From Pseudobdellovibrionaceae bacterium (GTDB taxonomy: Bacteria > Bdellovibrionota > Bdellovibrionia > Bdellovibrionales > Bdellovibrionaceae): a DNA stretch of 60,001 bases. The notes below the pieces were generated by a model. The model saw nothing but the letters and a program-made list of their open reading frames with translations, made no database searches and was not told the origin of the DNA. The DNA lies in contig JABWCN010000027.1 in the NCBI GenBank assembly GCA_013359135.1, positions 1 through 60,001 on the forward strand. The letters are read 5' to 3'. A program made the position numbers and the translations under genes. This document shows positions 1 through 60,001 of the stretch, one piece after another (position 1 is the first letter of the stretch; every line of letters starts with the position of its first letter).

Positions 1-1215
1 TCATACAATAAAGAATCAAAAGAACTAGTTCAAATTATTTCAGAGTTATCTAAGGCTCGTTCGCTGCAAACCATTATGGACATTGTCAAAGAACGTTCTC
101 GGAGATTAGTCAATTCAGATGGTGTTACTTTTATTTTAAAAGAAGGGAATTCTTGTTACTATGCTGATGAAAATGCTATCAGTTCTTTATGGAAAGGTAA
201 AAAATTTCCTATGCAGTTCTGTATAAGTGGTTGGTCTATGATTCATAAAAAATCGGTTGTAATCCCTGATATATACCAAGATAGCCGTATCCCAATTGAA
301 GCTTACAAGCCAACCTTTGTAAAAAGCTTAGCAATGATCCCTATCAGAATTTCAGATCCTGTTGGCGCCATAGGACATTACTGGGCTAAACCTTATACAG
401 CAAGTGAGCAAGATTTAGAACTTCTACAAGCTCTGACAGAAACAGTTTCTGTAGCTATTGAAAATGTAAATTTATACAATTCACAACAGAACCAAATTGC
501 AGAGCTAAGATCACTTAACAAATCAAAAGATGAATTTTTGATGGTTTTATCCCATGAACTTCGAACACCCTTAAATTCTATTTTAGGTTGGTCAAAGCTA
601 TTAAAATCCAATTCTAACTATTCAGACAGTGACTTACTCATAGGGATTGATTCGATTGAAAGAAATGCTAGATCACAGTCAAGTTTGATTAATGATTTAC
701 TAGATACTTCATTGATCATCACCGGAAAATTTTCATTGAACAAAGAAGAAATAAATTTGATGGATAGCTTAAACTCCTCAATTAAGTCTATAAAAGTTTT
801 AGCAGAAGAAAAGAAGCTTAATTTTTCCTTAAGTACTTTTGCTAATATTGTAGAAGTTTTTGCCGATCCAAAGCGTCTCGAACAGGTTTTTGATAATATT
901 TTAAGTAATGCTATCAAGTTTTCTCAAGATTATGGAAAAATTCAAATTCGAATTGACAGAGAACAAAGTTTTATCCGAATTCAATTTATAGATGAAGGCA
1001 TTGGGATTGAAGCTGATTTCCTACCTTTTCTCTTTGATCGTTTTCAACAAGCTGATAGTTCCACCACAAGACATTCTGGTGGTTTAGGTTTAGGTCTTTC
1101 CATTGTAAAATATATAGTAGAAGCCCATGGTGGACAGATTAAAGCTGAAAGTCTTGGCCTGAAGAAAGGTTCTACCTTTACTGTATATATTCCAGAAATT
1201 CTTGTAGGATCATAG
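1..1215 (+). CDS. GAF-domain sensor histidine kinase, 5' end cut off by the window
   Basis: The frame is open from base 1, so the true start lies upstream; the first ATG inside is at 76. From that Met, residues 1-130 look like a GAF sensor domain. A HisKA segment follows with the phospho-accepting His in S-H-E-L-R-T-P (about residue 160). The HATPase domain has an N-box (DNILSNAIKF), the G1 motif DEGIGI and the G2 motif GGLGLGLS (about residue 335). It ends soon after the ATPase domain, with no receiver. Family knowledge: it would autophosphorylate on His and pass the phosphate to a response regulator. No partner regulator is adjacent on the right, so its target is unknown. No membrane segment is visible in the part shown. 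Confidence 0.93.
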   Translation, partial: SYNKESKELVQIISELSKARSLQTIMDIVKERSRRLVNSDGVTFILKEGNSCYYADENAISSLWKGKKFPMQFCISGWSMIHKKSVVIPDIYQDSRIPIEAYKPTFVKSLAMIPIRISDPVGAIGHYWAKPYTASEQDLELLQALTETVSVAIENVNLYNSQQNQIAELRSLNKSKDEFLMVLSHELRTPLNSILGWSKLLKSNSNYSDSDLLIGIDSIERNARSQSSLINDLLDTSLIITGKFSLNKEEINLMDSLNSSIKSIKVLAEEKKLNFSLSTFANIVEVFADPKRLEQVFDNILSNAIKFSQDYGKIQIRIDREQSFIRIQFIDEGIGIEADFLPFLFDRFQQADSSTTRHSGGLGLGLSIVKYIVEAHGGQIKAESLGLKKGSTFTVYIPEILVGS

Positions 1216-1331
1216 TCATTTTTTTATTTCCAAAAAATTTAATGTGGAATAAGAAAATATTGATCAATGGCTAAAAGCACATTTAAATAAATTCTTTATA
1301 CTCAAGCACTTCACAGTTGGGTAGAACAATT

Positions 1332-2591
1332 TTACTTGAATAATAAAACTCTGTTGTTCATCTGATCAGCTATAGCCAAGTGACAAAATCCATAAGTAAC
1401 AAAGGTTGGCCGATTAAGAGACTTATCTGTTGGAGTTGAGCCAGAGTTTGCTGAGTTAGTTGTGAAATTTGGCTGACCGATAACATAGTCTGCCATAGAG
1501 TTATCAGTAGTTGGAATAGAATTAAAAACAAGAACTCTGTGGTTTTCAGTATCAGCGATATACAGTCGCCCAGCATAATCTACGGCTACAGAATGGGGTC
1601 CAAATAAAGTGTTCCTATTAACGCTACCACCTTGATTTGCTAAACTGGAAACCTTATCTACCTGTCCAATAACTACATCTGCTGGGGCATTTGGAGTCGT
1701 TGGAATCGAATTAAAAATTAATACACGGTTGTTATATCTATCAGCAACAATCAATTTCCCATTAAAAGAAATTGCATGAGCTGGCTCATCAAAACCATCT
1801 GCAGTGCTTCTCTGCATGTTAGAGTTAAAATCGGGTTGACCAATTACATTACTAGCTGCTTGAAAACTAGCAGTTATAGGTAAATCAAATATTAGAACTC
1901 TATGATTTGACCATGTATCAGCAACAAATAATTTATTGTCAGCTACAGAAATAGCACCATACCCAGAGTCTAAACTGCTATTTCCTAAGGCGTTAGTATT
2001 AGTGTTAAATGAACTCTGTCCCAGAACATAATCAGGGTTAACTGAAGTATTTGCGGGCAAGGAGTTCCAAACAAGAACTCGGTTATTTATCATGTCTGCC
2101 ATAAAAAATTGCGTTCCATTCCAAACAACATTTCTACCTGTCCACAAAGATAATCCCGAAACTCCACCAGTATTTGCTGTTGTGGTATAAAAATCTGGTT
2201 GCCCAAAAACACGATCAGCTGATGCATTATTTACCTCTGGAACTTTATCAAAAATTAAATAACGATGATTAAAGAACTCACCAACATAAACTTGACCATT
2301 GCTAAGAATTGAAACTCCGTCTGGGCCACTTATCGTGTTTGCGCCCGCTGCTCCACCTTGATTTGCTAGATTGTTTATAAAATCAACTTGTCCGATGACA
2401 ATTGATGCCGCTAGATTATTAACTGGTAAAAAGGAATCTGTGCATGTCTTCTCTATAGGAGCTGATGGTTGTGAACTATCTGCTGGATTCTCGACTATGG
2501 TTTTACTATTGGAGTCCTTTGAATCTGTTATGGAAGCATTCAAATAACATCCTGAATTAAAGAGTAATAGTAAAATCGTAAAAAACTTCAT
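1332..2591 (-). CDS. NHL-repeat lipoprotein (predicted beta-propeller)
   Basis: 419 aa. The N-terminus is a hydrophobic signal ending in F-N-S-G-C, an imperfect lipobox, followed by a Ser/Thr/Pro-rich linker to about residue 60. The rest is a series of about 55-residue units with the core N-H-R-V-L-I-F-N-S-I-P and D-Y-V-I-G-Q, typical of NHL blades. The ATG at 2591 has an AAGGAT-type ribosome site and lies 15 bp after the stop of the upstream giant lipoprotein, so the two are probably co-transcribed. Its propeller resembles the C-terminal half of that neighbour. The likely place is the cell envelope or surface; ligand and function are not deducible. Confidence 0.88.
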   Translation of the reverse strand: MKFFTILLLLFNSGCYLNASITDSKDSNSKTIVENPADSSQPSAPIEKTCTDSFLPVNNLAASIVIGQVDFINNLANQGGAAGANTISGPDGVSILSNGQVYVGEFFNHRYLIFDKVPEVNNASADRVFGQPDFYTTTANTGGVSGLSLWTGRNVVWNGTQFFMADMINNRVLVWNSLPANTSVNPDYVLGQSSFNTNTNALGNSSLDSGYGAISVADNKLFVADTWSNHRVLIFDLPITASFQAASNVIGQPDFNSNMQRSTADGFDEPAHAISFNGKLIVADRYNNRVLIFNSIPTTPNAPADVVIGQVDKVSSLANQGGSVNRNTLFGPHSVAVDYAGRLYIADTENHRVLVFNSIPTTDNSMADYVIGQPNFTTNSANSGSTPTDKSLNRPTFVTYGFCHLAIADQMNNRVLLFK

Positions 2592-2606
2592 GGTTCATCC
2601 TTAATT

Positions 2607-5600
2607 TTACGGATTCAGAATATATTGAAAAATTTGACCTTTATAGTTACTAATCAATAATGTGTTAGCATCCTTCCACGTCATTTGATTTGCTCCATAA
2701 GTAAAACTTCCCATGGTTGATGTATAAGGGTACAAATTCGTTGAATTATTACACCAAGCTTTTCCACTACTTACATCCATACAATAAAGTCCACCGTTGG
2801 TATCCAAAAGAAAAATCTGGCTTAAATCTTCTTTTAAAATAAAGTTTCTAATTGCACTAGTAGCAACCATTGTGGGTATTGTTGTCAGAGTGCTTGAAGC
2901 TGGATTTGTAGGATTAGTAATATAACGAATATAACGATCTCCACTGCTTAAGAAATATAACCTATCCTGAGATGCCACGTACTGAATTGAACATGCTGCT
3001 GAGTTAATACAGCCATAGTATAGTGCGGCTGCTTGAACTCCTCCAGCAACAGTCACATCAGCAGACATGGCTGAAGACTGTGAGTATAAAAATGATCCAC
3101 CCATGACTTTAGTATTCAGGGCATTAGTAAAATCTAAGAATCGAATTTGAGGATTTGGAATATAACTTGGGCTTTGGAAATACCCACCAATTAAAAAAGC
3201 ACCGTCTGCACCTTTTAAAGCTAAATTTTGGTAACCACCATAAACATACAAGCTCGAAGTTGCTGGTGCGCCACCACTTTCCCACCATGCACTTGAAGCA
3301 TTAGCCTTAACCACGATTTGATTCGAAGAATTGACTTGTACAAGCTGGTTACTTGCTCTCATCCAAGGCAATCCGTTACTATCAAATGCCAGGGCTTTTC
3401 CATTTCCTCCAGCGTACGGAATTCCCATACTGATCAACGAACTAATTGTCGTTCCAGTTGGTGCAGCATAGCTGTTACCTTGCTGATTTCCCCATAATGT
3501 TCTGTAAATAGAATCAGATTCATTAATACGACCAAAAACCATGGAGGGAGAAACTAAATATAAGCCAGCTGGAAAAGCTGTTGTATTTGATTCCGTTGAT
3601 TTTTTATAATAAACTCCACCTATCAAACCACGGATTAAACCTTTTTCTAACCCATCACCATAGAAAGGGAAAGAACCAAAAATAGTGCGCACTTGTGAAT
3701 TTGAGTCAACGTAACGAATTCTGAACCCGTTAGGAGCATTGTTTCTGATTCCATCAGTAAAATAAATTTCACCATTTGAATCAAAGGTTATTCCACTATC
3801 AACATAAACACAACTCGAGGTAACATCCACACCATCTTGAACACAACTCCCTGTAGCCCCGGTAGAAGATACCACAGTCACCAATGTCTCTCCACCATTA
3901 CTACTGGAATTTACTGGCGTAAAATATCCCAAACTGCCACCCGTAACAGAACGATAAATTCTATTATTTTTACGATTATATGAAATAACTGCCATTCCAG
4001 AGTTAGCACCAATATTCGCAGAATAAACAACTCCATTAACAATTTTTACAGGGTTAATTCCGTAGCCTGCAAAATAAATTAGATTAGGGTTAACAGCCGC
4101 AATCATCGAAAGTTGAGAATAGTTATTAACTCCGAACAATGGCTGAGACAAAGCAGATTGCCCATAGGTCATTGTTCCAGTAGTGCAATTACCTGCTAAT
4201 GCTGTCACTGATCCAAAAGTTCCATCACTATTCAATGTAGACATCATGAGTTTTTTAGCAGTTAAGTATGTTGGTGCCGCTGTATTACAATCTGTAATAA
4301 AATAAAAATTTCCGCTTGCATCTAACTCCATGGCTGCTGGTGAAATATAAACAGTTGTTGCCGTGGCTGAAGTTGAGTTATCCGTTCCTCCGCCTGCAAA
4401 AAATTGGACTTGCTTAGTATCCAAATTAATCTTGTATATTTTTGCACCACCACTAAATGAATTCGAATAATACATTATACCATTACTATCTATTAACATT
4501 CCAGCTGAACCAGCAACGGCCACGCGTGAAGTTGATGACAATGTTCCGTTATCAGGAAGATTTAAAGTTCCATTAGGTATAAATGTAGTGACTTTACCAG
4601 TTTGAATATCTAGCTTTCTAATACCAGTACCATGATCTAAAACGTATAAATCGTTTGTCTTCGGATTAATAGCAATGGCTTTTCCTCCACTCGATGCTCC
4701 ATCGCTATACAATGAGGCAGACATACCACTGCCATTATCTCCTTTATCAGTGCTTCCAGCAAACACGCTCCAGCTTCCAGTGTTTTGGGGTTGAGACATG
4801 ACAGCAACACTGCTGTTACCAGCAATATCTCGAGCAACGACTTTGATAATAAAATAACCAGTAGTTGGAGCTGTAAAGGACCCATAAGTGCCACTTGCAG
4901 AAGTCGGATTGTTGGATAAACTTCCTAGCCATGTAACATTGCTCAAAACAGAAGAGTCAGCTTTAGAAACAATATCATACCAAGTGGTTCCATTAGTAGA
5001 ATAAGATAAAGAAATGGGATTGTTATCAAGTCCAACTAATGAATTGGCTGACCAAGTTACAGTGACTGCTTGATTTAAAGAATAAGTATTAGTTGAATTC
5101 ACAGTATTATAAACATTTATAGATGTTACCTGAGGAGGACTACTCGCCTGCCTGATGATAGAACTATAGTTGACATTATTTGTTCCCGTAGTTGGTGACA
5201 TTGATGTGATATTTCCGACAGAATCTTTACCCCAAACACAGATTTTTTTAACTCCATCTACAGGAGAAATAGTGAAAGAAAAATTTTGTGTTGAAGAAGT
5301 CCAACTTAACCAGCCAGCATCAACAAATTCCGACTGACAATCATTGGTTCCTGTTGCTGCAGCTGCCAACTTTACATATAAATAACTAGCACTTAAAGCA
5401 TCACTAAGATTTACTTGGACATTAACAACTGAAGCTCCAGCATAAGCAGCTCCGTTATTAATAATAACACTAGATAAAACTGGAGGCGTACTGTCGATAA
5501 CAAATAAGTTTGAACTTGCTGTAGCCGTATTTCCAGCGGCATCCGTCAATGAAACTCTAACGGCTGCTGAGGAGGTATCTACTAATCCCAAAGAAACCGA

Positions 5601-8600
5601 ACTCAAAGTATAATTTTGTGAAGAATTACTTCCTGAGTTTGCACTGACACTACCCACTGACTGCCAAGTAGAACCATTGGTTGTAAGTTGCACACTAAAA
5701 GTAGAACCACTTGCGACATTAGCTTCAGTTAGAATCCATGAAATAGATAAATTATTACTGCCTCCTCTTTGGGAGTTTATTGAATTTATTGATATTGATG
5801 GGGCTATTGAATCTTTGATTAATACTCTACTTACGACTGTTGAAATATTTCCAGCAGTATCTAATTGAGATGCGTTAATTGTAAATTGCCCATCAGTTAA
5901 TGATGCCACATCTATAAATGTTGACCAAGTTCCTGAGGAGCATTGTAAACTTCTAGTCACTGCACCAGTAAGTTGAACAACAGTATCACTTTCAGTACAA
6001 GTCCCAGCTAAATTATAATTTCCTAACTGAGTAACAGGAATGACATATCCATTACTTGCTGGGGAACTAATTGAAACAACTGGCGCAACCAGATCAATTG
6101 TCCAGCTCTCTGAACTAGGGGCTGAACTGTTTCCAGCGGAATCTATAGCTTTAATATTGAAAGTATGTGCTCCTGTTGTTAATGCAGAGTAAGTACTTGG
6201 GCTTGTGCAGACAGAATAAGCTCCACCATCAATTGAACACATATACTGCGCAACTGATCCTCCACCGCTATCTGTTGCTAAAAATGAAAAACTAGCAGTC
6301 GTTGAATTAACAAAACTGTTTGGTCTTGATGTTACATTCAAAGTTGGTGGTGTCTGATCTATTGTCCAAGAATAAATTAAACTCGTACTTACATTTCCCG
6401 CATTGTCTGTTGCAATGACTGCCAACTGATGGCTACCTGGAGTTAATGAACCATATGATTTAGGTGATGTACAAGTCTGAAAAGCTTGTCCATCAAGAGA
6501 ACACATGGAATTTGCAATGTTATTTAAATTGTTATCGCTTAACGAAAAAACAAAATTTGCACTGGAAGAATTATCTAATAAATTAGGTGCACTCACCAAA
6601 GTCACTACAGGAGGAACCAAGTCTACCTTCCAACTGTAACTGTATATAGCACTTGTGTTGCCGGCAGTATCAGTTGCTTTAATATAAAAGTTATGAATCC
6701 CGTCTGTTAAATTGACTATTGAGTGTGGACTGGAACAATTAGAGTATGCAGAACTGTCAATCTTGCACTGATAACTTGCTATACTACCTCCGCCTGTATC
6801 AGTCGCTTCAAAAATAAACGCTGCAGAGCTATTTCGAGTCATTGCATCTGGAAAAGAATTCACGGCTAAAGTTGGTGGTGCTAAGTCAATAGTCCAATGG
6901 TAGTCAACATTAGAACTACGATTTGTATTATTATCGATTGAACGAACAGAAAATACATGAACTCCTGATGTAAGCGACGAATAACTTATTGGGGAACTGC
7001 AATTTGTCCAACTAGCTCCATCTATGCGGCATTCATAACCAATAACACTTCCTCCAGGAGGAGGGTTTGCAATAAATTCAAATGTCGCTACTGTTTGATT
7101 AGTAACTAAATTTGGTGCCAAATTTATTGATGCTAATGGTGTAGTTAAATCCACGCTCCAATTATAAACTACAGCTTGTCCAATATTACCAGCTGTATCT
7201 ATAGATCTTACTTGAAATGAATGATTACCTGAACTTAAACTAGAATAAGTAATTGGACTAGAACAAGCAGAAAAGCTAGCACCATTATATTTACATTCAA
7301 AATGATCTACAACTCCACCACCAGTATCCATCCCGTTAAAACCAAAAGTTGCTTGAGTTGAATTTGATACACTTAGTGGTTGTAAAGTTAGGTTAACTGT
7401 TGGAGCTGTGGTATCAACAGTCCAAGTATAATTCGCCAGAGATGAAATATTACCTGCAATATCCGATGATTTAATTGTAATATGATGCAATCCTGGGGAC
7501 ACACTCCTAACTACTGGTGTTGAACAAACTTGAAATGTCTCTGAATCCCAACTACAAAAGCTTTGACCAACCCCAGAGCCAGTACTATCTAAAGCTGAAA
7601 ATGCGAAACTAGCTAATAGCTCATTAGTAACTATTGAAGGACTAGAGGTAATTGTGAGTACTGGTGGTTGTGTATCTACTCTCCATGACTTGCTAACAAC
7701 AGCTGAGGCGTTTCCAGCAAGATCTACTGCTTTGACCTCAAAATTGTGTATCCCATCAGCAAGATTACTTAGAACTCTAGGACTACTACAAGTTGAATAT
7801 ACAGAATTGTCTATCTGGCATTCAAAATGGCTAATTCCTGAAGCTGAATCGCTTGCGGAAAAAGAAAATGTCATAGCTGTGAGATTAGTGTTTGCAGAAG
7901 GCACATTATTAACTGTTAATGTTGGAGCAATAGTATCAATATTAACATCTAAAACTGATGGCTGGGAAGACACTGTGCCAGAGGCATCTTTTGCCCAAAG
8001 ATATAAAGTCTTATTCCCCTCTCCAGAAGTTTGAAAATTATAACTCAAACTTTGAGAAATGTTTTGAAAGCAAGATAAATTAAAATATGAATTTGGGGGT
8101 GGTTCAGTTGAATGAGTTTCACTCAATGCTAAGTAAGAAAATGACTTACAATTTTCTAACTGACTACCTGTCTGGATAGCTAAAATTATACTTCTAGAAT
8201 TAATAAACCCTGATGCTCCAATTGATGGACTTTGAAGAGTAAATATTGGTGCTTTGGGGAGCACATTGTTATCTACCTCAACCGTCCATGAAAGTGTTTT
8301 TGTTAAACTGTCGTCTTTAAATGTATTGCCGTTTTTTTCACCAATTTTAACTGAAAGAATATGTTTTCCTTGTTGATTTGCACCAGGTATAAAACTGACA
8401 TATTCCAAACTTCCAATAACTTGAGAATCCCATTTCCATTCATAGAGCACAGAATAGTTTTTATTAAAATGATTAGTCTTAACAGAGAAAGTTGAGCTAA
8501 CTAACTCAGACAAAACGTTAGGAATCGTTTCAGAAATAATTTCAGGAGTAGCTTGAGATAAAATGTTAGGCTCAGCCCCAAAAATCTCTGAAAATTTTAT

Positions 8601-9182
8601 AGCTAAATTTTGATTTAAGGATAAGGCTTCATAAGCCCCCTCTAAAGTTTTGGCATCTTTCAAGCTAGTTAATAAAACATCTATTTGGTTAGGATTCGAT
8701 TGTAGTACGCTAGCAAACTTAACCCTTAAAGAAGTGTTCATTAAATATCCAACTATTGTAGAACCAGGTGAAATATTTTGTTCCTTTGCACTAGTGACAG
8801 GTCGAGAGTAGACTTCGGAATTACATCCTTTCAACTGAATCACTAATGGGTCTTTAGATATTTTCCCTATAAACTGAATATTTTTATTTTTTAGATTGAA
8901 ACTGTAGGTGTAATCCATACCTAAGGACACGACATCTAATTCCGGTTCAATGCGATTCCCATCCTCATCTAACTTATACAAATAAACCTTAGGTTCACTA
9001 CAGGAAAGTATTTTATTTTTTTCACTACTAGATGAATATCCAGTAGTGAAAAAACTTACTGTTCCTTGAATTGTGCCTGAAGAAACTTGAGGAATATTCA
9101 GAGAGTTCTGGATACAACCAGAGACAAACAAAAAACAATTAACTAATAATAATAATTTAAAGTGTTTCTTGGATTTTATCAT
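2607..9182 (-). CDS. Giant surface lipoprotein with tandem Ig-like domains and a C-terminal NHL propeller
   Basis: 2191 aa. The N-terminal signal ends in L-F-V-S-G-C (lipobox). After a unique region to about residue 310 come Ig-like domains. Seven of them (about residues 415-1030) are close copies of some 88 residues, with two Cys about 8-9 residues apart and a D-x-A-G-N turn; two or three more diverged domains follow. The C-terminal 700 residues contain NHL-like motifs (D-S-N-G, G-I-Y-Y-T-D type blades) with further paired Cys. The architecture fits a long surface-exposed stalk holding a beta-propeller, such as an adhesin or sensor, but no ligand motif is recognised. It is the first gene of a two-gene unit with the smaller NHL lipoprotein. 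Confidence 0.88.
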   Translation of the reverse strand: MIKSKKHFKLLLLVNCFLFVSGCIQNSLNIPQVSSGTIQGTVSFFTTGYSSSSEKNKILSCSEPKVYLYKLDEDGNRIEPELDVVSLGMDYTYSFNLKNKNIQFIGKISKDPLVIQLKGCNSEVYSRPVTSAKEQNISPGSTIVGYLMNTSLRVKFASVLQSNPNQIDVLLTSLKDAKTLEGAYEALSLNQNLAIKFSEIFGAEPNILSQATPEIISETIPNVLSELVSSTFSVKTNHFNKNYSVLYEWKWDSQVIGSLEYVSFIPGANQQGKHILSVKIGEKNGNTFKDDSLTKTLSWTVEVDNNVLPKAPIFTLQSPSIGASGFINSRSIILAIQTGSQLENCKSFSYLALSETHSTEPPPNSYFNLSCFQNISQSLSYNFQTSGEGNKTLYLWAKDASGTVSSQPSVLDVNIDTIAPTLTVNNVPSANTNLTAMTFSFSASDSASGISHFECQIDNSVYSTCSSPRVLSNLADGIHNFEVKAVDLAGNASAVVSKSWRVDTQPPVLTITSSPSIVTNELLASFAFSALDSTGSGVGQSFCSWDSETFQVCSTPVVRSVSPGLHHITIKSSDIAGNISSLANYTWTVDTTAPTVNLTLQPLSVSNSTQATFGFNGMDTGGGVVDHFECKYNGASFSACSSPITYSSLSSGNHSFQVRSIDTAGNIGQAVVYNWSVDLTTPLASINLAPNLVTNQTVATFEFIANPPPGGSVIGYECRIDGASWTNCSSPISYSSLTSGVHVFSVRSIDNNTNRSSNVDYHWTIDLAPPTLAVNSFPDAMTRNSSAAFIFEATDTGGGSIASYQCKIDSSAYSNCSSPHSIVNLTDGIHNFYIKATDTAGNTSAIYSYSWKVDLVPPVVTLVSAPNLLDNSSSANFVFSLSDNNLNNIANSMCSLDGQAFQTCTSPKSYGSLTPGSHQLAVIATDNAGNVSTSLIYSWTIDQTPPTLNVTSRPNSFVNSTTASFSFLATDSGGGSVAQYMCSIDGGAYSVCTSPSTYSALTTGAHTFNIKAIDSAGNSSAPSSESWTIDLVAPVVSISSPASNGYVIPVTQLGNYNLAGTCTESDTVVQLTGAVTRSLQCSSGTWSTFIDVASLTDGQFTINASQLDTAGNISTVVSRVLIKDSIAPSISINSINSQRGGSNNLSISWILTEANVASGSTFSVQLTTNGSTWQSVGSVSANSGSNSSQNYTLSSVSLGLVDTSSAAVRVSLTDAAGNTATASSNLFVIDSTPPVLSSVIINNGAAYAGASVVNVQVNLSDALSASYLYVKLAAAATGTNDCQSEFVDAGWLSWTSSTQNFSFTISPVDGVKKICVWGKDSVGNITSMSPTTGTNNVNYSSIIRQASSPPQVTSINVYNTVNSTNTYSLNQAVTVTWSANSLVGLDNNPISLSYSTNGTTWYDIVSKADSSVLSNVTWLGSLSNNPTSASGTYGSFTAPTTGYFIIKVVARDIAGNSSVAVMSQPQNTGSWSVFAGSTDKGDNGSGMSASLYSDGASSGGKAIAINPKTNDLYVLDHGTGIRKLDIQTGKVTTFIPNGTLNLPDNGTLSSTSRVAVAGSAGMLIDSNGIMYYSNSFSGGAKIYKINLDTKQVQFFAGGGTDNSTSATATTVYISPAAMELDASGNFYFITDCNTAAPTYLTAKKLMMSTLNSDGTFGSVTALAGNCTTGTMTYGQSALSQPLFGVNNYSQLSMIAAVNPNLIYFAGYGINPVKIVNGVVYSANIGANSGMAVISYNRKNNRIYRSVTGGSLGYFTPVNSSSNGGETLVTVVSSTGATGSCVQDGVDVTSSCVYVDSGITFDSNGEIYFTDGIRNNAPNGFRIRYVDSNSQVRTIFGSFPFYGDGLEKGLIRGLIGGVYYKKSTESNTTAFPAGLYLVSPSMVFGRINESDSIYRTLWGNQQGNSYAAPTGTTISSLISMGIPYAGGNGKALAFDSNGLPWMRASNQLVQVNSSNQIVVKANASSAWWESGGAPATSSLYVYGGYQNLALKGADGAFLIGGYFQSPSYIPNPQIRFLDFTNALNTKVMGGSFLYSQSSAMSADVTVAGGVQAAALYYGCINSAACSIQYVASQDRLYFLSSGDRYIRYITNPTNPASSTLTTIPTMVATSAIRNFILKEDLSQIFLLDTNGGLYCMDVSSGKAWCNNSTNLYPYTSTMGSFTYGANQMTWKDANTLLISNYKGQIFQYILNP
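6090..7940 (-). repeat. Seven tandem about 264-bp repeats encoding Ig-like domains
   Basis: Within the giant lipoprotein the translated sequence repeats about every 88 codons with the pattern C-x(8-9)-C-S/T-S/T-P, then G-x-H-x-F, D-x-A-G-N and W-x-V/I-D. DNA copies are diverged, so this is an old expansion rather than recent slippage, but recombination could still change copy number. Confidence 0.8.
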
Positions 9183-9402
9183 CTACGGTCTATTCGGCTT
9201 AATTATAAAAAAGCATTAAGATTTTCTCAAAAAAGTACACAAAAATTTAAATAAAATTGAAAATCAAATTTACGTATCTTTATAAGACAAAAGTCTACTT
9301 TGTTATTGAAAGTGACAAAATTTGTCAAGTCTGTTCAGAATTTCTGTAATATATATTTATTCTCTATTTAAAACTAAAATGAGAAGCAGATTACTAAATA
9401 CT

Positions 9403-10503
9403 ATGTCTAAAAAAATTAAACTCTTCATTCTAATTTTAGCTTTTACTTCATGTTCAAAGAAGAATGTAGATACAAACTCTGAAGAAATCACTGCCATTCC
9501 TGTTACTGTTGAATCTCAAAAAGAAAATCCTTTGGTTGAACCAGATAAAAATGGATATCAGAAATTGGATATAGCGCCAATTCATAATAATTCTAATTCA
9601 ACCTCAAAAGAAAAAAAAATTGCTGTATTTGCAGTTCCTAAACTCAAAGAATCTGCGCAACCCAACACTGAAGAAAGTATTATACCAATCGTTAGTAATG
9701 AAAAGACAACTTTACATATTAACGAAGAAAATTCCAATAAAGACTTGCAACCTACCCCCACTGTTCAAGAGCTTAAAGCTGTCGCAGGTATAACTCCTTG
9801 TGAAAATGACACCTTGTTTTCAATACACTTTTTTGGTGGCTTTAATTATTTTCTTTTTAATCAAACTGCGAATATAGAGACAGAGAATGGAAACTTTAGT
9901 CAGCAAACACTTTCTCAGGTTGGTTTTGCCATTGATTTAAATGTCAATAACAAGACCAATATCGAATTTACACATCGACAAATTCAGGCAAGCATTCCTA
10001 CTCAAGGCGAAACTAGTCTTGACCAAAACTCAACCAAAAGAACTGTAACCACGTTTGATATAAGTTACTTACTAAAAAAAATGATATATTCAAGCTACTC
10101 AGTTATTGTTGGATTGAAAAATGCTTTGATCCCAGCGCTATCAACTGACATCAATAACTCGATAGTGAATGTTTACTCTCACGAATTGTCGTCAATAAGT
10201 ATTGGAATGAAATACAATTATCAACTAAAAAGTGATTCAGAAATCTTTGCAAAAGCTCAAGTTTTGAAATTAATTGAAGGCAAATCACAAAACAAATTAT
10301 TATTAAATATTAGTGATACATCCCAATTTGGTATATCATTTGGTGTAAATAGAAAGATTACAAAAAACACTGCCGTGGGCTTTGAAATAGAACACAATCA
10401 AAGTCAATTCCCTTATAGTTACACTAGGAACGGAATTGATTCTAAAGGCAGATTTAACTTGCAAGATACATCAGTACTATTAAAAATTGGTTTTAATTTT
10501 TAG
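9403..10503 (+). CDS. Putative beta-barrel-like lipoprotein, unknown function
   Basis: The open frame begins at 9322, but the Met at 9403 starts a normal signal (Lys-rich, hydrophobic, then A-F-T-S-C) and is preferred; the ribosome site is weak. Residues 25-130 are a low-complexity Lys/Glu/Thr/Pro linker. From about residue 135 the sequence has alternating polar/hydrophobic strands and ends in a terminal Phe (K-I-G-F-N-F), a typical outer-membrane barrel signature. The lipobox has an unusual Phe at -3, so a plain Sec signal is possible. The gene diverges from the giant lipoprotein across about 220 bp that should hold both promoters. No family recognised. Confidence 0.7.
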   Translation: MSKKIKLFILILAFTSCSKKNVDTNSEEITAIPVTVESQKENPLVEPDKNGYQKLDIAPIHNNSNSTSKEKKIAVFAVPKLKESAQPNTEESIIPIVSNEKTTLHINEENSNKDLQPTPTVQELKAVAGITPCENDTLFSIHFFGGFNYFLFNQTANIETENGNFSQQTLSQVGFAIDLNVNNKTNIEFTHRQIQASIPTQGETSLDQNSTKRTVTTFDISYLLKKMIYSSYSVIVGLKNALIPALSTDINNSIVNVYSHELSSISIGMKYNYQLKSDSEIFAKAQVLKLIEGKSQNKLLLNISDTSQFGISFGVNRKITKNTAVGFEIEHNQSQFPYSYTRNGIDSKGRFNLQDTSVLLKIGFNF

Positions 10504-10700
10504 GTAAATATAGAAAGTATTTTATTCTTCATAAATAAATCAAAAAGTCTCAATGTCTATTAATTTGACGGTGACTGGCGACGGCTCAGATTGAGATTGT
10601 TTAGACATTCCTTTGGACTCTATTCAAATTTAAATAGATTCTAGCATGGAATAAATACTGCTTAGTTTAGTAAGGTATTTAGATTTCGGAGATTAAAAAA

Positions 10701-18666: not shown

Positions 18667-19549
18667 AGTTTTCCTTTTCTTTCTCTTCATCGATGATGAA
18701 GTAAAATTCGGTGCCTGATTTCACCTGAATAATGTTGGGAGATTTTTTCATTTCTTCTAAGTAGGCTTCGCTCTGATCAAGTGCTGCCTTTGATGCTCCA
18801 GCAAGGGCTGCGTCTCTGGTTGTTGGTTTTTGGGTTGAAAAATACGATCCGCTGGTATTTTCTCTAAGCCCATCAGCCATACCACCTAAAAACCCAAGAC
18901 CCATGGCCATCATCATTTTTTTAGACCTTGTGCCAACGATTGAGCCTTTGATGCCTTGGATTTTGTCATCGCTTTCAAAAGCCTGTGCCCTGACTTTATA
19001 GGTTTCACCAGTCGGAAAGACTATTTTTTGAAACTCAATAAAAAGTCGATCTTCACCGGATTTACCAACACCGATCAGCGTTGAATTTTCGGGGATCAGT
19101 GGTTCGTTATCCACAAGTACGGGTTTTAAAATTTTAGCTTTAACCAAACCATCGGTGCCGCCGCTGACAAGTACGGCTTTACCTTCAGTTCCGACTGGAA
19201 AATTCAGAAGTGACCGTAGACTTATTACATTGATAAGATCCTTTGGCGGAGAATACCTGCCACCAGATTTTTGGTTAAGCAGCTTGTCTTTACCAATAAG
19301 TCCGGGGCTCGCAAGTGGCACCTCATACCTAAACTCTGGTGAGCCGACAGGTTTTGAATCAATTCCAACCACTTTTCGTTTTGAAAAAATCACGAATAAG
19401 TAAATTGAAATGATGGCCGAAATTACTACGAAACTTAAGAGCTTCAAGTACCTGGTATCAAGGTTAGTGTCCTTAAAGTATTTACTCATTCCGATGGTTT
19501 GAAATCCTTCGTCGGGTTTAACTTCTACTTTTTGTACAGATTCTGACAT
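18656..19549 (-). CDS. VirB10/TrbI-like T4SS channel protein
   Basis: 297 aa. It has a short cytosolic N-terminus, one membrane segment (about 35-57) and a periplasmic domain with the TrbI pattern (G-T-E-G-K-A-V-L-V, I-P-E-N-S-T-L-I-G, I-V-F-P-T-G-E-T-Y). An antenna-like hydrophobic stretch (M-M-M-A-M-G-L-G-F-L-G-G-M) follows, then a closing V-K-S-G-T-E-F-Y-F-I-I. VirB10 bridges both membranes and gates the outer-membrane pore. It lacks the long Pro-rich region of many homologues. It directly follows the VirB9-like gene. Confidence 0.88.
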   Translation of the reverse strand: MSESVQKVEVKPDEGFQTIGMSKYFKDTNLDTRYLKLLSFVVISAIISIYLFVIFSKRKVVGIDSKPVGSPEFRYEVPLASPGLIGKDKLLNQKSGGRYSPPKDLINVISLRSLLNFPVGTEGKAVLVSGGTDGLVKAKILKPVLVDNEPLIPENSTLIGVGKSGEDRLFIEFQKIVFPTGETYKVRAQAFESDDKIQGIKGSIVGTRSKKMMMAMGLGFLGGMADGLRENTSGSYFSTQKPTTRDAALAGASKAALDQSEAYLEEMKKSPNIIQVKSGTEFYFIIDEEKEKENYEK

Positions 19550-19954
19550 TTAAAACCTCACTTCATATTGCGAATCCTTGGGATCTTTCACGATTAAGAG
19601 ATCGTCGCCGCCCTCCATGACTGATTTTAGGTTAAATAGACAGCGCCTCTCTTCGAGGTAAATCACGACATTTGAATTGGCTCCGATTCGAAGGGCTGTT
19701 AGCACCAGATCATTTTTGATCTGCTTAAATTCAAAGGCTGGATTCACTTTAACGATGTCTTTCGGTCGAAAGGGAAAATTTAGGACCGTCACACGGCCAT
19801 ATGTTATTCTGACGGTCTTTGGACTTTTATCGTCGCAGAGAATACTTTTTTCCGATGCTTCTGTTTTAATTGAGCGCCGGACCTCTTTTGATCGTACTTG
19901 GTCAATTCCCAAGAGAGTGACGAGTGATAGTCCAACTAATGCGAGTTTCATCAT
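19550..19954 (-). CDS. VirB9/TraK-like T4SS protein, short form
   Basis: 134 aa with a Sec signal (residues 1-22). The mature part is beta-rich: V-R-I-T-Y-G-R-V-T-V-L-N-F-P-F, then K-D-I-V-K-V-N-P and L-V-L-T-A-L-R-I-G-A-N-S-N-V-V-I-Y-L. This matches the N-terminal domain of VirB9/TraK proteins. The usual C-terminal pore domain is absent, so it is about half the usual length. GGAGGTG lies before the start, and its ATG overlaps the VirB8-like stop as ATGA. Confidence 0.78.
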   Translation of the reverse strand: MMKLALVGLSLVTLLGIDQVRSKEVRRSIKTEASEKSILCDDKSPKTVRITYGRVTVLNFPFRPKDIVKVNPAFEFKQIKNDLVLTALRIGANSNVVIYLEERRCLFNLKSVMEGGDDLLIVKDPKDSQYEVRF

Positions 19955-20490
19955 TTTTTCACCTCCGATTTGTCAAGCTCCACCAATGATAAAACTAACC
20001 CATAAGGATTAAGCTCATTGGGTTCTGTAATTTCAAAAAGAAGTTTAAGCTTTGCTTTGAACGCTGACCTTAAATCTCCGACTGAAATGACACGGTCGAT
20101 TTCGGCTGTAGCTTCATCACGACTGATTTTGATTTCCCTCACGATAATTGTCTGAGTCATGTTTTTATTTTTGAGTTCAATTTGCTCTGATTTTCGAAGG
20201 TCGATTTGTTTTTCTGATAAATACAAATCAGAGTTTAGAGTCTCTGAATTAAATCTTGCCTCTAGCATGAGTTTCACTGCGTATTTGGTGTCCTCCAGCG
20301 AAGGTGTAAAACTCACGGGCTTCACGATTTCTCGGCCTCTTGAATTTGATTGAATCAAAATTGGATCTCTTGTTACGAGATAAAATATTAGCACGATCAG
20401 AAAAAACATGAGTCCGAACAATGTTCGTGTCATCATTTTTAGAAAACTGTTTTCTCTAGATAAAGCATCAACACTTAATGAAAATTTCAT
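19951..20490 (-). CDS. VirB8/TraE-like T4SS inner-membrane protein
   Basis: 179 aa, bitopic: an N-terminal membrane segment (about 22-42) and a periplasmic domain of about 135 residues. Its position between VirB6- and VirB9-like genes, the single N-terminal anchor and the NTF2-like domain size fit TraE/VirB8 assembly factors. Identification rests on topology and synteny more than on motifs. Confidence 0.75.
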   Translation of the reverse strand: MKFSLSVDALSRENSFLKMMTRTLFGLMFFLIVLIFYLVTRDPILIQSNSRGREIVKPVSFTPSLEDTKYAVKLMLEARFNSETLNSDLYLSEKQIDLRKSEQIELKNKNMTQTIIVREIKISRDEATAEIDRVISVGDLRSAFKAKLKLLFEITEPNELNPYGLVLSLVELDKSEVKK

Positions 20491-20533
20491 TAATCACCTC
20501 TTGGTTATTTTTTGTTGTTATAATTTTTTTGAT

Positions 20534-21397
20534 CTAAGTCGTTCTTTTGACTTCGTTCTCGGTTTGCTCTGACTGATTCGATTTCATTTTACTAACTGCT
20601 GCAACGCCTAGAGCTTTTGAATTTGCAAGCATTCCGGTCGGAGTTAGAGCTGCTGCTCCTAAAATCATTCCACCCATATTCTGTGCGGCCTGAGTCAATT
20701 TTCCACTCAAAAAACTTCGCACAAGCATCGGCGTTAGCAGAACCGAAAACGCCAAAAGCAAATTTAATAAAATCGCTGTTAGAAAATCCACGTCGTACTC
20801 AGGTTTATTGATTTCTGACAGAGCAAAGCTCCATAGAAGCGCTGCGAGACAACTCCATAATACTTTCCACAGACAAACTTCAACCAAGCTCATAAAAAGT
20901 CCCTTTGTTGCGCTGGCGAGTGACGGCAGAGTAAATGCAGCAATTAAAATCGGCGAGAAAATGTACAAAAGTGTCCATACTAGCAAATAAACCGCATCAG
21001 CAACGTAGACCGAAACATACAAAAGAAAAAATGTCAGATACGAAATGATCAATAGGACCGAGTCCTTCACACTGACCCAAGACCAAGTGAATTGTCCGAT
21101 TTTTTCACCAAGCCTTGAGAGCACAAGTTTGAAATTATTCAAATTTCCAATTGTAGCCGCCAAGTTGTCGGTTAAGTCTGCCATAAAATTTAAAATTTCT
21201 GGAAATGCTGCTAATATAAAGCTTGCAATAATAGCTCGTCCGACCAGAGTCAGAAATTCTGGAACTTGACCCAGTGGCATTTTAAAAAAGCTAACCACAA
21301 CGCCGCCCACGATCATCGTTAGAACCATCGAATTGAAAAATGATGCAAATAAAAAATGAAGCTGTTTTGCTTCATTTGCTAACCAATGCATATCCAT
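20534..21397 (-). CDS. VirB6/TrbL-like polytopic membrane protein
   Basis: 287 aa with about six hydrophobic segments (near 15-37, 45-65, 105-130, 135-160, 170-190, 205-225). A conserved-looking central W-x-L-x-Y-I-F-S-P-I-L-I-A-A-F is followed by a small-residue-rich tail. GAGGTTTTAAT precedes the ATG. VirB6/TrbL forms the inner-membrane part of the DNA export channel. Starts 1 nt after the VirB5-like stop. Confidence 0.82.
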   Translation of the reverse strand: MDMHWLANEAKQLHFLFASFFNSMVLTMIVGGVVVSFFKMPLGQVPEFLTLVGRAIIASFILAAFPEILNFMADLTDNLAATIGNLNNFKLVLSRLGEKIGQFTWSWVSVKDSVLLIISYLTFFLLYVSVYVADAVYLLVWTLLYIFSPILIAAFTLPSLASATKGLFMSLVEVCLWKVLWSCLAALLWSFALSEINKPEYDVDFLTAILLNLLLAFSVLLTPMLVRSFLSGKLTQAAQNMGGMILGAAALTPTGMLANSKALGVAAVSKMKSNQSEQTENEVKRTT

Positions 21398-21398
21398 A

Positions 21399-22085
21399 TT
21401 AAAACCTCATCACTTTAAATTCGGGGTTAAGTCCCATGAATCTTGATTTAAGTGCCGTGCCTTCGGTCAAATACTGAGCCGTTGAATCTTTTTCTTTTTT
21501 GTTTGCTATGGCCATCGCCTGAGCCTGAAGTTTTAAGCCTTGGCCTTGTGCACGCATTTGCTGGTTAAGGACATGAATCATTACACCTAAACTCTGAGCT
21601 GTAAGTTTCTGGGCTCCGCCTGGTGACACCTGATGCGAATACATTTTTATATCTTCGCCAATAGTGTCGAGTTTTTTGGCGTATTCATTAAGCTCATTAT
21701 TAAAACTGACAGCCTCAGCGACCGTTTGATCCGTATTTCGTTGAACTGTAGCAAGTTTGGAATCTGTCACAGCGCCATATAGCTCTTGAATAGCCCGAGT
21801 GGCCTGATCAATCTCCCGAAGATCCTTATACAGTCCTGGATCAATTCTGATTCCGTAAGTTTCAGCCATTCTTAATGAGTCATTAATGCCGCGATTAATG
21901 TCCTGTAAAAAGCTCAGCGTGTCCTTTCCGTTATCGACAATTGATTTAAGCTCTGTCAGCTGCTTTATAGCATTTGCTAAAATCTGAACAAGTACAGCCG
22001 TTTCTTCACCGAAAATACTCGCCCTCGCAGAACCTAAAAAACTTGTTTGAATCATTAAAAAAATAATCAAAAATCTTTTTTTCAT
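21399..22085 (-). CDS. VirB5/TrbJ-like secreted T4SS protein
   Basis: 228 aa with a Sec signal (cleavage near S-A-R-A-S, about 23). The mature part is nearly all helix, Gln/Lys/Glu-rich and coiled-coil-like, with Q-Q-M-R-A-Q-G-Q-G-L-K near the C-terminus. TrbJ/VirB5 proteins sit at the pilus tip or act in mating-pair formation and have this plan. The gene is flanked by virB4- and virB6-like genes, as is usual. Confidence 0.8.
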   Translation of the reverse strand: MKKRFLIIFLMIQTSFLGSARASIFGEETAVLVQILANAIKQLTELKSIVDNGKDTLSFLQDINRGINDSLRMAETYGIRIDPGLYKDLREIDQATRAIQELYGAVTDSKLATVQRNTDQTVAEAVSFNNELNEYAKKLDTIGEDIKMYSHQVSPGGAQKLTAQSLGVMIHVLNQQMRAQGQGLKLQAQAMAIANKKEKDSTAQYLTEGTALKSRFMGLNPEFKVMRF

Positions 22086-22103
22086 AGGTGAACCTCTCTT
22101 TCT

Positions 22104-24518
22104 TTAGCTTGCTCCATGTGGATATTTTTCTGCTAGATACTTAAATAGGCTTAAGGTGTCAGGGTAATCAGCTTTAAGCTCGTCCATTTTTTTCATATCG
22201 ATTGGGTCAGTCGTTGATAGCCAGTATTCAAGTGGTGTGCTTTCAATTTTAACAACCTGTTTGTCGTCACCCGAAATCAAAAATGCCTCGGAAAAATATC
22301 CTTTTTTCGATGTAACTGAATCAATCAAGTCCATCTCACGGTCATTTAGGGATAGAACTTTTTGAACAAGCTCTCGTCGACTCGTGTTTTGACGTAAGAT
22401 CCATTTTACAGATGAGCATGAAAAAATAGCTTTTGCAATTTTTGAATCCGCAAAGTCTTCAATAGATTGCGAAATCGCAATGGCTGAAGCCATATATTTT
22501 CGAAATGTTCGAAAGACACTTTCAATGAGCTTCGCCCCCGCGTCGTTATCTAACAGGGTCCAGCTTTCATCAAAAATGACAAATTTTTGATTGATCTTAT
22601 CTTTTTGAACTTCTCGCCAAATTAGATCCGTGATCAAAAATAAACACACAGCCTGTAGATCTGGAAGGTTCTCTAATCCTTTAAGATCAAAGCACACAAT
22701 TTTTTTATCGAGCGATAAGTTTGTTTTCTGATCGATGAACTTACCGTAGGGTGTGTCACCGCACCAAGGCTCTAGAATTTTTCCCATTTTTTGCACTGAT
22801 TCATCACTACTTTCAAGAAGCCTGTTTTTTAGATCTGAAAGTTTTGCTTCGGGATTTGTTTGAATGATGGATTTAATCATCATTTCAATCTCGGCCCGTT
22901 GAAGTTTTCGAATACCTTTTTCGTCCTCTTCTTTGGTCATGAGCTCTACAAGACTAGTCAGGAACTTAATTTTCTGATCCTTTGCTTCAATATCAGTGCT
23001 TGATAAATCAAACGGGTTAATCGAGATTTGAGAGTCTGCACCTATTGGAATATATTGACCATTAAAATTCTCAGTCGTTTTTTTGTAACTACCACCGACA
23101 TCGATGATGAAAACCTGTGGTGACTCTTTCATCAAATTTGAAATTAAAATATTTCCAAAGTATGATTTACCCGCACCACTTGAACCACTAATGAGCTGAT
23201 TGTAGTTAGTGTGCGTCGGCGAAAATGGATCAAAACCAATTAGACCTTTTGATTTATTTTTTAGTAGCACACGAGGCTTAGTATGCCCCAGCCACTCGCC
23301 ATAAATCGGCAAAAAGTCAGCCAGCACTTCGGTATTCATTGGGCGCGTCCGCTCGGTGCATCTCGCGTTTGGAAGCGACACTTCATAAAAAATGTAGCTC
23401 GCAGCAATGGTTTCTAAAATTCCTTCAGCTCCTGAAATTTCACGAAATTTTGATAAGACCTCGGCGCACTGCGCATCGAGTTCATCAGGGTCGCTATTAC
23501 GAAGCACTACATTTAGACTTACAGAAAATATCTTAGTTTCACCGCTGACTCGTTTAGAAAGAACAGCTTCAATGTCTTGAAGTTTTGCGGCGCTTTCCAA
23601 ATCCTGAACACCTTTTTTACCCGAGTACATGGCATAGGCAATTTGCCTCTGCGTTTTTAATGCGAAGTCCTCCTTCATCTGATCAAGCACATTGATCGTC
23701 AAATACAAAGATGAGTTAAAAGGAAGATTTTTGAGTTTTTCAGCCATCGTCGAGAATGTCTTTTCAGGCATCATCTTAAGCGAAATAACACGGTGATGAA
23801 CGCCATTGATTGTAAAGCCTTTGTGACTCACGATCAAATCACTTAGAATCAGATGATCTCTAAAGTCTTCTGCGTTGTATCCTCCCGGTGGTAGTACATA
23901 TCCGGGGTTCCACTGGTCGTAGAGTATTTTAAAAATTTCGTCTTCACTCAGACGCCTTGATTTTATTCCAAGAGATTCTAGTTTTTTCTGCATATCATCT
24001 TCAAGCTGCGAAAATGACTTAAGTTCAGGATCTAAAATAGCGCGTGAGAAAATATCTACTTCAGGAGTCGGCTTTCGCATGATGAAACTAAAAATTCTTT
24101 TCCAAAACGATTCATTTTTATTTTGGGGCTTGGTAATAAATTTTCTTCGAATTACAAAAAGTCGCTTAACTCTGATGATCTCATTTTTCTGATCTTGGAG
24201 CTGAATTTTTCGAACCCGTTCGGATAAAAGTTCCCGGGTGATTTCATCAGCCCCTTCAACCATTTGCTTTTGATGAGCATCAATAATTTTATCAACACCG
24301 CCTGTCGTCATTTGCACAAATTGAACATTGAGTCCTTCCGGCAGTGAATTCAGGAAATGACATTCTTGTGATTTAAGAGAGTTTAGGTATTCATCTGTTT
24401 TGCAAGAAATGTCTTTAGCCTCTATTTCAAAAATTGAAGCGAGCGAAAAGTCCTTAAAAATAAGTTTACCTTCCTCAAAGCCCCAGACCTGTAATTTATC
24501 AACTAGGTTTTTGCTCAT
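22104..24518 (-). CDS. VirB4/TraC-family T4SS ATPase
   Basis: 804 aa. The N-terminal half is the VirB4 CagE/TrbE domain. The C-terminal half is a RecA-like ATPase with Walker A S-G-A-G-K-S-Y (about 444) and Walker B F-V-I-F-D-E-S-W (about 648). It also has the family signature I-A-x-A-I-F-S-C-S-S near the end. It powers pilus biogenesis and substrate transfer at the inner membrane. The ATG at 24518 has AAAGGAATAAGTC upstream and overlaps the VirB3-like gene by 20 nt. Confidence 0.93.
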   Translation of the reverse strand: MSKNLVDKLQVWGFEEGKLIFKDFSLASIFEIEAKDISCKTDEYLNSLKSQECHFLNSLPEGLNVQFVQMTTGGVDKIIDAHQKQMVEGADEITRELLSERVRKIQLQDQKNEIIRVKRLFVIRRKFITKPQNKNESFWKRIFSFIMRKPTPEVDIFSRAILDPELKSFSQLEDDMQKKLESLGIKSRRLSEDEIFKILYDQWNPGYVLPPGGYNAEDFRDHLILSDLIVSHKGFTINGVHHRVISLKMMPEKTFSTMAEKLKNLPFNSSLYLTINVLDQMKEDFALKTQRQIAYAMYSGKKGVQDLESAAKLQDIEAVLSKRVSGETKIFSVSLNVVLRNSDPDELDAQCAEVLSKFREISGAEGILETIAASYIFYEVSLPNARCTERTRPMNTEVLADFLPIYGEWLGHTKPRVLLKNKSKGLIGFDPFSPTHTNYNQLISGSSGAGKSYFGNILISNLMKESPQVFIIDVGGSYKKTTENFNGQYIPIGADSQISINPFDLSSTDIEAKDQKIKFLTSLVELMTKEEDEKGIRKLQRAEIEMMIKSIIQTNPEAKLSDLKNRLLESSDESVQKMGKILEPWCGDTPYGKFIDQKTNLSLDKKIVCFDLKGLENLPDLQAVCLFLITDLIWREVQKDKINQKFVIFDESWTLLDNDAGAKLIESVFRTFRKYMASAIAISQSIEDFADSKIAKAIFSCSSVKWILRQNTSRRELVQKVLSLNDREMDLIDSVTSKKGYFSEAFLISGDDKQVVKIESTPLEYWLSTTDPIDMKKMDELKADYPDTLSLFKYLAEKYPHGAS

Positions 24519-24837
24519 GACTTATTCCTTTGTTATAATTTTTAAATACAGTTCGTTTGTTGGAGCGGCCAAATGCGAACTGGACCTTGGAATCAAAATG
24601 AAATTTCAAGAGATGTTGTAGATAGTTTTCAGGTTTTCCGCGCTTCATGATTCTGATAAAGAGGGCCAAAGCTGTGCTTGGCCCCCATGTAAAGAAGAAC
24701 TTGTATTGGATTGATCCCAATATGAAGTTTAGAAATGCAAGAACTGTGAAAACTAAAAACAAATCGACAATTTCAAATCCGAACACCATCGATTTTTTAT
24801 CTAAACATCGATAAACGGGCGATGTTTTTAGTCCCAT
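24499..24837 (-). CDS. VirB3/TraL-like T4SS membrane protein
   Basis: 112 aa. A short polar start (T-S-P-V-Y-R-C-L-D-K-K) typical of VirB3/TraL is followed by two adjacent membrane segments (about 24-42 and 45-65) and a basic tail with F-x-F-G-R-S. GGGGTTCAACT precedes the ATG. It is followed by, and overlaps, virB4, the canonical order. Confidence 0.83.
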   Translation of the reverse strand: MGLKTSPVYRCLDKKSMVFGFEIVDLFLVFTVLAFLNFILGSIQYKFFFTWGPSTALALFIRIMKRGKPENYLQHLLKFHFDSKVQFAFGRSNKRTVFKNYNKGISHEQKPS

Positions 24838-24851
24838 AGTTGAACCCCTTT

Positions 24852-24890
24852 TTAGTGAATTAAACTTCTGACAAGTGACACAATCGACTC
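24852..24890 (-). CDS. VirB2-like pilin, 3' exon (beyond the group II intron)
   Basis: Thirteen codons reading E-S-I-V-S-L-V-R-S-L-I-H-stop. They are in frame with the pilin 5' exon once the intron is removed and give the usual short hydrophobic/basic end of a VirB2-type pilin. The exact junction is uncertain by a few bases, because GTGTG and a second GTG offer alternative 5' ends. Confidence 0.7.
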   Translation of the reverse strand, partial: ESIVSLVRSLIH

Positions 24891-24929
24891 AGTGAGTTGG
24901 CCGGAGCATTTCAGCTCCAGCCCCTCGCA

Positions 24930-24963
24930 GAACCGTACTTGAACCTCTCGATTCATACGGCTC
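24930..24963 (-). ncRNA. Group II intron domain V
   Basis: 34 nt on the minus strand. It starts GAGCCGTATG, has a GAGA tetraloop in its middle and ends GTACGGTTC. The 5' strand pairs with the 3' strand and contains the catalytic AGC triad. This matches the canonical size and form of domain V. Confidence 0.9.
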
Positions 24964-24973
24964 CCATTGTTCT

Positions 24974-26239
24974 TCATCGTCCAACTCCATGAAACGTCTT
25001 CCAAGTTGCAAACAGATTTGGTTTTTCTTGCATAATGCGAAGTAACCACTGATATGCTTTGGCCGACTTTCTATGAAGCGGTTTATATTTCCGTTGCGCC
25101 CATCTTTGTAAGATGAGATTCATCTGATGGTTCATAAACTTGAGTTCGTTACGGCCAAAGGCGCCATAGTATTGTATCCAACCGCGCAGAACTGGATTGA
25201 ACATTTTTGATAAATCCTCCAACTCTTTTTCAGTTTTGTGAGTGAAATACCAAGAACGTATTGTCTCCTGTATTTCTTTACGCGCCTCTTTCGAAATTGC
25301 TGGGACAAAGCCATCAAAGATTTTCCCAGAAGGGCCTTTGACGGATCGTCGCCTGAATGTAAAACCAAGGAAGTCAAAACTTACGGCTGGTGGATTCTTG
25401 GCCATATAAAATTTTGATCGGTCCCTGAAGACATCTGAACAGTAAATTATTTTTGTTTTCAATGGGTGCAATTCTAATTTACAAAGCTCCAGTCTTTCTC
25501 TGATCGTGTGTTTTACAAACTGAGTTTCTTTATGCGTCTGACAATGAACAACAATGTCATCTGCATAACGCTCAAATTTCAATTTCGGAAATCGCTTTTC
25601 AAACCAATCATCAAATGCATGATGAAGGAATATATTTGCGAGTAGAGGGCTGATAACTCCTCCCTGCGGCGTTCCTTTAGTTCGTTGAACTAAAGTTCCA
25701 TCTGGCAACTGCATTGAAGCCTTCAACCATCTTTCGATGTACAAAAGAACCCATGATTCTTCTGTGTGTTTCTTCACTGCGCGCATAACTAAATCGTGAT
25801 CTAAATTGTCAAAGAAACCTTTGATATCTAAATCAAGTACCCAGTCATACTCGTGGCATCTTGTTTTACAAAGACCCACTGCTTGCAGTGCTGACTTCTT
25901 TGGTCTGTAACCAAATGAATCGTCGTGAAATTCAGGATCAGTAATTGGCTCTAAATAAAGTTTAACTACAGCTTGAGCAATTCTATCGCTGACAGTTGGA
26001 ATCCCAAGTAGTCGCTTGGTCCCATCTCTTTTGTCGATTTCACAACCTCTGACCGCTGGCGGGAAATAAGTCCCAGCAGACATTCGATTCCAAATTTTAT
26101 AAAGATTCTTTTTCAAATCCTTTTCAAAATCTTCGATCGACTGCCCATCAATACCATGCGAACCTTTATTGGCTTTCACTAACTCATATGCCCTCCATAC
26201 AGATTGTTTGGAAATATCGAACGACTTGGTGTTATTCAT
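24974..26239 (-). CDS. ltrA: Group II intron reverse transcriptase/maturase
   Basis: 421 aa; AGGAGGAGCCA precedes the ATG. The RT domain has W-V-L-D-L-D-I-K-G-F-F-D, G-T-P-Q-G-G-V-I-S-P-L-L-A-N and the catalytic Y-A-D-D (about 225). A maturase X domain follows (L-R-G-W-I-Q-Y-Y-G). There is no HNH endonuclease domain, as in several bacterial intron classes. It should promote intron splicing and retrohoming. The gene is intact, lies in the intron's domain IV and its 3' end reaches domain V. Confidence 0.95.
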   Translation of the reverse strand: MNNTKSFDISKQSVWRAYELVKANKGSHGIDGQSIEDFEKDLKKNLYKIWNRMSAGTYFPPAVRGCEIDKRDGTKRLLGIPTVSDRIAQAVVKLYLEPITDPEFHDDSFGYRPKKSALQAVGLCKTRCHEYDWVLDLDIKGFFDNLDHDLVMRAVKKHTEESWVLLYIERWLKASMQLPDGTLVQRTKGTPQGGVISPLLANIFLHHAFDDWFEKRFPKLKFERYADDIVVHCQTHKETQFVKHTIRERLELCKLELHPLKTKIIYCSDVFRDRSKFYMAKNPPAVSFDFLGFTFRRRSVKGPSGKIFDGFVPAISKEARKEIQETIRSWYFTHKTEKELEDLSKMFNPVLRGWIQYYGAFGRNELKFMNHQMNLILQRWAQRKYKPLHRKSAKAYQWLLRIMQEKPNLFATWKTFHGVGR

Positions 26240-26783
26240 TGGCTCCTCCTGCTAAAAGCAGTTGACCAACAACAACACCCGAACAACGCAACCCCTTCGC
26301 TCCATCTGCTTTCGCAGACTTCATCACTACTATGGGTTGCTCTGACCCTTTGCTCGGCATTGGTACTCTGGCTCTTACGGTTTCGTCCGCTTGAGCTTCT
26401 CCCTTAACATCCGAGCCGAAGGTTCCCGCGTTCCGCAATAAAGCCTGAGTCAAGATCATGCTGTCTCCACGCCGGATGTCGTTTAGCTCAGTAACCAGGT
26501 GACCGCTAAACTTATCCCAGCAAAGGGCTCTTTCGCTGGTTTTGACACCGTTTACGGATTCTCGACGCGACAACGACAGTTCAGTTTTATTCATCTTCTT
26601 GACTCCTTCCTGATGCATCAGGTGCATCGTTTCCTCAACGCTCACGACCGTGGCTTTTGACCACAGCCGCTTGAGGTGGATTAAAACCAGTGCCTGAACA
26701 CCGATTTTGAGGGACCTACCCTCATCTTTATTGCAGCACCAAACAGTCATGACTTACGCCAAACCTGTTTGCTCGCGGCACAC

Positions 26784-27065
26784 GGCTCCAAAACCAATCA
26801 CGGCGCCTAGGATTGCATACACTAAATGGGATCTGGCATTGGGTTGCCCCGTAATGAAGCTAAATCCCGCAAAAACGAGCCCGCACATTGCAGCTAGTGG
26901 AAGTACAGTTCCGACCAGCTTTGTCTGCACAGCGGCAAGCGAGCTTTCAACGCTTGCGAAAGCAAGCATCGGTACAAGAAAAAGGGTCATGACGCTGATG
27001 AGTTTCATAGTCGTGTTGATTTTGTTTTTGATATTTTTTTCGTTCGAGTTTTTCAAATTTTTCAT
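26784..27065 (-). CDS. VirB2/TrbC-like conjugative pilin, 5' exon
   Basis: 94 codons from the ATG at 27065 (GGAG 9 nt upstream). A long charged N-terminus and signal peptide (F-L-V-P-M-L-A-F-A, cleavage about 39) precede the mature pilin. The pilin has two hydrophobic helices (L-V-G-T-V-L-P-L-A-A-M-C-G-L-V-F-A and H-L-V-Y-A-I-L-G-A-V-I-G-F-G-A). Without splicing, the frame runs nine codons into the intron and stops (V-C-R-E-Q-T-G-L-A), losing the C-terminus. This is the major subunit of the transfer pilus. Confidence 0.82.
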
Positions 27066-27148
27066 AATTAAGATCTCCGTTATTTTGATTCATGATTTGT
27101 TTAAAATATTTTTTAGTCTTCTTGAAAAAATGGCGCATAAAATTCGTC

Positions 27149-27550
27149 TTATCTTTCATCATCACAAAAATCTTCATCGTCGCTGCTCCATTCTGGTGTA
27201 TCCATTTCATCTACAAGATGTTCTAAATCTTGATCGTCTTCATCGCATTCATCCTCCTCTCGGCATTCGATGACATCTGTGGTGAGCGCCATAATTTCTC
27301 TGTAGTGGCACTCAAGTTCTGGATTTTGTTTTTTCTCTTTGGGTGAGATTTCATGCCAAATATTTGAAATTTCTTCTTCGACCATGACTGCAAGTTGGTA
27401 GTCTGACTTTTTGATGTAACCATAAAGGCATTGCTCTAGTTTTTGTCTTAGATGATTAATGTCAGAATCCAAGTTCGAATTGTTTTCTTTGTTCGTGATT
27501 TCATCGAAAAATTCTTCGCACATATTTAAAAGTGTTTGATTTAAGTCCAT
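27149..27550 (-). CDS. Acidic protein of the conjugative element, unknown
   Basis: 133 aa, strongly acidic, with a C-terminal tail full of Glu/Asp (E-E-D-E-C-D-E-D-D-Q-D). The first 80 residues are helical. Placed between the regulator and the pilin gene in the same direction, so probably co-expressed with the transfer genes. Highly acidic proteins can mimic DNA or bind basic partners, but nothing specific is recognised. Confidence 0.65.
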   Translation of the reverse strand: MDLNQTLLNMCEEFFDEITNKENNSNLDSDINHLRQKLEQCLYGYIKKSDYQLAVMVEEEISNIWHEISPKEKKQNPELECHYREIMALTTDVIECREEDECDEDDQDLEHLVDEMDTPEWSSDDEDFCDDER

Positions 27551-27565
27551 ATTGACCTTCCTTTT

Positions 27566-28345
27566 TTAAGCAGCTGCGGCTTGGGTTATAAGTTCTGGGT
27601 TTATGAGAGCTGATTTAAGTTTGAAAACTGTGGCATCGATCACTTGATCAACGGTGTTCACTCCGACTGAGCATTTCCGAGCAATTTCGTTGATTGAAAA
27701 ACCGCACCAGTAGCGTAGGTACACATACTGGCGCGCGCGCAAGGAGGAAGCGCGGAAGAAACTACTGACTTCTTCGATGGGGTGATTCAGTAACTCTTTG
27801 TCATAATTTTCGGGCTTATAGGCTCTACTCTTTTTGAGGGGGCCAAGCTTCTTGGCTTCCCAGACCGAGTTGTTCTGGGCGGGCTCAAAAAACTTTGCAT
27901 CCCTCATAAGGTGTTGGGTGGTCCACAGTGCTGCGGATTTATTGACTTTGAGACGTGAAAGGGCTTTAAATTTGTTTCTGGACACAGAAGTCTTGGAGCA
28001 ATTTAGCTCAAAAGCGATCTGTCTTTCGGTTTTCCCTTCAAAGAAAATTTTTCTTAGAACAGTTTCTTGTTCGGGTGAAAGTAGCTTTAAAAATTGATCG
28101 CAATAGCTCTGTAATTGTGGACAGGTGTTGTGGCCATACAAATCAAATACGGACTGGCTCATACGCTCGCCGAGAATTTCGTAGTGCTCAGGTTTAACTA
28201 AAACTTCCCGAAAGCTTCCTTCGTACCATTTCAGATACGTTTCCCAGGTAGCCTCATCCCAAGATTTGCTAATTTCTTTTAAATGCTCGGTCGGAATTTC
28301 TACTCCCGACGATGTTAGCCATGGCTGATTTAATTTTATTTTCAT
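27566..28345 (-). CDS. Regulator with two sigma-region-4-like HTH domains
   Basis: 259 aa from the ATG at 28345 (GAGGGGTAAAT upstream). Two separate HTH segments resemble sigma-70 region 4. The first is S-P-E-Q-E-T-V-L-R-K-I-F-F-E-G-K-T-E-R-Q-I-A (about 100-150). The second is R-A-R-Q-Y-V-Y-L-R-Y-W-C-G-F-S-I-N-E-I-A-R-K (about 200-245). No region 2 is seen, so it is more likely a transcription activator than a full sigma factor. As first gene of the transfer unit it probably controls it. The upstream region holds inverted repeats. Confidence 0.75.
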   Translation of the reverse strand: MKIKLNQPWLTSSGVEIPTEHLKEISKSWDEATWETYLKWYEGSFREVLVKPEHYEILGERMSQSVFDLYGHNTCPQLQSYCDQFLKLLSPEQETVLRKIFFEGKTERQIAFELNCSKTSVSRNKFKALSRLKVNKSAALWTTQHLMRDAKFFEPAQNNSVWEAKKLGPLKKSRAYKPENYDKELLNHPIEEVSSFFRASSLRARQYVYLRYWCGFSINEIARKCSVGVNTVDQVIDATVFKLKSALINPELITQAAAA

Positions 28346-28417
28346 ATTTACCCCTCGCGGTGAATTGCGTTGATTCGCGAAGGACGTAGATTTCAAAATA
28401 GAATCCGCATGCCACAA

Positions 28418-28757
28418 TCAGAGTTAAGCATTTGAATACAAAAGATTTTTTCAAAATAATTAGAAATTTGAGAAAAATAAATTTGTTAGATTTGGTCGAA
28501 GAATGGGTCAGCAAATCGATCAGATACAAATAAATCAAATTACAGGTGATCACTTTTTCGACCAGTGGTCGAGATTTCGATCACTCAAAATTTAGTGATG
28601 AAAGTTCAGTAAATTGTGCATGGAAAAAGTAGAGTTACATTTTATTTTGAATTCAGATTTGAAGTATAGAAATAATTAAAGTGCAACCTGGTGGCAAAGA
28701 AACTTAGCCAGATTAGCTGTAGGCAATGAATTTATTATTGAGAACGAATAGCAACTC
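28418..28757. promoter_or_regulatory. Intergenic control region with inverted repeats
   Basis: No ORF. A perfect 7-bp inverted repeat with a 1-nt spacer (TCGACCA-G-TGGTCGA, 28558-28572) is flanked by GTGATCAC (28546-28553) and CGATCACT (about 28578-28585), giving a nested operator-like block. It lies 200 bp upstream of the element's regulator gene. The right end of the conjugative element may be near here, but no third att copy is visible. Confidence 0.5.
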
Positions 28758-30269
28758 TTAGACGACGACAATTTCTAAATTATTTAGAGATGACTTTCCG
28801 ATCAGGCGGGTTCCAATCCTATTTGCTCGATCCTTTACTATTGGATCAAAATCTTGACCAGTTACCAAAGCGGACTGATCAGCTAGCCTTAACGATTCAA
28901 TGATGTCCAGTCCCGTCTTTTCATCCATTAAATTGAAGTCACTAAACAGAAATACTTCGTCACGATTTAATTGGTCAAACCGAGTTAGAAAGTCTAATGT
29001 ATTTTTGAAATACTCGACGGGTGTATTAAAATCTAGTGACCTTAGTTTTTCACGCCAAACATAATGCATTATATCTTCGTCATCTAAAACTAAAACTTTT
29101 GTATCTTCTGTCAAAATAATTTTTTTCTGGGTTGATAATGAAAATGAAATAGCAACAGATGTTCCTGATCCCTCTTGAGATTGAATTGAAAACTGTCCTT
29201 TGTTCTCATGAACGAATTTCTTTGCAGCAAACAATCCTAGTCCTGTTCCATACGGTTTACCAAAAGTGAAATTTTCTTCACCAACTTTTGAAATTACATG
29301 CTCAGGAATTCCTGATCCATTGTCTTTTATAGTAAAAACTATTTTGTTGTCGTCACTGAAAGCATCCAAGGTGATAAGAGTTGCATTCGCTTCTATTGAG
29401 TTTTGAATTAAATTTGAAAATATCCGAATCATATAACCGTGATCGACTGAAAAATTTAAAGATCTCAAATTCGTTTCAAACACAATGTTGACATTGCCAT
29501 TCAACGTGATTTTAGTTTCCTCAACTAAACGTTCAATTTTCTGGATGAATGTGGATTCATCTTGCTTGTGAACTTTTAAATCTCGCTTTAGAGAAATTTT
29601 CTTGTCCATCAAATCATCTACGATACTATTGATCCGATCAACGCTTGATCTAATTGTTTCCTGTCCATTCGCCCCGATACTTTGAATAAGTGAATTCAAT
29701 AATACTATTGGCTGTGCTAGGTCATGCGCCGCTTGTTTAGCTTTCTGAGCAAACTTTTCAATTTTGATTTGCTGCTTTCGGCGTATGGCAAAAATTGCAA
29801 CTACGAAAAAAATTGTCAGTATAGCGAATACGCCACTTGTAACCCAAAAGAGTGAATTGATTTTTTTTGAATAGATTGAAAATACAATCTCCAAATTTTT
29901 ATCAGATGGTGATTTTATCGAATACATTTTCCTTAAAAAACCAGTTGTGGCTATTTGAGTTTCGGAATTGTTTGCACTCAACTGTCGAATCCGCTCACCA
30001 AACTCGACAAGCGGTCCTTGCTGAGGATCTGCTAGGTCAAAAATAGCGACGCCTTTAACTACTTCGCTTGAAAGAAGCATTTTTTGTGCTTTGGTAACAC
30101 TTGAAAGCAAATTGCCTTCAATAATTGAATTTTCTTCGTTTTTTGCCCAGGCTGTGACTGTTTCAATACCAACTGATTCAACATAATGGTCAAAAAGATA
30201 ATAGAATAGACCGAAAAAAGTGAGTATTAGGGACAACAAAAGGGACACTGGAAGAAATATTTTTTTCAT
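28758..30269 (-). CDS. Membrane hybrid histidine kinase with C-terminal receiver
   Basis: About 503 aa from the ATG at 30269, which overlaps the YcaO-gene stop as ATGA. TM1 (about 5-25), a periplasmic sensor of about 100 residues and TM2 (about 133-156) are followed by a phospho-acceptor region with A-A-H-D-L-A-Q-P-I (about 179). The HATPase has N-S-I-E-A-N-A and D-N-G-S-G-I-P plus G-T-G-L-G-L-F. The receiver has D-D-E, the phospho-Asp in F-S-D-F-N-L (about 444) and a Lys in I-G-K-S. It is last in the five-gene operon and should signal to the NtrC-type regulator encoded first. No Hpt domain is seen, so the receiver may be a phosphate sink or a control switch. Confidence 0.88.
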   Translation of the reverse strand: MKKIFLPVSLLLSLILTFFGLFYYLFDHYVESVGIETVTAWAKNEENSIIEGNLLSSVTKAQKMLLSSEVVKGVAIFDLADPQQGPLVEFGERIRQLSANNSETQIATTGFLRKMYSIKSPSDKNLEIVFSIYSKKINSLFWVTSGVFAILTIFFVVAIFAIRRKQQIKIEKFAQKAKQAAHDLAQPIVLLNSLIQSIGANGQETIRSSVDRINSIVDDLMDKKISLKRDLKVHKQDESTFIQKIERLVEETKITLNGNVNIVFETNLRSLNFSVDHGYMIRIFSNLIQNSIEANATLITLDAFSDDNKIVFTIKDNGSGIPEHVISKVGEENFTFGKPYGTGLGLFAAKKFVHENKGQFSIQSQEGSGTSVAISFSLSTQKKIILTEDTKVLVLDDEDIMHYVWREKLRSLDFNTPVEYFKNTLDFLTRFDQLNRDEVFLFSDFNLMDEKTGLDIIESLRLADQSALVTGQDFDPIVKDRANRIGTRLIGKSSLNNLEIVVV

Positions 30270-31171
30270 AGACACATTCTCTTAAAATTTTCATCAATAA
30301 ATGGCGGCTGATTTTGGAAGAGACATCTATGCACATAATGGGTTTTATTCGAAGGAACTTGCGTATCCGTCTCAAGAGGCGGTAACTTAATTTTCAGAGT
30401 TCCATTTTGCGAAATTCGCTTGTAGAAAGAGCATTTCCCAGTATCTGATGCGAAATATAAAAGCCTTTTTTCATAATCAGTAAGATGCATTGGCCTCTGT
30501 TTATTTTGAATAACAACAAGTGCGTGGCGCAGAAGTTCAGAGAAAGCCCGAACTAAGATTGACTCCGATCTATCTTTGTCGTCACAAGCTCCACCTGTTA
30601 CGACGCCGCCTTTGAATTCTGCGACGATGATTATTAATTTTTTATCAGAATCTTGAATACTGGGCTCGATTAAGTGTATGGAATCGAACTCTAATTTTTG
30701 ATTAAGCTCAATAAACAATTTCTTAAGGCAACGATACTTGTCACAGAATTCTTGGGTTGAGTATTTTTCGTGTATGTATTCGATTTGGTGCTGATCCCAC
30801 CAGGTAGCCCACGCGAATCTTTCAATTGCTTCATTCAATGCATTGTCTCGTGCTTTTTGGGCAGCTAATTTTAAGTCACTTGAAATGGGGAAAGCTGCAA
30901 ATCCATCAGATCTCTGTGTAGCGCATGACCGGAGTTTTGCCTTGTTTCCTGAACTAAACGATTTGCGTTCAATCATTTCAGATACAGCTTTCGAAAATGC
31001 TGTATCAATGTCTTTATCAAACCCAGTAAAAACTCGATCTGAAATGAGCGACTCGTTTTTTTCACTGACTAAATTAAACCAGTGAAAGTCTGCAATTTGT
31101 GTGTGCTCGATAGTCACCAAATTCCTGATTTCGGTCGGTAATAATTCTGCAAATTCCTCTGCCGATTTCAT
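30266..31171 (-). CDS. YcaO-domain protein
   Basis: About 301 aa from the ATG at 31171, chosen because it overlaps the upstream stop as ATGA and has GGCAGG before it. YcaO hallmarks: A-F-S-K-A-V-S-E-M-I-E-R (about 55-66), then T-Q-R-S-D-G-F-A-A-F-P and A-L-N-E-A-I-E-R-F-A-W (about 105-117). Later come G-G-A-C-D-x-K-D-R and A-F-S-E-L-L-R-H-A-L. These Glu-rich motifs bind ATP/Mg in the family, which activates peptide amide backbones (azoline, thioamide or amidine formation). No E1-like or other partner domain is present. Whether ATP chemistry survives cannot be told. Its neighbours point to peptide sensing rather than a standard RiPP cluster. Confidence 0.75.
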   Translation of the reverse strand: MKSAEEFAELLPTEIRNLVTIEHTQIADFHWFNLVSEKNESLISDRVFTGFDKDIDTAFSKAVSEMIERKSFSSGNKAKLRSCATQRSDGFAAFPISSDLKLAAQKARDNALNEAIERFAWATWWDQHQIEYIHEKYSTQEFCDKYRCLKKLFIELNQKLEFDSIHLIEPSIQDSDKKLIIIVAEFKGGVVTGGACDDKDRSESILVRAFSELLRHALVVIQNKQRPMHLTDYEKRLLYFASDTGKCSFYKRISQNGTLKIKLPPLETDTQVPSNKTHYVHRCLFQNQPPFIDENFKRMCL

Positions 31172-32688
31172 TCCAAAACCTGCCATGGGTTAGGCGCAGC
31201 AGAACCTTGGGGAATTTGTTTCAATTTTTTACTATCCTTTGAAAAATAGAAACGTCGAACATGCGTGTAGACATTAAACAACCCCTGATCATGCAGATAC
31301 TGGTTAACTTTAAAAAGGCTTGATTTGTTTGATGGATCTTTGAGGCATTCTTCAATTAGGTTTTGCAGTACGACATCTCTTGATATGTAATTAAGTGGTT
31401 TGTGAAGATTTGGAGTAAATAGCATTTTAAGATCGCCTAATGGATCATTTGCCCAGAAGCCAGAGGCACCATTGAAAATAGAGATTTCACCGTTTACAAA
31501 TTTTCCAGCAAGTTCTTTTCTAGACTTTAGTGAGTTTGGATTGTTTTTTAAATTAAGCGTTTTGAATGTATTCTTTAAAGCAGTCACAAATGCAGAATTG
31601 ACTTCATTTTCGACATAGGCCCATGCGATTTCCTTTCTTCGCAATTTATCGACACAGTTTTCAATATCTGAAACCTTAATTTTTTCAAGCTGGGCAGATT
31701 CGAGGTCTTTTCTTGGCATGTAGCCAGCAATAATTTTTGTAAATATACTCGATTCTGCCGGAGAGAATTCTTTTGTTAACTTCTCGTATTCATTTCTAAA
31801 TTGTTTTGCAAAATATAGGCGACATAACTTGTCATCAAAGGGCGCATTGTCTGGATTTAATTGTAAAACAGAAAATCTCGAAGCTGGTAGGTAATAAAAT
31901 GAGTCAAGTTTTCTAAATGTTGAAAGTTCGTCTCTGGAAAACATTGACTCATTCCCGGCCACTACTGAATCGGAGCTTAGCTTTGGTAATTGCTCTGATA
32001 ATTCGACAGCTGGAATGTATTTGAAAAGCACTTGATCTTTGTTACTCGCTCGGCTGGAAAACAGAATAGATTTGTCATTTTTTTCAATAATAGCAAATCT
32101 GCCACTTTCAGGCGGGCGATCACAAGTTAACTTATCAGACTTCAAATCGACACATTTTTTAGGAATAATTGAAAAAAGCTCTAAACAAAATCTGAAAAGT
32201 GGATGCGGGTAGTCTTTAGTTAAAGAAATGGTGATTTCATTTCCCTTCACTTTGATTCCTCGGGGTGATTTGGTCAGTGGGTTTACCTCTTTAAGCCATT
32301 GATCTTTTCCATCGATAGATTCAATCACCGGAAATTGAGGCCTTGTTAAAAGCATCCTTTTAATCGATATAACGACGTCTTCTGTGGTCAGAGGTGTTCC
32401 GTCATTAAATGTTAGATTCTTCTTAACCATCCACCTAATTGTCTTAGTCTTCTTGTCATAGCTAAAGGACTCCAACACTTGGCTTGAAATGGTATCAGAG
32501 GCGTCGATTTCCAAAGGAGTATGATAAATCATACGCGCTACAGGTAAATTTTGAGTTTGATCAGCCTCGAGAGGGTCATATGATGTTGGAACATCTGTCT
32601 CGGTGATAATGTATTCTTTCATAGTCTTCCCCTGGGCATTTGCGCATACACAAAATAAAACGATAATGTAATTTAGAAACTTTGTCAT
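31168..32688 (-). CDS. Periplasmic peptide-binding protein (SBP family 5)
   Basis: 506 aa with a Sec signal (cleavage near A-N-A-Q-G, about 20). Family 5 features: D-P-L-E-A-D, the L-T-F-N-D-G-T-P-L-T-T-E-D-V-V-I-S segment, G-R-F-A-I-I and a C-terminal half with H-D-Q-G-L-F-N-V-Y (Q-Y-L-H-D-Q region). Family members bind oligopeptides, nickel or other solutes for ABC importers. No permease or ATPase gene is adjacent, so it may feed a sensor or an unlinked transporter. The ribosome site is weak; it lies 7 nt after the small secreted gene. Confidence 0.87.
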   Translation of the reverse strand: MTKFLNYIIVLFCVCANAQGKTMKEYIITETDVPTSYDPLEADQTQNLPVARMIYHTPLEIDASDTISSQVLESFSYDKKTKTIRWMVKKNLTFNDGTPLTTEDVVISIKRMLLTRPQFPVIESIDGKDQWLKEVNPLTKSPRGIKVKGNEITISLTKDYPHPLFRFCLELFSIIPKKCVDLKSDKLTCDRPPESGRFAIIEKNDKSILFSSRASNKDQVLFKYIPAVELSEQLPKLSSDSVVAGNESMFSRDELSTFRKLDSFYYLPASRFSVLQLNPDNAPFDDKLCRLYFAKQFRNEYEKLTKEFSPAESSIFTKIIAGYMPRKDLESAQLEKIKVSDIENCVDKLRRKEIAWAYVENEVNSAFVTALKNTFKTLNLKNNPNSLKSRKELAGKFVNGEISIFNGASGFWANDPLGDLKMLFTPNLHKPLNYISRDVVLQNLIEECLKDPSNKSSLFKVNQYLHDQGLFNVYTHVRRFYFSKDSKKLKQIPQGSAAPNPWQVLE

Positions 32689-32695
32689 GATGGTA

Positions 32696-33037
32696 CTACA
32701 TTTTGTAGTCTTGAGTTGAAAGTGTCATATCCTTCCAGTCTTTGCTTTCGATTTGTACTTTTCCCTCAGTCACAAATTTTACTAAATTTGATAGTACTTT
32801 CAAAGCAGCCTCGTCCTCAATTTTTTTGACGGCGTCAATATTTAAAATTAGAACTTCTTTTTTATTCGTCTGAACTAAAATATTGTTTCTAATCAACTCC
32901 TGTGACAGACCCAAAGATTGAGTTTTGCTTTCAAATTTTGCGAGATCGTCTGCTGTAACGACAATTGGCTGCGCTAAAGCCGCAGACTGAATTGAAGCCA
33001 CAATAACTGTTGCGATCGTTTTAACTGATTTTTTCAT
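32696..33037 (-). CDS. Small secreted protein of the YcaO/two-component operon
   Basis: 113 aa with a clear Sec signal (cleavage after A-A-L-A, about 22) and a GGGGGAGAAA ribosome site. The mature part is about 90 residues, charged and helical, with no Cys and no obvious peptide core. The start overlaps the regulator's stop by 17 nt. It might be a periplasmic partner of the binding protein or kinase, or a signal precursor; no family recognised. Confidence 0.7.
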   Translation of the reverse strand: MKKSVKTIATVIVASIQSAALAQPIVVTADDLAKFESKTQSLGLSQELIRNNILVQTNKKEVLILNIDAVKKIEDEAALKVLSNLVKFVTEGKVQIESKDWKDMTLSTQDYKM

Positions 33038-34430
33038 TTTCTCCCCCTAAGTTTAAGTTAAGCTTTTTGATTCGACTTTGTAATGTTGAATAAGGAATTT
33101 TCAATCCCTCTGAAGCTGCTAAGCGAAGCGAGCGGTACTTCCTAACGACCTCAAGGATTAATTTTTTCTCAGCTTCTTGGCTGTGTTGGTGAAATTCTTC
33201 AAATGTGAGATTCAATTTTTGTTTTTCGGTCATGGGTGATATATCGAAAAATTTGCTGTCCAAGTGTTTAATCGTAATTCTGGATTCATCTTGAAAAACT
33301 GATGTTATTCGCAATAGCTCGCTGTAAAGCTCACGGATGTTGCCCGGCCAAGAGTAGCTCTCAAATTTCTTAATCACTTCCATCAAAAAAACTTGCCGAA
33401 TCTTGTTTTTCTTCCTGAAGTTTTCAACTAGTGGCCGAATGTCTTCGATTCTTTCCCTGAGTGGCGGAACTTTAATGTTGATTATATTAAGTCTATAAAA
33501 TAAATCCTGCCGAAAAGTTTTGGCCAAAACCTCTTTTTCAAGTTCTTTGTTGGTAGCAACGATCAACCTCACGTTCACTTTTTCAGTTTTCGATGAACCG
33601 ACCGGAAAAAATTCGCCTTCCTGAATTGCTCGAAGTAGCTTTGCTTGTTGCTCAAGTGGCATATCTCCAATTTCATCCATGAATAAGGTGCCGCAGTGGG
33701 CTTTTTTGAAAAGCCCCTGATGGTTTTCTATGGCACCAGTGAAAGAGCCTTTCATATGGCCAAACATTTTTGATTCAAATAATTCTTTTGTAATTGCTGA
33801 CATATTTTCAGCGACAAAAGGCATTGCATTCCGTTTTGAAAGTCGATGAATCGCTTTTGCAACCTCTTCTTTTCCAACTCCGCTTTCACCAGTAATCAAG
33901 ACACATGCATCAGTGTTTGCAGCTCGCTTGATATATTCAGCGATTTTTGCCATTTCAGGTGATCCGCCGGACAATCCAATTGATTCGATAGTTTCTCGGT
34001 AGCTTGAGTGCGGAGCTGAATTAAAAATTTCTGAAGATTCAGCATATTTTTTTATGGAAAGATTTATTTTTCTTTTTGTCTCTTCAGGAGAAAGACGTTT
34101 TTCGATGAAATCGACCGCCCCTGATCGCCAAGATTCAATTGCTGCCTTTTGAGACTCATCACCAGAATACATGGCCACAATTTGATGCGGATTTATTTTG
34201 ATAATCTCTTTTGTTAATTCAGCTCCTGAAATTCCGGCCAAATTATAATCCATCAGCACAACAGCAAATTCATAAGGAGCTTTTTTGATGATTGTCATGG
34301 CTTCTTCAGAATTGTTGACAATCTGAATTTCAATTTCATTCTGATCTGAAAATAAATTTTGAACTGACGACAGGATCGCTGGCTCGTCATCGACTAAAAG
34401 AATTTTATATTTTCTATCAACGACGTTCAT
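33021..34430 (-). CDS. Sigma-54-dependent response regulator (NtrC type)
   Basis: About 469 aa from the ATG at 34430, which has GGGGGGAAGT upstream; an earlier in-frame start lacks a ribosome site. The receiver domain (1-120) has D-D-E and the phospho-Asp in V-L-M-D-Y-N. The AAA+ domain has Walker A G-E-S-G-V-G-K-E (about 182), G-S-F-T-G-A (about 228; Ser replaces the second residue of GAFTGA), Walker B L-F-M-D-E-I-G-D and an R-finger region. A C-terminal Fis-type HTH ends it (S-E-G-L-K-I-P-Y-S-T-L-Q-S-R). It activates sigma-54 RNA polymerase when phosphorylated, most simply by the kinase at the end of the same operon. Confidence 0.95.
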   Translation of the reverse strand: MNVVDRKYKILLVDDEPAILSSVQNLFSDQNEIEIQIVNNSEEAMTIIKKAPYEFAVVLMDYNLAGISGAELTKEIIKINPHQIVAMYSGDESQKAAIESWRSGAVDFIEKRLSPEETKRKINLSIKKYAESSEIFNSAPHSSYRETIESIGLSGGSPEMAKIAEYIKRAANTDACVLITGESGVGKEEVAKAIHRLSKRNAMPFVAENMSAITKELFESKMFGHMKGSFTGAIENHQGLFKKAHCGTLFMDEIGDMPLEQQAKLLRAIQEGEFFPVGSSKTEKVNVRLIVATNKELEKEVLAKTFRQDLFYRLNIINIKVPPLRERIEDIRPLVENFRKKNKIRQVFLMEVIKKFESYSWPGNIRELYSELLRITSVFQDESRITIKHLDSKFFDISPMTEKQKLNLTFEEFHQHSQEAEKKLILEVVRKYRSLRLAASEGLKIPYSTLQSRIKKLNLNLGGENEKIS

Positions 34431-34464
34431 ACTTCCCCCCATACGAACCTCGATAGACCTACAT

Positions 34465-34480
34465 AACAAGATCAGTGCCA
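34465..34480 (-). promoter_or_regulatory. Sigma-54-type promoter of the five-gene operon
   Basis: Minus strand TGGCAC-N5-TTGTT: a perfect -24 element and a -12 element with GT in place of GC at the standard spacing. It lies about 35 bp before the regulator's ATG, which leaves a short leader. It fits autoactivation by the operon's own NtrC-type protein. Confidence 0.6.
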
Positions 34481-34574
34481 AGAACCGTTTTCCGTCCGAA
34501 AATCGGATAAGACTCTGAAATTGCTATCCAAAGTAAAAAACTTGAATTTGGCCTTAAATTTTTCCCCTATCAGT

Positions 34575-34596
34575 ATTGGTCGAAGTTACGACCAAT
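34575..34596. promoter_or_regulatory. Inverted repeat, probable enhancer site for the NtrC-type regulator
   Basis: Perfect 8-bp arms ATTGGTCG and CGACCAAT with a 6-nt spacer, about 95-120 bp upstream of the sigma-54-type promoter. This is the usual distance and form of an upstream activator site. Confidence 0.6.
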
Positions 34597-34882
34597 AAAC
34601 TCACCCATGCGACCTAAGTAATTGAGTTGATGAACAAATTTAAAATTCACCTTTTTACAAAAGGTTTGAAAAAATGTAAAAATGGGTCTTGGTTTACAGT
34701 CTTTCTTTAAATTAATACTCGGGGGCCAATATATTGGATTAGGCCGCAGGGTGACTGGATTTTACTCCTGTCCCCGGTAATTTTGAATTCAGAGCGGTCT
34801 TTTGACTATATCCGCGACAACGCAAAGGTGCCATGGAGATTGGGTTGTTGAACATACTTATTGCCATTGCTAATCTGCAACC
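34597..34882. other. Non-coding DNA with a palindrome and a GTCCCC word
   Basis: Contains the 12-bp palindrome CCAATATATTGG (34726-34737) and a CTGTCCCCGG word (about 34767-34776) like those at 35360 and 59490. No ORF. It may hold the promoter of the gene at 34883. Confidence 0.45.
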
Positions 34883-35284
34883 ATGAAAAATATAAGAAAA
34901 ATTATTTTAGCTCTTTCACTTTTATTTAATGTCATTTTCATGGGTCTATTTTTTATAGACAGTCTGCCGCGGAATGAGTCGCACAAAGTAACCTTCAATA
35001 TACAAAATAATTCTGACAAAGAAATAATTGATGTTCAATTAAAGTTAAATAGTCATAGAGGCTCCAAAGAGCTCGTGAATGTAAAATTATTGGCTCAAAA
35101 ATCAAAGGTCGACATTTCTACAAAAGTGCAAGTTGAAGGTGAATCAAACTTAACTGTCGAATTTTTTGATAGTAATTTAAAAGCTCATAAGGAAACTATA
35201 GTTGGCTATACGGAGGGACCGCTTGATAGCTCAATTGAAGTCTTAGTAAATGAAGACCTTTCAGTAAAATCATCTGTACAATAA
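34883..35284 (+). CDS. Membrane-anchored small protein, unknown
   Basis: 133 aa with an N-terminal membrane segment (about 7-26). It is followed by a beta-rich domain of about 100 residues (V-T-F-N-I-Q-N-N-S-D-K-E-I-I-D-V) that looks like a periplasmic Ig-like or beta-sandwich fold. It is monocistronic and divergent from the sigma-54 operon. No ribosome site stands out. Confidence 0.6.
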   Translation: MKNIRKIILALSLLFNVIFMGLFFIDSLPRNESHKVTFNIQNNSDKEIIDVQLKLNSHRGSKELVNVKLLAQKSKVDISTKVQVEGESNLTVEFFDSNLKAHKETIVGYTEGPLDSSIEVLVNEDLSVKSSVQ

Positions 35285-35307
35285 TCACTTGGTTTTGAAG
35301 CTCGCTG

Positions 35308-35341
35308 AATAAAAGGCTCTGTAGAATTAGATCGACAGAGC
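35308..35341 (-). terminator. Terminator of the RecD2-like gene
   Basis: Minus strand GCTCTGT and ACAGAGC arms (7 bp) with a 12-nt loop, followed by CTTTTATT. About 50 bp after the helicase stop. Confidence 0.6.
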
Positions 35342-35355
35342 TATGTTGAAAAAAT

Positions 35356-35405
35356 CCGTCCCCAGAAAATAAAATTTCGAATTATTGTTTATTTAACGGG
35401 GACCG
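35356..35405. repeat. REP-like element with inverted GTCCCC/GGGGAC arms
   Basis: CCGTCCCC and CGGGGACCGG face each other across about 30 AT-rich bases. The words AACGGGGACC and GGGGACxGATCTGA recur at 59455-59511. The right arm runs into the last codons of the helicase gene. Confidence 0.4.
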
Positions 35406-37969
35406 GATCTGAGCCTTTCCTGAATTAAGTCCGTTAGCGCCGTCTGTCTTTTTCGATTGTCAATTTGGCCAACGGCCATTGCAAAGGCTTTGCGACTTCC
35501 GACAAATACAGCCAATTTTTTTGCACGAGTTAGCCCTGTGTAAATTAAGTTTCTAAAAAGCATATTAAAGTGCTGGCCTAACACTGGTATTAGAACAACC
35601 TGAAATTCACTTCCTTGGGATTTGTGGATCGTAATTGCATAGGCAAGTGTAAGGTCACTCAGAGCATCTTTTTCAAAAATAACTGTGCGTTCTTCTCCTC
35701 CAGAAAAACAAACTTCACATGTCATGTCTTCAGAATCGACTTGGGTTATACGGCCAATGTCGCCATTAAAAACGCCGAGGTCATAATTATTTCTTGTTTG
35801 TATCACACGGTCGCCAACTCTCAAGATTCGCGCGCCGACCTGAATTTGTCGTTTTGTTGGTGATTCCGGATTTGAAATTTTTTGAAGCGATTCATTTAAG
35901 CTAAGGGTTCCGAGTGTACCTCGAACTTGTGGAGTTAATATTTGAATTTCAACTTCTTTTCCAAGCCATTCGGGTATTGTTTTTGTATAAAGTCTTACGG
36001 CCGTTTCGACCGCTGACAAACCATAGTTAAGTGATGACCAAGGATGAACAGATTTTAAAACGGCCATCAATTCTTTAGTGTTTGATTCCGCCTTAGCCAA
36101 CACATTGAGATCAACATGCTTGAACTTTTCAGGAATAGTCAAAATTGGAGCCCGAATGGATTGCTCATTAATTTCTTCAGGACGGTAGAGTTGGTCAACT
36201 TCCACGCCATCGGTGGTCTTTTGAAGGCGACCTTTCCATTCTTCGCCAAGTTTTATCAAATGGCCGGAGTCCTCTTTTAAAGTTTGTTCGATGGCAAATT
36301 TTGCACGCTGGATAAACTTAATTTGATCCTGAGTGGCTTCATCGGCATCTACAAAAAGGCAGTCATGGCCTTCTTTAAAGGCATTTGGTTTTGCTAACGG
36401 TGAAACGATTCGCGGGACTGATCCACTATTGATTTCGTGGGCAAATCTTATAATCGACGAGGCCTGAGCTTGGCGGAATACTTTCGTGAGCCTAAAGCGA
36501 GGTACTGACTCTGTTTTTAAAAGGTCTGAGAGCACATCTCCGGCCCCTACAGAGGGAAGCTGATCGGGGTCGCCGATAAATAGAACCTGCGCACCTTGAG
36601 GAACGGCTTTTAGTAGGCTAGCTGCTAAGCTAATATCGAGCATTGAAGTTTCATCGACAATTAAAAAATCTGTTTTAATTGGGTCTTTGTCGTCACGTTT
36701 AAACCCATTTCTATCTGGAGCCCACTCTAATAGACGGTGAATAGTTTTTGCCTCAAATCCAATAACCTCGGTCATTCGCTGAGCCGCTCGGCCTGTCGGT
36801 GCTGCGAGCACCACGCGCTTTTTCATTGCCTTCAGTAGGTTCACTAATGCTTTGGTGCAGGTAGTTTTACCACAACCCGGACCACCCGTAAGGATAGAGA
36901 ATGACTTGCCAGCAATTCCACAAACTGCCGCTTGTTGCTCGTCACTAAGATTTATTCCATTTTTTTCACAGTGTTTTGCGACCCAAGATCGAACACGGGC
37001 TTCATCAACTGGAACTGAAATCGCAAGCAAATTTTTAACAAGGGTTGATGTCGTTAGCTCATCAAAGTAAAGTCCTTTTGAATAATAGCATGAAGCTACT
37101 TCATTTTCGCGAGTCAGTTTGCGAAGTTTGACTTGGTCGGTGGTTAACAAATTTTGTAGAACTTCTAAAATTTTCTCTGGCTCAATTTTTTCTCTGAGTA
37201 ATTCGATTGCATTGGCTATGATTTGCTGGTCAGTCAGAAAACAATGTCCTTCTTCGCGGCTGGCTGAAAGAACGTGTTTTATCCCGGCCTCGATACGAGG
37301 TACTCCTGTCCGCTCAAATCCCATCGCAAGCGCAATCTTATCGGCTGAAAAAAAACCGATTCCATAAATATCATGAGCTAGGCGGTAAGGATTGGCCGAA
37401 ACTGTTTGGATTGCTTGGTCACCGTACGTTTTGTAAATCTTGGTCGCAAATAGTGTACTGATTCCGTATCCTTGCAGGAAAATCATCACATCACGAATGG
37501 CGCGGTGTTCCTCCCAAGAAGTTTTAATTTGCTCTAGTTTTTTTTCTGCAATTCCAGGAACTAACATCAGTTCTTCGATTTTATTTTCAAAAATTTCGAG
37601 CGTTTTCTCATTGAAATAGCTTACAATTTTTTTCGCAGTTGCTGGGCCTACACCACTGATCAGTCCTGAACCAAGGTATTTTTCAAGGGCTGCTGCTGAA
37701 GCCGGTTTTTTCTCGATGGCACGAACCGCCTTGAATTGCTCACCGTGTTTTGGATGATGTCCCCACTCACCCCAAAACTCCATCGTTGCGCCTGCGAAAA
37801 CTTTTGCTTGATGAATGAGTACGGTTGTCATTTTTGCAGGGTCTCGGAATGAGGTTACTTTCAGAACCGACCAGCCATTTTGTTCATTATGAAAGGTAAT
37901 TCGCTCGACAATTCCAGCAAGCCGCTCTAGGTGTTTTTCATTTGAAATAGTCGGTCTTTGCGAAACCAT
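35393..37969 (-). CDS. RecD2-type DNA helicase
   Basis: 858 aa, longer than the usual roughly 740. N-terminal OB-like region, then HhH repeats (G-V-G-P-A-T-A-K-K-I, G-I-A-E-K-K). Superfamily 1B core with Walker A T-G-G-P-G-C-G-K-T (about 360), Walker B F-L-I-V-D-E-T-S-M (about 436), P-S-V-G-A-G-D-V-L-S-D, and a C-terminal T-I-H-K-S-Q-G-S-E-F and G-L-T-R-A-K. An insertion of about 130-150 residues lies between motifs III and IV (about 530-680). RecD2 proteins unwind DNA 5'-3' and act in repair without RecBC. TraA-type relaxase-helicases share this core, but no relaxase domain is present. Confidence 0.9.
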   Translation of the reverse strand: MVSQRPTISNEKHLERLAGIVERITFHNEQNGWSVLKVTSFRDPAKMTTVLIHQAKVFAGATMEFWGEWGHHPKHGEQFKAVRAIEKKPASAAALEKYLGSGLISGVGPATAKKIVSYFNEKTLEIFENKIEELMLVPGIAEKKLEQIKTSWEEHRAIRDVMIFLQGYGISTLFATKIYKTYGDQAIQTVSANPYRLAHDIYGIGFFSADKIALAMGFERTGVPRIEAGIKHVLSASREEGHCFLTDQQIIANAIELLREKIEPEKILEVLQNLLTTDQVKLRKLTRENEVASCYYSKGLYFDELTTSTLVKNLLAISVPVDEARVRSWVAKHCEKNGINLSDEQQAAVCGIAGKSFSILTGGPGCGKTTCTKALVNLLKAMKKRVVLAAPTGRAAQRMTEVIGFEAKTIHRLLEWAPDRNGFKRDDKDPIKTDFLIVDETSMLDISLAASLLKAVPQGAQVLFIGDPDQLPSVGAGDVLSDLLKTESVPRFRLTKVFRQAQASSIIRFAHEINSGSVPRIVSPLAKPNAFKEGHDCLFVDADEATQDQIKFIQRAKFAIEQTLKEDSGHLIKLGEEWKGRLQKTTDGVEVDQLYRPEEINEQSIRAPILTIPEKFKHVDLNVLAKAESNTKELMAVLKSVHPWSSLNYGLSAVETAVRLYTKTIPEWLGKEVEIQILTPQVRGTLGTLSLNESLQKISNPESPTKRQIQVGARILRVGDRVIQTRNNYDLGVFNGDIGRITQVDSEDMTCEVCFSGGEERTVIFEKDALSDLTLAYAITIHKSQGSEFQVVLIPVLGQHFNMLFRNLIYTGLTRAKKLAVFVGSRKAFAMAVGQIDNRKRQTALTDLIQERLRSGPR

Positions 37970-37998
37970 TAGTTCATCCCGTTATCTACTTTGCTGCT

Positions 37999-39435
37999 CT
38001 AAAATAAAGCCGTCTGATGCTCATTAGTTTTTGGTTGTTTTTTACGTCTTTGAGTCGGTTTTCGACGTCGAGTTCGACCGAAGCCTCCAACAGCTTGCAC
38101 AGAATTAACAAAGTCTTGAAGGGCTGCGTGCGTTCCTTCAATGCGCTTGATATCTTTCTTTAGTTCCTTTGACGTTTTTTTATAAGGCTCAGCAACGATT
38201 TTTTCTAATTTTTTATAGGACTTCAACTTTGAAAATCCCCAAGCCGGATGCTGAAGGGTGTCTTCGTGGGATTTTCCAAGTCTTGCTAATTCTGACTGCA
38301 ACAACTGAGTTCCTACTCGTAAGTCCGACAAATCAAGGTCATCATAATTTTTTAATGTAACCAAAACCTGCAAATGTAAGTTCTTAAGAGCCTTCACGTC
38401 TGCCTGATCATAGGCTGATTGTATTTTCTTCCAAAGCCGATCTAGCCAACTTTTCTTAGTATTTACAAAGTCTGCTGATAACTTGTCGGGATGAACTTTC
38501 AACATGATTCGTCGGTAAACTATCTTTGCAGCTTCTAAATTTTCTGGCACTGCTTCTGTTTTCGTCTTACTTGCAAATGGATTTTCGAAATGTGATTTGA
38601 AATCAAATTCTTCACCAAACTCTTCATCGTTAGAAGTCCGCTTTGCATCCTCTTTTATGCTCGTTAAGTATTGATCAAGAGTTACGCCCATTTGTTTTTT
38701 AAAGTCTGTATTGAAGTGGGTTTTGATTTTCAAAGGAACAAAGGCCCATATTCGCTCTACTAAATCGAAACGATAACATAAGCTGCAAACATAAACACAA
38801 GTTGAAATCAAATTTATGCCTTCGCCGAAATCCCGCATTTTTTTAACGATTTTTTTGTCGGTTAGGCTTTCAAAAAATAGAATTTCTTTTTGAAACCTTT
38901 CTCTTTGGAGTCGAATTTCACGCTCTTCTTGCTCGATCCAACTATTGCGCTCACGATCCGCATCAAAATTTTCATCATCGTACTGTTCTGAATCTGATTT
39001 GAGGTCTTCTTCGTCATCAAAATCATCTTCGCTATCTGATTTTAATTCAGCATGAATTTTTTTGGTGCGCGCTTCACGCAATTTTTCAATCTGATCTTTT
39101 TCTTCTTGTGACCCTTTTTGGTATTTGATCTCCTCTTCGGACATCAGAAAAAAAGCATGCGGAAGCGAAATGTTTTTCTCTTCTGCGGTAAATACAACCC
39201 AATTGTGAAACAAAGCTATTTTTTGATACTTATCAATCAGCGTATTATTCTCTTCCTGAAGGTCGGCCAGCGTGAGCCGAAGCCAGTCGTTATATAGCTT
39301 AAAATCCGTATCATGGAATTTTTGAATTTCAATTTCTAGCAATTCAATTTTATCATGCCATTTCTCAAGCTCATTAATTGCGTTAGCCCTTAATGGACGC
39401 TGATCTAATGTGATTAAACTTCTAACTTTTTTCAT
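37999..39435 (-). CDS. J-domain (DnaJ-like) protein with coiled coil
   Basis: 478 aa. Residues 1-200 are helical, charged and coiled-coil-like, with an acidic block (S-D-S-E-D-D-F-D-D-E-E). A J-domain-like segment at about 325-375 has V-Y-R-R-I-M-L-K-V-H-P-D-K-L, the H-P-D motif needed to stimulate Hsp70. The C-terminus is very basic (R-T-R-R-R-K-P-T-Q-R-R-K-K). It lies 29 bp upstream of the helicase gene, same strand, so they are probably one transcript. The basic tail suggests nucleic acid contact. The specific partner is unknown. Confidence 0.75.
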   Translation of the reverse strand: MKKVRSLITLDQRPLRANAINELEKWHDKIELLEIEIQKFHDTDFKLYNDWLRLTLADLQEENNTLIDKYQKIALFHNWVVFTAEEKNISLPHAFFLMSEEEIKYQKGSQEEKDQIEKLREARTKKIHAELKSDSEDDFDDEEDLKSDSEQYDDENFDADRERNSWIEQEEREIRLQRERFQKEILFFESLTDKKIVKKMRDFGEGINLISTCVYVCSLCYRFDLVERIWAFVPLKIKTHFNTDFKKQMGVTLDQYLTSIKEDAKRTSNDEEFGEEFDFKSHFENPFASKTKTEAVPENLEAAKIVYRRIMLKVHPDKLSADFVNTKKSWLDRLWKKIQSAYDQADVKALKNLHLQVLVTLKNYDDLDLSDLRVGTQLLQSELARLGKSHEDTLQHPAWGFSKLKSYKKLEKIVAEPYKKTSKELKKDIKRIEGTHAALQDFVNSVQAVGGFGRTRRRKPTQRRKKQPKTNEHQTALF

Positions 39436-39817
39436 CAGTATTTTCTCTTTGCTTTAGCCACTAACTATGACCCCTAAATCAATTCTTTTTTGGTTAGCAG
39501 TCAATTCAAATCAAAAACATGAATAATGACGAGGTGGATTCCGCCATTAGATCGAATAGAATGATCAATAATAGGCGATTTTATGCTCTGCTAGGATCTT
39601 CGGGAGTCAATTTGGTGAATTATCTGCAAATGGGCGTAGTTATGGCACAACTTTATACCCAGCTTCGGTGGCCAGATCAGCTTGCCAGTCGCATGCTTTA
39701 ACGCTGCTTCCGTAAGGAGTTCCTTTTGGAACAGTAATAAATCCGTCCCTTGAAGACATTTTTGATTTTTCGGGGATAAGCATAATTTGAAAAAATTTAT
39801 TTATCGGGGAACAAAAA
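39436..39817. other. No supported gene
   Basis: Two overlapping frames of about 60 codons on opposite strands lack ribosome sites. The minus-strand one ends in A-D-L-A-T-E-A-G-Y-K-V-V-P and may be a decayed protein tail. Nothing else seen. Confidence 0.4.
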
Positions 39818-39846
39818 AAAGAGGCCACCAAATAGGTAGCCTTAGA
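39818..39846 (-). terminator. Rho-independent terminator
   Basis: Minus strand AAGGCTACC and GGTGGCCT arms around a 5-nt loop, then CTTTTTTTT. It lies just beyond the HEAT-repeat remnant. Confidence 0.75.
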
Positions 39847-39874
39847 TTGACTTTAATTTTTTTAAATCGAAGTA

Positions 39875-40081
39875 TTATGTTAGCGTTTCTCTTTTATTGA
39901 TGTTTTCAATAGCTGATCTGGCAGAATCTTTTACATCCGGTTTTCGACTTTTTAAATATTTTTCCAAATAAGGAAGTGCCACAGGACTACCAATCGAACT
40001 CAAAACCGAATTCGCTTAGATAACCTCAACACTATCTACTGGCGATCTTAAAATTGTCTCCTACAAATAGCTACGAGGCTA
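39875..40081 (-). pseudogene. HEAT-repeat protein remnant
   Basis: Minus-strand translation gives I-L-R-S-P-V-D-S-V-E-V-I, a stop codon, then S-I-G-S-P-V-A-L-P-Y-L-E-K-Y-L-K-S and S-A-R-S-A-I-E-N-I, one HEAT-like helical repeat. No start codon, and the frame is interrupted; a 5'-truncated, decayed gene. Confidence 0.5.
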
Positions 40082-40171
40082 AAACCACTTCTCTAGTTTC
40101 CTCCACAAAAAATACATCGAAGAACTGTATGAGATACGACCCAGAACTTTAGCGAACAATTGCTTAAGTAA

Positions 40172-41701
40172 CTAGAGATTCTTTGTTGATGTTTTATCTG
40201 ATTTTATATTGTAGGCCTTTTTTACTATATCTGAATTAAGACTACCCGCTGGGTATTTGCAATCTATAGAGGTCTGTTTATTACTTTGATTGATCTCAAG
40301 CTTAACTTTTTTTAAGGGGGGATCTTGGTTTTTTGAAATGGTCTCTAGGACCTCATACTTAACAGGTCCTCGGGAGAAACTCAAGGTGAGTTTCTCCTCT
40401 GTTGGCCAAGCATCAATTCTGAATTCAATGCGTCCATCATACTGTAATTCCGTGTGGTTCTTTGTACCAAATCGGTAAATCACTGAAGTTTCTTTTTTGT
40501 GGGCCTGCGAGCAGATGGAGAGCATTCTTTTAACCCCAGTCCTGCAGCTTAAGATTGGTTCTTCGCCCTTTTTGCATAATGACTGAAGCTCCTTAGAGAG
40601 ATAGTAGCAAGAAGGAACGTCGCCATTTTCACAGGCGATTTTGCGATAAAATTTTCCAGTTGATTTTGATTTGGGGAGATTTGCACGCCCCTCTTCATGA
40701 AAAATGGCAAGAAACCGACAAGCTTCAGAAGTTTTACTAGAGCAGCCACGTTCTAGGTAAGGAAGAGCCTCTTTATCATCTCGTGCAACTCCTCTGCCTT
40801 CAGCCAAAAGCACACCTAAATTTCCACAGCCCAAGTTATCTCCGGCATGGCAGCCTTTTGAATAATATTGAGCTGCTCTTTTGGCATCAGCAGGCGCCCC
40901 TTTGCCGGTTTCAATCATATAACCCAAATTACTACATGAAGGCGGATCATCCTCTGAGCAGGCGCGCTGGATAAGCTCATAAGCACGAGCGTAGTCGACA
41001 CCTCCAGGGCCAAAACCTAAAAGATAAAAAGAACCTAACGAGCCACACCCTCGCGCAAGTCCCATATCACAAGAAGAACTTATCACGTTCAGTGCCAAAC
41101 TTTGATTTCGATTGGTGCCGGTTCCCTCCATATACAGATAACCTAGATCATGACAGCTCATGGCGTCTCCAAGATCACATCCCTTTTTCATAAAGTGTAC
41201 GACGGCCTCTGCGTCATATTTCAATAATATTCCTCGCGCAGTTATGACTGCGACTCGGTAACAGCTTGGAGAATAGTTTAATTCACAACCCATTAATAAA
41301 TATTCTACACCTTGCTTTTCGTTAGGTGTGGTACCTCGCCCTTCCATATATAAATTAGCCAGATTATTACAGCTAACTCCGTCTCCCAATTCACAGCCTT
41401 TTTTATAAAAACTAAATGAACTTAAAGAGTCTGGGGCTTTTTCTGCTCCAGGGTTTTCGAAGAAGAAGGCCATATTAGAACAGGCACGCGCTAATTTATG
41501 TGTCTCGCAGAGTTTCTTTAAAATCGGATGTGGTGAATTTGGATTGGCGAGAGCCTTCTTGTAGATGAAATCATGACAGGCAATCTGATCCACTTGAAGA
41601 GATAGGTCTTTATCACAAGGAGTTTCACAAGATTTTTGTGAATGTGTGCAGCTCAATGAAACTATAAATACAAGCACTGTAAATATTATTCTTGCCAGCA
41701 T
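40172..41701 (-). CDS. Sel1-repeat lipoprotein, Cys-rich
   Basis: 509 aa. The signal ends in I-V-S-L-S-C (lipobox). About nine 36-residue Sel1/TPR-like repeats follow with the pattern K-G-C-x-L-G-D-x-x-S-C-x-x-L-G-x-L-Y-x-x-G. Each carries two Cys that would form a disulfide, as in HcpA-type proteins. A C-terminal region of about 130 residues lacks repeats and is beta-rich. The likely role is an envelope scaffold or binding protein; the family is sometimes annotated as beta-lactamase, without motif support here. Confidence 0.87.
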   Translation of the reverse strand: MLARIIFTVLVFIVSLSCTHSQKSCETPCDKDLSLQVDQIACHDFIYKKALANPNSPHPILKKLCETHKLARACSNMAFFFENPGAEKAPDSLSSFSFYKKGCELGDGVSCNNLANLYMEGRGTTPNEKQGVEYLLMGCELNYSPSCYRVAVITARGILLKYDAEAVVHFMKKGCDLGDAMSCHDLGYLYMEGTGTNRNQSLALNVISSSCDMGLARGCGSLGSFYLLGFGPGGVDYARAYELIQRACSEDDPPSCSNLGYMIETGKGAPADAKRAAQYYSKGCHAGDNLGCGNLGVLLAEGRGVARDDKEALPYLERGCSSKTSEACRFLAIFHEEGRANLPKSKSTGKFYRKIACENGDVPSCYYLSKELQSLCKKGEEPILSCRTGVKRMLSICSQAHKKETSVIYRFGTKNHTELQYDGRIEFRIDAWPTEEKLTLSFSRGPVKYEVLETISKNQDPPLKKVKLEINQSNKQTSIDCKYPAGSLNSDIVKKAYNIKSDKTSTKNL

Positions 41702-41894
41702 AGCCGTCCTTAATTCTTCAACTGATGATCGATGTAAATGTTTTTCAAAGTCTACACAATCAGAAAATTTTTATCAACTAGTTAGGTTTCAGTTTTAGTT
41801 TTAGTTGATAAGTTTGAACGTAAGTGAAAAGTTGATAAACCCTAAAAATTAAATATTCTGTCTTAAGTTAAGGGGTCACGCGTATAACAACTAA

Positions 41895-43206
41895 CAGGGT
41901 GTTGAAAAAGTCCTAATTGACCACTATTTCGATAATTGTTTAAATGGCGACATGCGTGGATACAAAGAAAATCAACAAGAAGATATGTTCAGCTACATTT
42001 CAATGGAGGATTCCATCCCCAAGAAACATCCTCTTCGCAAAATCAAGGCAATGGTGGATACTCTTCTCGATGAGATGTGGTCAGATTTTGACGGTTTGTA
42101 TTCTGGAACTGGTCGGCCGAGTATTCCACCAGAGCAAATATTAAAGGCCCTTCTTCTGCAAGTATTGTTTACGATTCGCAGTGAACGACAGATGGCAGAG
42201 CAACTTCGCTATAATTTGTTATATCGATGGTTCGTGGGTCTTGGAATGAGTGGCGCGGCTTGGGATCACAGCACCTTTTCAAAAAATCGAGAAAGACTAA
42301 TCAAGGGTGGTGTCGCTGATAGATTTTTTAGTCTTGTCATCGAGTTTGCAAGTGTAAATGGCCTTGTATCAGATGAACACTTTTCAGTGGATGGAACACT
42401 GATTGAGGCCTGGGCAAGTCTGAAGACTTTCCTTCCAAAAGAATCTGAAAACAAAAAAGATGACGACGACAAGTCTGACCACAATCGATGGGTTGATTTC
42501 AAAGGCGAGAAAAGATCCAACGAGACCCATGAGTCGAAGACAGATCCGGAGTCGAAGTTGTACACAAAATCAGGAGGTCAGGCCGCCAAGCTTCAGTTCA
42601 TGGGTCACGTGACGATGGAAAATCGAAATGGTCTGGTGGTCGACACCCGCCTAACTCAAGCGACAGGAACTGCTGAGCGTGAAGCCGCAGCTGAAATGGC
42701 AATGGCCTTGAATCAAGGTTCATCTTTGGGAGCAGACAAAGGTTACGATACGGCCGATCATGGGGAAGATCTGAGTCAACTGAATATTAAATCCCACGTC
42801 GCTCAGAATATTCATGCCCGCAAAAAAATCAGTTCCATCGACGGCAGAACAACACGGCACGCAGGATACAAAGTGAGTCAGCGCAAGCGAATGTGCATCG
42901 AAGAAATTTTTGGCTGGGCTAAGACAATTGGCCTGCTACGGAGACCGATGCTGAGAGGAACTGAAAAACTGGGATGGATGTTCAGCTTTGTGATGAGCGT
43001 TTATAACCTTGTGCGAATTAAGAATTTATTGGCGGCATGAGTTGGAATAATACCAGAAAATCCTCCAACAGCGATGGATTTGATATCGGCTGACGTAAAT
43101 CGAAGCCAAGTTTAAGTCGGTGAGATTCCAAAAAAAAAATAAAAATAAGTTTTCGAAAAAAATAAAATAGAAATTTGATCAAATAGGATGGATTTTCAAC
43201 ACCCTG
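41895..43206 (+). mobile_element. Complete IS5-family insertion sequence
   Basis: 1312 bp. The terminal inverted repeats begin CAGGGTGTTGAAAA at both ends. The element is flanked by direct repeats CTAA (41891-41894 and 43207-43210), matching the YTAR target of the IS5 group. One intact transposase gene. It landed in intergenic DNA and appears recent. Confidence 0.93.
41952..43040 (+). CDS. IS5-family DDE transposase
   Basis: 362 aa. The N-terminal DNA-binding region contains P-R/S-x-P-P-E-Q-I-L-K-A-L-L-L-Q. The DDE residues lie in F-S-V-D-G-T-L-I-E-A-W, G-A-D-K-G-Y-D-T and I-E-E-I-F-G-W-A-K-T. The sequence is intact. It has no strong ribosome site, which is common for IS genes. Confidence 0.93.
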   Translation: MRGYKENQQEDMFSYISMEDSIPKKHPLRKIKAMVDTLLDEMWSDFDGLYSGTGRPSIPPEQILKALLLQVLFTIRSERQMAEQLRYNLLYRWFVGLGMSGAAWDHSTFSKNRERLIKGGVADRFFSLVIEFASVNGLVSDEHFSVDGTLIEAWASLKTFLPKESENKKDDDDKSDHNRWVDFKGEKRSNETHESKTDPESKLYTKSGGQAAKLQFMGHVTMENRNGLVVDTRLTQATGTAEREAAAEMAMALNQGSSLGADKGYDTADHGEDLSQLNIKSHVAQNIHARKKISSIDGRTTRHAGYKVSQRKRMCIEEIFGWAKTIGLLRRPMLRGTEKLGWMFSFVMSVYNLVRIKNLLAA

Positions 43207-43278
43207 CTAAATAATACGACGATGAAAGCCTTTTTCTTCGGGAGTTGAAAACGAATTTTTTCTGGAAGTACAGTGTAG

Positions 43279-43602
43279 TCATCGATAATACCTATCCATC
43301 GCGAAGAAGGTTGAACTTCTTTTCGGTAATAAAAGATTCATTCCAACATCACTTCCCAAATCTTCGATTGATTTAATTTCATGGAAGTCCTCAAAATTTA
43401 TCAGATAAAAAATATGAAGTCGTTGATCAGGAAGCCATTTATGAATTACTAGATTGAGTAGAATTTCATTGACATGTAGTCTTTCGCTAGACTTCAGTTG
43501 GTTATTTTGTATGATTTGACATCTAAATTGACCAAAGATCAGTTTAACTGTAAATTCATTTGCAGATTTCGAATTTAAAAAAAATAGATCAAAAAAGGTC
43601 AT
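43279..43602 (-). CDS. Possible small protein, unknown
   Basis: 107 aa open frame with plausible protein composition (F-T-V-K-L-I-F-G-Q-F-R-C-Q-I, L-H-I-F-Y-L-I-N-F). It has no ribosome site, and its ATG nearly abuts the divergent ATG at 43604, leaving no room for a separate promoter. May be a remnant or chance frame. Confidence 0.3.
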   Translation of the reverse strand: MTFFDLFFLNSKSANEFTVKLIFGQFRCQIIQNNQLKSSERLHVNEILLNLVIHKWLPDQRLHIFYLINFEDFHEIKSIEDLGSDVGMNLLLPKRSSTFFAMDRYYR

Positions 43603-43603
43603 T

Positions 43604-44014
43604 ATGAAATTAAATTATATCATATCATATTATATTTTTTTCATTTCTTTGTCGGCACATAGCGAAGTTGTGAACGTTTTCAATAAAGATGGTTCTGTGC
43701 GTGCAGCGATTTTAAAAAAGAGTGGTTCTGAAGATAAATTTTTGATTAGAGTGGATGGAACCACAGACAAAAAAATTGAAAGCCTTGTGTTGGAATACGA
43801 AAAAGAAGATGCCTCTGCTGGAGCTTATTATTTAAAACGCGGTGGTGAAAATTGGTTACGAAAAAATGGAGCAGCGTTTGGAGAATCGATCTATGAGTTG
43901 TATGCCAGCAACGATACTATAAAGCTGTCTCTTTGGAATCCTAAAAACAAACAAAAACCATTGCAGCCCATATTGTCTGATTCTGATATGCAACAGAGTA
44001 AAGAGAGTAAGTAA
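43604..44014 (+). CDS. Small secreted protein, unknown
   Basis: 136 aa with a Sec signal (cleavage near A-H-S-E, about 20) and a charged beta-rich mature domain. First of three same-strand genes for small exported proteins; the next starts 1 nt after its stop. No family recognised. Confidence 0.65.
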   Translation: MKLNYIISYYIFFISLSAHSEVVNVFNKDGSVRAAILKKSGSEDKFLIRVDGTTDKKIESLVLEYEKEDASAGAYYLKRGGENWLRKNGAAFGESIYELYASNDTIKLSLWNPKNKQKPLQPILSDSDMQQSKESK

Positions 44015-44015
44015 C

Positions 44016-44507
44016 TTGATTAAAAATATATTTATTTTTTTTATTGGCAGTTTATTTTTTTTAAAATCATTTGCGCTCGTAGAAAAAGATGGAAAATTTG
44101 CTCTAGAATCGCTTAATGACTTTAATCAATGTCAGGAAATAACCACAGACGGAAGCGCTTGTTTGCACGCTCTTGATTTTTGGCTTGAGAAAAATCCGAA
44201 TGATTTTTTTCAAGCTGCAAAAATGGTTAGAAAAAAAATGAATCATCAAGACGCTGTCATTTATTTTGTAAAGTCTGTAAAAGTTAATTCGAAAGAGTGT
44301 CAAGATAAAGATCTTAGACTTTCTTTTTTAGCAGCCATTAATTTGAATAGGGCTCATAATTCCAATACAGTTGATTTGGCATTAAAATTAGGTATTGATT
44401 TGTGCCCTAATGATTTAGCCGAAAATGTGAGTGGGTTAAAACAAAAGAAATATGCGCGAGAAAATATTTGTAAATACACTCAAAATAAAAATGAAATTTG
44501 TCGATAA
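44016..44507 (+). CDS. Small secreted Cys-containing protein, unknown
   Basis: 163 aa with a probable TTG start at 44016 coupled to the upstream stop. The Sec signal ends near S-F-A-L (about 21). The mature part is helical with six Cys (three disulfides possible), like a solitary TPR-like domain. Confidence 0.6.
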   Translation: MIKNIFIFFIGSLFFLKSFALVEKDGKFALESLNDFNQCQEITTDGSACLHALDFWLEKNPNDFFQAAKMVRKKMNHQDAVIYFVKSVKVNSKECQDKDLRLSFLAAINLNRAHNSNTVDLALKLGIDLCPNDLAENVSGLKQKKYARENICKYTQNKNEICR

Positions 44508-44536
44508 AAAATAAAAAACCTAAACAGGAGGATAGT

Positions 44537-44941
44537 ATGAAAAAATTATTAACCGGACTTATTTTGATTTACTCTGTATTTGTTTTTGCAGGTAAAGATG
44601 AAAGAGACTTTCAATCAGCAACAGGGGAGCCAGCGGTTAAAAAGGCTGAAAAGTCTTTTAAAGACACCTGTGGTGGAGCACTAAAAATTACTGTTCCTTG
44701 GGATAAGCTAAATTTAAATCAAATGAAATCCGTCCGTGATACTGCTGAAGCAATTTCTGGAGGAGTTGCCGCTTATTGTACTAATGAAGGCAATAAAAAA
44801 GCCATGAAAGCTTTGACATCTATTGTTTTTACAGAAAAAGGAACCTCATCTTTTTCGTTTAAGAACGGTGTTGGAACTATTGCAGCAGAGGCAAATAGCT
44901 ATATTCCATTTGATTCAATCACAAAAGAAGTAGATAAATAA
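44537..44941 (+). CDS. Small secreted protein, unknown
   Basis: 134 aa from the ATG at 44537, chosen because AGGAGGATAGT lies directly upstream. The signal ends at V-F-V-F-A-G (about 16). The mature part has two Cys (C-G-G-A and Y-C-T-N), likely a disulfide. Followed by a terminator, so it ends the three-gene unit. Confidence 0.72.
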   Translation: MKKLLTGLILIYSVFVFAGKDERDFQSATGEPAVKKAEKSFKDTCGGALKITVPWDKLNLNQMKSVRDTAEAISGGVAAYCTNEGNKKAMKALTSIVFTEKGTSSFSFKNGVGTIAAEANSYIPFDSITKEVDK

Positions 44942-44968
44942 TTTTTAACATTAAATCGTCAAATTAGT

Positions 44969-44998
44969 AAAGCAGAGGGATGCTCTCTCTGCTTTTAT
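44969..44998 (+). terminator. Hairpin terminator after the secreted-protein unit
   Basis: AAAGCAGAG and CTCTGCTTT arms, 9 bp, then TTAT. The T run is short. Confidence 0.65.
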
Positions 44999-45096
44999 CA
45001 AATGTAATGATACTAAAATAAGTAATAGTGTCTACAGCGACAAGTAGTGCATGAGTAATTTAACTTGACCATGGACTTATTTAAATAGACCATGCA

Positions 45097-45828
45097 GTGA
45101 TGCAAATTAAAAAATTAATTTCAGCCTTTATTTTTATAGTCCCCGCATTCTGCTGGGCCATAGATCGAACCACTCTTGAGGTTGAGTATTCAAAAATTAA
45201 TGAACTAAAAAAACCAAAGAACGTTTTAGAAATTAGAAAGTTCTTTATTAAACCCGCTTGTACAGGTAGCAACGACAAAAAAAATGTTCCTGAATGGTTA
45301 AAAGAATTGGTCAACCTTGAGGAATTGGATCTTGGAACAACAGCAGAAGTGGCAGACAGACAGGACTGCAACATTGTAGTGGCATTACCAGACGACCTTC
45401 GCAGCCTAAAAAAATTGAAAAAGTTTGTTGTGGGCGATTCTTTTGGAAAAAAGAGTGGTGATAATATTTCAAACATAAAAATGCCAACATCTCTTGAGAT
45501 TTTAAGTTTAAATAGAATTGAACTTAAAATGATTCCAAAATGGGTTTTTACCCAAACCAATTTAAAGAATTTAACCATTCAATACGGCAGTATTTATCAG
45601 ATTCCGGCAGAAATAAAAAATCTTAGGTCTCTAGAAACATTAGATTTTTTAAGCAATCAAGTTAATGTATTACCAAACGAAATAAACACTCTTAATTCAC
45701 TGAAAACTTTAAACCTTGCCAACAATAATGTCACAAAAAAACAACAAGCTAAGATTCTGTCTCTGCTTCCCAAGGTGAAAATCAATTTTGTAAATGAGTG
45801 GGATGATTCAAGGGCAAATGAAGAATGA
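45097..45828 (+). CDS. Secreted leucine-rich-repeat protein
   Basis: 243 aa; GTG at 45097 or ATG at 45100. Sec signal ending C-W-A (about 22). LRR units follow: L-V-N-L-E-E-L-D-L, L-K-K-L-K-K-F, L-E-I-L-S-L-N, L-R-S-L-E-T-L-D-F-L-S-N-Q and L-N-S-L-K-T-L-N-L-A-N-N. It is a periplasmic or secreted binding protein; ligand unknown. Confidence 0.82.
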   Translation: MMQIKKLISAFIFIVPAFCWAIDRTTLEVEYSKINELKKPKNVLEIRKFFIKPACTGSNDKKNVPEWLKELVNLEELDLGTTAEVADRQDCNIVVALPDDLRSLKKLKKFVVGDSFGKKSGDNISNIKMPTSLEILSLNRIELKMIPKWVFTQTNLKNLTIQYGSIYQIPAEIKNLRSLETLDFLSNQVNVLPNEINTLNSLKTLNLANNNVTKKQQAKILSLLPKVKINFVNEWDDSRANEE

Positions 45829-45980
45829 TTTTAAATTTTTCTAAGCCAAATGGAATTTACAGGAAGTTCAATTATCGCCTGAAAATAGAATCTACTAGTT
45901 TCTAGCAAGACTAGGACAGGGCATGACCCAAAGGAAACTGAAATACTTTACTCAAACTTCAATTAACAAGGCTGGAGGTT

Positions 45981-46376
45981 ATGGAGAAATCTTACTCTGA
46001 AATAGCTAAAAGATTCCAAAATTCCTACATGTCGAATTCCAAGTGGCTTAAATTTTTCAAAGTTTTGGGTCATCAAGAAATTCCAGCTGTCTTCGCAGAG
46101 TGGAAGTTCATAAACGAAGAGCGAATTTTTTATTACAATCTTCCTAGAAAAGGACAGTTTAACGAAATCATGCTTTTAGATGGGTATTTTGCACCGATTG
46201 AGTTTAAGTGGATTCAATGGATACGAATTCCAAAATATCCAACTCAACCACACACCAATCAAAAGACTAAGAAAATAAACGATCTGGAAATGATTAAGAA
46301 AAAGATAGAAGATTGCGGTAGCAGCTTTAATCTGCAAAAAGAGGGGAGCGCACTGATTTTAACTGCATACAGTTAG
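45981..46376 (+). CDS. Small cytosolic protein, possible immunity-type
   Basis: 131 aa with a strong GGAGGTT ribosome site. No signal or membrane segment. Aromatic-rich core (S-K-W-L-K-F-F-K-V-L and F-K-W-I-Q-W-I-R-I-P). It resembles the DUF6678-type small proteins from memory only. It stands at the left edge of the immunity-rich island. Confidence 0.6.
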   Translation: MEKSYSEIAKRFQNSYMSNSKWLKFFKVLGHQEIPAVFAEWKFINEERIFYYNLPRKGQFNEIMLLDGYFAPIEFKWIQWIRIPKYPTQPHTNQKTKKINDLEMIKKKIEDCGSSFNLQKEGSALILTAYS

Positions 46377-46649
46377 TACTTGGCGGTGAATCTTCTTGAA
46401 TTAATGGAGACGACTTTTAGGACCAAAGAAATGATTACCTTTTTAGGGTCGAATCAAATATTAAATTTTGAGTACAAACCTGCTTGCCAACCAATGCAGC
46501 GCCAACTTGATCTTCAATGCTTTGAAAAGAAGTGTTATTGCAGCACCAAATCCAATTTTTCAGTATCCTCTGCAGAGAATGGTTTGGATTCCTTAATGAA
46601 GAGAGTCCGTTCAGGCTCCTTTAAGGAGTGATAAAGAGATTTTTTCCCA

Positions 46650-46811
46650 CCATTAGATGTGTCAAAGGCCTTACGAACAGCAGTGGTCAGAGTTTTTGAA
46701 GAAGATACTTATATTCAGCGGTGTGTACGTCATAAGGCAAGAAACATTATTAGTTATTTACCTAAAAGGTATCATCTAGAGTTCCGCAGAAATCTGAAAT
46801 CTCAGCTTTAA
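46650..46811 (+). pseudogene. IS256/mutator-type transposase fragment
   Basis: The translation contains R-T-A-V-V-R-V-F-E-E-D-T-Y-I-Q-R-C-V-R-H-K-A-R-N-I-style residues (the IQRCxxHKxRN motif of mutator transposases) and Y-L-P-K. Only about 50 codons remain. An antisense 58-codon frame (46938-46762, with AAAGGAGAAC before its ATG) overlaps and is less convincing. Confidence 0.55.
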
Positions 46812-47021
46812 TGGCCACTGCTAATAATGTTTGTCCTTCAAATTTTAATAGACTTAATAATGTCATATTTGGAAGTTTAATTCCAGTATCTGCACTTAAT
46901 TGTTGTAGATTTTTGCCAATTACTTTATTTTTTCTCATAAGGGAGTTCTCCTTTTGTTTTAAGGGCTTAGTTCGTTATTATAAACCATCTTGGATTACTC
47001 CCTTTTAAATTTCTACCACTT

Positions 47022-47156
47022 TCGGGACGCGGGCGATTGCCCGACAATCCCCGTGCCATTCGGCGTGGAGAAAGACAGGTTGAAGGCTACAAGAAGGAAC
47101 TTGAGCAAATGACGGGTGAGAAATGGACGAGTCACGTCGACACATATCGACAATGA
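47022..47156 (+). pseudogene. C-terminal tail of a polymorphic toxin
   Basis: GC-rich, unlike its AT-rich left flank; the shift occurs near 47015. The frame reads L-P-D-N-P-R-A-I-R-R-G, R-Q-V-E-G-Y-K-K-E-L-E-Q, then G-E-K-W-T-S-H-V-D-T-Y. This is typical of nuclease-type C-terminal tips of RHS/Cdi toxins. No start, and the N-terminal part is missing. Its stop overlaps the immunity ATG (ATGA), as in intact toxin-immunity pairs. Confidence 0.6.
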
Positions 47157-47605
47157 TGGACAAGGCGAACTTCAAGAAGGGGGTCGGCCGCGTTCTCAAG
47201 TCGGCTGGCTTTACGGGCAAGAGTGGTTCCTGGTATCTGTGCGGCGACGAATCCACTGTTGTACTGAACCTTCAAAGGTCGGACTTTGATGAAAAGTTCT
47301 ATGTAAACTTTGGAGTGTGGTTGCAGAGCCTTGGCGCTGTCGACTTCCCCTCAGAGAACAAGTGTCACATTCAGGCTCGTTTGACTTCCTTGTTTCCCGG
47401 TCACGCCGAGGCTGTTGATCGAGCCTGCAAGGTTGGCGGCAGTACGGAAGACCTCGCCACGTTCGCTGAGTTCTTGGAGAAGGAGGTCGTGCCCTTCTGC
47501 AAGGATTGTTTGCGGACCGAAGGTCTGCGATCAAAGTTGGAGGCAGGCACGTTCAAGAAGGCATTGATCATGAAGGCTGCGAAGGACGTGTTGACCCAAA
47601 CATGA
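47153..47605 (+). CDS. DUF4304-type immunity protein
   Basis: 150 aa from the ATG at 47153. This start is preferred over 47123 because it overlaps the toxin-tail stop as ATGA. DUF4304 features: V-L-K-S-A-G-F-T-G-K-S-G-S-W-Y-L, V-V-L-N-L-Q-R-S-D-F and F-Y-V-N-F-G-V-W. Such proteins are often encoded next to polymorphic toxins and neutralise them. The base composition is much richer in GC than the neighbours, indicating transfer. Confidence 0.75.
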   Translation: MMDKANFKKGVGRVLKSAGFTGKSGSWYLCGDESTVVLNLQRSDFDEKFYVNFGVWLQSLGAVDFPSENKCHIQARLTSLFPGHAEAVDRACKVGGSTEDLATFAEFLEKEVVPFCKDCLRTEGLRSKLEAGTFKKALIMKAAKDVLTQT

Positions 47606-47771
47606 ACAGGTTGATGCCGCAAAGGGCAGCGCTTCCGCACAGGAAAATGTCGTAGCACGAAACGGCGGCGAGATGGTTGAGGGAGGCTCGCGCTTCGCCA
47701 CCAGAAGACAGGCGCCTCAGGTGACATCGGAAATGGCTGGAAACCTCGGCTCTGATGTCCAGCCCTTCTAG
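47604..47771 (+). pseudogene. GC-rich fragment, possible toxin segment
   Basis: In the frame ending TAG at 47769 the translation has V-D-A-A-K-G-S-A-S-A-Q-E, then R-F-A-T-R-R-Q-A-P-Q and G-N-L-G-S-D-V-Q-P-F. It has no start and overlaps the immunity gene's end. Composition matches the toxin-tail/DUF4304 block, so it came with it; the GC-rich DNA stops near 47775. Confidence 0.35.
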
Positions 47772-47951
47772 CCCCTAATTATGGACAATTTTAATTCGAA
47801 CATTTGTGTTAAAATTTGATTTAAATATTTCATGCTAAAGTCTCACTTCTACTTCAGCAGTAGGATATTTGGTAAAACATTTTTTAAAATCTAGTGGGTC
47901 GCGTTTCATATAAAGACAGCCTTTATTGCAGCTAATTTTAAACACACAAAG

Positions 47952-48003
47952 GCACAAGATTCTGAGTCATAATTTCATTCTCAGGATCTTATGCTTACTT
48001 TTT
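47952..48003 (+). terminator. Long hairpin terminator
   Basis: 15-bp arms starting GCACAAGAT and ending ATCTTATGC (two G-T-type mismatches), 13-nt loop, followed by TTACTTTTT. Confidence 0.6.
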
Positions 48004-48010
48004 GATGTCC

Positions 48011-48044
48011 AGTTGAGTTTATATTTTTGAATACTCAACTGGTT
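48011..48044. repeat. Perfect 10-bp inverted repeat
   Basis: CCAGTTGAGT and ACTCAACTGG separated by 14 AT-rich nt; no T run after it. Role unknown. Confidence 0.5.
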
Positions 48045-48670
48045 GCTGTCATCGTCGCTGCGCTACTTCAGCTTGACTTATTTTTTTGCGGGACTTATCA
48101 CTTTTGCATAGGTTTATGGTCAATAGCCTCACACTATTGAAATCATGGCGTTCTTCTCGAGTCTTCTGTCCTTCGTTTCTCTTTCGGATTTCACGGTCCA
48201 CTGAATTCAAATTACAAAAAGTGAGACTTGTTGTACAGAGTATCTGCTGTTATTCAAAAAATATTTTATGCGATTTTCATTCGTTGGGATTTTCTTTTTC
48301 TTCAACATGGATCGCCTTTATGATCGGTTTCAAAAATGGTGTTTTTCAATGAAAATAATGAAAATCAGACAATGTAAGAAAGCGAGTATCCCCTTTTAGT
48401 TTCTTAGAGAGCATTTGTAGAGGCTACCGTAAGTCTGCTAGACACAAGTATTTTCGCTATTTATGCATTCAGTTACTTGACCATTGTGACGACCAATTTC
48501 TCCACCGATAAAGGAAGAAATGACTCGAAGCTTCTGAACATCAAGCTCTACTGATTCAGCTCGTTTAATGTTCTTGTGCTTTGTTTCAAAAAAATCTGAG
48601 TCTGAGTTCATTTCGCGCGGAGAAAACACGTATATTGACGGAGTTTATATGAAAACTAATAATTAAATTT
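48045..48670. other. Region without a firm gene
   Basis: A 63-codon minus frame (48438-48629, H-N-G-Q-V-T-E-C-I-N-S-E-N-T-C at its end) could be a remnant of an exported protein. Other frames look like chance. Probably decayed DNA. Confidence 0.35.
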
Positions 48671-49359
48671 TTATTTAGGTGTTGATGCTTTTTTTCCAGA
48701 TAAAATACTTAGAAAGTAGTAGATCCAAATAGAATAAGGTATTAAATATAAAAAGAGTCCGTCAATTATGCTTCTTATCAAAAAAAAGCAATAAATCCGC
48801 AATTTAGCGAAACCCAAAGCTGATCCTTAAAAGAAATGTCTTTTAGTGTTTGGTTTAGTAGAAATGGTGAACGTAAAAAATATAAGTGAAGTAGCAGATA
48901 AAGTTGAACAACCATGGCAAAGCTAATAATCATTACTATAGCTGCACCAAATGAATCAGCCCAATGCGGGTAAAGTCCTCGATTTAACTCTAAGGAAGTT
49001 TGTGCAAGATCAGCTATTAAGAAGGAAATTCCACACAAAAATGAAATTAACACAAAAGTAAATTTTGAATTGGGGCTTTTGATTTTCTCAAAAAAAGTCG
49101 CAGCGAGAAGAATTACAGCTATTAATAGAGTAGTTGCACTGTAATCGATGTAAATAAATTTTTTTGTTAAATAGGTTTTTTGTAATTCAGTAAATTTTTT
49201 ATTTGCTTCAGTGATATTTTCATAGGGAATTATGTTTTGATAAGCTTCTTGGTATTCGTGCTCATTGGTGAATTGTGGAGTTATAATTCCTAAATAGCCC
49301 AGGAAAAATGCCATAAAAATTAAAATTGAGCATAGAACGCGTATATTTTTTTTGAACAT
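48671..49359 (-). pseudogene. Polytopic membrane protein broken or switched at an A8/T8 run
   Basis: The uninterrupted frame (48778-49359, 193 aa) has four membrane segments (about 10-28, 75-92, 100-118, 135-158). It ends right at a run of eight T on the coding strand (48780-48787). Shifting by one base continues for about 36 more codons with another membrane-like stretch (I-I-D-G-L-F-L-Y-L-I-P-Y-S-I-W) and a normal stop at 48671. So it is a frameshifted gene, a phase-variable gene or a sequencing error. No family recognised. Confidence 0.6.
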
Positions 49360-49423
49360 GAGGATAGAATACCATTTTATCAGTTAGTGTCAAAACAGCA
49401 GTTGAGATTAAAAGGAGTCCAGT

Positions 49424-49705
49424 ATGAAGTTACGAGATGTTCTTCTGAAGTCGGAAGAGCTTGATGAGAACGATGTCGTTTTCGCAATGAAACCTTGGTC
49501 GCTGGAGACAGAAGCGAAAGTGGTTAGCTTCGCCCCTGGGGACTTTGTACCGCGCTTTCTTCAAGATGACTTGTTTGAGTATTTTCTTGAAGCGCCATTG
49601 ATTGCGGATATCCGATCGCAGATCACGGACGAGGGGGGCGACCCTGAAGAAGTCCTAAGAATTCTTTTGTACTACGCCGAAAACGACGCTTTCCTGCAGC
49701 GATAA
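49424..49705 (+). CDS. Small acidic protein, probable immunity-type
   Basis: 93 aa with an AAAAGGAGTCCAGT ribosome site. The pattern V-L-L-K-S-E-E-L, then W-S-L-E-T-E-A-K-V and a C-terminal L-L-Y-Y-A-E-N-D-A-F resembles small stand-alone proteins (DUF7716-like, from memory) common in immunity arrays. Higher GC than its surroundings suggests transfer. Monocistronic. Confidence 0.65.
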   Translation: MKLRDVLLKSEELDENDVVFAMKPWSLETEAKVVSFAPGDFVPRFLQDDLFEYFLEAPLIADIRSQITDEGGDPEEVLRILLYYAENDAFLQR

Positions 49706-50052
49706 ATTTGTCGCAAAGAGAACGCTCGCTGGACACTTACAAAAATGAAGCACTAGTGCTGTTTGCAATTAGGATTAGGTACTAGGCTGGATCTAGTCTG
49801 TAATCGATGAAAAGAAGAATGTTGATCTTTCAACATTAGTTATTTCTAGGGAAGCTACATTTGCATAAAATGTCAAAAATGCAATCAAGATATTGGATGC
49901 TACCTGTGGTTGCTCATCAAACCAAGTTGAACCACAGAACCTTTGTTTTGGGGCTCTTCATAGAGAGAGCCTGCTAGCCCTGTTGAACAGTAAGCAAGGG
50001 TGTCAGATGATTTTTTAGTGACAACTTAAACTTCTTTTGAAAAGCTTCTTCT

Positions 50053-50490
50053 ATGTCTGATCATAAAGAGTTAACACCTGTTGATATCAAAAAAATCGAA
50101 GACCTTGCGTCTCTAGCTAACGATTTAATAGAGCAAGAAAATTTTAAAGAGGCCTATTATGTCGTGATGAAGGCATTAGAGATCGTCCCTGAGCCGCACT
50201 CGGCTTACGCGGAGGCTACTTGGCTTTTTGCAACTCTGGGAGATATCTATTTTTCAAAAAATGATTTTGAACAAGCTTTGTTTGCATTTACTGATGCCAT
50301 TCAGTGCCCCGATGGATTGGGAAATCCGTTTATTCACCTTCGACTTGGACAATGTCAGTTTGAAAGATCAAATTTCGACAAAGCAGCAGACGAGTTTATG
50401 CGCGCTTACATGGCGGAAGGAAAAGAGATTTTCCAAGATGAAGATCCGAAGTATTTTCAATTTTTAAAATCACGGTCTAAAGTCTATTAG
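50053..50490 (+). CDS. TPR protein of the immunity-array type
   Basis: 145 aa, cytosolic. Two to three TPR helical pairs: W-L-F-A-T-L-G-D-I-Y-F, F-E-Q-A-L-F-A-F-T-D-A and L-R-L-G-Q-C-Q-F-E. The C-terminal block A-A-D-E-F-M-R-A-Y-M, E-D-P-K-Y-F-Q-F-L-K matches a stand-alone TPR family often found downstream of polymorphic toxins. No toxin is adjacent here. Confidence 0.75.
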   Translation: MSDHKELTPVDIKKIEDLASLANDLIEQENFKEAYYVVMKALEIVPEPHSAYAEATWLFATLGDIYFSKNDFEQALFAFTDAIQCPDGLGNPFIHLRLGQCQFERSNFDKAADEFMRAYMAEGKEIFQDEDPKYFQFLKSRSKVY

Positions 50491-50701
50491 ACCCAAAAGT
50501 CTCTTCTTAATTGATGGATTTTATTAAATTCTGGCTCTACCACAAAATAGGTGGTTTCTTGACTGGTCAAGAAAATTGAACTTTGCCGTGCAAATTCAAA
50601 AATATTTTTTCATATCGTCCCCATCTTAAATAAAAACTCCGCACAAAATGTAGAGTCGTGAGTAACTTTCTTTTTTCAAGATGAAGCGCTTATGTCCGCC
50701 A

Positions 50702-51014
50702 TTATTTCTGACGGAAAGCTTTAACTATTTTTGTAGGTTTACCTGATTTATCAATTTCAGCGATGACACAGTATTTCGCGCCATTCTGTGTTCCTGTTTC
50801 GCCCGATTTATCAGGCCCAATTAAATGATCAGTTTGCTCAAGGAGGGATTGATCGTCTCCTTGTCGAGAAAAGGTGATAACCGGGTTTCCTTTTTTGTTT
50901 ACTAAGAAGGCATTACCAGCAGTGCCCTCCCTTACTCCACAGAATTTTTTTAGTTTGAGCCGCTTGAGACCCAAAAGAAAGAGATGGGGTCACCAAAAAA
51001 CTTAAAAATTTCAT
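50702..51014 (-). pseudogene. Small secreted protein frameshifted at an A7 run
   Basis: A strong start at 51014 (GGAGGAAGA ribosome site) encodes a signal-like M-K-F-L-S-F-L-V-T-P-S-L-S-F-G. The frame fails soon after. Crossing to the next frame at the run of seven A (coding strand, 50945-50951) joins it to the 90-codon frame F-C-G-V-R-E-G-T-A-G-N-A-F-L-V, ending at 50702. Broken, switchable or a sequencing error. Function unknown. Confidence 0.55.
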
Positions 51015-51113
51015 TCTTCCTCCAAAAAAAAATAAGGCAGTTTATTTTTCATAAGTTTAAATTCAATGGCTATGATTGTCATCAAAGGAAGGGGCTTAAG
51101 ATCGAAGATTTAT

Positions 51114-52316
51114 TCAAGAAATAACGATAAATTTGGCCTCATTATTGTGAGTAAGGGCGGCACACCATTTAAAATTTTCATCGAAAATACAAATATCATA
51201 GTCTTGCCAAGGCTCACGTAACTCTATGAAACCTATAAGGGACTGCGCTGATGCTTGGACCATGGTATTGTAATTTTCGAAATAAGCAAACAAAGGCACT
51301 GAAGTGATTAACCAATCATTAAGTAACTTAGGAGAGGAGATCGTCGCCCTTATTCTGCAAGCAATGGGTGCCGAGGTCGAAATTTCTGGATTCAGATGAT
51401 TGCCAATCCGGCTCAGAAACGATTGTAACACCTCTGTCATTTCGTCTTTCGGCAAAATACGGCCAAGAGAATTGATCTGGTTCAGTTTTGGTGGACACGA
51501 AATAACGTGGTCATTGCTATAATAATTCTTTAAAGACCAAGAATACTTTCTTCCTAGCCGGGTACAAAAATCAGGAAAGGAAATACTTTTCGATTGCGAA
51601 GAGAAAGTAATCCAGTCCTCAATCATACTCTTATAAGTTTCTATTTCTGACTGGAGTGTATCCTTCGCGTCACTGTGTGATATTTTTAACGCCTGGCTGA
51701 GCAGTTCGGCACAAACTGCAATGTCTTTTTGCGGATCGCCTAAATATAAACCTTCATCTAGATGGTGGGTAGAAAACTCAATCGCACCAAGTCGAATGTC
51801 TATCAACCTAACCCTGATTACGTCGTCTTCAGGATCGAGTGCCAATGCCTTTTCTAAATATGTCAACTCGTTATCGGCCCCATAGTAAAGGCCAAGCCAT
51901 TTGTAAGGATCGGAATTGCCAGGATCGGTTGTGATCCACTCAAAAAGTGTAGGTTTTATCACTTGTTCCACCAGTGGTTGAGGGTCGAAAAGAAAACCAT
52001 CAGATCCCCATTGAAAACGCTTTCCACAAAGCATACTTACGAATTCCTGACGTTCTGTAAAGGGACTGGAAGAAAAGGTGACTATAAACTCCGAAAGACG
52101 CCTGAGGGATTCCTTCCTCAGACCCTTTTCTCGAAGCTCAACGGATTCAGCCAAAAGCCTATAGTTGGCATTTTGAGCAAGAGTTTCCCTTAGGTCTTTC
52201 AATGCATTAAAACTGCCCTGACGCCAAAAAAACGTTCGCATAGCTGCAGCATATACCGCAACAAATGGGCGGTCATGAAAAAAATATTTTAACCTCGTCC
52301 AGCACAATCTGACCAC
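51114..52316 (-). CDS. TPR-like cytosolic protein, unknown
   Basis: 400 aa; a later Met at 52241 is a possible start, as neither has a clear ribosome site. A TPR-like middle (Y-K-W-L-G-L-Y-Y-G, L-T-Y-L-E-K-A-L-A-L-D-P-E-D-D) is followed by a C-terminal domain. That domain contains L-R-E-P-W-Q-D-Y-D-I-C-I-F-D-E-N and C-A-A-L-T-H-N-N, which looks like a conserved small-protein fold. No signal. Its setting among immunity-type genes suggests a similar role, unproven. Confidence 0.68.
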   Translation of the reverse strand: MVRLCWTRLKYFFHDRPFVAVYAAAMRTFFWRQGSFNALKDLRETLAQNANYRLLAESVELREKGLRKESLRRLSEFIVTFSSSPFTERQEFVSMLCGKRFQWGSDGFLFDPQPLVEQVIKPTLFEWITTDPGNSDPYKWLGLYYGADNELTYLEKALALDPEDDVIRVRLIDIRLGAIEFSTHHLDEGLYLGDPQKDIAVCAELLSQALKISHSDAKDTLQSEIETYKSMIEDWITFSSQSKSISFPDFCTRLGRKYSWSLKNYYSNDHVISCPPKLNQINSLGRILPKDEMTEVLQSFLSRIGNHLNPEISTSAPIACRIRATISSPKLLNDWLITSVPLFAYFENYNTMVQASAQSLIGFIELREPWQDYDICIFDENFKWCAALTHNNEAKFIVIS

Positions 52317-52525
52317 TTAACTTGGCGATCAATCCAGAGTAAGCAGAATAAATCGAGCAGATTTTGGTAAGGTTTCTGAAAATCATACTCTGAGAGAGTA
52401 AATCTAACGATTCACAAGGTCCAGGATAGAATTGCTAGATTTAAACTGGTGGCCCTCTAAGAAAATAAACAATTTGGTAGGCTAGAAAAGTTGATTTTAA
52501 GCCAGAGTCTACCCATACTTAATCT

Positions 52526-53251
52526 ATGTTCTTTCCTCCTAGTGAACATCAACATTTGAAATCTGCTTTATGGGCATTCCCTATCTCTTTGGCTCTTTTC
52601 GGCGGCTTTTTTGCATTCGCTTTGGGTGCAGAGAGTCTCCATTTGAAAGTGGCCATAGGATTATGCTTTTTGATAGGATTGGGCTCAGGAATTTTTGTTG
52701 TCGGATTTTCTAGATTTGGTACCAATCATACAATCTTTGTATCATTTTTTCTTATGCTTTTTATTTTTCTATTCCAGAGTTTAGGAAACTTAATGTTTTT
52801 TGGACATCTGAAAATGTTCGAGCCTTCAGTCATCATTTCAATTTTAATCTTATTAGATTTACTACTTTTGATGCTATCGTCAGTAGTCGCCTATTCGCGA
52901 TGCCACTACACAGAGTCGAGTCAAGACTCGATGCTTATTTGGCCGCGACTTAAAGTCAGCCTTGTAAAGCATAAATTTTACCGTCCTGAAGCAAAAAACA
53001 CAAAACAACCGATCACAACAACTCCGATCGCAATTGGAGCCTTGTCTGTATCCTGCTACGGAATATTGAGGTTCTTTTTTTCAACTCCGAGTCTTTTAAT
53101 TTTGGTTTTTATTTTATGTAATGCCATTGCGATTTCTTTGATTATCTTTAAAGTTGGCCCCTCTTTAGGAGAAGCTTTTAAGTTAAGAAAAATTGAGTCT
53201 ATTCTAAATATAAAGTTCAAGCCGGACAACCTCGATGTGAGAAGGCTGTAA
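52526..53251 (+). CDS. Polytopic membrane protein, unknown
   Basis: 241 aa with about six membrane segments (near 14-34, 41-62, 70-90, 100-123, 168-185, 188-208) and a basic cytosolic end. No transporter or enzyme motif. Stands alone. Confidence 0.65.
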   Translation: MFFPPSEHQHLKSALWAFPISLALFGGFFAFALGAESLHLKVAIGLCFLIGLGSGIFVVGFSRFGTNHTIFVSFFLMLFIFLFQSLGNLMFFGHLKMFEPSVIISILILLDLLLLMLSSVVAYSRCHYTESSQDSMLIWPRLKVSLVKHKFYRPEAKNTKQPITTTPIAIGALSVSCYGILRFFFSTPSLLILVFILCNAIAISLIIFKVGPSLGEAFKLRKIESILNIKFKPDNLDVRRL

Positions 53252-53685
53252 ACGGAAGAAAAAGTGTCTTTTTATCTTTTTAGCTGTAACTTTCTGTTTA
53301 AGAAAGCAAGTCTTTAAAATAGAACTGGAAGCCTAAGACTCACTCTATACTCTCTATTTTTTTAGAAGTTTTCAAGGATCTCTGTAGAAGAGATTAAAGA
53401 ATTTCATAAAATCCAAAATATGCAGATTCATCTGAAAAAAGTTAAGGATAAAGATGATGGCCGTCTGGAAGTGACGAATCAATTTTGAGGCTGACCACCA
53501 TCCGAAGCTGGCCAACCTTATTAGGCGCTTGAAGGACCGGATCATTGCACTTCGTGAACAACGACCTTGTCTCATCGAAGCATGCTACGAGTTCGCAGAT
53601 CTAGCCCCGCACTCCGTTGTAGTTTGAAAAAGCGGACTCCAACCCCAGATAATCTGGGAACCGTTTAAAAGAAGGAGCCCGCAAT
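53252..53685. other. Decayed coding fragments
   Basis: Plus-strand pieces read Q-I-H-L-K-K-V-K-D-K-D-D-G-R-L-E-V and L-A-N-L-I-R-R-L-K-D-R-I-I-A-L-R, each ending in a stop and lacking starts. They look like tails of lost genes. A hairpin CCCAGAT-A-ATCTGGG (about 53645-53659) precedes the small gene that follows. Confidence 0.35.
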
Positions 53686-53829
53686 ATGAACAATCAAGAA
53701 AACCAGAGATCTGGTCAACCATTTTTACAAAATTTACTATCCAGTCACGAATTGCAGGAAAAGTTGATGCAAGACTGCCGCAATGCTGCGCTGAATTTGC
53801 AAAAATATATACCAAAAAATCTTCACTAG
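53686..53829 (+). CDS. Possible 47-aa protein
   Basis: The ATG follows AAGGAGCCCGCAAT, a good ribosome site. The product is polar and helical (F-L-Q-N-L-L-S-S-H-E-L-Q-E-K-L-M). Short, so it could be a leader or a fragment. Confidence 0.4.
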   Translation: MNNQENQRSGQPFLQNLLSSHELQEKLMQDCRNAALNLQKYIPKNLH

Positions 53830-53888
53830 CAGCTCTGGTGGAGAATGAAAAGGCTGATTGTGCTGTTTATAAATAACAATCTTTCGTC

Positions 53889-55115
53889 CTATAGCGCTTC
53901 ATCTTTTGGTGCATTTACCACTTCAAAATTCTGATTTTCTCGCCCCCAGCATTTTAACTTATTCAAAACAATTGCACAGCTTGTGTAGTTGTTAACGCTT
54001 ATGGAAGTAGCATCTCCCTTAATTGAGGTACCCTTGGGTGAGTATGCTGTCTCTATAGATCCATCTCCCACTTGACCAAACTCATTTCTGCCCCAACACT
54101 GCACGGAACCTGTTTTCATTAGTACGCACGTGTGCGCTAATCCAGCAGCCACCATTTTAACTCCAGACGAAATTACCTTTGTAGGAGTTGTGATCATATA
54201 AGGCATATTGCTTCCAGTTCCAAGCTGTCCCCACATGTTTTGACCCCAGCAATAAAGGGCTTCAGCAACAACAGCGCAGGTATGAACATGCCCCGATGAA
54301 ACAAATGTTGCACCTCTTTCAATGGCTACATCGGGTGGAAGCAATACGTTTCCCGCAGCACGGCTACCTAGCTGTCCCATCATATTCTGTCCCCAGCACT
54401 TAACCTCTCCACCTTTTAAAATGGCGCAGGCATGATACCCTCCAACAGAAACTTGCGTTGCTCCAGAGGGAATAATAGTCCAAATTTTCCTCGGCTCAAG
54501 ACCTATTCCAACAAGCGGCGAGTAATCGCTCATACCTCCCCAGCACTGCACTGCCGTATTTACTAGTGCACATCCCCAGTGCTTGTAACCAGAAACTTGA
54601 GTCACTCCTGAGCTTATCAGTTCAACAGGAGAACTATAGACTCGACCATCAAACTCTCCGGTAACAGCCCCGAAAGAGTTATCTCCCCAACAACTCAAAC
54701 TTCCGCTGCTCCTGACTGAACAACTAAAATTTTCACCCGCAGCGATATCCACGGCATCGGACTTGATAACTTGCGCGGTGGTCGCATAATCTCTCTGCTC
54801 ACCATTACCAACGGCCCCAAGAAGATTTCTTCCCCAACACTTAACTTCACCCGACACAATTACACACTGATGATTCTCACCTACGGCTACACCTGTAAGA
54901 CCTGTCTTAATCACTGGCTCCTTTGGGGGAAGTGTCGAATCTTCACCTATATCATCAGGGCTCGAGCCAGCTGCTCCTGAATCTACAGTTCCAACAACAT
55001 CAGAAGTAGCTTTTCCTGAGGAGCTACTTCCACAATTTTGAAAAAATAAAAAAATAAAAAAAATTGAAATAGCCAAAATAGATAGTACAAACTTACTTTT
55101 TTTGAAAAAATACAT
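53889..55115 (-). CDS. RCC1-repeat lipoprotein
   Basis: 408 aa from the ATG at 55115, chosen for AAAGGAAG upstream. The signal ends in F-F-Q-N-C-G, a lipobox variant I associate with Bdellovibrio-type lipoproteins. A linker is followed by seven RCC1-like repeats, each with G-x-x-H/F-x-C-x-x and C-W-G (V-K-C-W-G-R-N and similar), forming a seven-bladed propeller with a disulfide in each blade. Surface or periplasmic; binding partner unknown. Confidence 0.88.
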   Translation of the reverse strand: MYFFKKSKFVLSILAISIFFIFLFFQNCGSSSSGKATSDVVGTVDSGAAGSSPDDIGEDSTLPPKEPVIKTGLTGVAVGENHQCVIVSGEVKCWGRNLLGAVGNGEQRDYATTAQVIKSDAVDIAAGENFSCSVRSSGSLSCWGDNSFGAVTGEFDGRVYSSPVELISSGVTQVSGYKHWGCALVNTAVQCWGGMSDYSPLVGIGLEPRKIWTIIPSGATQVSVGGYHACAILKGGEVKCWGQNMMGQLGSRAAGNVLLPPDVAIERGATFVSSGHVHTCAVVAEALYCWGQNMWGQLGTGSNMPYMITTPTKVISSGVKMVAAGLAHTCVLMKTGSVQCWGRNEFGQVGDGSIETAYSPKGTSIKGDATSISVNNYTSCAIVLNKLKCWGRENQNFEVVNAPKDEAL

Positions 55116-55160
55116 TGAATAACTTCCTTTAATCTTGAAATCTAAGGCCTTTTTAGACAT

Positions 55161-55480
55161 GGTAAAATAAATTATAAAAGGCTGTGATTATTTTTTTAAA
55201 AAACCGACAATAGTCTATGATTGTGCTGTTTTTACCCGAGTGAGAGTAAGGTGGCATAGTTAGTGTGTGGTAAACCTAAAGGGGAATACACATGAAAAGC
55301 CTAGATTGAGACGAGTTACTTTGATCAAAGACTGCAAACACAAATGATCCTGATGATCTAACTTAATTTTCTGAACGGTTAATGTAATTTAAAAATCAAA
55401 AAATTTAGCAGCACAGCTTTTGCAATCCATTGACTTGACGACCCCGGTTTTCCGGGGCGTGCTACTTTCTAGGAACAAGA
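55161..55480. other. Intergenic region without a gene
   Basis: Non-coding apart from very short frames. Includes the promoter region of the RCC1 gene and a CCCCGG-TTTT-CCGGGG hairpin at 55442-55457 at its right end. Confidence 0.5.
55442..55457. terminator. Strong short hairpin, probable terminator for the SUFU-like gene
   Basis: Perfect 6-bp GC stem with a TTTT loop, 24 bp beyond the SUFU-like stop on the minus strand. No T run on that side, so factor-independent termination is uncertain. Confidence 0.45.
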
Positions 55481-56065
55481 CTACACGCAGCTGCTGCGAG
55501 ATGTATCGAAAACATTAACTCCCGCGGCCTCCAGCATGTTCTCAAACTGAGCTTCTCCATATTTTTCCAAATAACCTAACTCTGCATCTGAAATAGGAAA
55601 GCACATTAACCAATTAATCGCCTTTCCATTGAGATTCAATTCATGGAGATCCTCTTCCCAAAAAAAAGGAGTTGTGAAATAAAGAGATCTCAAGCTTGAC
55701 TCCAACTCATAGTGCCCAACGATGTTTTTCAAAAAATGGCCTGGTCGCCAAACTTCTGACGACTTAATTATCGTAAAAGCAGCCTCAGAAAGAATATTTG
55801 GGAAGAGCGTAAAGGATGAAAGTGCAGCGCCACAAAGCTCCAACCTCGTTGGATTTTTTTTTCCGCATTCAAGCATAGGATAATCCGAAAGACCGATCGT
55901 CCCATAAGACGAAATATCAACATCGGGCGTACCCACAACTGAAAGAATATCAACAGAAACATCGTGACTGTCATTAAAGTAATTACGAACAACAGGACTC
56001 CCTCCTTTAAATGCCGAAAGAACCGTTTTCGCTATTTTTTTATCATCTTCAGTTACTGCGCGCAT
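55481..56065 (-). CDS. SUFU-domain immunity-type protein
   Basis: 194 aa from the ATG at 56065 (GGAG 7 nt upstream). Matches the bacterial Suppressor-of-fused family: I-G-L-S-D-Y-P-M, L-E-L-C-G-A-A, W-R-P-G-H-F-L, then the C-terminal I-N-W-L-M-C-F-P-I-S-D-A-E-L-G-Y-L-E and A-Q-F-E-N-M-L-E-A-A-G. Bacterial SUFU proteins are known mainly as immunity proteins to polymorphic toxins. No toxin is adjacent. Confidence 0.82.
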   Translation of the reverse strand: MRAVTEDDKKIAKTVLSAFKGGSPVVRNYFNDSHDVSVDILSVVGTPDVDISSYGTIGLSDYPMLECGKKNPTRLELCGAALSSFTLFPNILSEAAFTIIKSSEVWRPGHFLKNIVGHYELESSLRSLYFTTPFFWEEDLHELNLNGKAINWLMCFPISDAELGYLEKYGEAQFENMLEAAGVNVFDTSRSSCV

Positions 56066-56262
56066 AATCAATCTCCAAAATAACCATTTGTTCTAATCTC
56101 CTTCGTATCTGCTCACCAACTCCTGAACTCGGATATTAACCGCTAAGTTTCCTGTGAAAATTGGAAGTTCTTATTTGCAACGCCAGAAAGGTCCTGCAGT
56201 TTCATGAGCTTTGTAACTTTCTTTTTTCCACGAGAGAGATAGCTCTTCGACCATTTGAAATC

Positions 56263-56502
56263 TTACCTCAAATGGCCTTGTGAGAAAAAAGCAATAGCAG
56301 TCTTCAGGATATGGATCACTTCCTTCTGTCTCTCATTTTCCTTCTGAAGTCTTTTAAACTCTTCAACTGAAAATGTTGGATTCACTGCTTTCAAAAACTT
56401 CTCAGAATTTGATTTCTTGGTCCAATTTCTGATCAGACTTTCATTGACTCCAAGATCCTGAGCAGCTTTGGATGCAAATCCCAGTTCACTGGATAGATTC
56501 AC
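56263..56502 (-). pseudogene. IS3-family OrfA fragment
   Basis: 79 codons. A-A-Q-D-L-G-V-N-E-S-L-I-R-N-W is the OrfA HTH, and L-Q-K-E-N-E-R-Q-K-E-V-I-H-I-L-K-T-A-I-A-F-F-type residues form its leucine zipper end. The OrfA N-terminus is missing and OrfB is absent apart from possible debris at 56150-56260. It overlaps the end of the next gene by 17 bp. Confidence 0.7.
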
Positions 56503-57190
56503 AGTTTGTTACAGCTTCTTCCAAACGATTTAAAAATTCCATATGTTTTACTTTCTCAGGTATAGCTGCCTTACGGAACAGGTCAATAGTCCTTTTTGTT
56601 TCTTCGTCATTTTTAATAAGAATAATGGCCATTGGACACCAAAATGTTAATTCAGAAGCAAAAATGCCATTATGGATGAATTCAGAATTCCGAAATACAA
56701 AGTGAATATGCTTAAGTAGAGACTCATTTTCGGTAAATACCTTTAGCTTATCGAGTTTGGATAGCATGCCTGGGATACTCGTATATTGCCTGGCTTTCTT
56801 TAAAACATCCAATCGTTCACGATAGATTTGCAAATTAAAACTAGTTTCAGGTTCTTTGATCCGAATCCCATCACTTCCAAATAAAAATAAAGATTCGTAC
56901 GGACTCATGTTGCAAATGGGATATCTATCTCCATTTTTTAAATGAACTTTGACGAGTTCAATCGCTTTTAAAAACGAAGGCCACGTTTCGATGCTTACGT
57001 CGGAGGCCACTTCACCCAGTCGCAAAGAATGATAATAAAATCGCAGCAGAGTTTCGGGATCGAGCTTTTTAAAAACTCTTTTAAAATCTGATTTAATGCG
57101 ATGGTGATTCTCAGCAAAGTAATTCCCTTGCTCTTTGGCCGCAAGTGCGTTGTCTTCGTTTTGAATAAACTTAGCAATAATTCCGCTCAT
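56486..57190 (-). CDS. Cytosolic protein of unknown function
   Basis: 234 aa, helical and charged, no signal. Residues such as L-L-R-F-Y-Y-H-S-L-R-L-G-E-V and F-W-C-P-M-A-I-I-L do not place it in a family I recognise. The C-terminus runs into the IS3 fragment, so the native end may have been replaced. Possibly another immunity or defence gene by location only. Confidence 0.55.
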   Translation of the reverse strand: MSGIIAKFIQNEDNALAAKEQGNYFAENHHRIKSDFKRVFKKLDPETLLRFYYHSLRLGEVASDVSIETWPSFLKAIELVKVHLKNGDRYPICNMSPYESLFLFGSDGIRIKEPETSFNLQIYRERLDVLKKARQYTSIPGMLSKLDKLKVFTENESLLKHIHFVFRNSEFIHNGIFASELTFWCPMAIILIKNDEETKRTIDLFRKAAIPEKVKHMEFLNRLEEAVTNCESIQ

Positions 57191-57463
57191 TTTAGACTCT
57201 AAATTTACAGGAGTCTCTGAAAAAGATCCAGTTAAAATGAAAGCGATCCACCAAGCCTATTAGTGATAATATTGAATTAATGAGCCATAATAATGGCGGC
57301 TAGGTGGTTCGAGAAAAGAGACTATTTTATTCTCTAGATATTTGTCTAGCTGCTATTAAATGCAATAGCGAAGCTGCTGTCCAGCCTTGGACATTCCTTT
57401 TCTAGACATAAGCCAAGTGAGATAAGAAACGATTTTTCCGATAAGTGTATCGGAGATCAGATC

Positions 57464-57768
57464 ATGAAATGGACCCTATTAATTGCATTTGGCGTAGTAG
57501 TTATTGGGTGCTCTCATTCACCTTTGCAATCCTCTAATATAAGAGAGCCAGCCAATGGGCAAAATGGACCATTGGCAAACTTATTTGTTTATGACTCTGA
57601 CGTCTTTAATCCAAGCATCACTTTGCAACGGACAGCATGCGCGACCTCATCGTCAGCCGCGCCACCGATACCAATGCCAATTACACGGCAATGTGCGTCG
57701 TGATCGTCGATCCACGCGATAGCGACGAAACGACGGTGATTCTGCCGGGTCGGGCCGGCGAGTCGTAA
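57464..57768 (+). pseudogene. Chimeric remnant: lipoprotein start joined to GC-rich tail
   Basis: 57464-57625 encodes a lipoprotein beginning (V-V-V-I-G-C-S-H-S-P) in AT-rich DNA. Near 57625 the composition turns GC-rich. A different frame then reads R-D-L-I-V-S-R-A-T-D-T-N-A-N-Y, M-C-V-V-I-V-D-P-R-D-S and I-L-P-G-R-A-G-E-S, stopping at about 57768. Two unrelated gene pieces have been joined by recombination. Confidence 0.5.
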
Positions 57769-57820
57769 TAACTGTCCACCCTACAGGTCTACCCGACTGG
57801 GTATGCAGTAGTCCAGCGCT

Positions 57821-58321
57821 CTACTCATTGAGTGTTTTTAACAATCGTTGTGCATTTTCCGCAAGAATTGCATTTCCCCCATGCGCTATCAAATCTAACT
57901 TCTCTTTTGCGCTGGCTGTTCCTATTGTGCGGAGCGCATATATGCATTTCACACCCAAAGAATAGCTCTCATCGTAGTCCAAATACGGAAAAACGGCCAA
58001 AGCGGTCTGATATAAACACTCCACCGCCTCCGCATAGTGCATTTTGTTCAAAATCATGGCTATGTTTTCGTGCTGTGTATGCCAATCCTCAAGAATGAGT
58101 TTACACAACACCTCCGCACTATTTTCCGGAAATCCAAATTGAAATCCAAATAACAATAAATATTCCACGGCGTCGGCGTCCCTGTTGGCAAAGGCACTTT
58201 CCAGCCCGCGGCGCAAGTAATCCACATCCTCGGAAAATTCTGAAAATTGCCTCAGAAATTCGTCTTTAGTAGTTTTGCCCAAAGACAAATTTAAAATTAG
58301 ATTTTTTTCGTATTCATTCAT
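57821..58321 (-). CDS. HEAT-repeat-like immunity-type protein
   Basis: 166 aa, cytosolic, all helical. A-N-R-D-A-D-A-V-E-Y-L-L-L-F-G-F and Y-A-L-R-T-I-G-T-A-S-A-K-E-K-L recall HEAT-like units. Stand-alone proteins like this are common downstream of RHS or contact-dependent toxins. No toxin adjoins. Start by Met; ribosome site weak. Confidence 0.65.
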   Translation of the reverse strand: MNEYEKNLILNLSLGKTTKDEFLRQFSEFSEDVDYLRRGLESAFANRDADAVEYLLLFGFQFGFPENSAEVLCKLILEDWHTQHENIAMILNKMHYAEAVECLYQTALAVFPYLDYDESYSLGVKCIYALRTIGTASAKEKLDLIAHGGNAILAENAQRLLKTLNE

Positions 58322-58564
58322 CTAATAATCTCCGAAAAATTTTTGATGTAAGAATTGAAAGTATTCAAAGGAGGATAGGAGTTTTTAAGCCCGAACTGAT
58401 CCATCCTAACATCTAGTTTTTCCTTGGTTGTTGTTAAAATTGTGTAATTGGAAGCGGTCTTTGGCAACGATTTTCAGCGATTTATAAACCTGACGTCGAA
58501 TATTTGATTTCTCGAGGGTATTTTTCAAGATTTTGATCGAACAAGTCCGTTGCAGATCGATTTC
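58322..58564. other. No gene seen
   Basis: AT-rich DNA between the HEAT-like gene and the transposase remnant; short chance frames only. Confidence 0.5.
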
Positions 58565-58801
58565 TTAGTCTGCGAACTGATTAAAGTTGTAGAAATTCAA
58601 GTCGAAGTGCTGCTGGTTGAAATCATCTTCGAAATGATGTTGCTGCCTTGGTGGGCCCCTGGCTGGCATGAGCCGTGGCGGTTTTGTGTCAAGTCCCATA
58701 TGATCCAGTATTTTTCTAATCACTTTAGGGTCCTCGATGGCAGCGATAATCTTCATCCTGCCGCCGCATTTGATGCAAGTCTCAACGTCGATGTTAAACA
58801 C
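58565..58801 (-). pseudogene. IS91-family transposase C-terminal fragment
   Basis: The frame begins (V/M)-F-N-I-D-V-E-T-C-I-K-C-G-G-R-M-K-I-I-A-A-I-E-D-P. This Cys-x-x-Cys region and P-K-V-I-R-K-I-L are the end of IS91/ISCR-type transposases. The catalytic domain is missing; the break lies at about 58801. Confidence 0.75.
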
Positions 58802-58873
58802 CCTTACAAGTAACCGTGCCCAGGGCTAGAAGGAAGGAAATCCTGTACCGTACTCGCGACAAGTGATCACCAT

Positions 58874-59164
58874 TCAAAGTTCAGATTGGTGACGTATACC
58901 GTTTGTGTCTATACGGCAGCACCACTTTATATGCGCACCCCATCCCGTCGACTGATTAAGCACCACGACTCCTGTTGCCACAAGATTGTCCAGATGGCCG
59001 CATTCGTCCGTGTCGTCCATGTATACGCTTACCTCCAGCCCTTCGCTTAACGTCACGACCGTGCCATCAGAAGCGATCTTGGTGTCGGTTGCAGAAAGAA
59101 GCACAAGGTTTGGTTCCAGCACTTCGTTGAAATCGACGTATAGCATCGGCATGGTCATAGTCAT
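58874..59164 (-). CDS. Small cytosolic protein, possible immunity-type
   Basis: 96 aa, or 90 from the Met at 59146. Beta-rich: L-Y-V-D-F-N-E-V, V-T-L-S-E-G-L-E-V-S-V-Y-M-D-D, then G-W-G-A-H-I-K-W-C-C-R-I. It starts 3 nt after the stop of the small gene upstream, so the two form a pair. Family not named with confidence. Confidence 0.6.
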   Translation of the reverse strand: MTMTMPMLYVDFNEVLEPNLVLLSATDTKIASDGTVVTLSEGLEVSVYMDDTDECGHLDNLVATGVVVLNQSTGWGAHIKWCCRIDTNGIRHQSEL

Positions 59165-59167
59165 ACT

Positions 59168-59338
59168 TTAAAAGCCACGGAGTCTGTACGGCACAGGATT
59201 TGGAACAGTTGGAGAAAACCATCGCTCCAACTGCTGCTCCGTCAAGCTATCTACCATTGTATGGTTCGGATTACCTGGATGACCATCGGCCATTACACTC
59301 CCGCCGGCTCGCCGGATGTCTTTTTTATTATTGCTCAT
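59168..59338 (-). CDS. Small protein paired with the 96-aa gene
   Basis: 56 aa with AGGAAGAGAA before the ATG. Sequence includes R-A-G-G-S-V-M-A-D-G-H-P-G-N-P-N-H and L-T-E-Q-Q-L-E-R-W-F. Gly/Pro-rich and compact. Same strand and 3-nt spacing to the next gene suggest co-translation. May be a small effector tip or a partner protein; unproven. Confidence 0.5.
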   Translation of the reverse strand: MSNNKKDIRRAGGSVMADGHPGNPNHTMVDSLTEQQLERWFSPTVPNPVPYRLRGF

Positions 59339-59454
59339 TTCTCTTCCTCTCTGAATCTGTTAACCCAAGAATACAAAAAAGGAAGAATATTGTCTAGAAA
59401 CCCAAACCCTTTGCCCTAATTGCGTTAAAATCGAACTGAGCCTTTTAACACGAA

Positions 59455-59560
59455 TTTAACGGGGACCTAGGTTTTAAACCATGGCTGCATTACCGGGGAC
59501 TGATCTGATTTAACCGTGACCGTTGCAATGGTCCCCTGACCTTTGATCAACCAGACTGAT
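59455..59560. repeat. REP-like cluster of GGGGAC words
   Basis: TTTAACGGGGACC (59455), ACCGGGGACTGATCTGATTT (59491) and GGTCCCC (about 59549) lie close together. They share words with 35356-35405. Non-coding. Confidence 0.4.
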
Positions 59561-59579
59561 CCTTTTGTTCACTTCAGAC

Positions 59580-59618
59580 AAAAAAATAGGGAGCCGCCTT
59601 GTTTGGTGACTCCCTATC
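59580..59618 (-). terminator. Rho-independent terminator for the gene remnant to its right
   Basis: Minus strand GATAGGGAG and CTCCCTAT arms enclosing a second pairing (TCACC/GGCGG), followed by TTTTTTT. Confidence 0.8.
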
Positions 59619-59653
59619 GCGGGGCCGCTAATTGTTTTACCCGATGACTCTGA

Positions 59654-59917
59654 TCAATCGAATGTTTCATAACCAGCATGGCCCATGACTGATTGAACTT
59701 TTTCACGAGCTTCAGACTCGATTTTTTGTTGGACTTGTTTGACGATGTCTTCAGAGACATTCATCGTCTTCATGGTCTCAATTGTTTCTGCGGAGTTGTT
59801 TTGTTTAATCTGATTTTGCAACACCTGAATTTTTTCTTGTTCAAGCTTCGCCTTTTTAGCGAGTAGCTCTTTTTTCGATGCTGATACCGAACCGTGACTA
59901 CATTTCTTTTTAACCCC
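59654..59917 (-). pseudogene. Truncated coiled-coil protein, 3' part only
   Basis: The minus frame is open for 87 codons but has no start; an in-frame stop lies at 59918-59920. It begins near K-C-S-H-G-S-V-S-A-S-K-K-E-L-L and continues as a Lys/Glu/Gln-rich helix to V-M-G-H-A-G-Y-E-T-F-D. It has its own terminator. It was probably cut by the insertion to its right. Confidence 0.5.
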
Positions 59918-59976
59918 CTATATGCTGTGGACAGATTCAGTTCGAACATCTATATAAGAAGAAAGGGTTAGAGAAG

Positions 59977-60001
59977 ATGAATAAACAATACACTGAAGCT
60001 C
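59977..60001 (+). CDS. Start of a gene cut by the window edge, possibly IS3-type OrfA
   Basis: The ATG has GGTTAGAGAAG upstream and reads M-N-K-Q-Y-T-E-A, like many IS3 OrfA starts. A TGTGGACAGATTC word at about 59926, a possible IS end, precedes it. Only eight codons are visible. Confidence 0.35.

Follow-up and report, generated by a model that had tools for sequence, protein, structure and literature searches.

The conjugative pilin gene of a T4SS in a 60,001-nt stretch of Pseudobdellovibrionaceae DNA (the window, meaning the whole stretch analysed) is interrupted just before its last 12 codons by a group II intron of 1,893 nt, GTGTG...CTCACT (24891..26783, minus strand). The presence of the intron in this gene is beyond chance, as judged from its fold z scores, from an empty site in G063, another genome of the same genus, and from equally long introns (1,893 nt) at this pilin codon boundary in two further genomes, G031 (locus L034, Bdellovibrionota KLAP115) and G068 (locus L035, KLAP26), both of which are metagenome assemblies. 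We consider it highly probable that this is an En-minus, RmInt1-like intron that has retrohomed precisely to the GFGA|ES site of the pilin, is transcribed with the operon and must splice, that it has invaded at least two T4SS lineages, and that it is primarily selfish.

Group II introns are known from relaxase, coupling-protein and transposase genes, and no description of such an insertion in the gene of a conjugative pilin turned up in the literature that we searched, with partial coverage. Each pilus takes many copies of pilin, and the intron thus probes the extent to which a protein required in large amounts can rely on splicing.

Architecture of the interrupted pilin gene

The interrupted gene has the features of a TrbC/VirB2 pilin. 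Its 5' exon (26784..27065, minus strand) contains a TrbC domain (Pfam PF04956, E 1.7e-8) and matches 20+ pilins by tblastn, a GGAG ribosome-binding site lies upstream of the start codon, and a signal peptide (...AFA|SVES) and two hydrophobic helices can be read from the sequence by eye; the T4SS operon context agrees with this assignment. The frame, which spans 27065 to 26784, ends in ...VIGFGA (GGA GCC), directly before the GTGTG of the intron at 26783, and read-through of the unspliced frame gives GFGA-VCREQTGLA*. GFGA is among the best-conserved segments of the protein in 29 intron-free pilins. Beyond the intron, the 3' exon (24852..24890, minus strand; GAG TCG ATT GTG TCA CTT GTC AGA AGT TTA ATT CAC TAA) encodes ESIVSLVRSLIH followed by TAA, matches the C-terminus of more than 100 pilins and that of the uninterrupted G063 pilin, from which it differs by one V/I change, and raises the TrbC model score from 26.4 bits, which is below the cut-off of 27.9, to 33.3 bits. 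The original prediction had 13 codons completing the pilin; the tail is indeed encoded after the intron, but by 12 codons, the thirteenth being the stop (24890..24852).

The junction is revealed by G063, whose T4SS VirB4 is 97% identical to that of the window and whose unbroken pilin shows 98.9% identity to the predicted spliced product. There the gene reads GGC TTT GGT GCC GAG TCG, an empty site (GGTGCC|GAGTCG) without an extra T, which defines the junction with single-base precision and assigns the final T of CTCACT to the intron. This site matches the boundaries proposed beforehand from the letters of the window, a GTGTG start after GFGA and an E-S-I tail after the intron.

Only 14 bases separate the end of the 3' exon from the start of a virB3-like gene (24499..24837, minus strand), which is directly downstream of the pilin, is assigned by a weak Pfam match (DUF3487) with synteny and identity to G063, and is probably in the pilin's operon. 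A virB4/traC-like ATPase gene (22104..24518, minus strand; P-loop_TraG and TraC_F_IV, with TIGR02746 below cut-off) follows, and a TrbI gene, identified by Pfam, also adjoins the pilin locus. Beside the T4SS are genes for a tyrosine integrase (14128-15255) and an FtsK-like coupling protein (17281-18690), as well as a very weak MobC-like match (16363-17271); among the proteins tested there was no strong match to a relaxase. The combination of T4SS, integrase and coupling protein suggests an integrative conjugative element. Upstream of the pilin, 27566-28417 encodes a 283-aa protein with sigma-70 region 4 matches, two stretches of which pass Sigma70_r4_2, and which could regulate the transfer operon. 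The window also contains a very large ORF of 2191 aa (2607-9182) and, outside the T4SS, a DDE transposase gene (DUF772/DDE_Tnp_1; 41952-43040).

The ribozyme is recognizable in both halves of the intron, of which the window's own genome has a single copy. The domain I core (26608..26723, minus strand) matches Rfam RF01999 (group-II-D1D4-2) with 103.3 bits (E 1.1e-21), while RF00029 matches 24965-24891 on the same strand with 59.4 bits (gathering 40), its last base being the inferred intron end. The domain V catalytic hairpin (24930..24963, minus strand) displays compensatory changes across 11 introns. Domain VI (24891..24926, minus strand) is predicted to fold with a basal GAG/CTC helix and an unpaired AA 7-8 nt from the intron end, and the bulged A that lies 7 nt from its 3' end, at 24897, is the putative branch point; in the G031 copy a GGAGC/GCUCC pairing is replaced by GAGGC/GCCUC. 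Among the three pilin introns and their relatives, compensatory pairs are found in domain I, in the EBS1 stem (CCAGC/GCUGG to CCAAC/GUUGG) and in DV/DVI, and the non-ORF ribozyme parts of the three pilin introns are 95-98% identical, evidence that the ribozyme too is under purifying selection. Compared with shuffled sequences, the 5' ribozyme half folds with a z of -5.4 and DV-DVI with a z of -6.5. The 5' end, GUGUG, fits GUGYG.

The intron encodes an RT/maturase of 421 aa (24974..26239, minus strand) that scores above cut-offs for RVT_1, GIIM and TIGR04416 (413.6 bits for the last), retains an intact YADD motif at residues 225-228 and has no HNH endonuclease match in Pfam. It evolves under strong purifying selection, with dN/dS values of 0.05-0.07 among the three pilin introns (these values and the dS values below are from a simple Nei-Gojobori count). 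No relatives of the maturase were found in viral contigs at the thresholds applied. The sense-direction intron, canonical domain V, domain VI-like hairpin and intact maturase that had been read from the sequence alone are all upheld by the Rfam matches, the folding, the empty site and the protein families.

Exon recognition and probable dependence of the pilin on splicing

The registers of EBS1 and EBS2 were set by comparing ~30 related introns, inserted at different sites, for columns complementary to their 5' exons; several of these introns are copies from one Streptomyces genome and so are not fully independent. EBS2 (AAUCCG, intron 224-229; 26555..26560, minus strand) pairs with IBS2 (-13 to -8) at 5/6 positions in the window and at 6/6 and 4/6 in the other pilin copies, compared to a class mean of 3.9 and a background of 2.6. 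By contrast, the EBS1 position given by the covariation register (GAGCCC, intron 254-259; 26525..26530, minus strand) pairs with IBS1 (GGAGCC, the final six nucleotides of that exon; 26784..26789, minus strand) at 3/6 positions against a background of 2.96, and the best pairing within the loop is 4/6. Positions -6, -5 and -1 pair, and -7, -4, -3 and -2 are unpaired. The EBS/IBS pairing that had been put forward as a check on the intron is thus present for EBS2-IBS2 and at background level for EBS1-IBS1. IBS1 reads GGAGCC, GGAGCC and GGCGCC in the three pilin copies and EBS1 pairing is poor in all of them; they are the sole exceptions among 34 introns, the other 31 showing EBS1 loop pairing of 5-6/6.

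Other partners were considered for this contact and rejected. The best complements to IBS1 elsewhere in the intron (intron 339, GGCUUU; 367, GGCUC) belong to elements that are largely conserved whatever the IBS1 of the relatives and look structural. Pairing of the EBS1 loop with -12 to -7 (GGNTTT) was likewise discarded, as was pairing with an internal exon-1 GGGCTC, which is absent there in G031 and G068 and for which the match count is near the shuffled expectation. Covariation among the related introns gave no standout column for EBS3.

The EBS1 mismatch raises a concrete question, namely the means by which the site is recognized. Excision of RmInt1 needs EBS1-IBS1, as changes at -4 to -2 left ~13% and changes at -7 to -5 left none detectable (PMC3123198). 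Judged by this requirement, the poor pairing in the window indicates that splicing may be weak or that another contact may be used. One tentative answer, which we regard as doubtful, is a dedicated pilin-site intron lineage that recognizes its target without normal EBS1-IBS1 pairing, through EBS2, the maturase or some other contact; weak pairing would then keep splicing low and protect the spliced pilin mRNA from renewed attack, and pilin would be splicing-limited in conjugative elements of Bdellovibrionota.

In the mechanism that we favor, a polycistronic virB2-virB3-virB4 transcript of the T4SS would carry the intron, and the maturase, translated from unspliced RNA, would bind the intron and aid its splicing. 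The ligated mRNA would yield full-length pilin and the unspliced mRNA a pilin minus its last 12 residues. Splicing is probably required for full-length pilin, and pilus output would depend on it. That the intron does splice and is mobile is argued for by the compensatory changes in the ribozyme, the low dN/dS of the maturase and the exon-2 frame, which is intact in all three carriers; part of the exon-2 conservation could be older than the insertion. The pilin site would be the home of a selfish intron and any brake on conjugation a by-product.

A regulatory role for the intron is conceivable by analogy. However, we think it unlikely that the intron is a true brake or switch on conjugation, retained for limiting transfer, with poor splicing or intron attack on the spliced mRNA lowering pilin. 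Such a function has precedents in Ll.LtrB (PMC6003770) and RmInt1 (PMC4238363) and the poor EBS1-IBS1 pairing predicts weak splicing, but the same poor pairing would also weaken attack on spliced mRNA. Moreover, the intron shows no sign of regulation or benefit, and most elements of the family among the matches listed are intron-free and the close relative G063 is empty, a distribution that fits a neutral or costly parasite.

Less probable still is a reading in which the intron went into an ectopic site and splices too weakly to matter, leaving the pilin effectively truncated and its role to other T4SS copies. EBS1-IBS1 pairing at background in 3/3 copies speaks for this, as do two other intact pilins of the family in the same genome (G000), at C41:13386-13616 and C64:34577-34801, each with a VirB4 match nearby (loci L002 and L032 being the window's own); these could supply pilin in trans. 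Opposed to it are a ribozyme that is 95-98% conserved with compensatory changes, a maturase under purifying selection, an exon-2 frame kept in three lineages and repeated precise acquisition at one site.

Probable spread of the intron among conjugative elements

The three pilin introns share pairwise identities of 89.5%, 89.8% and 96.1%, and they reside in distant elements, the VirB4 proteins of G031 and G068 being 42% and 46% identical to that of the window and 76% identical to each other. For the G031-G068 pair, dS is 0.21 in the maturase vs 1.31 in virB3 and 1.35 in pilin exon 1; for the window and G031 it is 0.73 in the maturase, with virB3 and virB4 saturated. In the VirB4 tree, the window and the empty G063 form a pair (100/100) that is nested among six intron-free elements. 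The intron state changes twice on this tree, and 0% of bootstrap trees have a single change. The silent sites and the tree together make at least two independent precise insertions at one pilin site the simplest account, and the silent-site gap between G031 and G068 suggests a third. Near-identical introns at one site in distant elements thus suggest spread by repeated invasion of the pilin gene.

The flanking exons bear on the route. Over the last 30 bases of exon 1, identity is 0.80 between the window and G031 and 0.77 between the empty G063 and G031; over the first 30 bases downstream the corresponding values are 0.60-0.67 and 0.47-0.67. The flanks of two carriers are scarcely closer to each other than those of a carrier are to the empty site, which argues that the intron moved precisely, as in retrohoming, and comparison of carrier-carrier with carrier-empty identity (window, G031 and G063) showed no clear co-conversion tract at the exon borders. 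The three filled sites and the empty G063 constitute a presence/absence polymorphism with precise insertion; the pilin sites of G066 and G033 are empty as well. It is improbable that homologous recombination of the pilin gene, rather than retrohoming, carried the intron from one element to another. Conjugative elements do recombine and the weak EBS1-IBS1 pairing would accord with such a route, but similarity drops at the exon borders, where the window-G031 values are close to those for G063-G031, and a clear conversion tract is missing. Retrohoming is therefore the route that we infer. Three one-site copies in distant elements, with an empty sister, provide a natural experiment on homing.

Relatives of the intron occupy other settings. 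The YADD codons of other RT genes host related introns (L036, L040, L043, L045, L047, L088 and L127), an intron-in-intron arrangement that is a common target of the class. A Ca. Megaera relative lies within the RT gene of another intron, inside an F-type transfer region, while no annotated conjugation gene adjoins the intron in the plasmid relatives examined, from Serratia, Escherichia, Salmonella, Enterobacter and Serratia symbiotica. In Streptomyces sp. NBC_01549, a related intron is present in many near-identical copies at separate sites (L049-L052, L077 and L080), which are useful for EBS/IBS mapping.

The related introns and uninterrupted pilins also bear on the 3' end. The textbook end of a group II intron is AY. 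Here the end is CU, with a pyrimidine as the last base, preceded by C rather than A. In related introns the end, GAC or RCY, comes three bases past the CTC at the base of domain VI, and for introns inside the YADD codons of other RT genes (L036, L040, L043, L047 and L088) this 3-nt rule restores the YADD-F/L frame. An AY-type end (intron ...CTCAC, exon TGAG...) would put a stop after GFGA and is excluded by the empty site and the YADD-lodged relatives. A search of 369 genomes from the phylum with the spliced pilin listed more than 100 matches; among these the pilin ends at residue 75 in only three, the window, G031 and G068, all intron carriers, and the remaining listed pilins, where the match includes the C-terminus, extend to query residues 82-87. 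The comparison with intron-free relatives suggested at the outset therefore yielded a precise empty site and, among the matches listed, no pilin that naturally ends where the intron starts. A natural pilin end at this point, with the 12 downstream codons coincidental, could appeal to the AC end of the usual AY rule, which would join as GCC TGA, a stop, but is next to impossible, as it is refuted by the G063 site without the extra T, by the listed intron-free pilins reaching residues 82-87 and by the YADD-codon introns, which join in frame only by the same 3-nt rule.

Relation to known mobile introns

The mobile group II intron Ll.LtrB/Ef.PcfG of Lactococcus and Enterococcus likewise interrupts a gene essential for conjugation, although that gene encodes the relaxase rather than the pilin and the host element families differ. 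LtrA has an endonuclease domain, whereas none was detected in the window maturase. Related genes in different elements carry Ll.LtrB/Ef.PcfG at a single conserved position, the intron copies resembling each other far more closely than their exons do (PMC5072309), and Ll.LtrB cuts relaxase mRNA and conjugation 3-4 fold (PMC6003770). On pAW63, the group II introns B.th.I1 and B.th.I2 also interrupt conjugation genes that have uninterrupted homologues on related plasmids, as here, but these are an orf14-like gene and a VirD4 homologue, not a pilin gene, and B.th.I2 is without an ORF (PMC1196294).

RmInt1 of Sinorhizobium meliloti (IIB3/class D) shares an En-minus IEP with the window intron, and its IBS2 (-13 to -9) and IBS1 (-7 to -1) agree with the covariation registers used here (PMC3123198). 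It also resides in a mobile element and its host gene is shortened by intron stop codons, as in the window, but that gene is an IS transposase (PMC3123198, PMC4238363). A limiting effect of RmInt1 on this host insertion sequence has been reported (PMC4238363). An S. meliloti plasmid intron protein of 419 aa, which may not be that of RmInt1, is 51.5% identical to the window maturase. RmInt1 has good EBS1-IBS1 pairing and the window intron does not; because of this failed pairing, we do not assign the intron to class D. Rather, it is a mobile group II intron, RmInt1-like in its working, with a new target gene.
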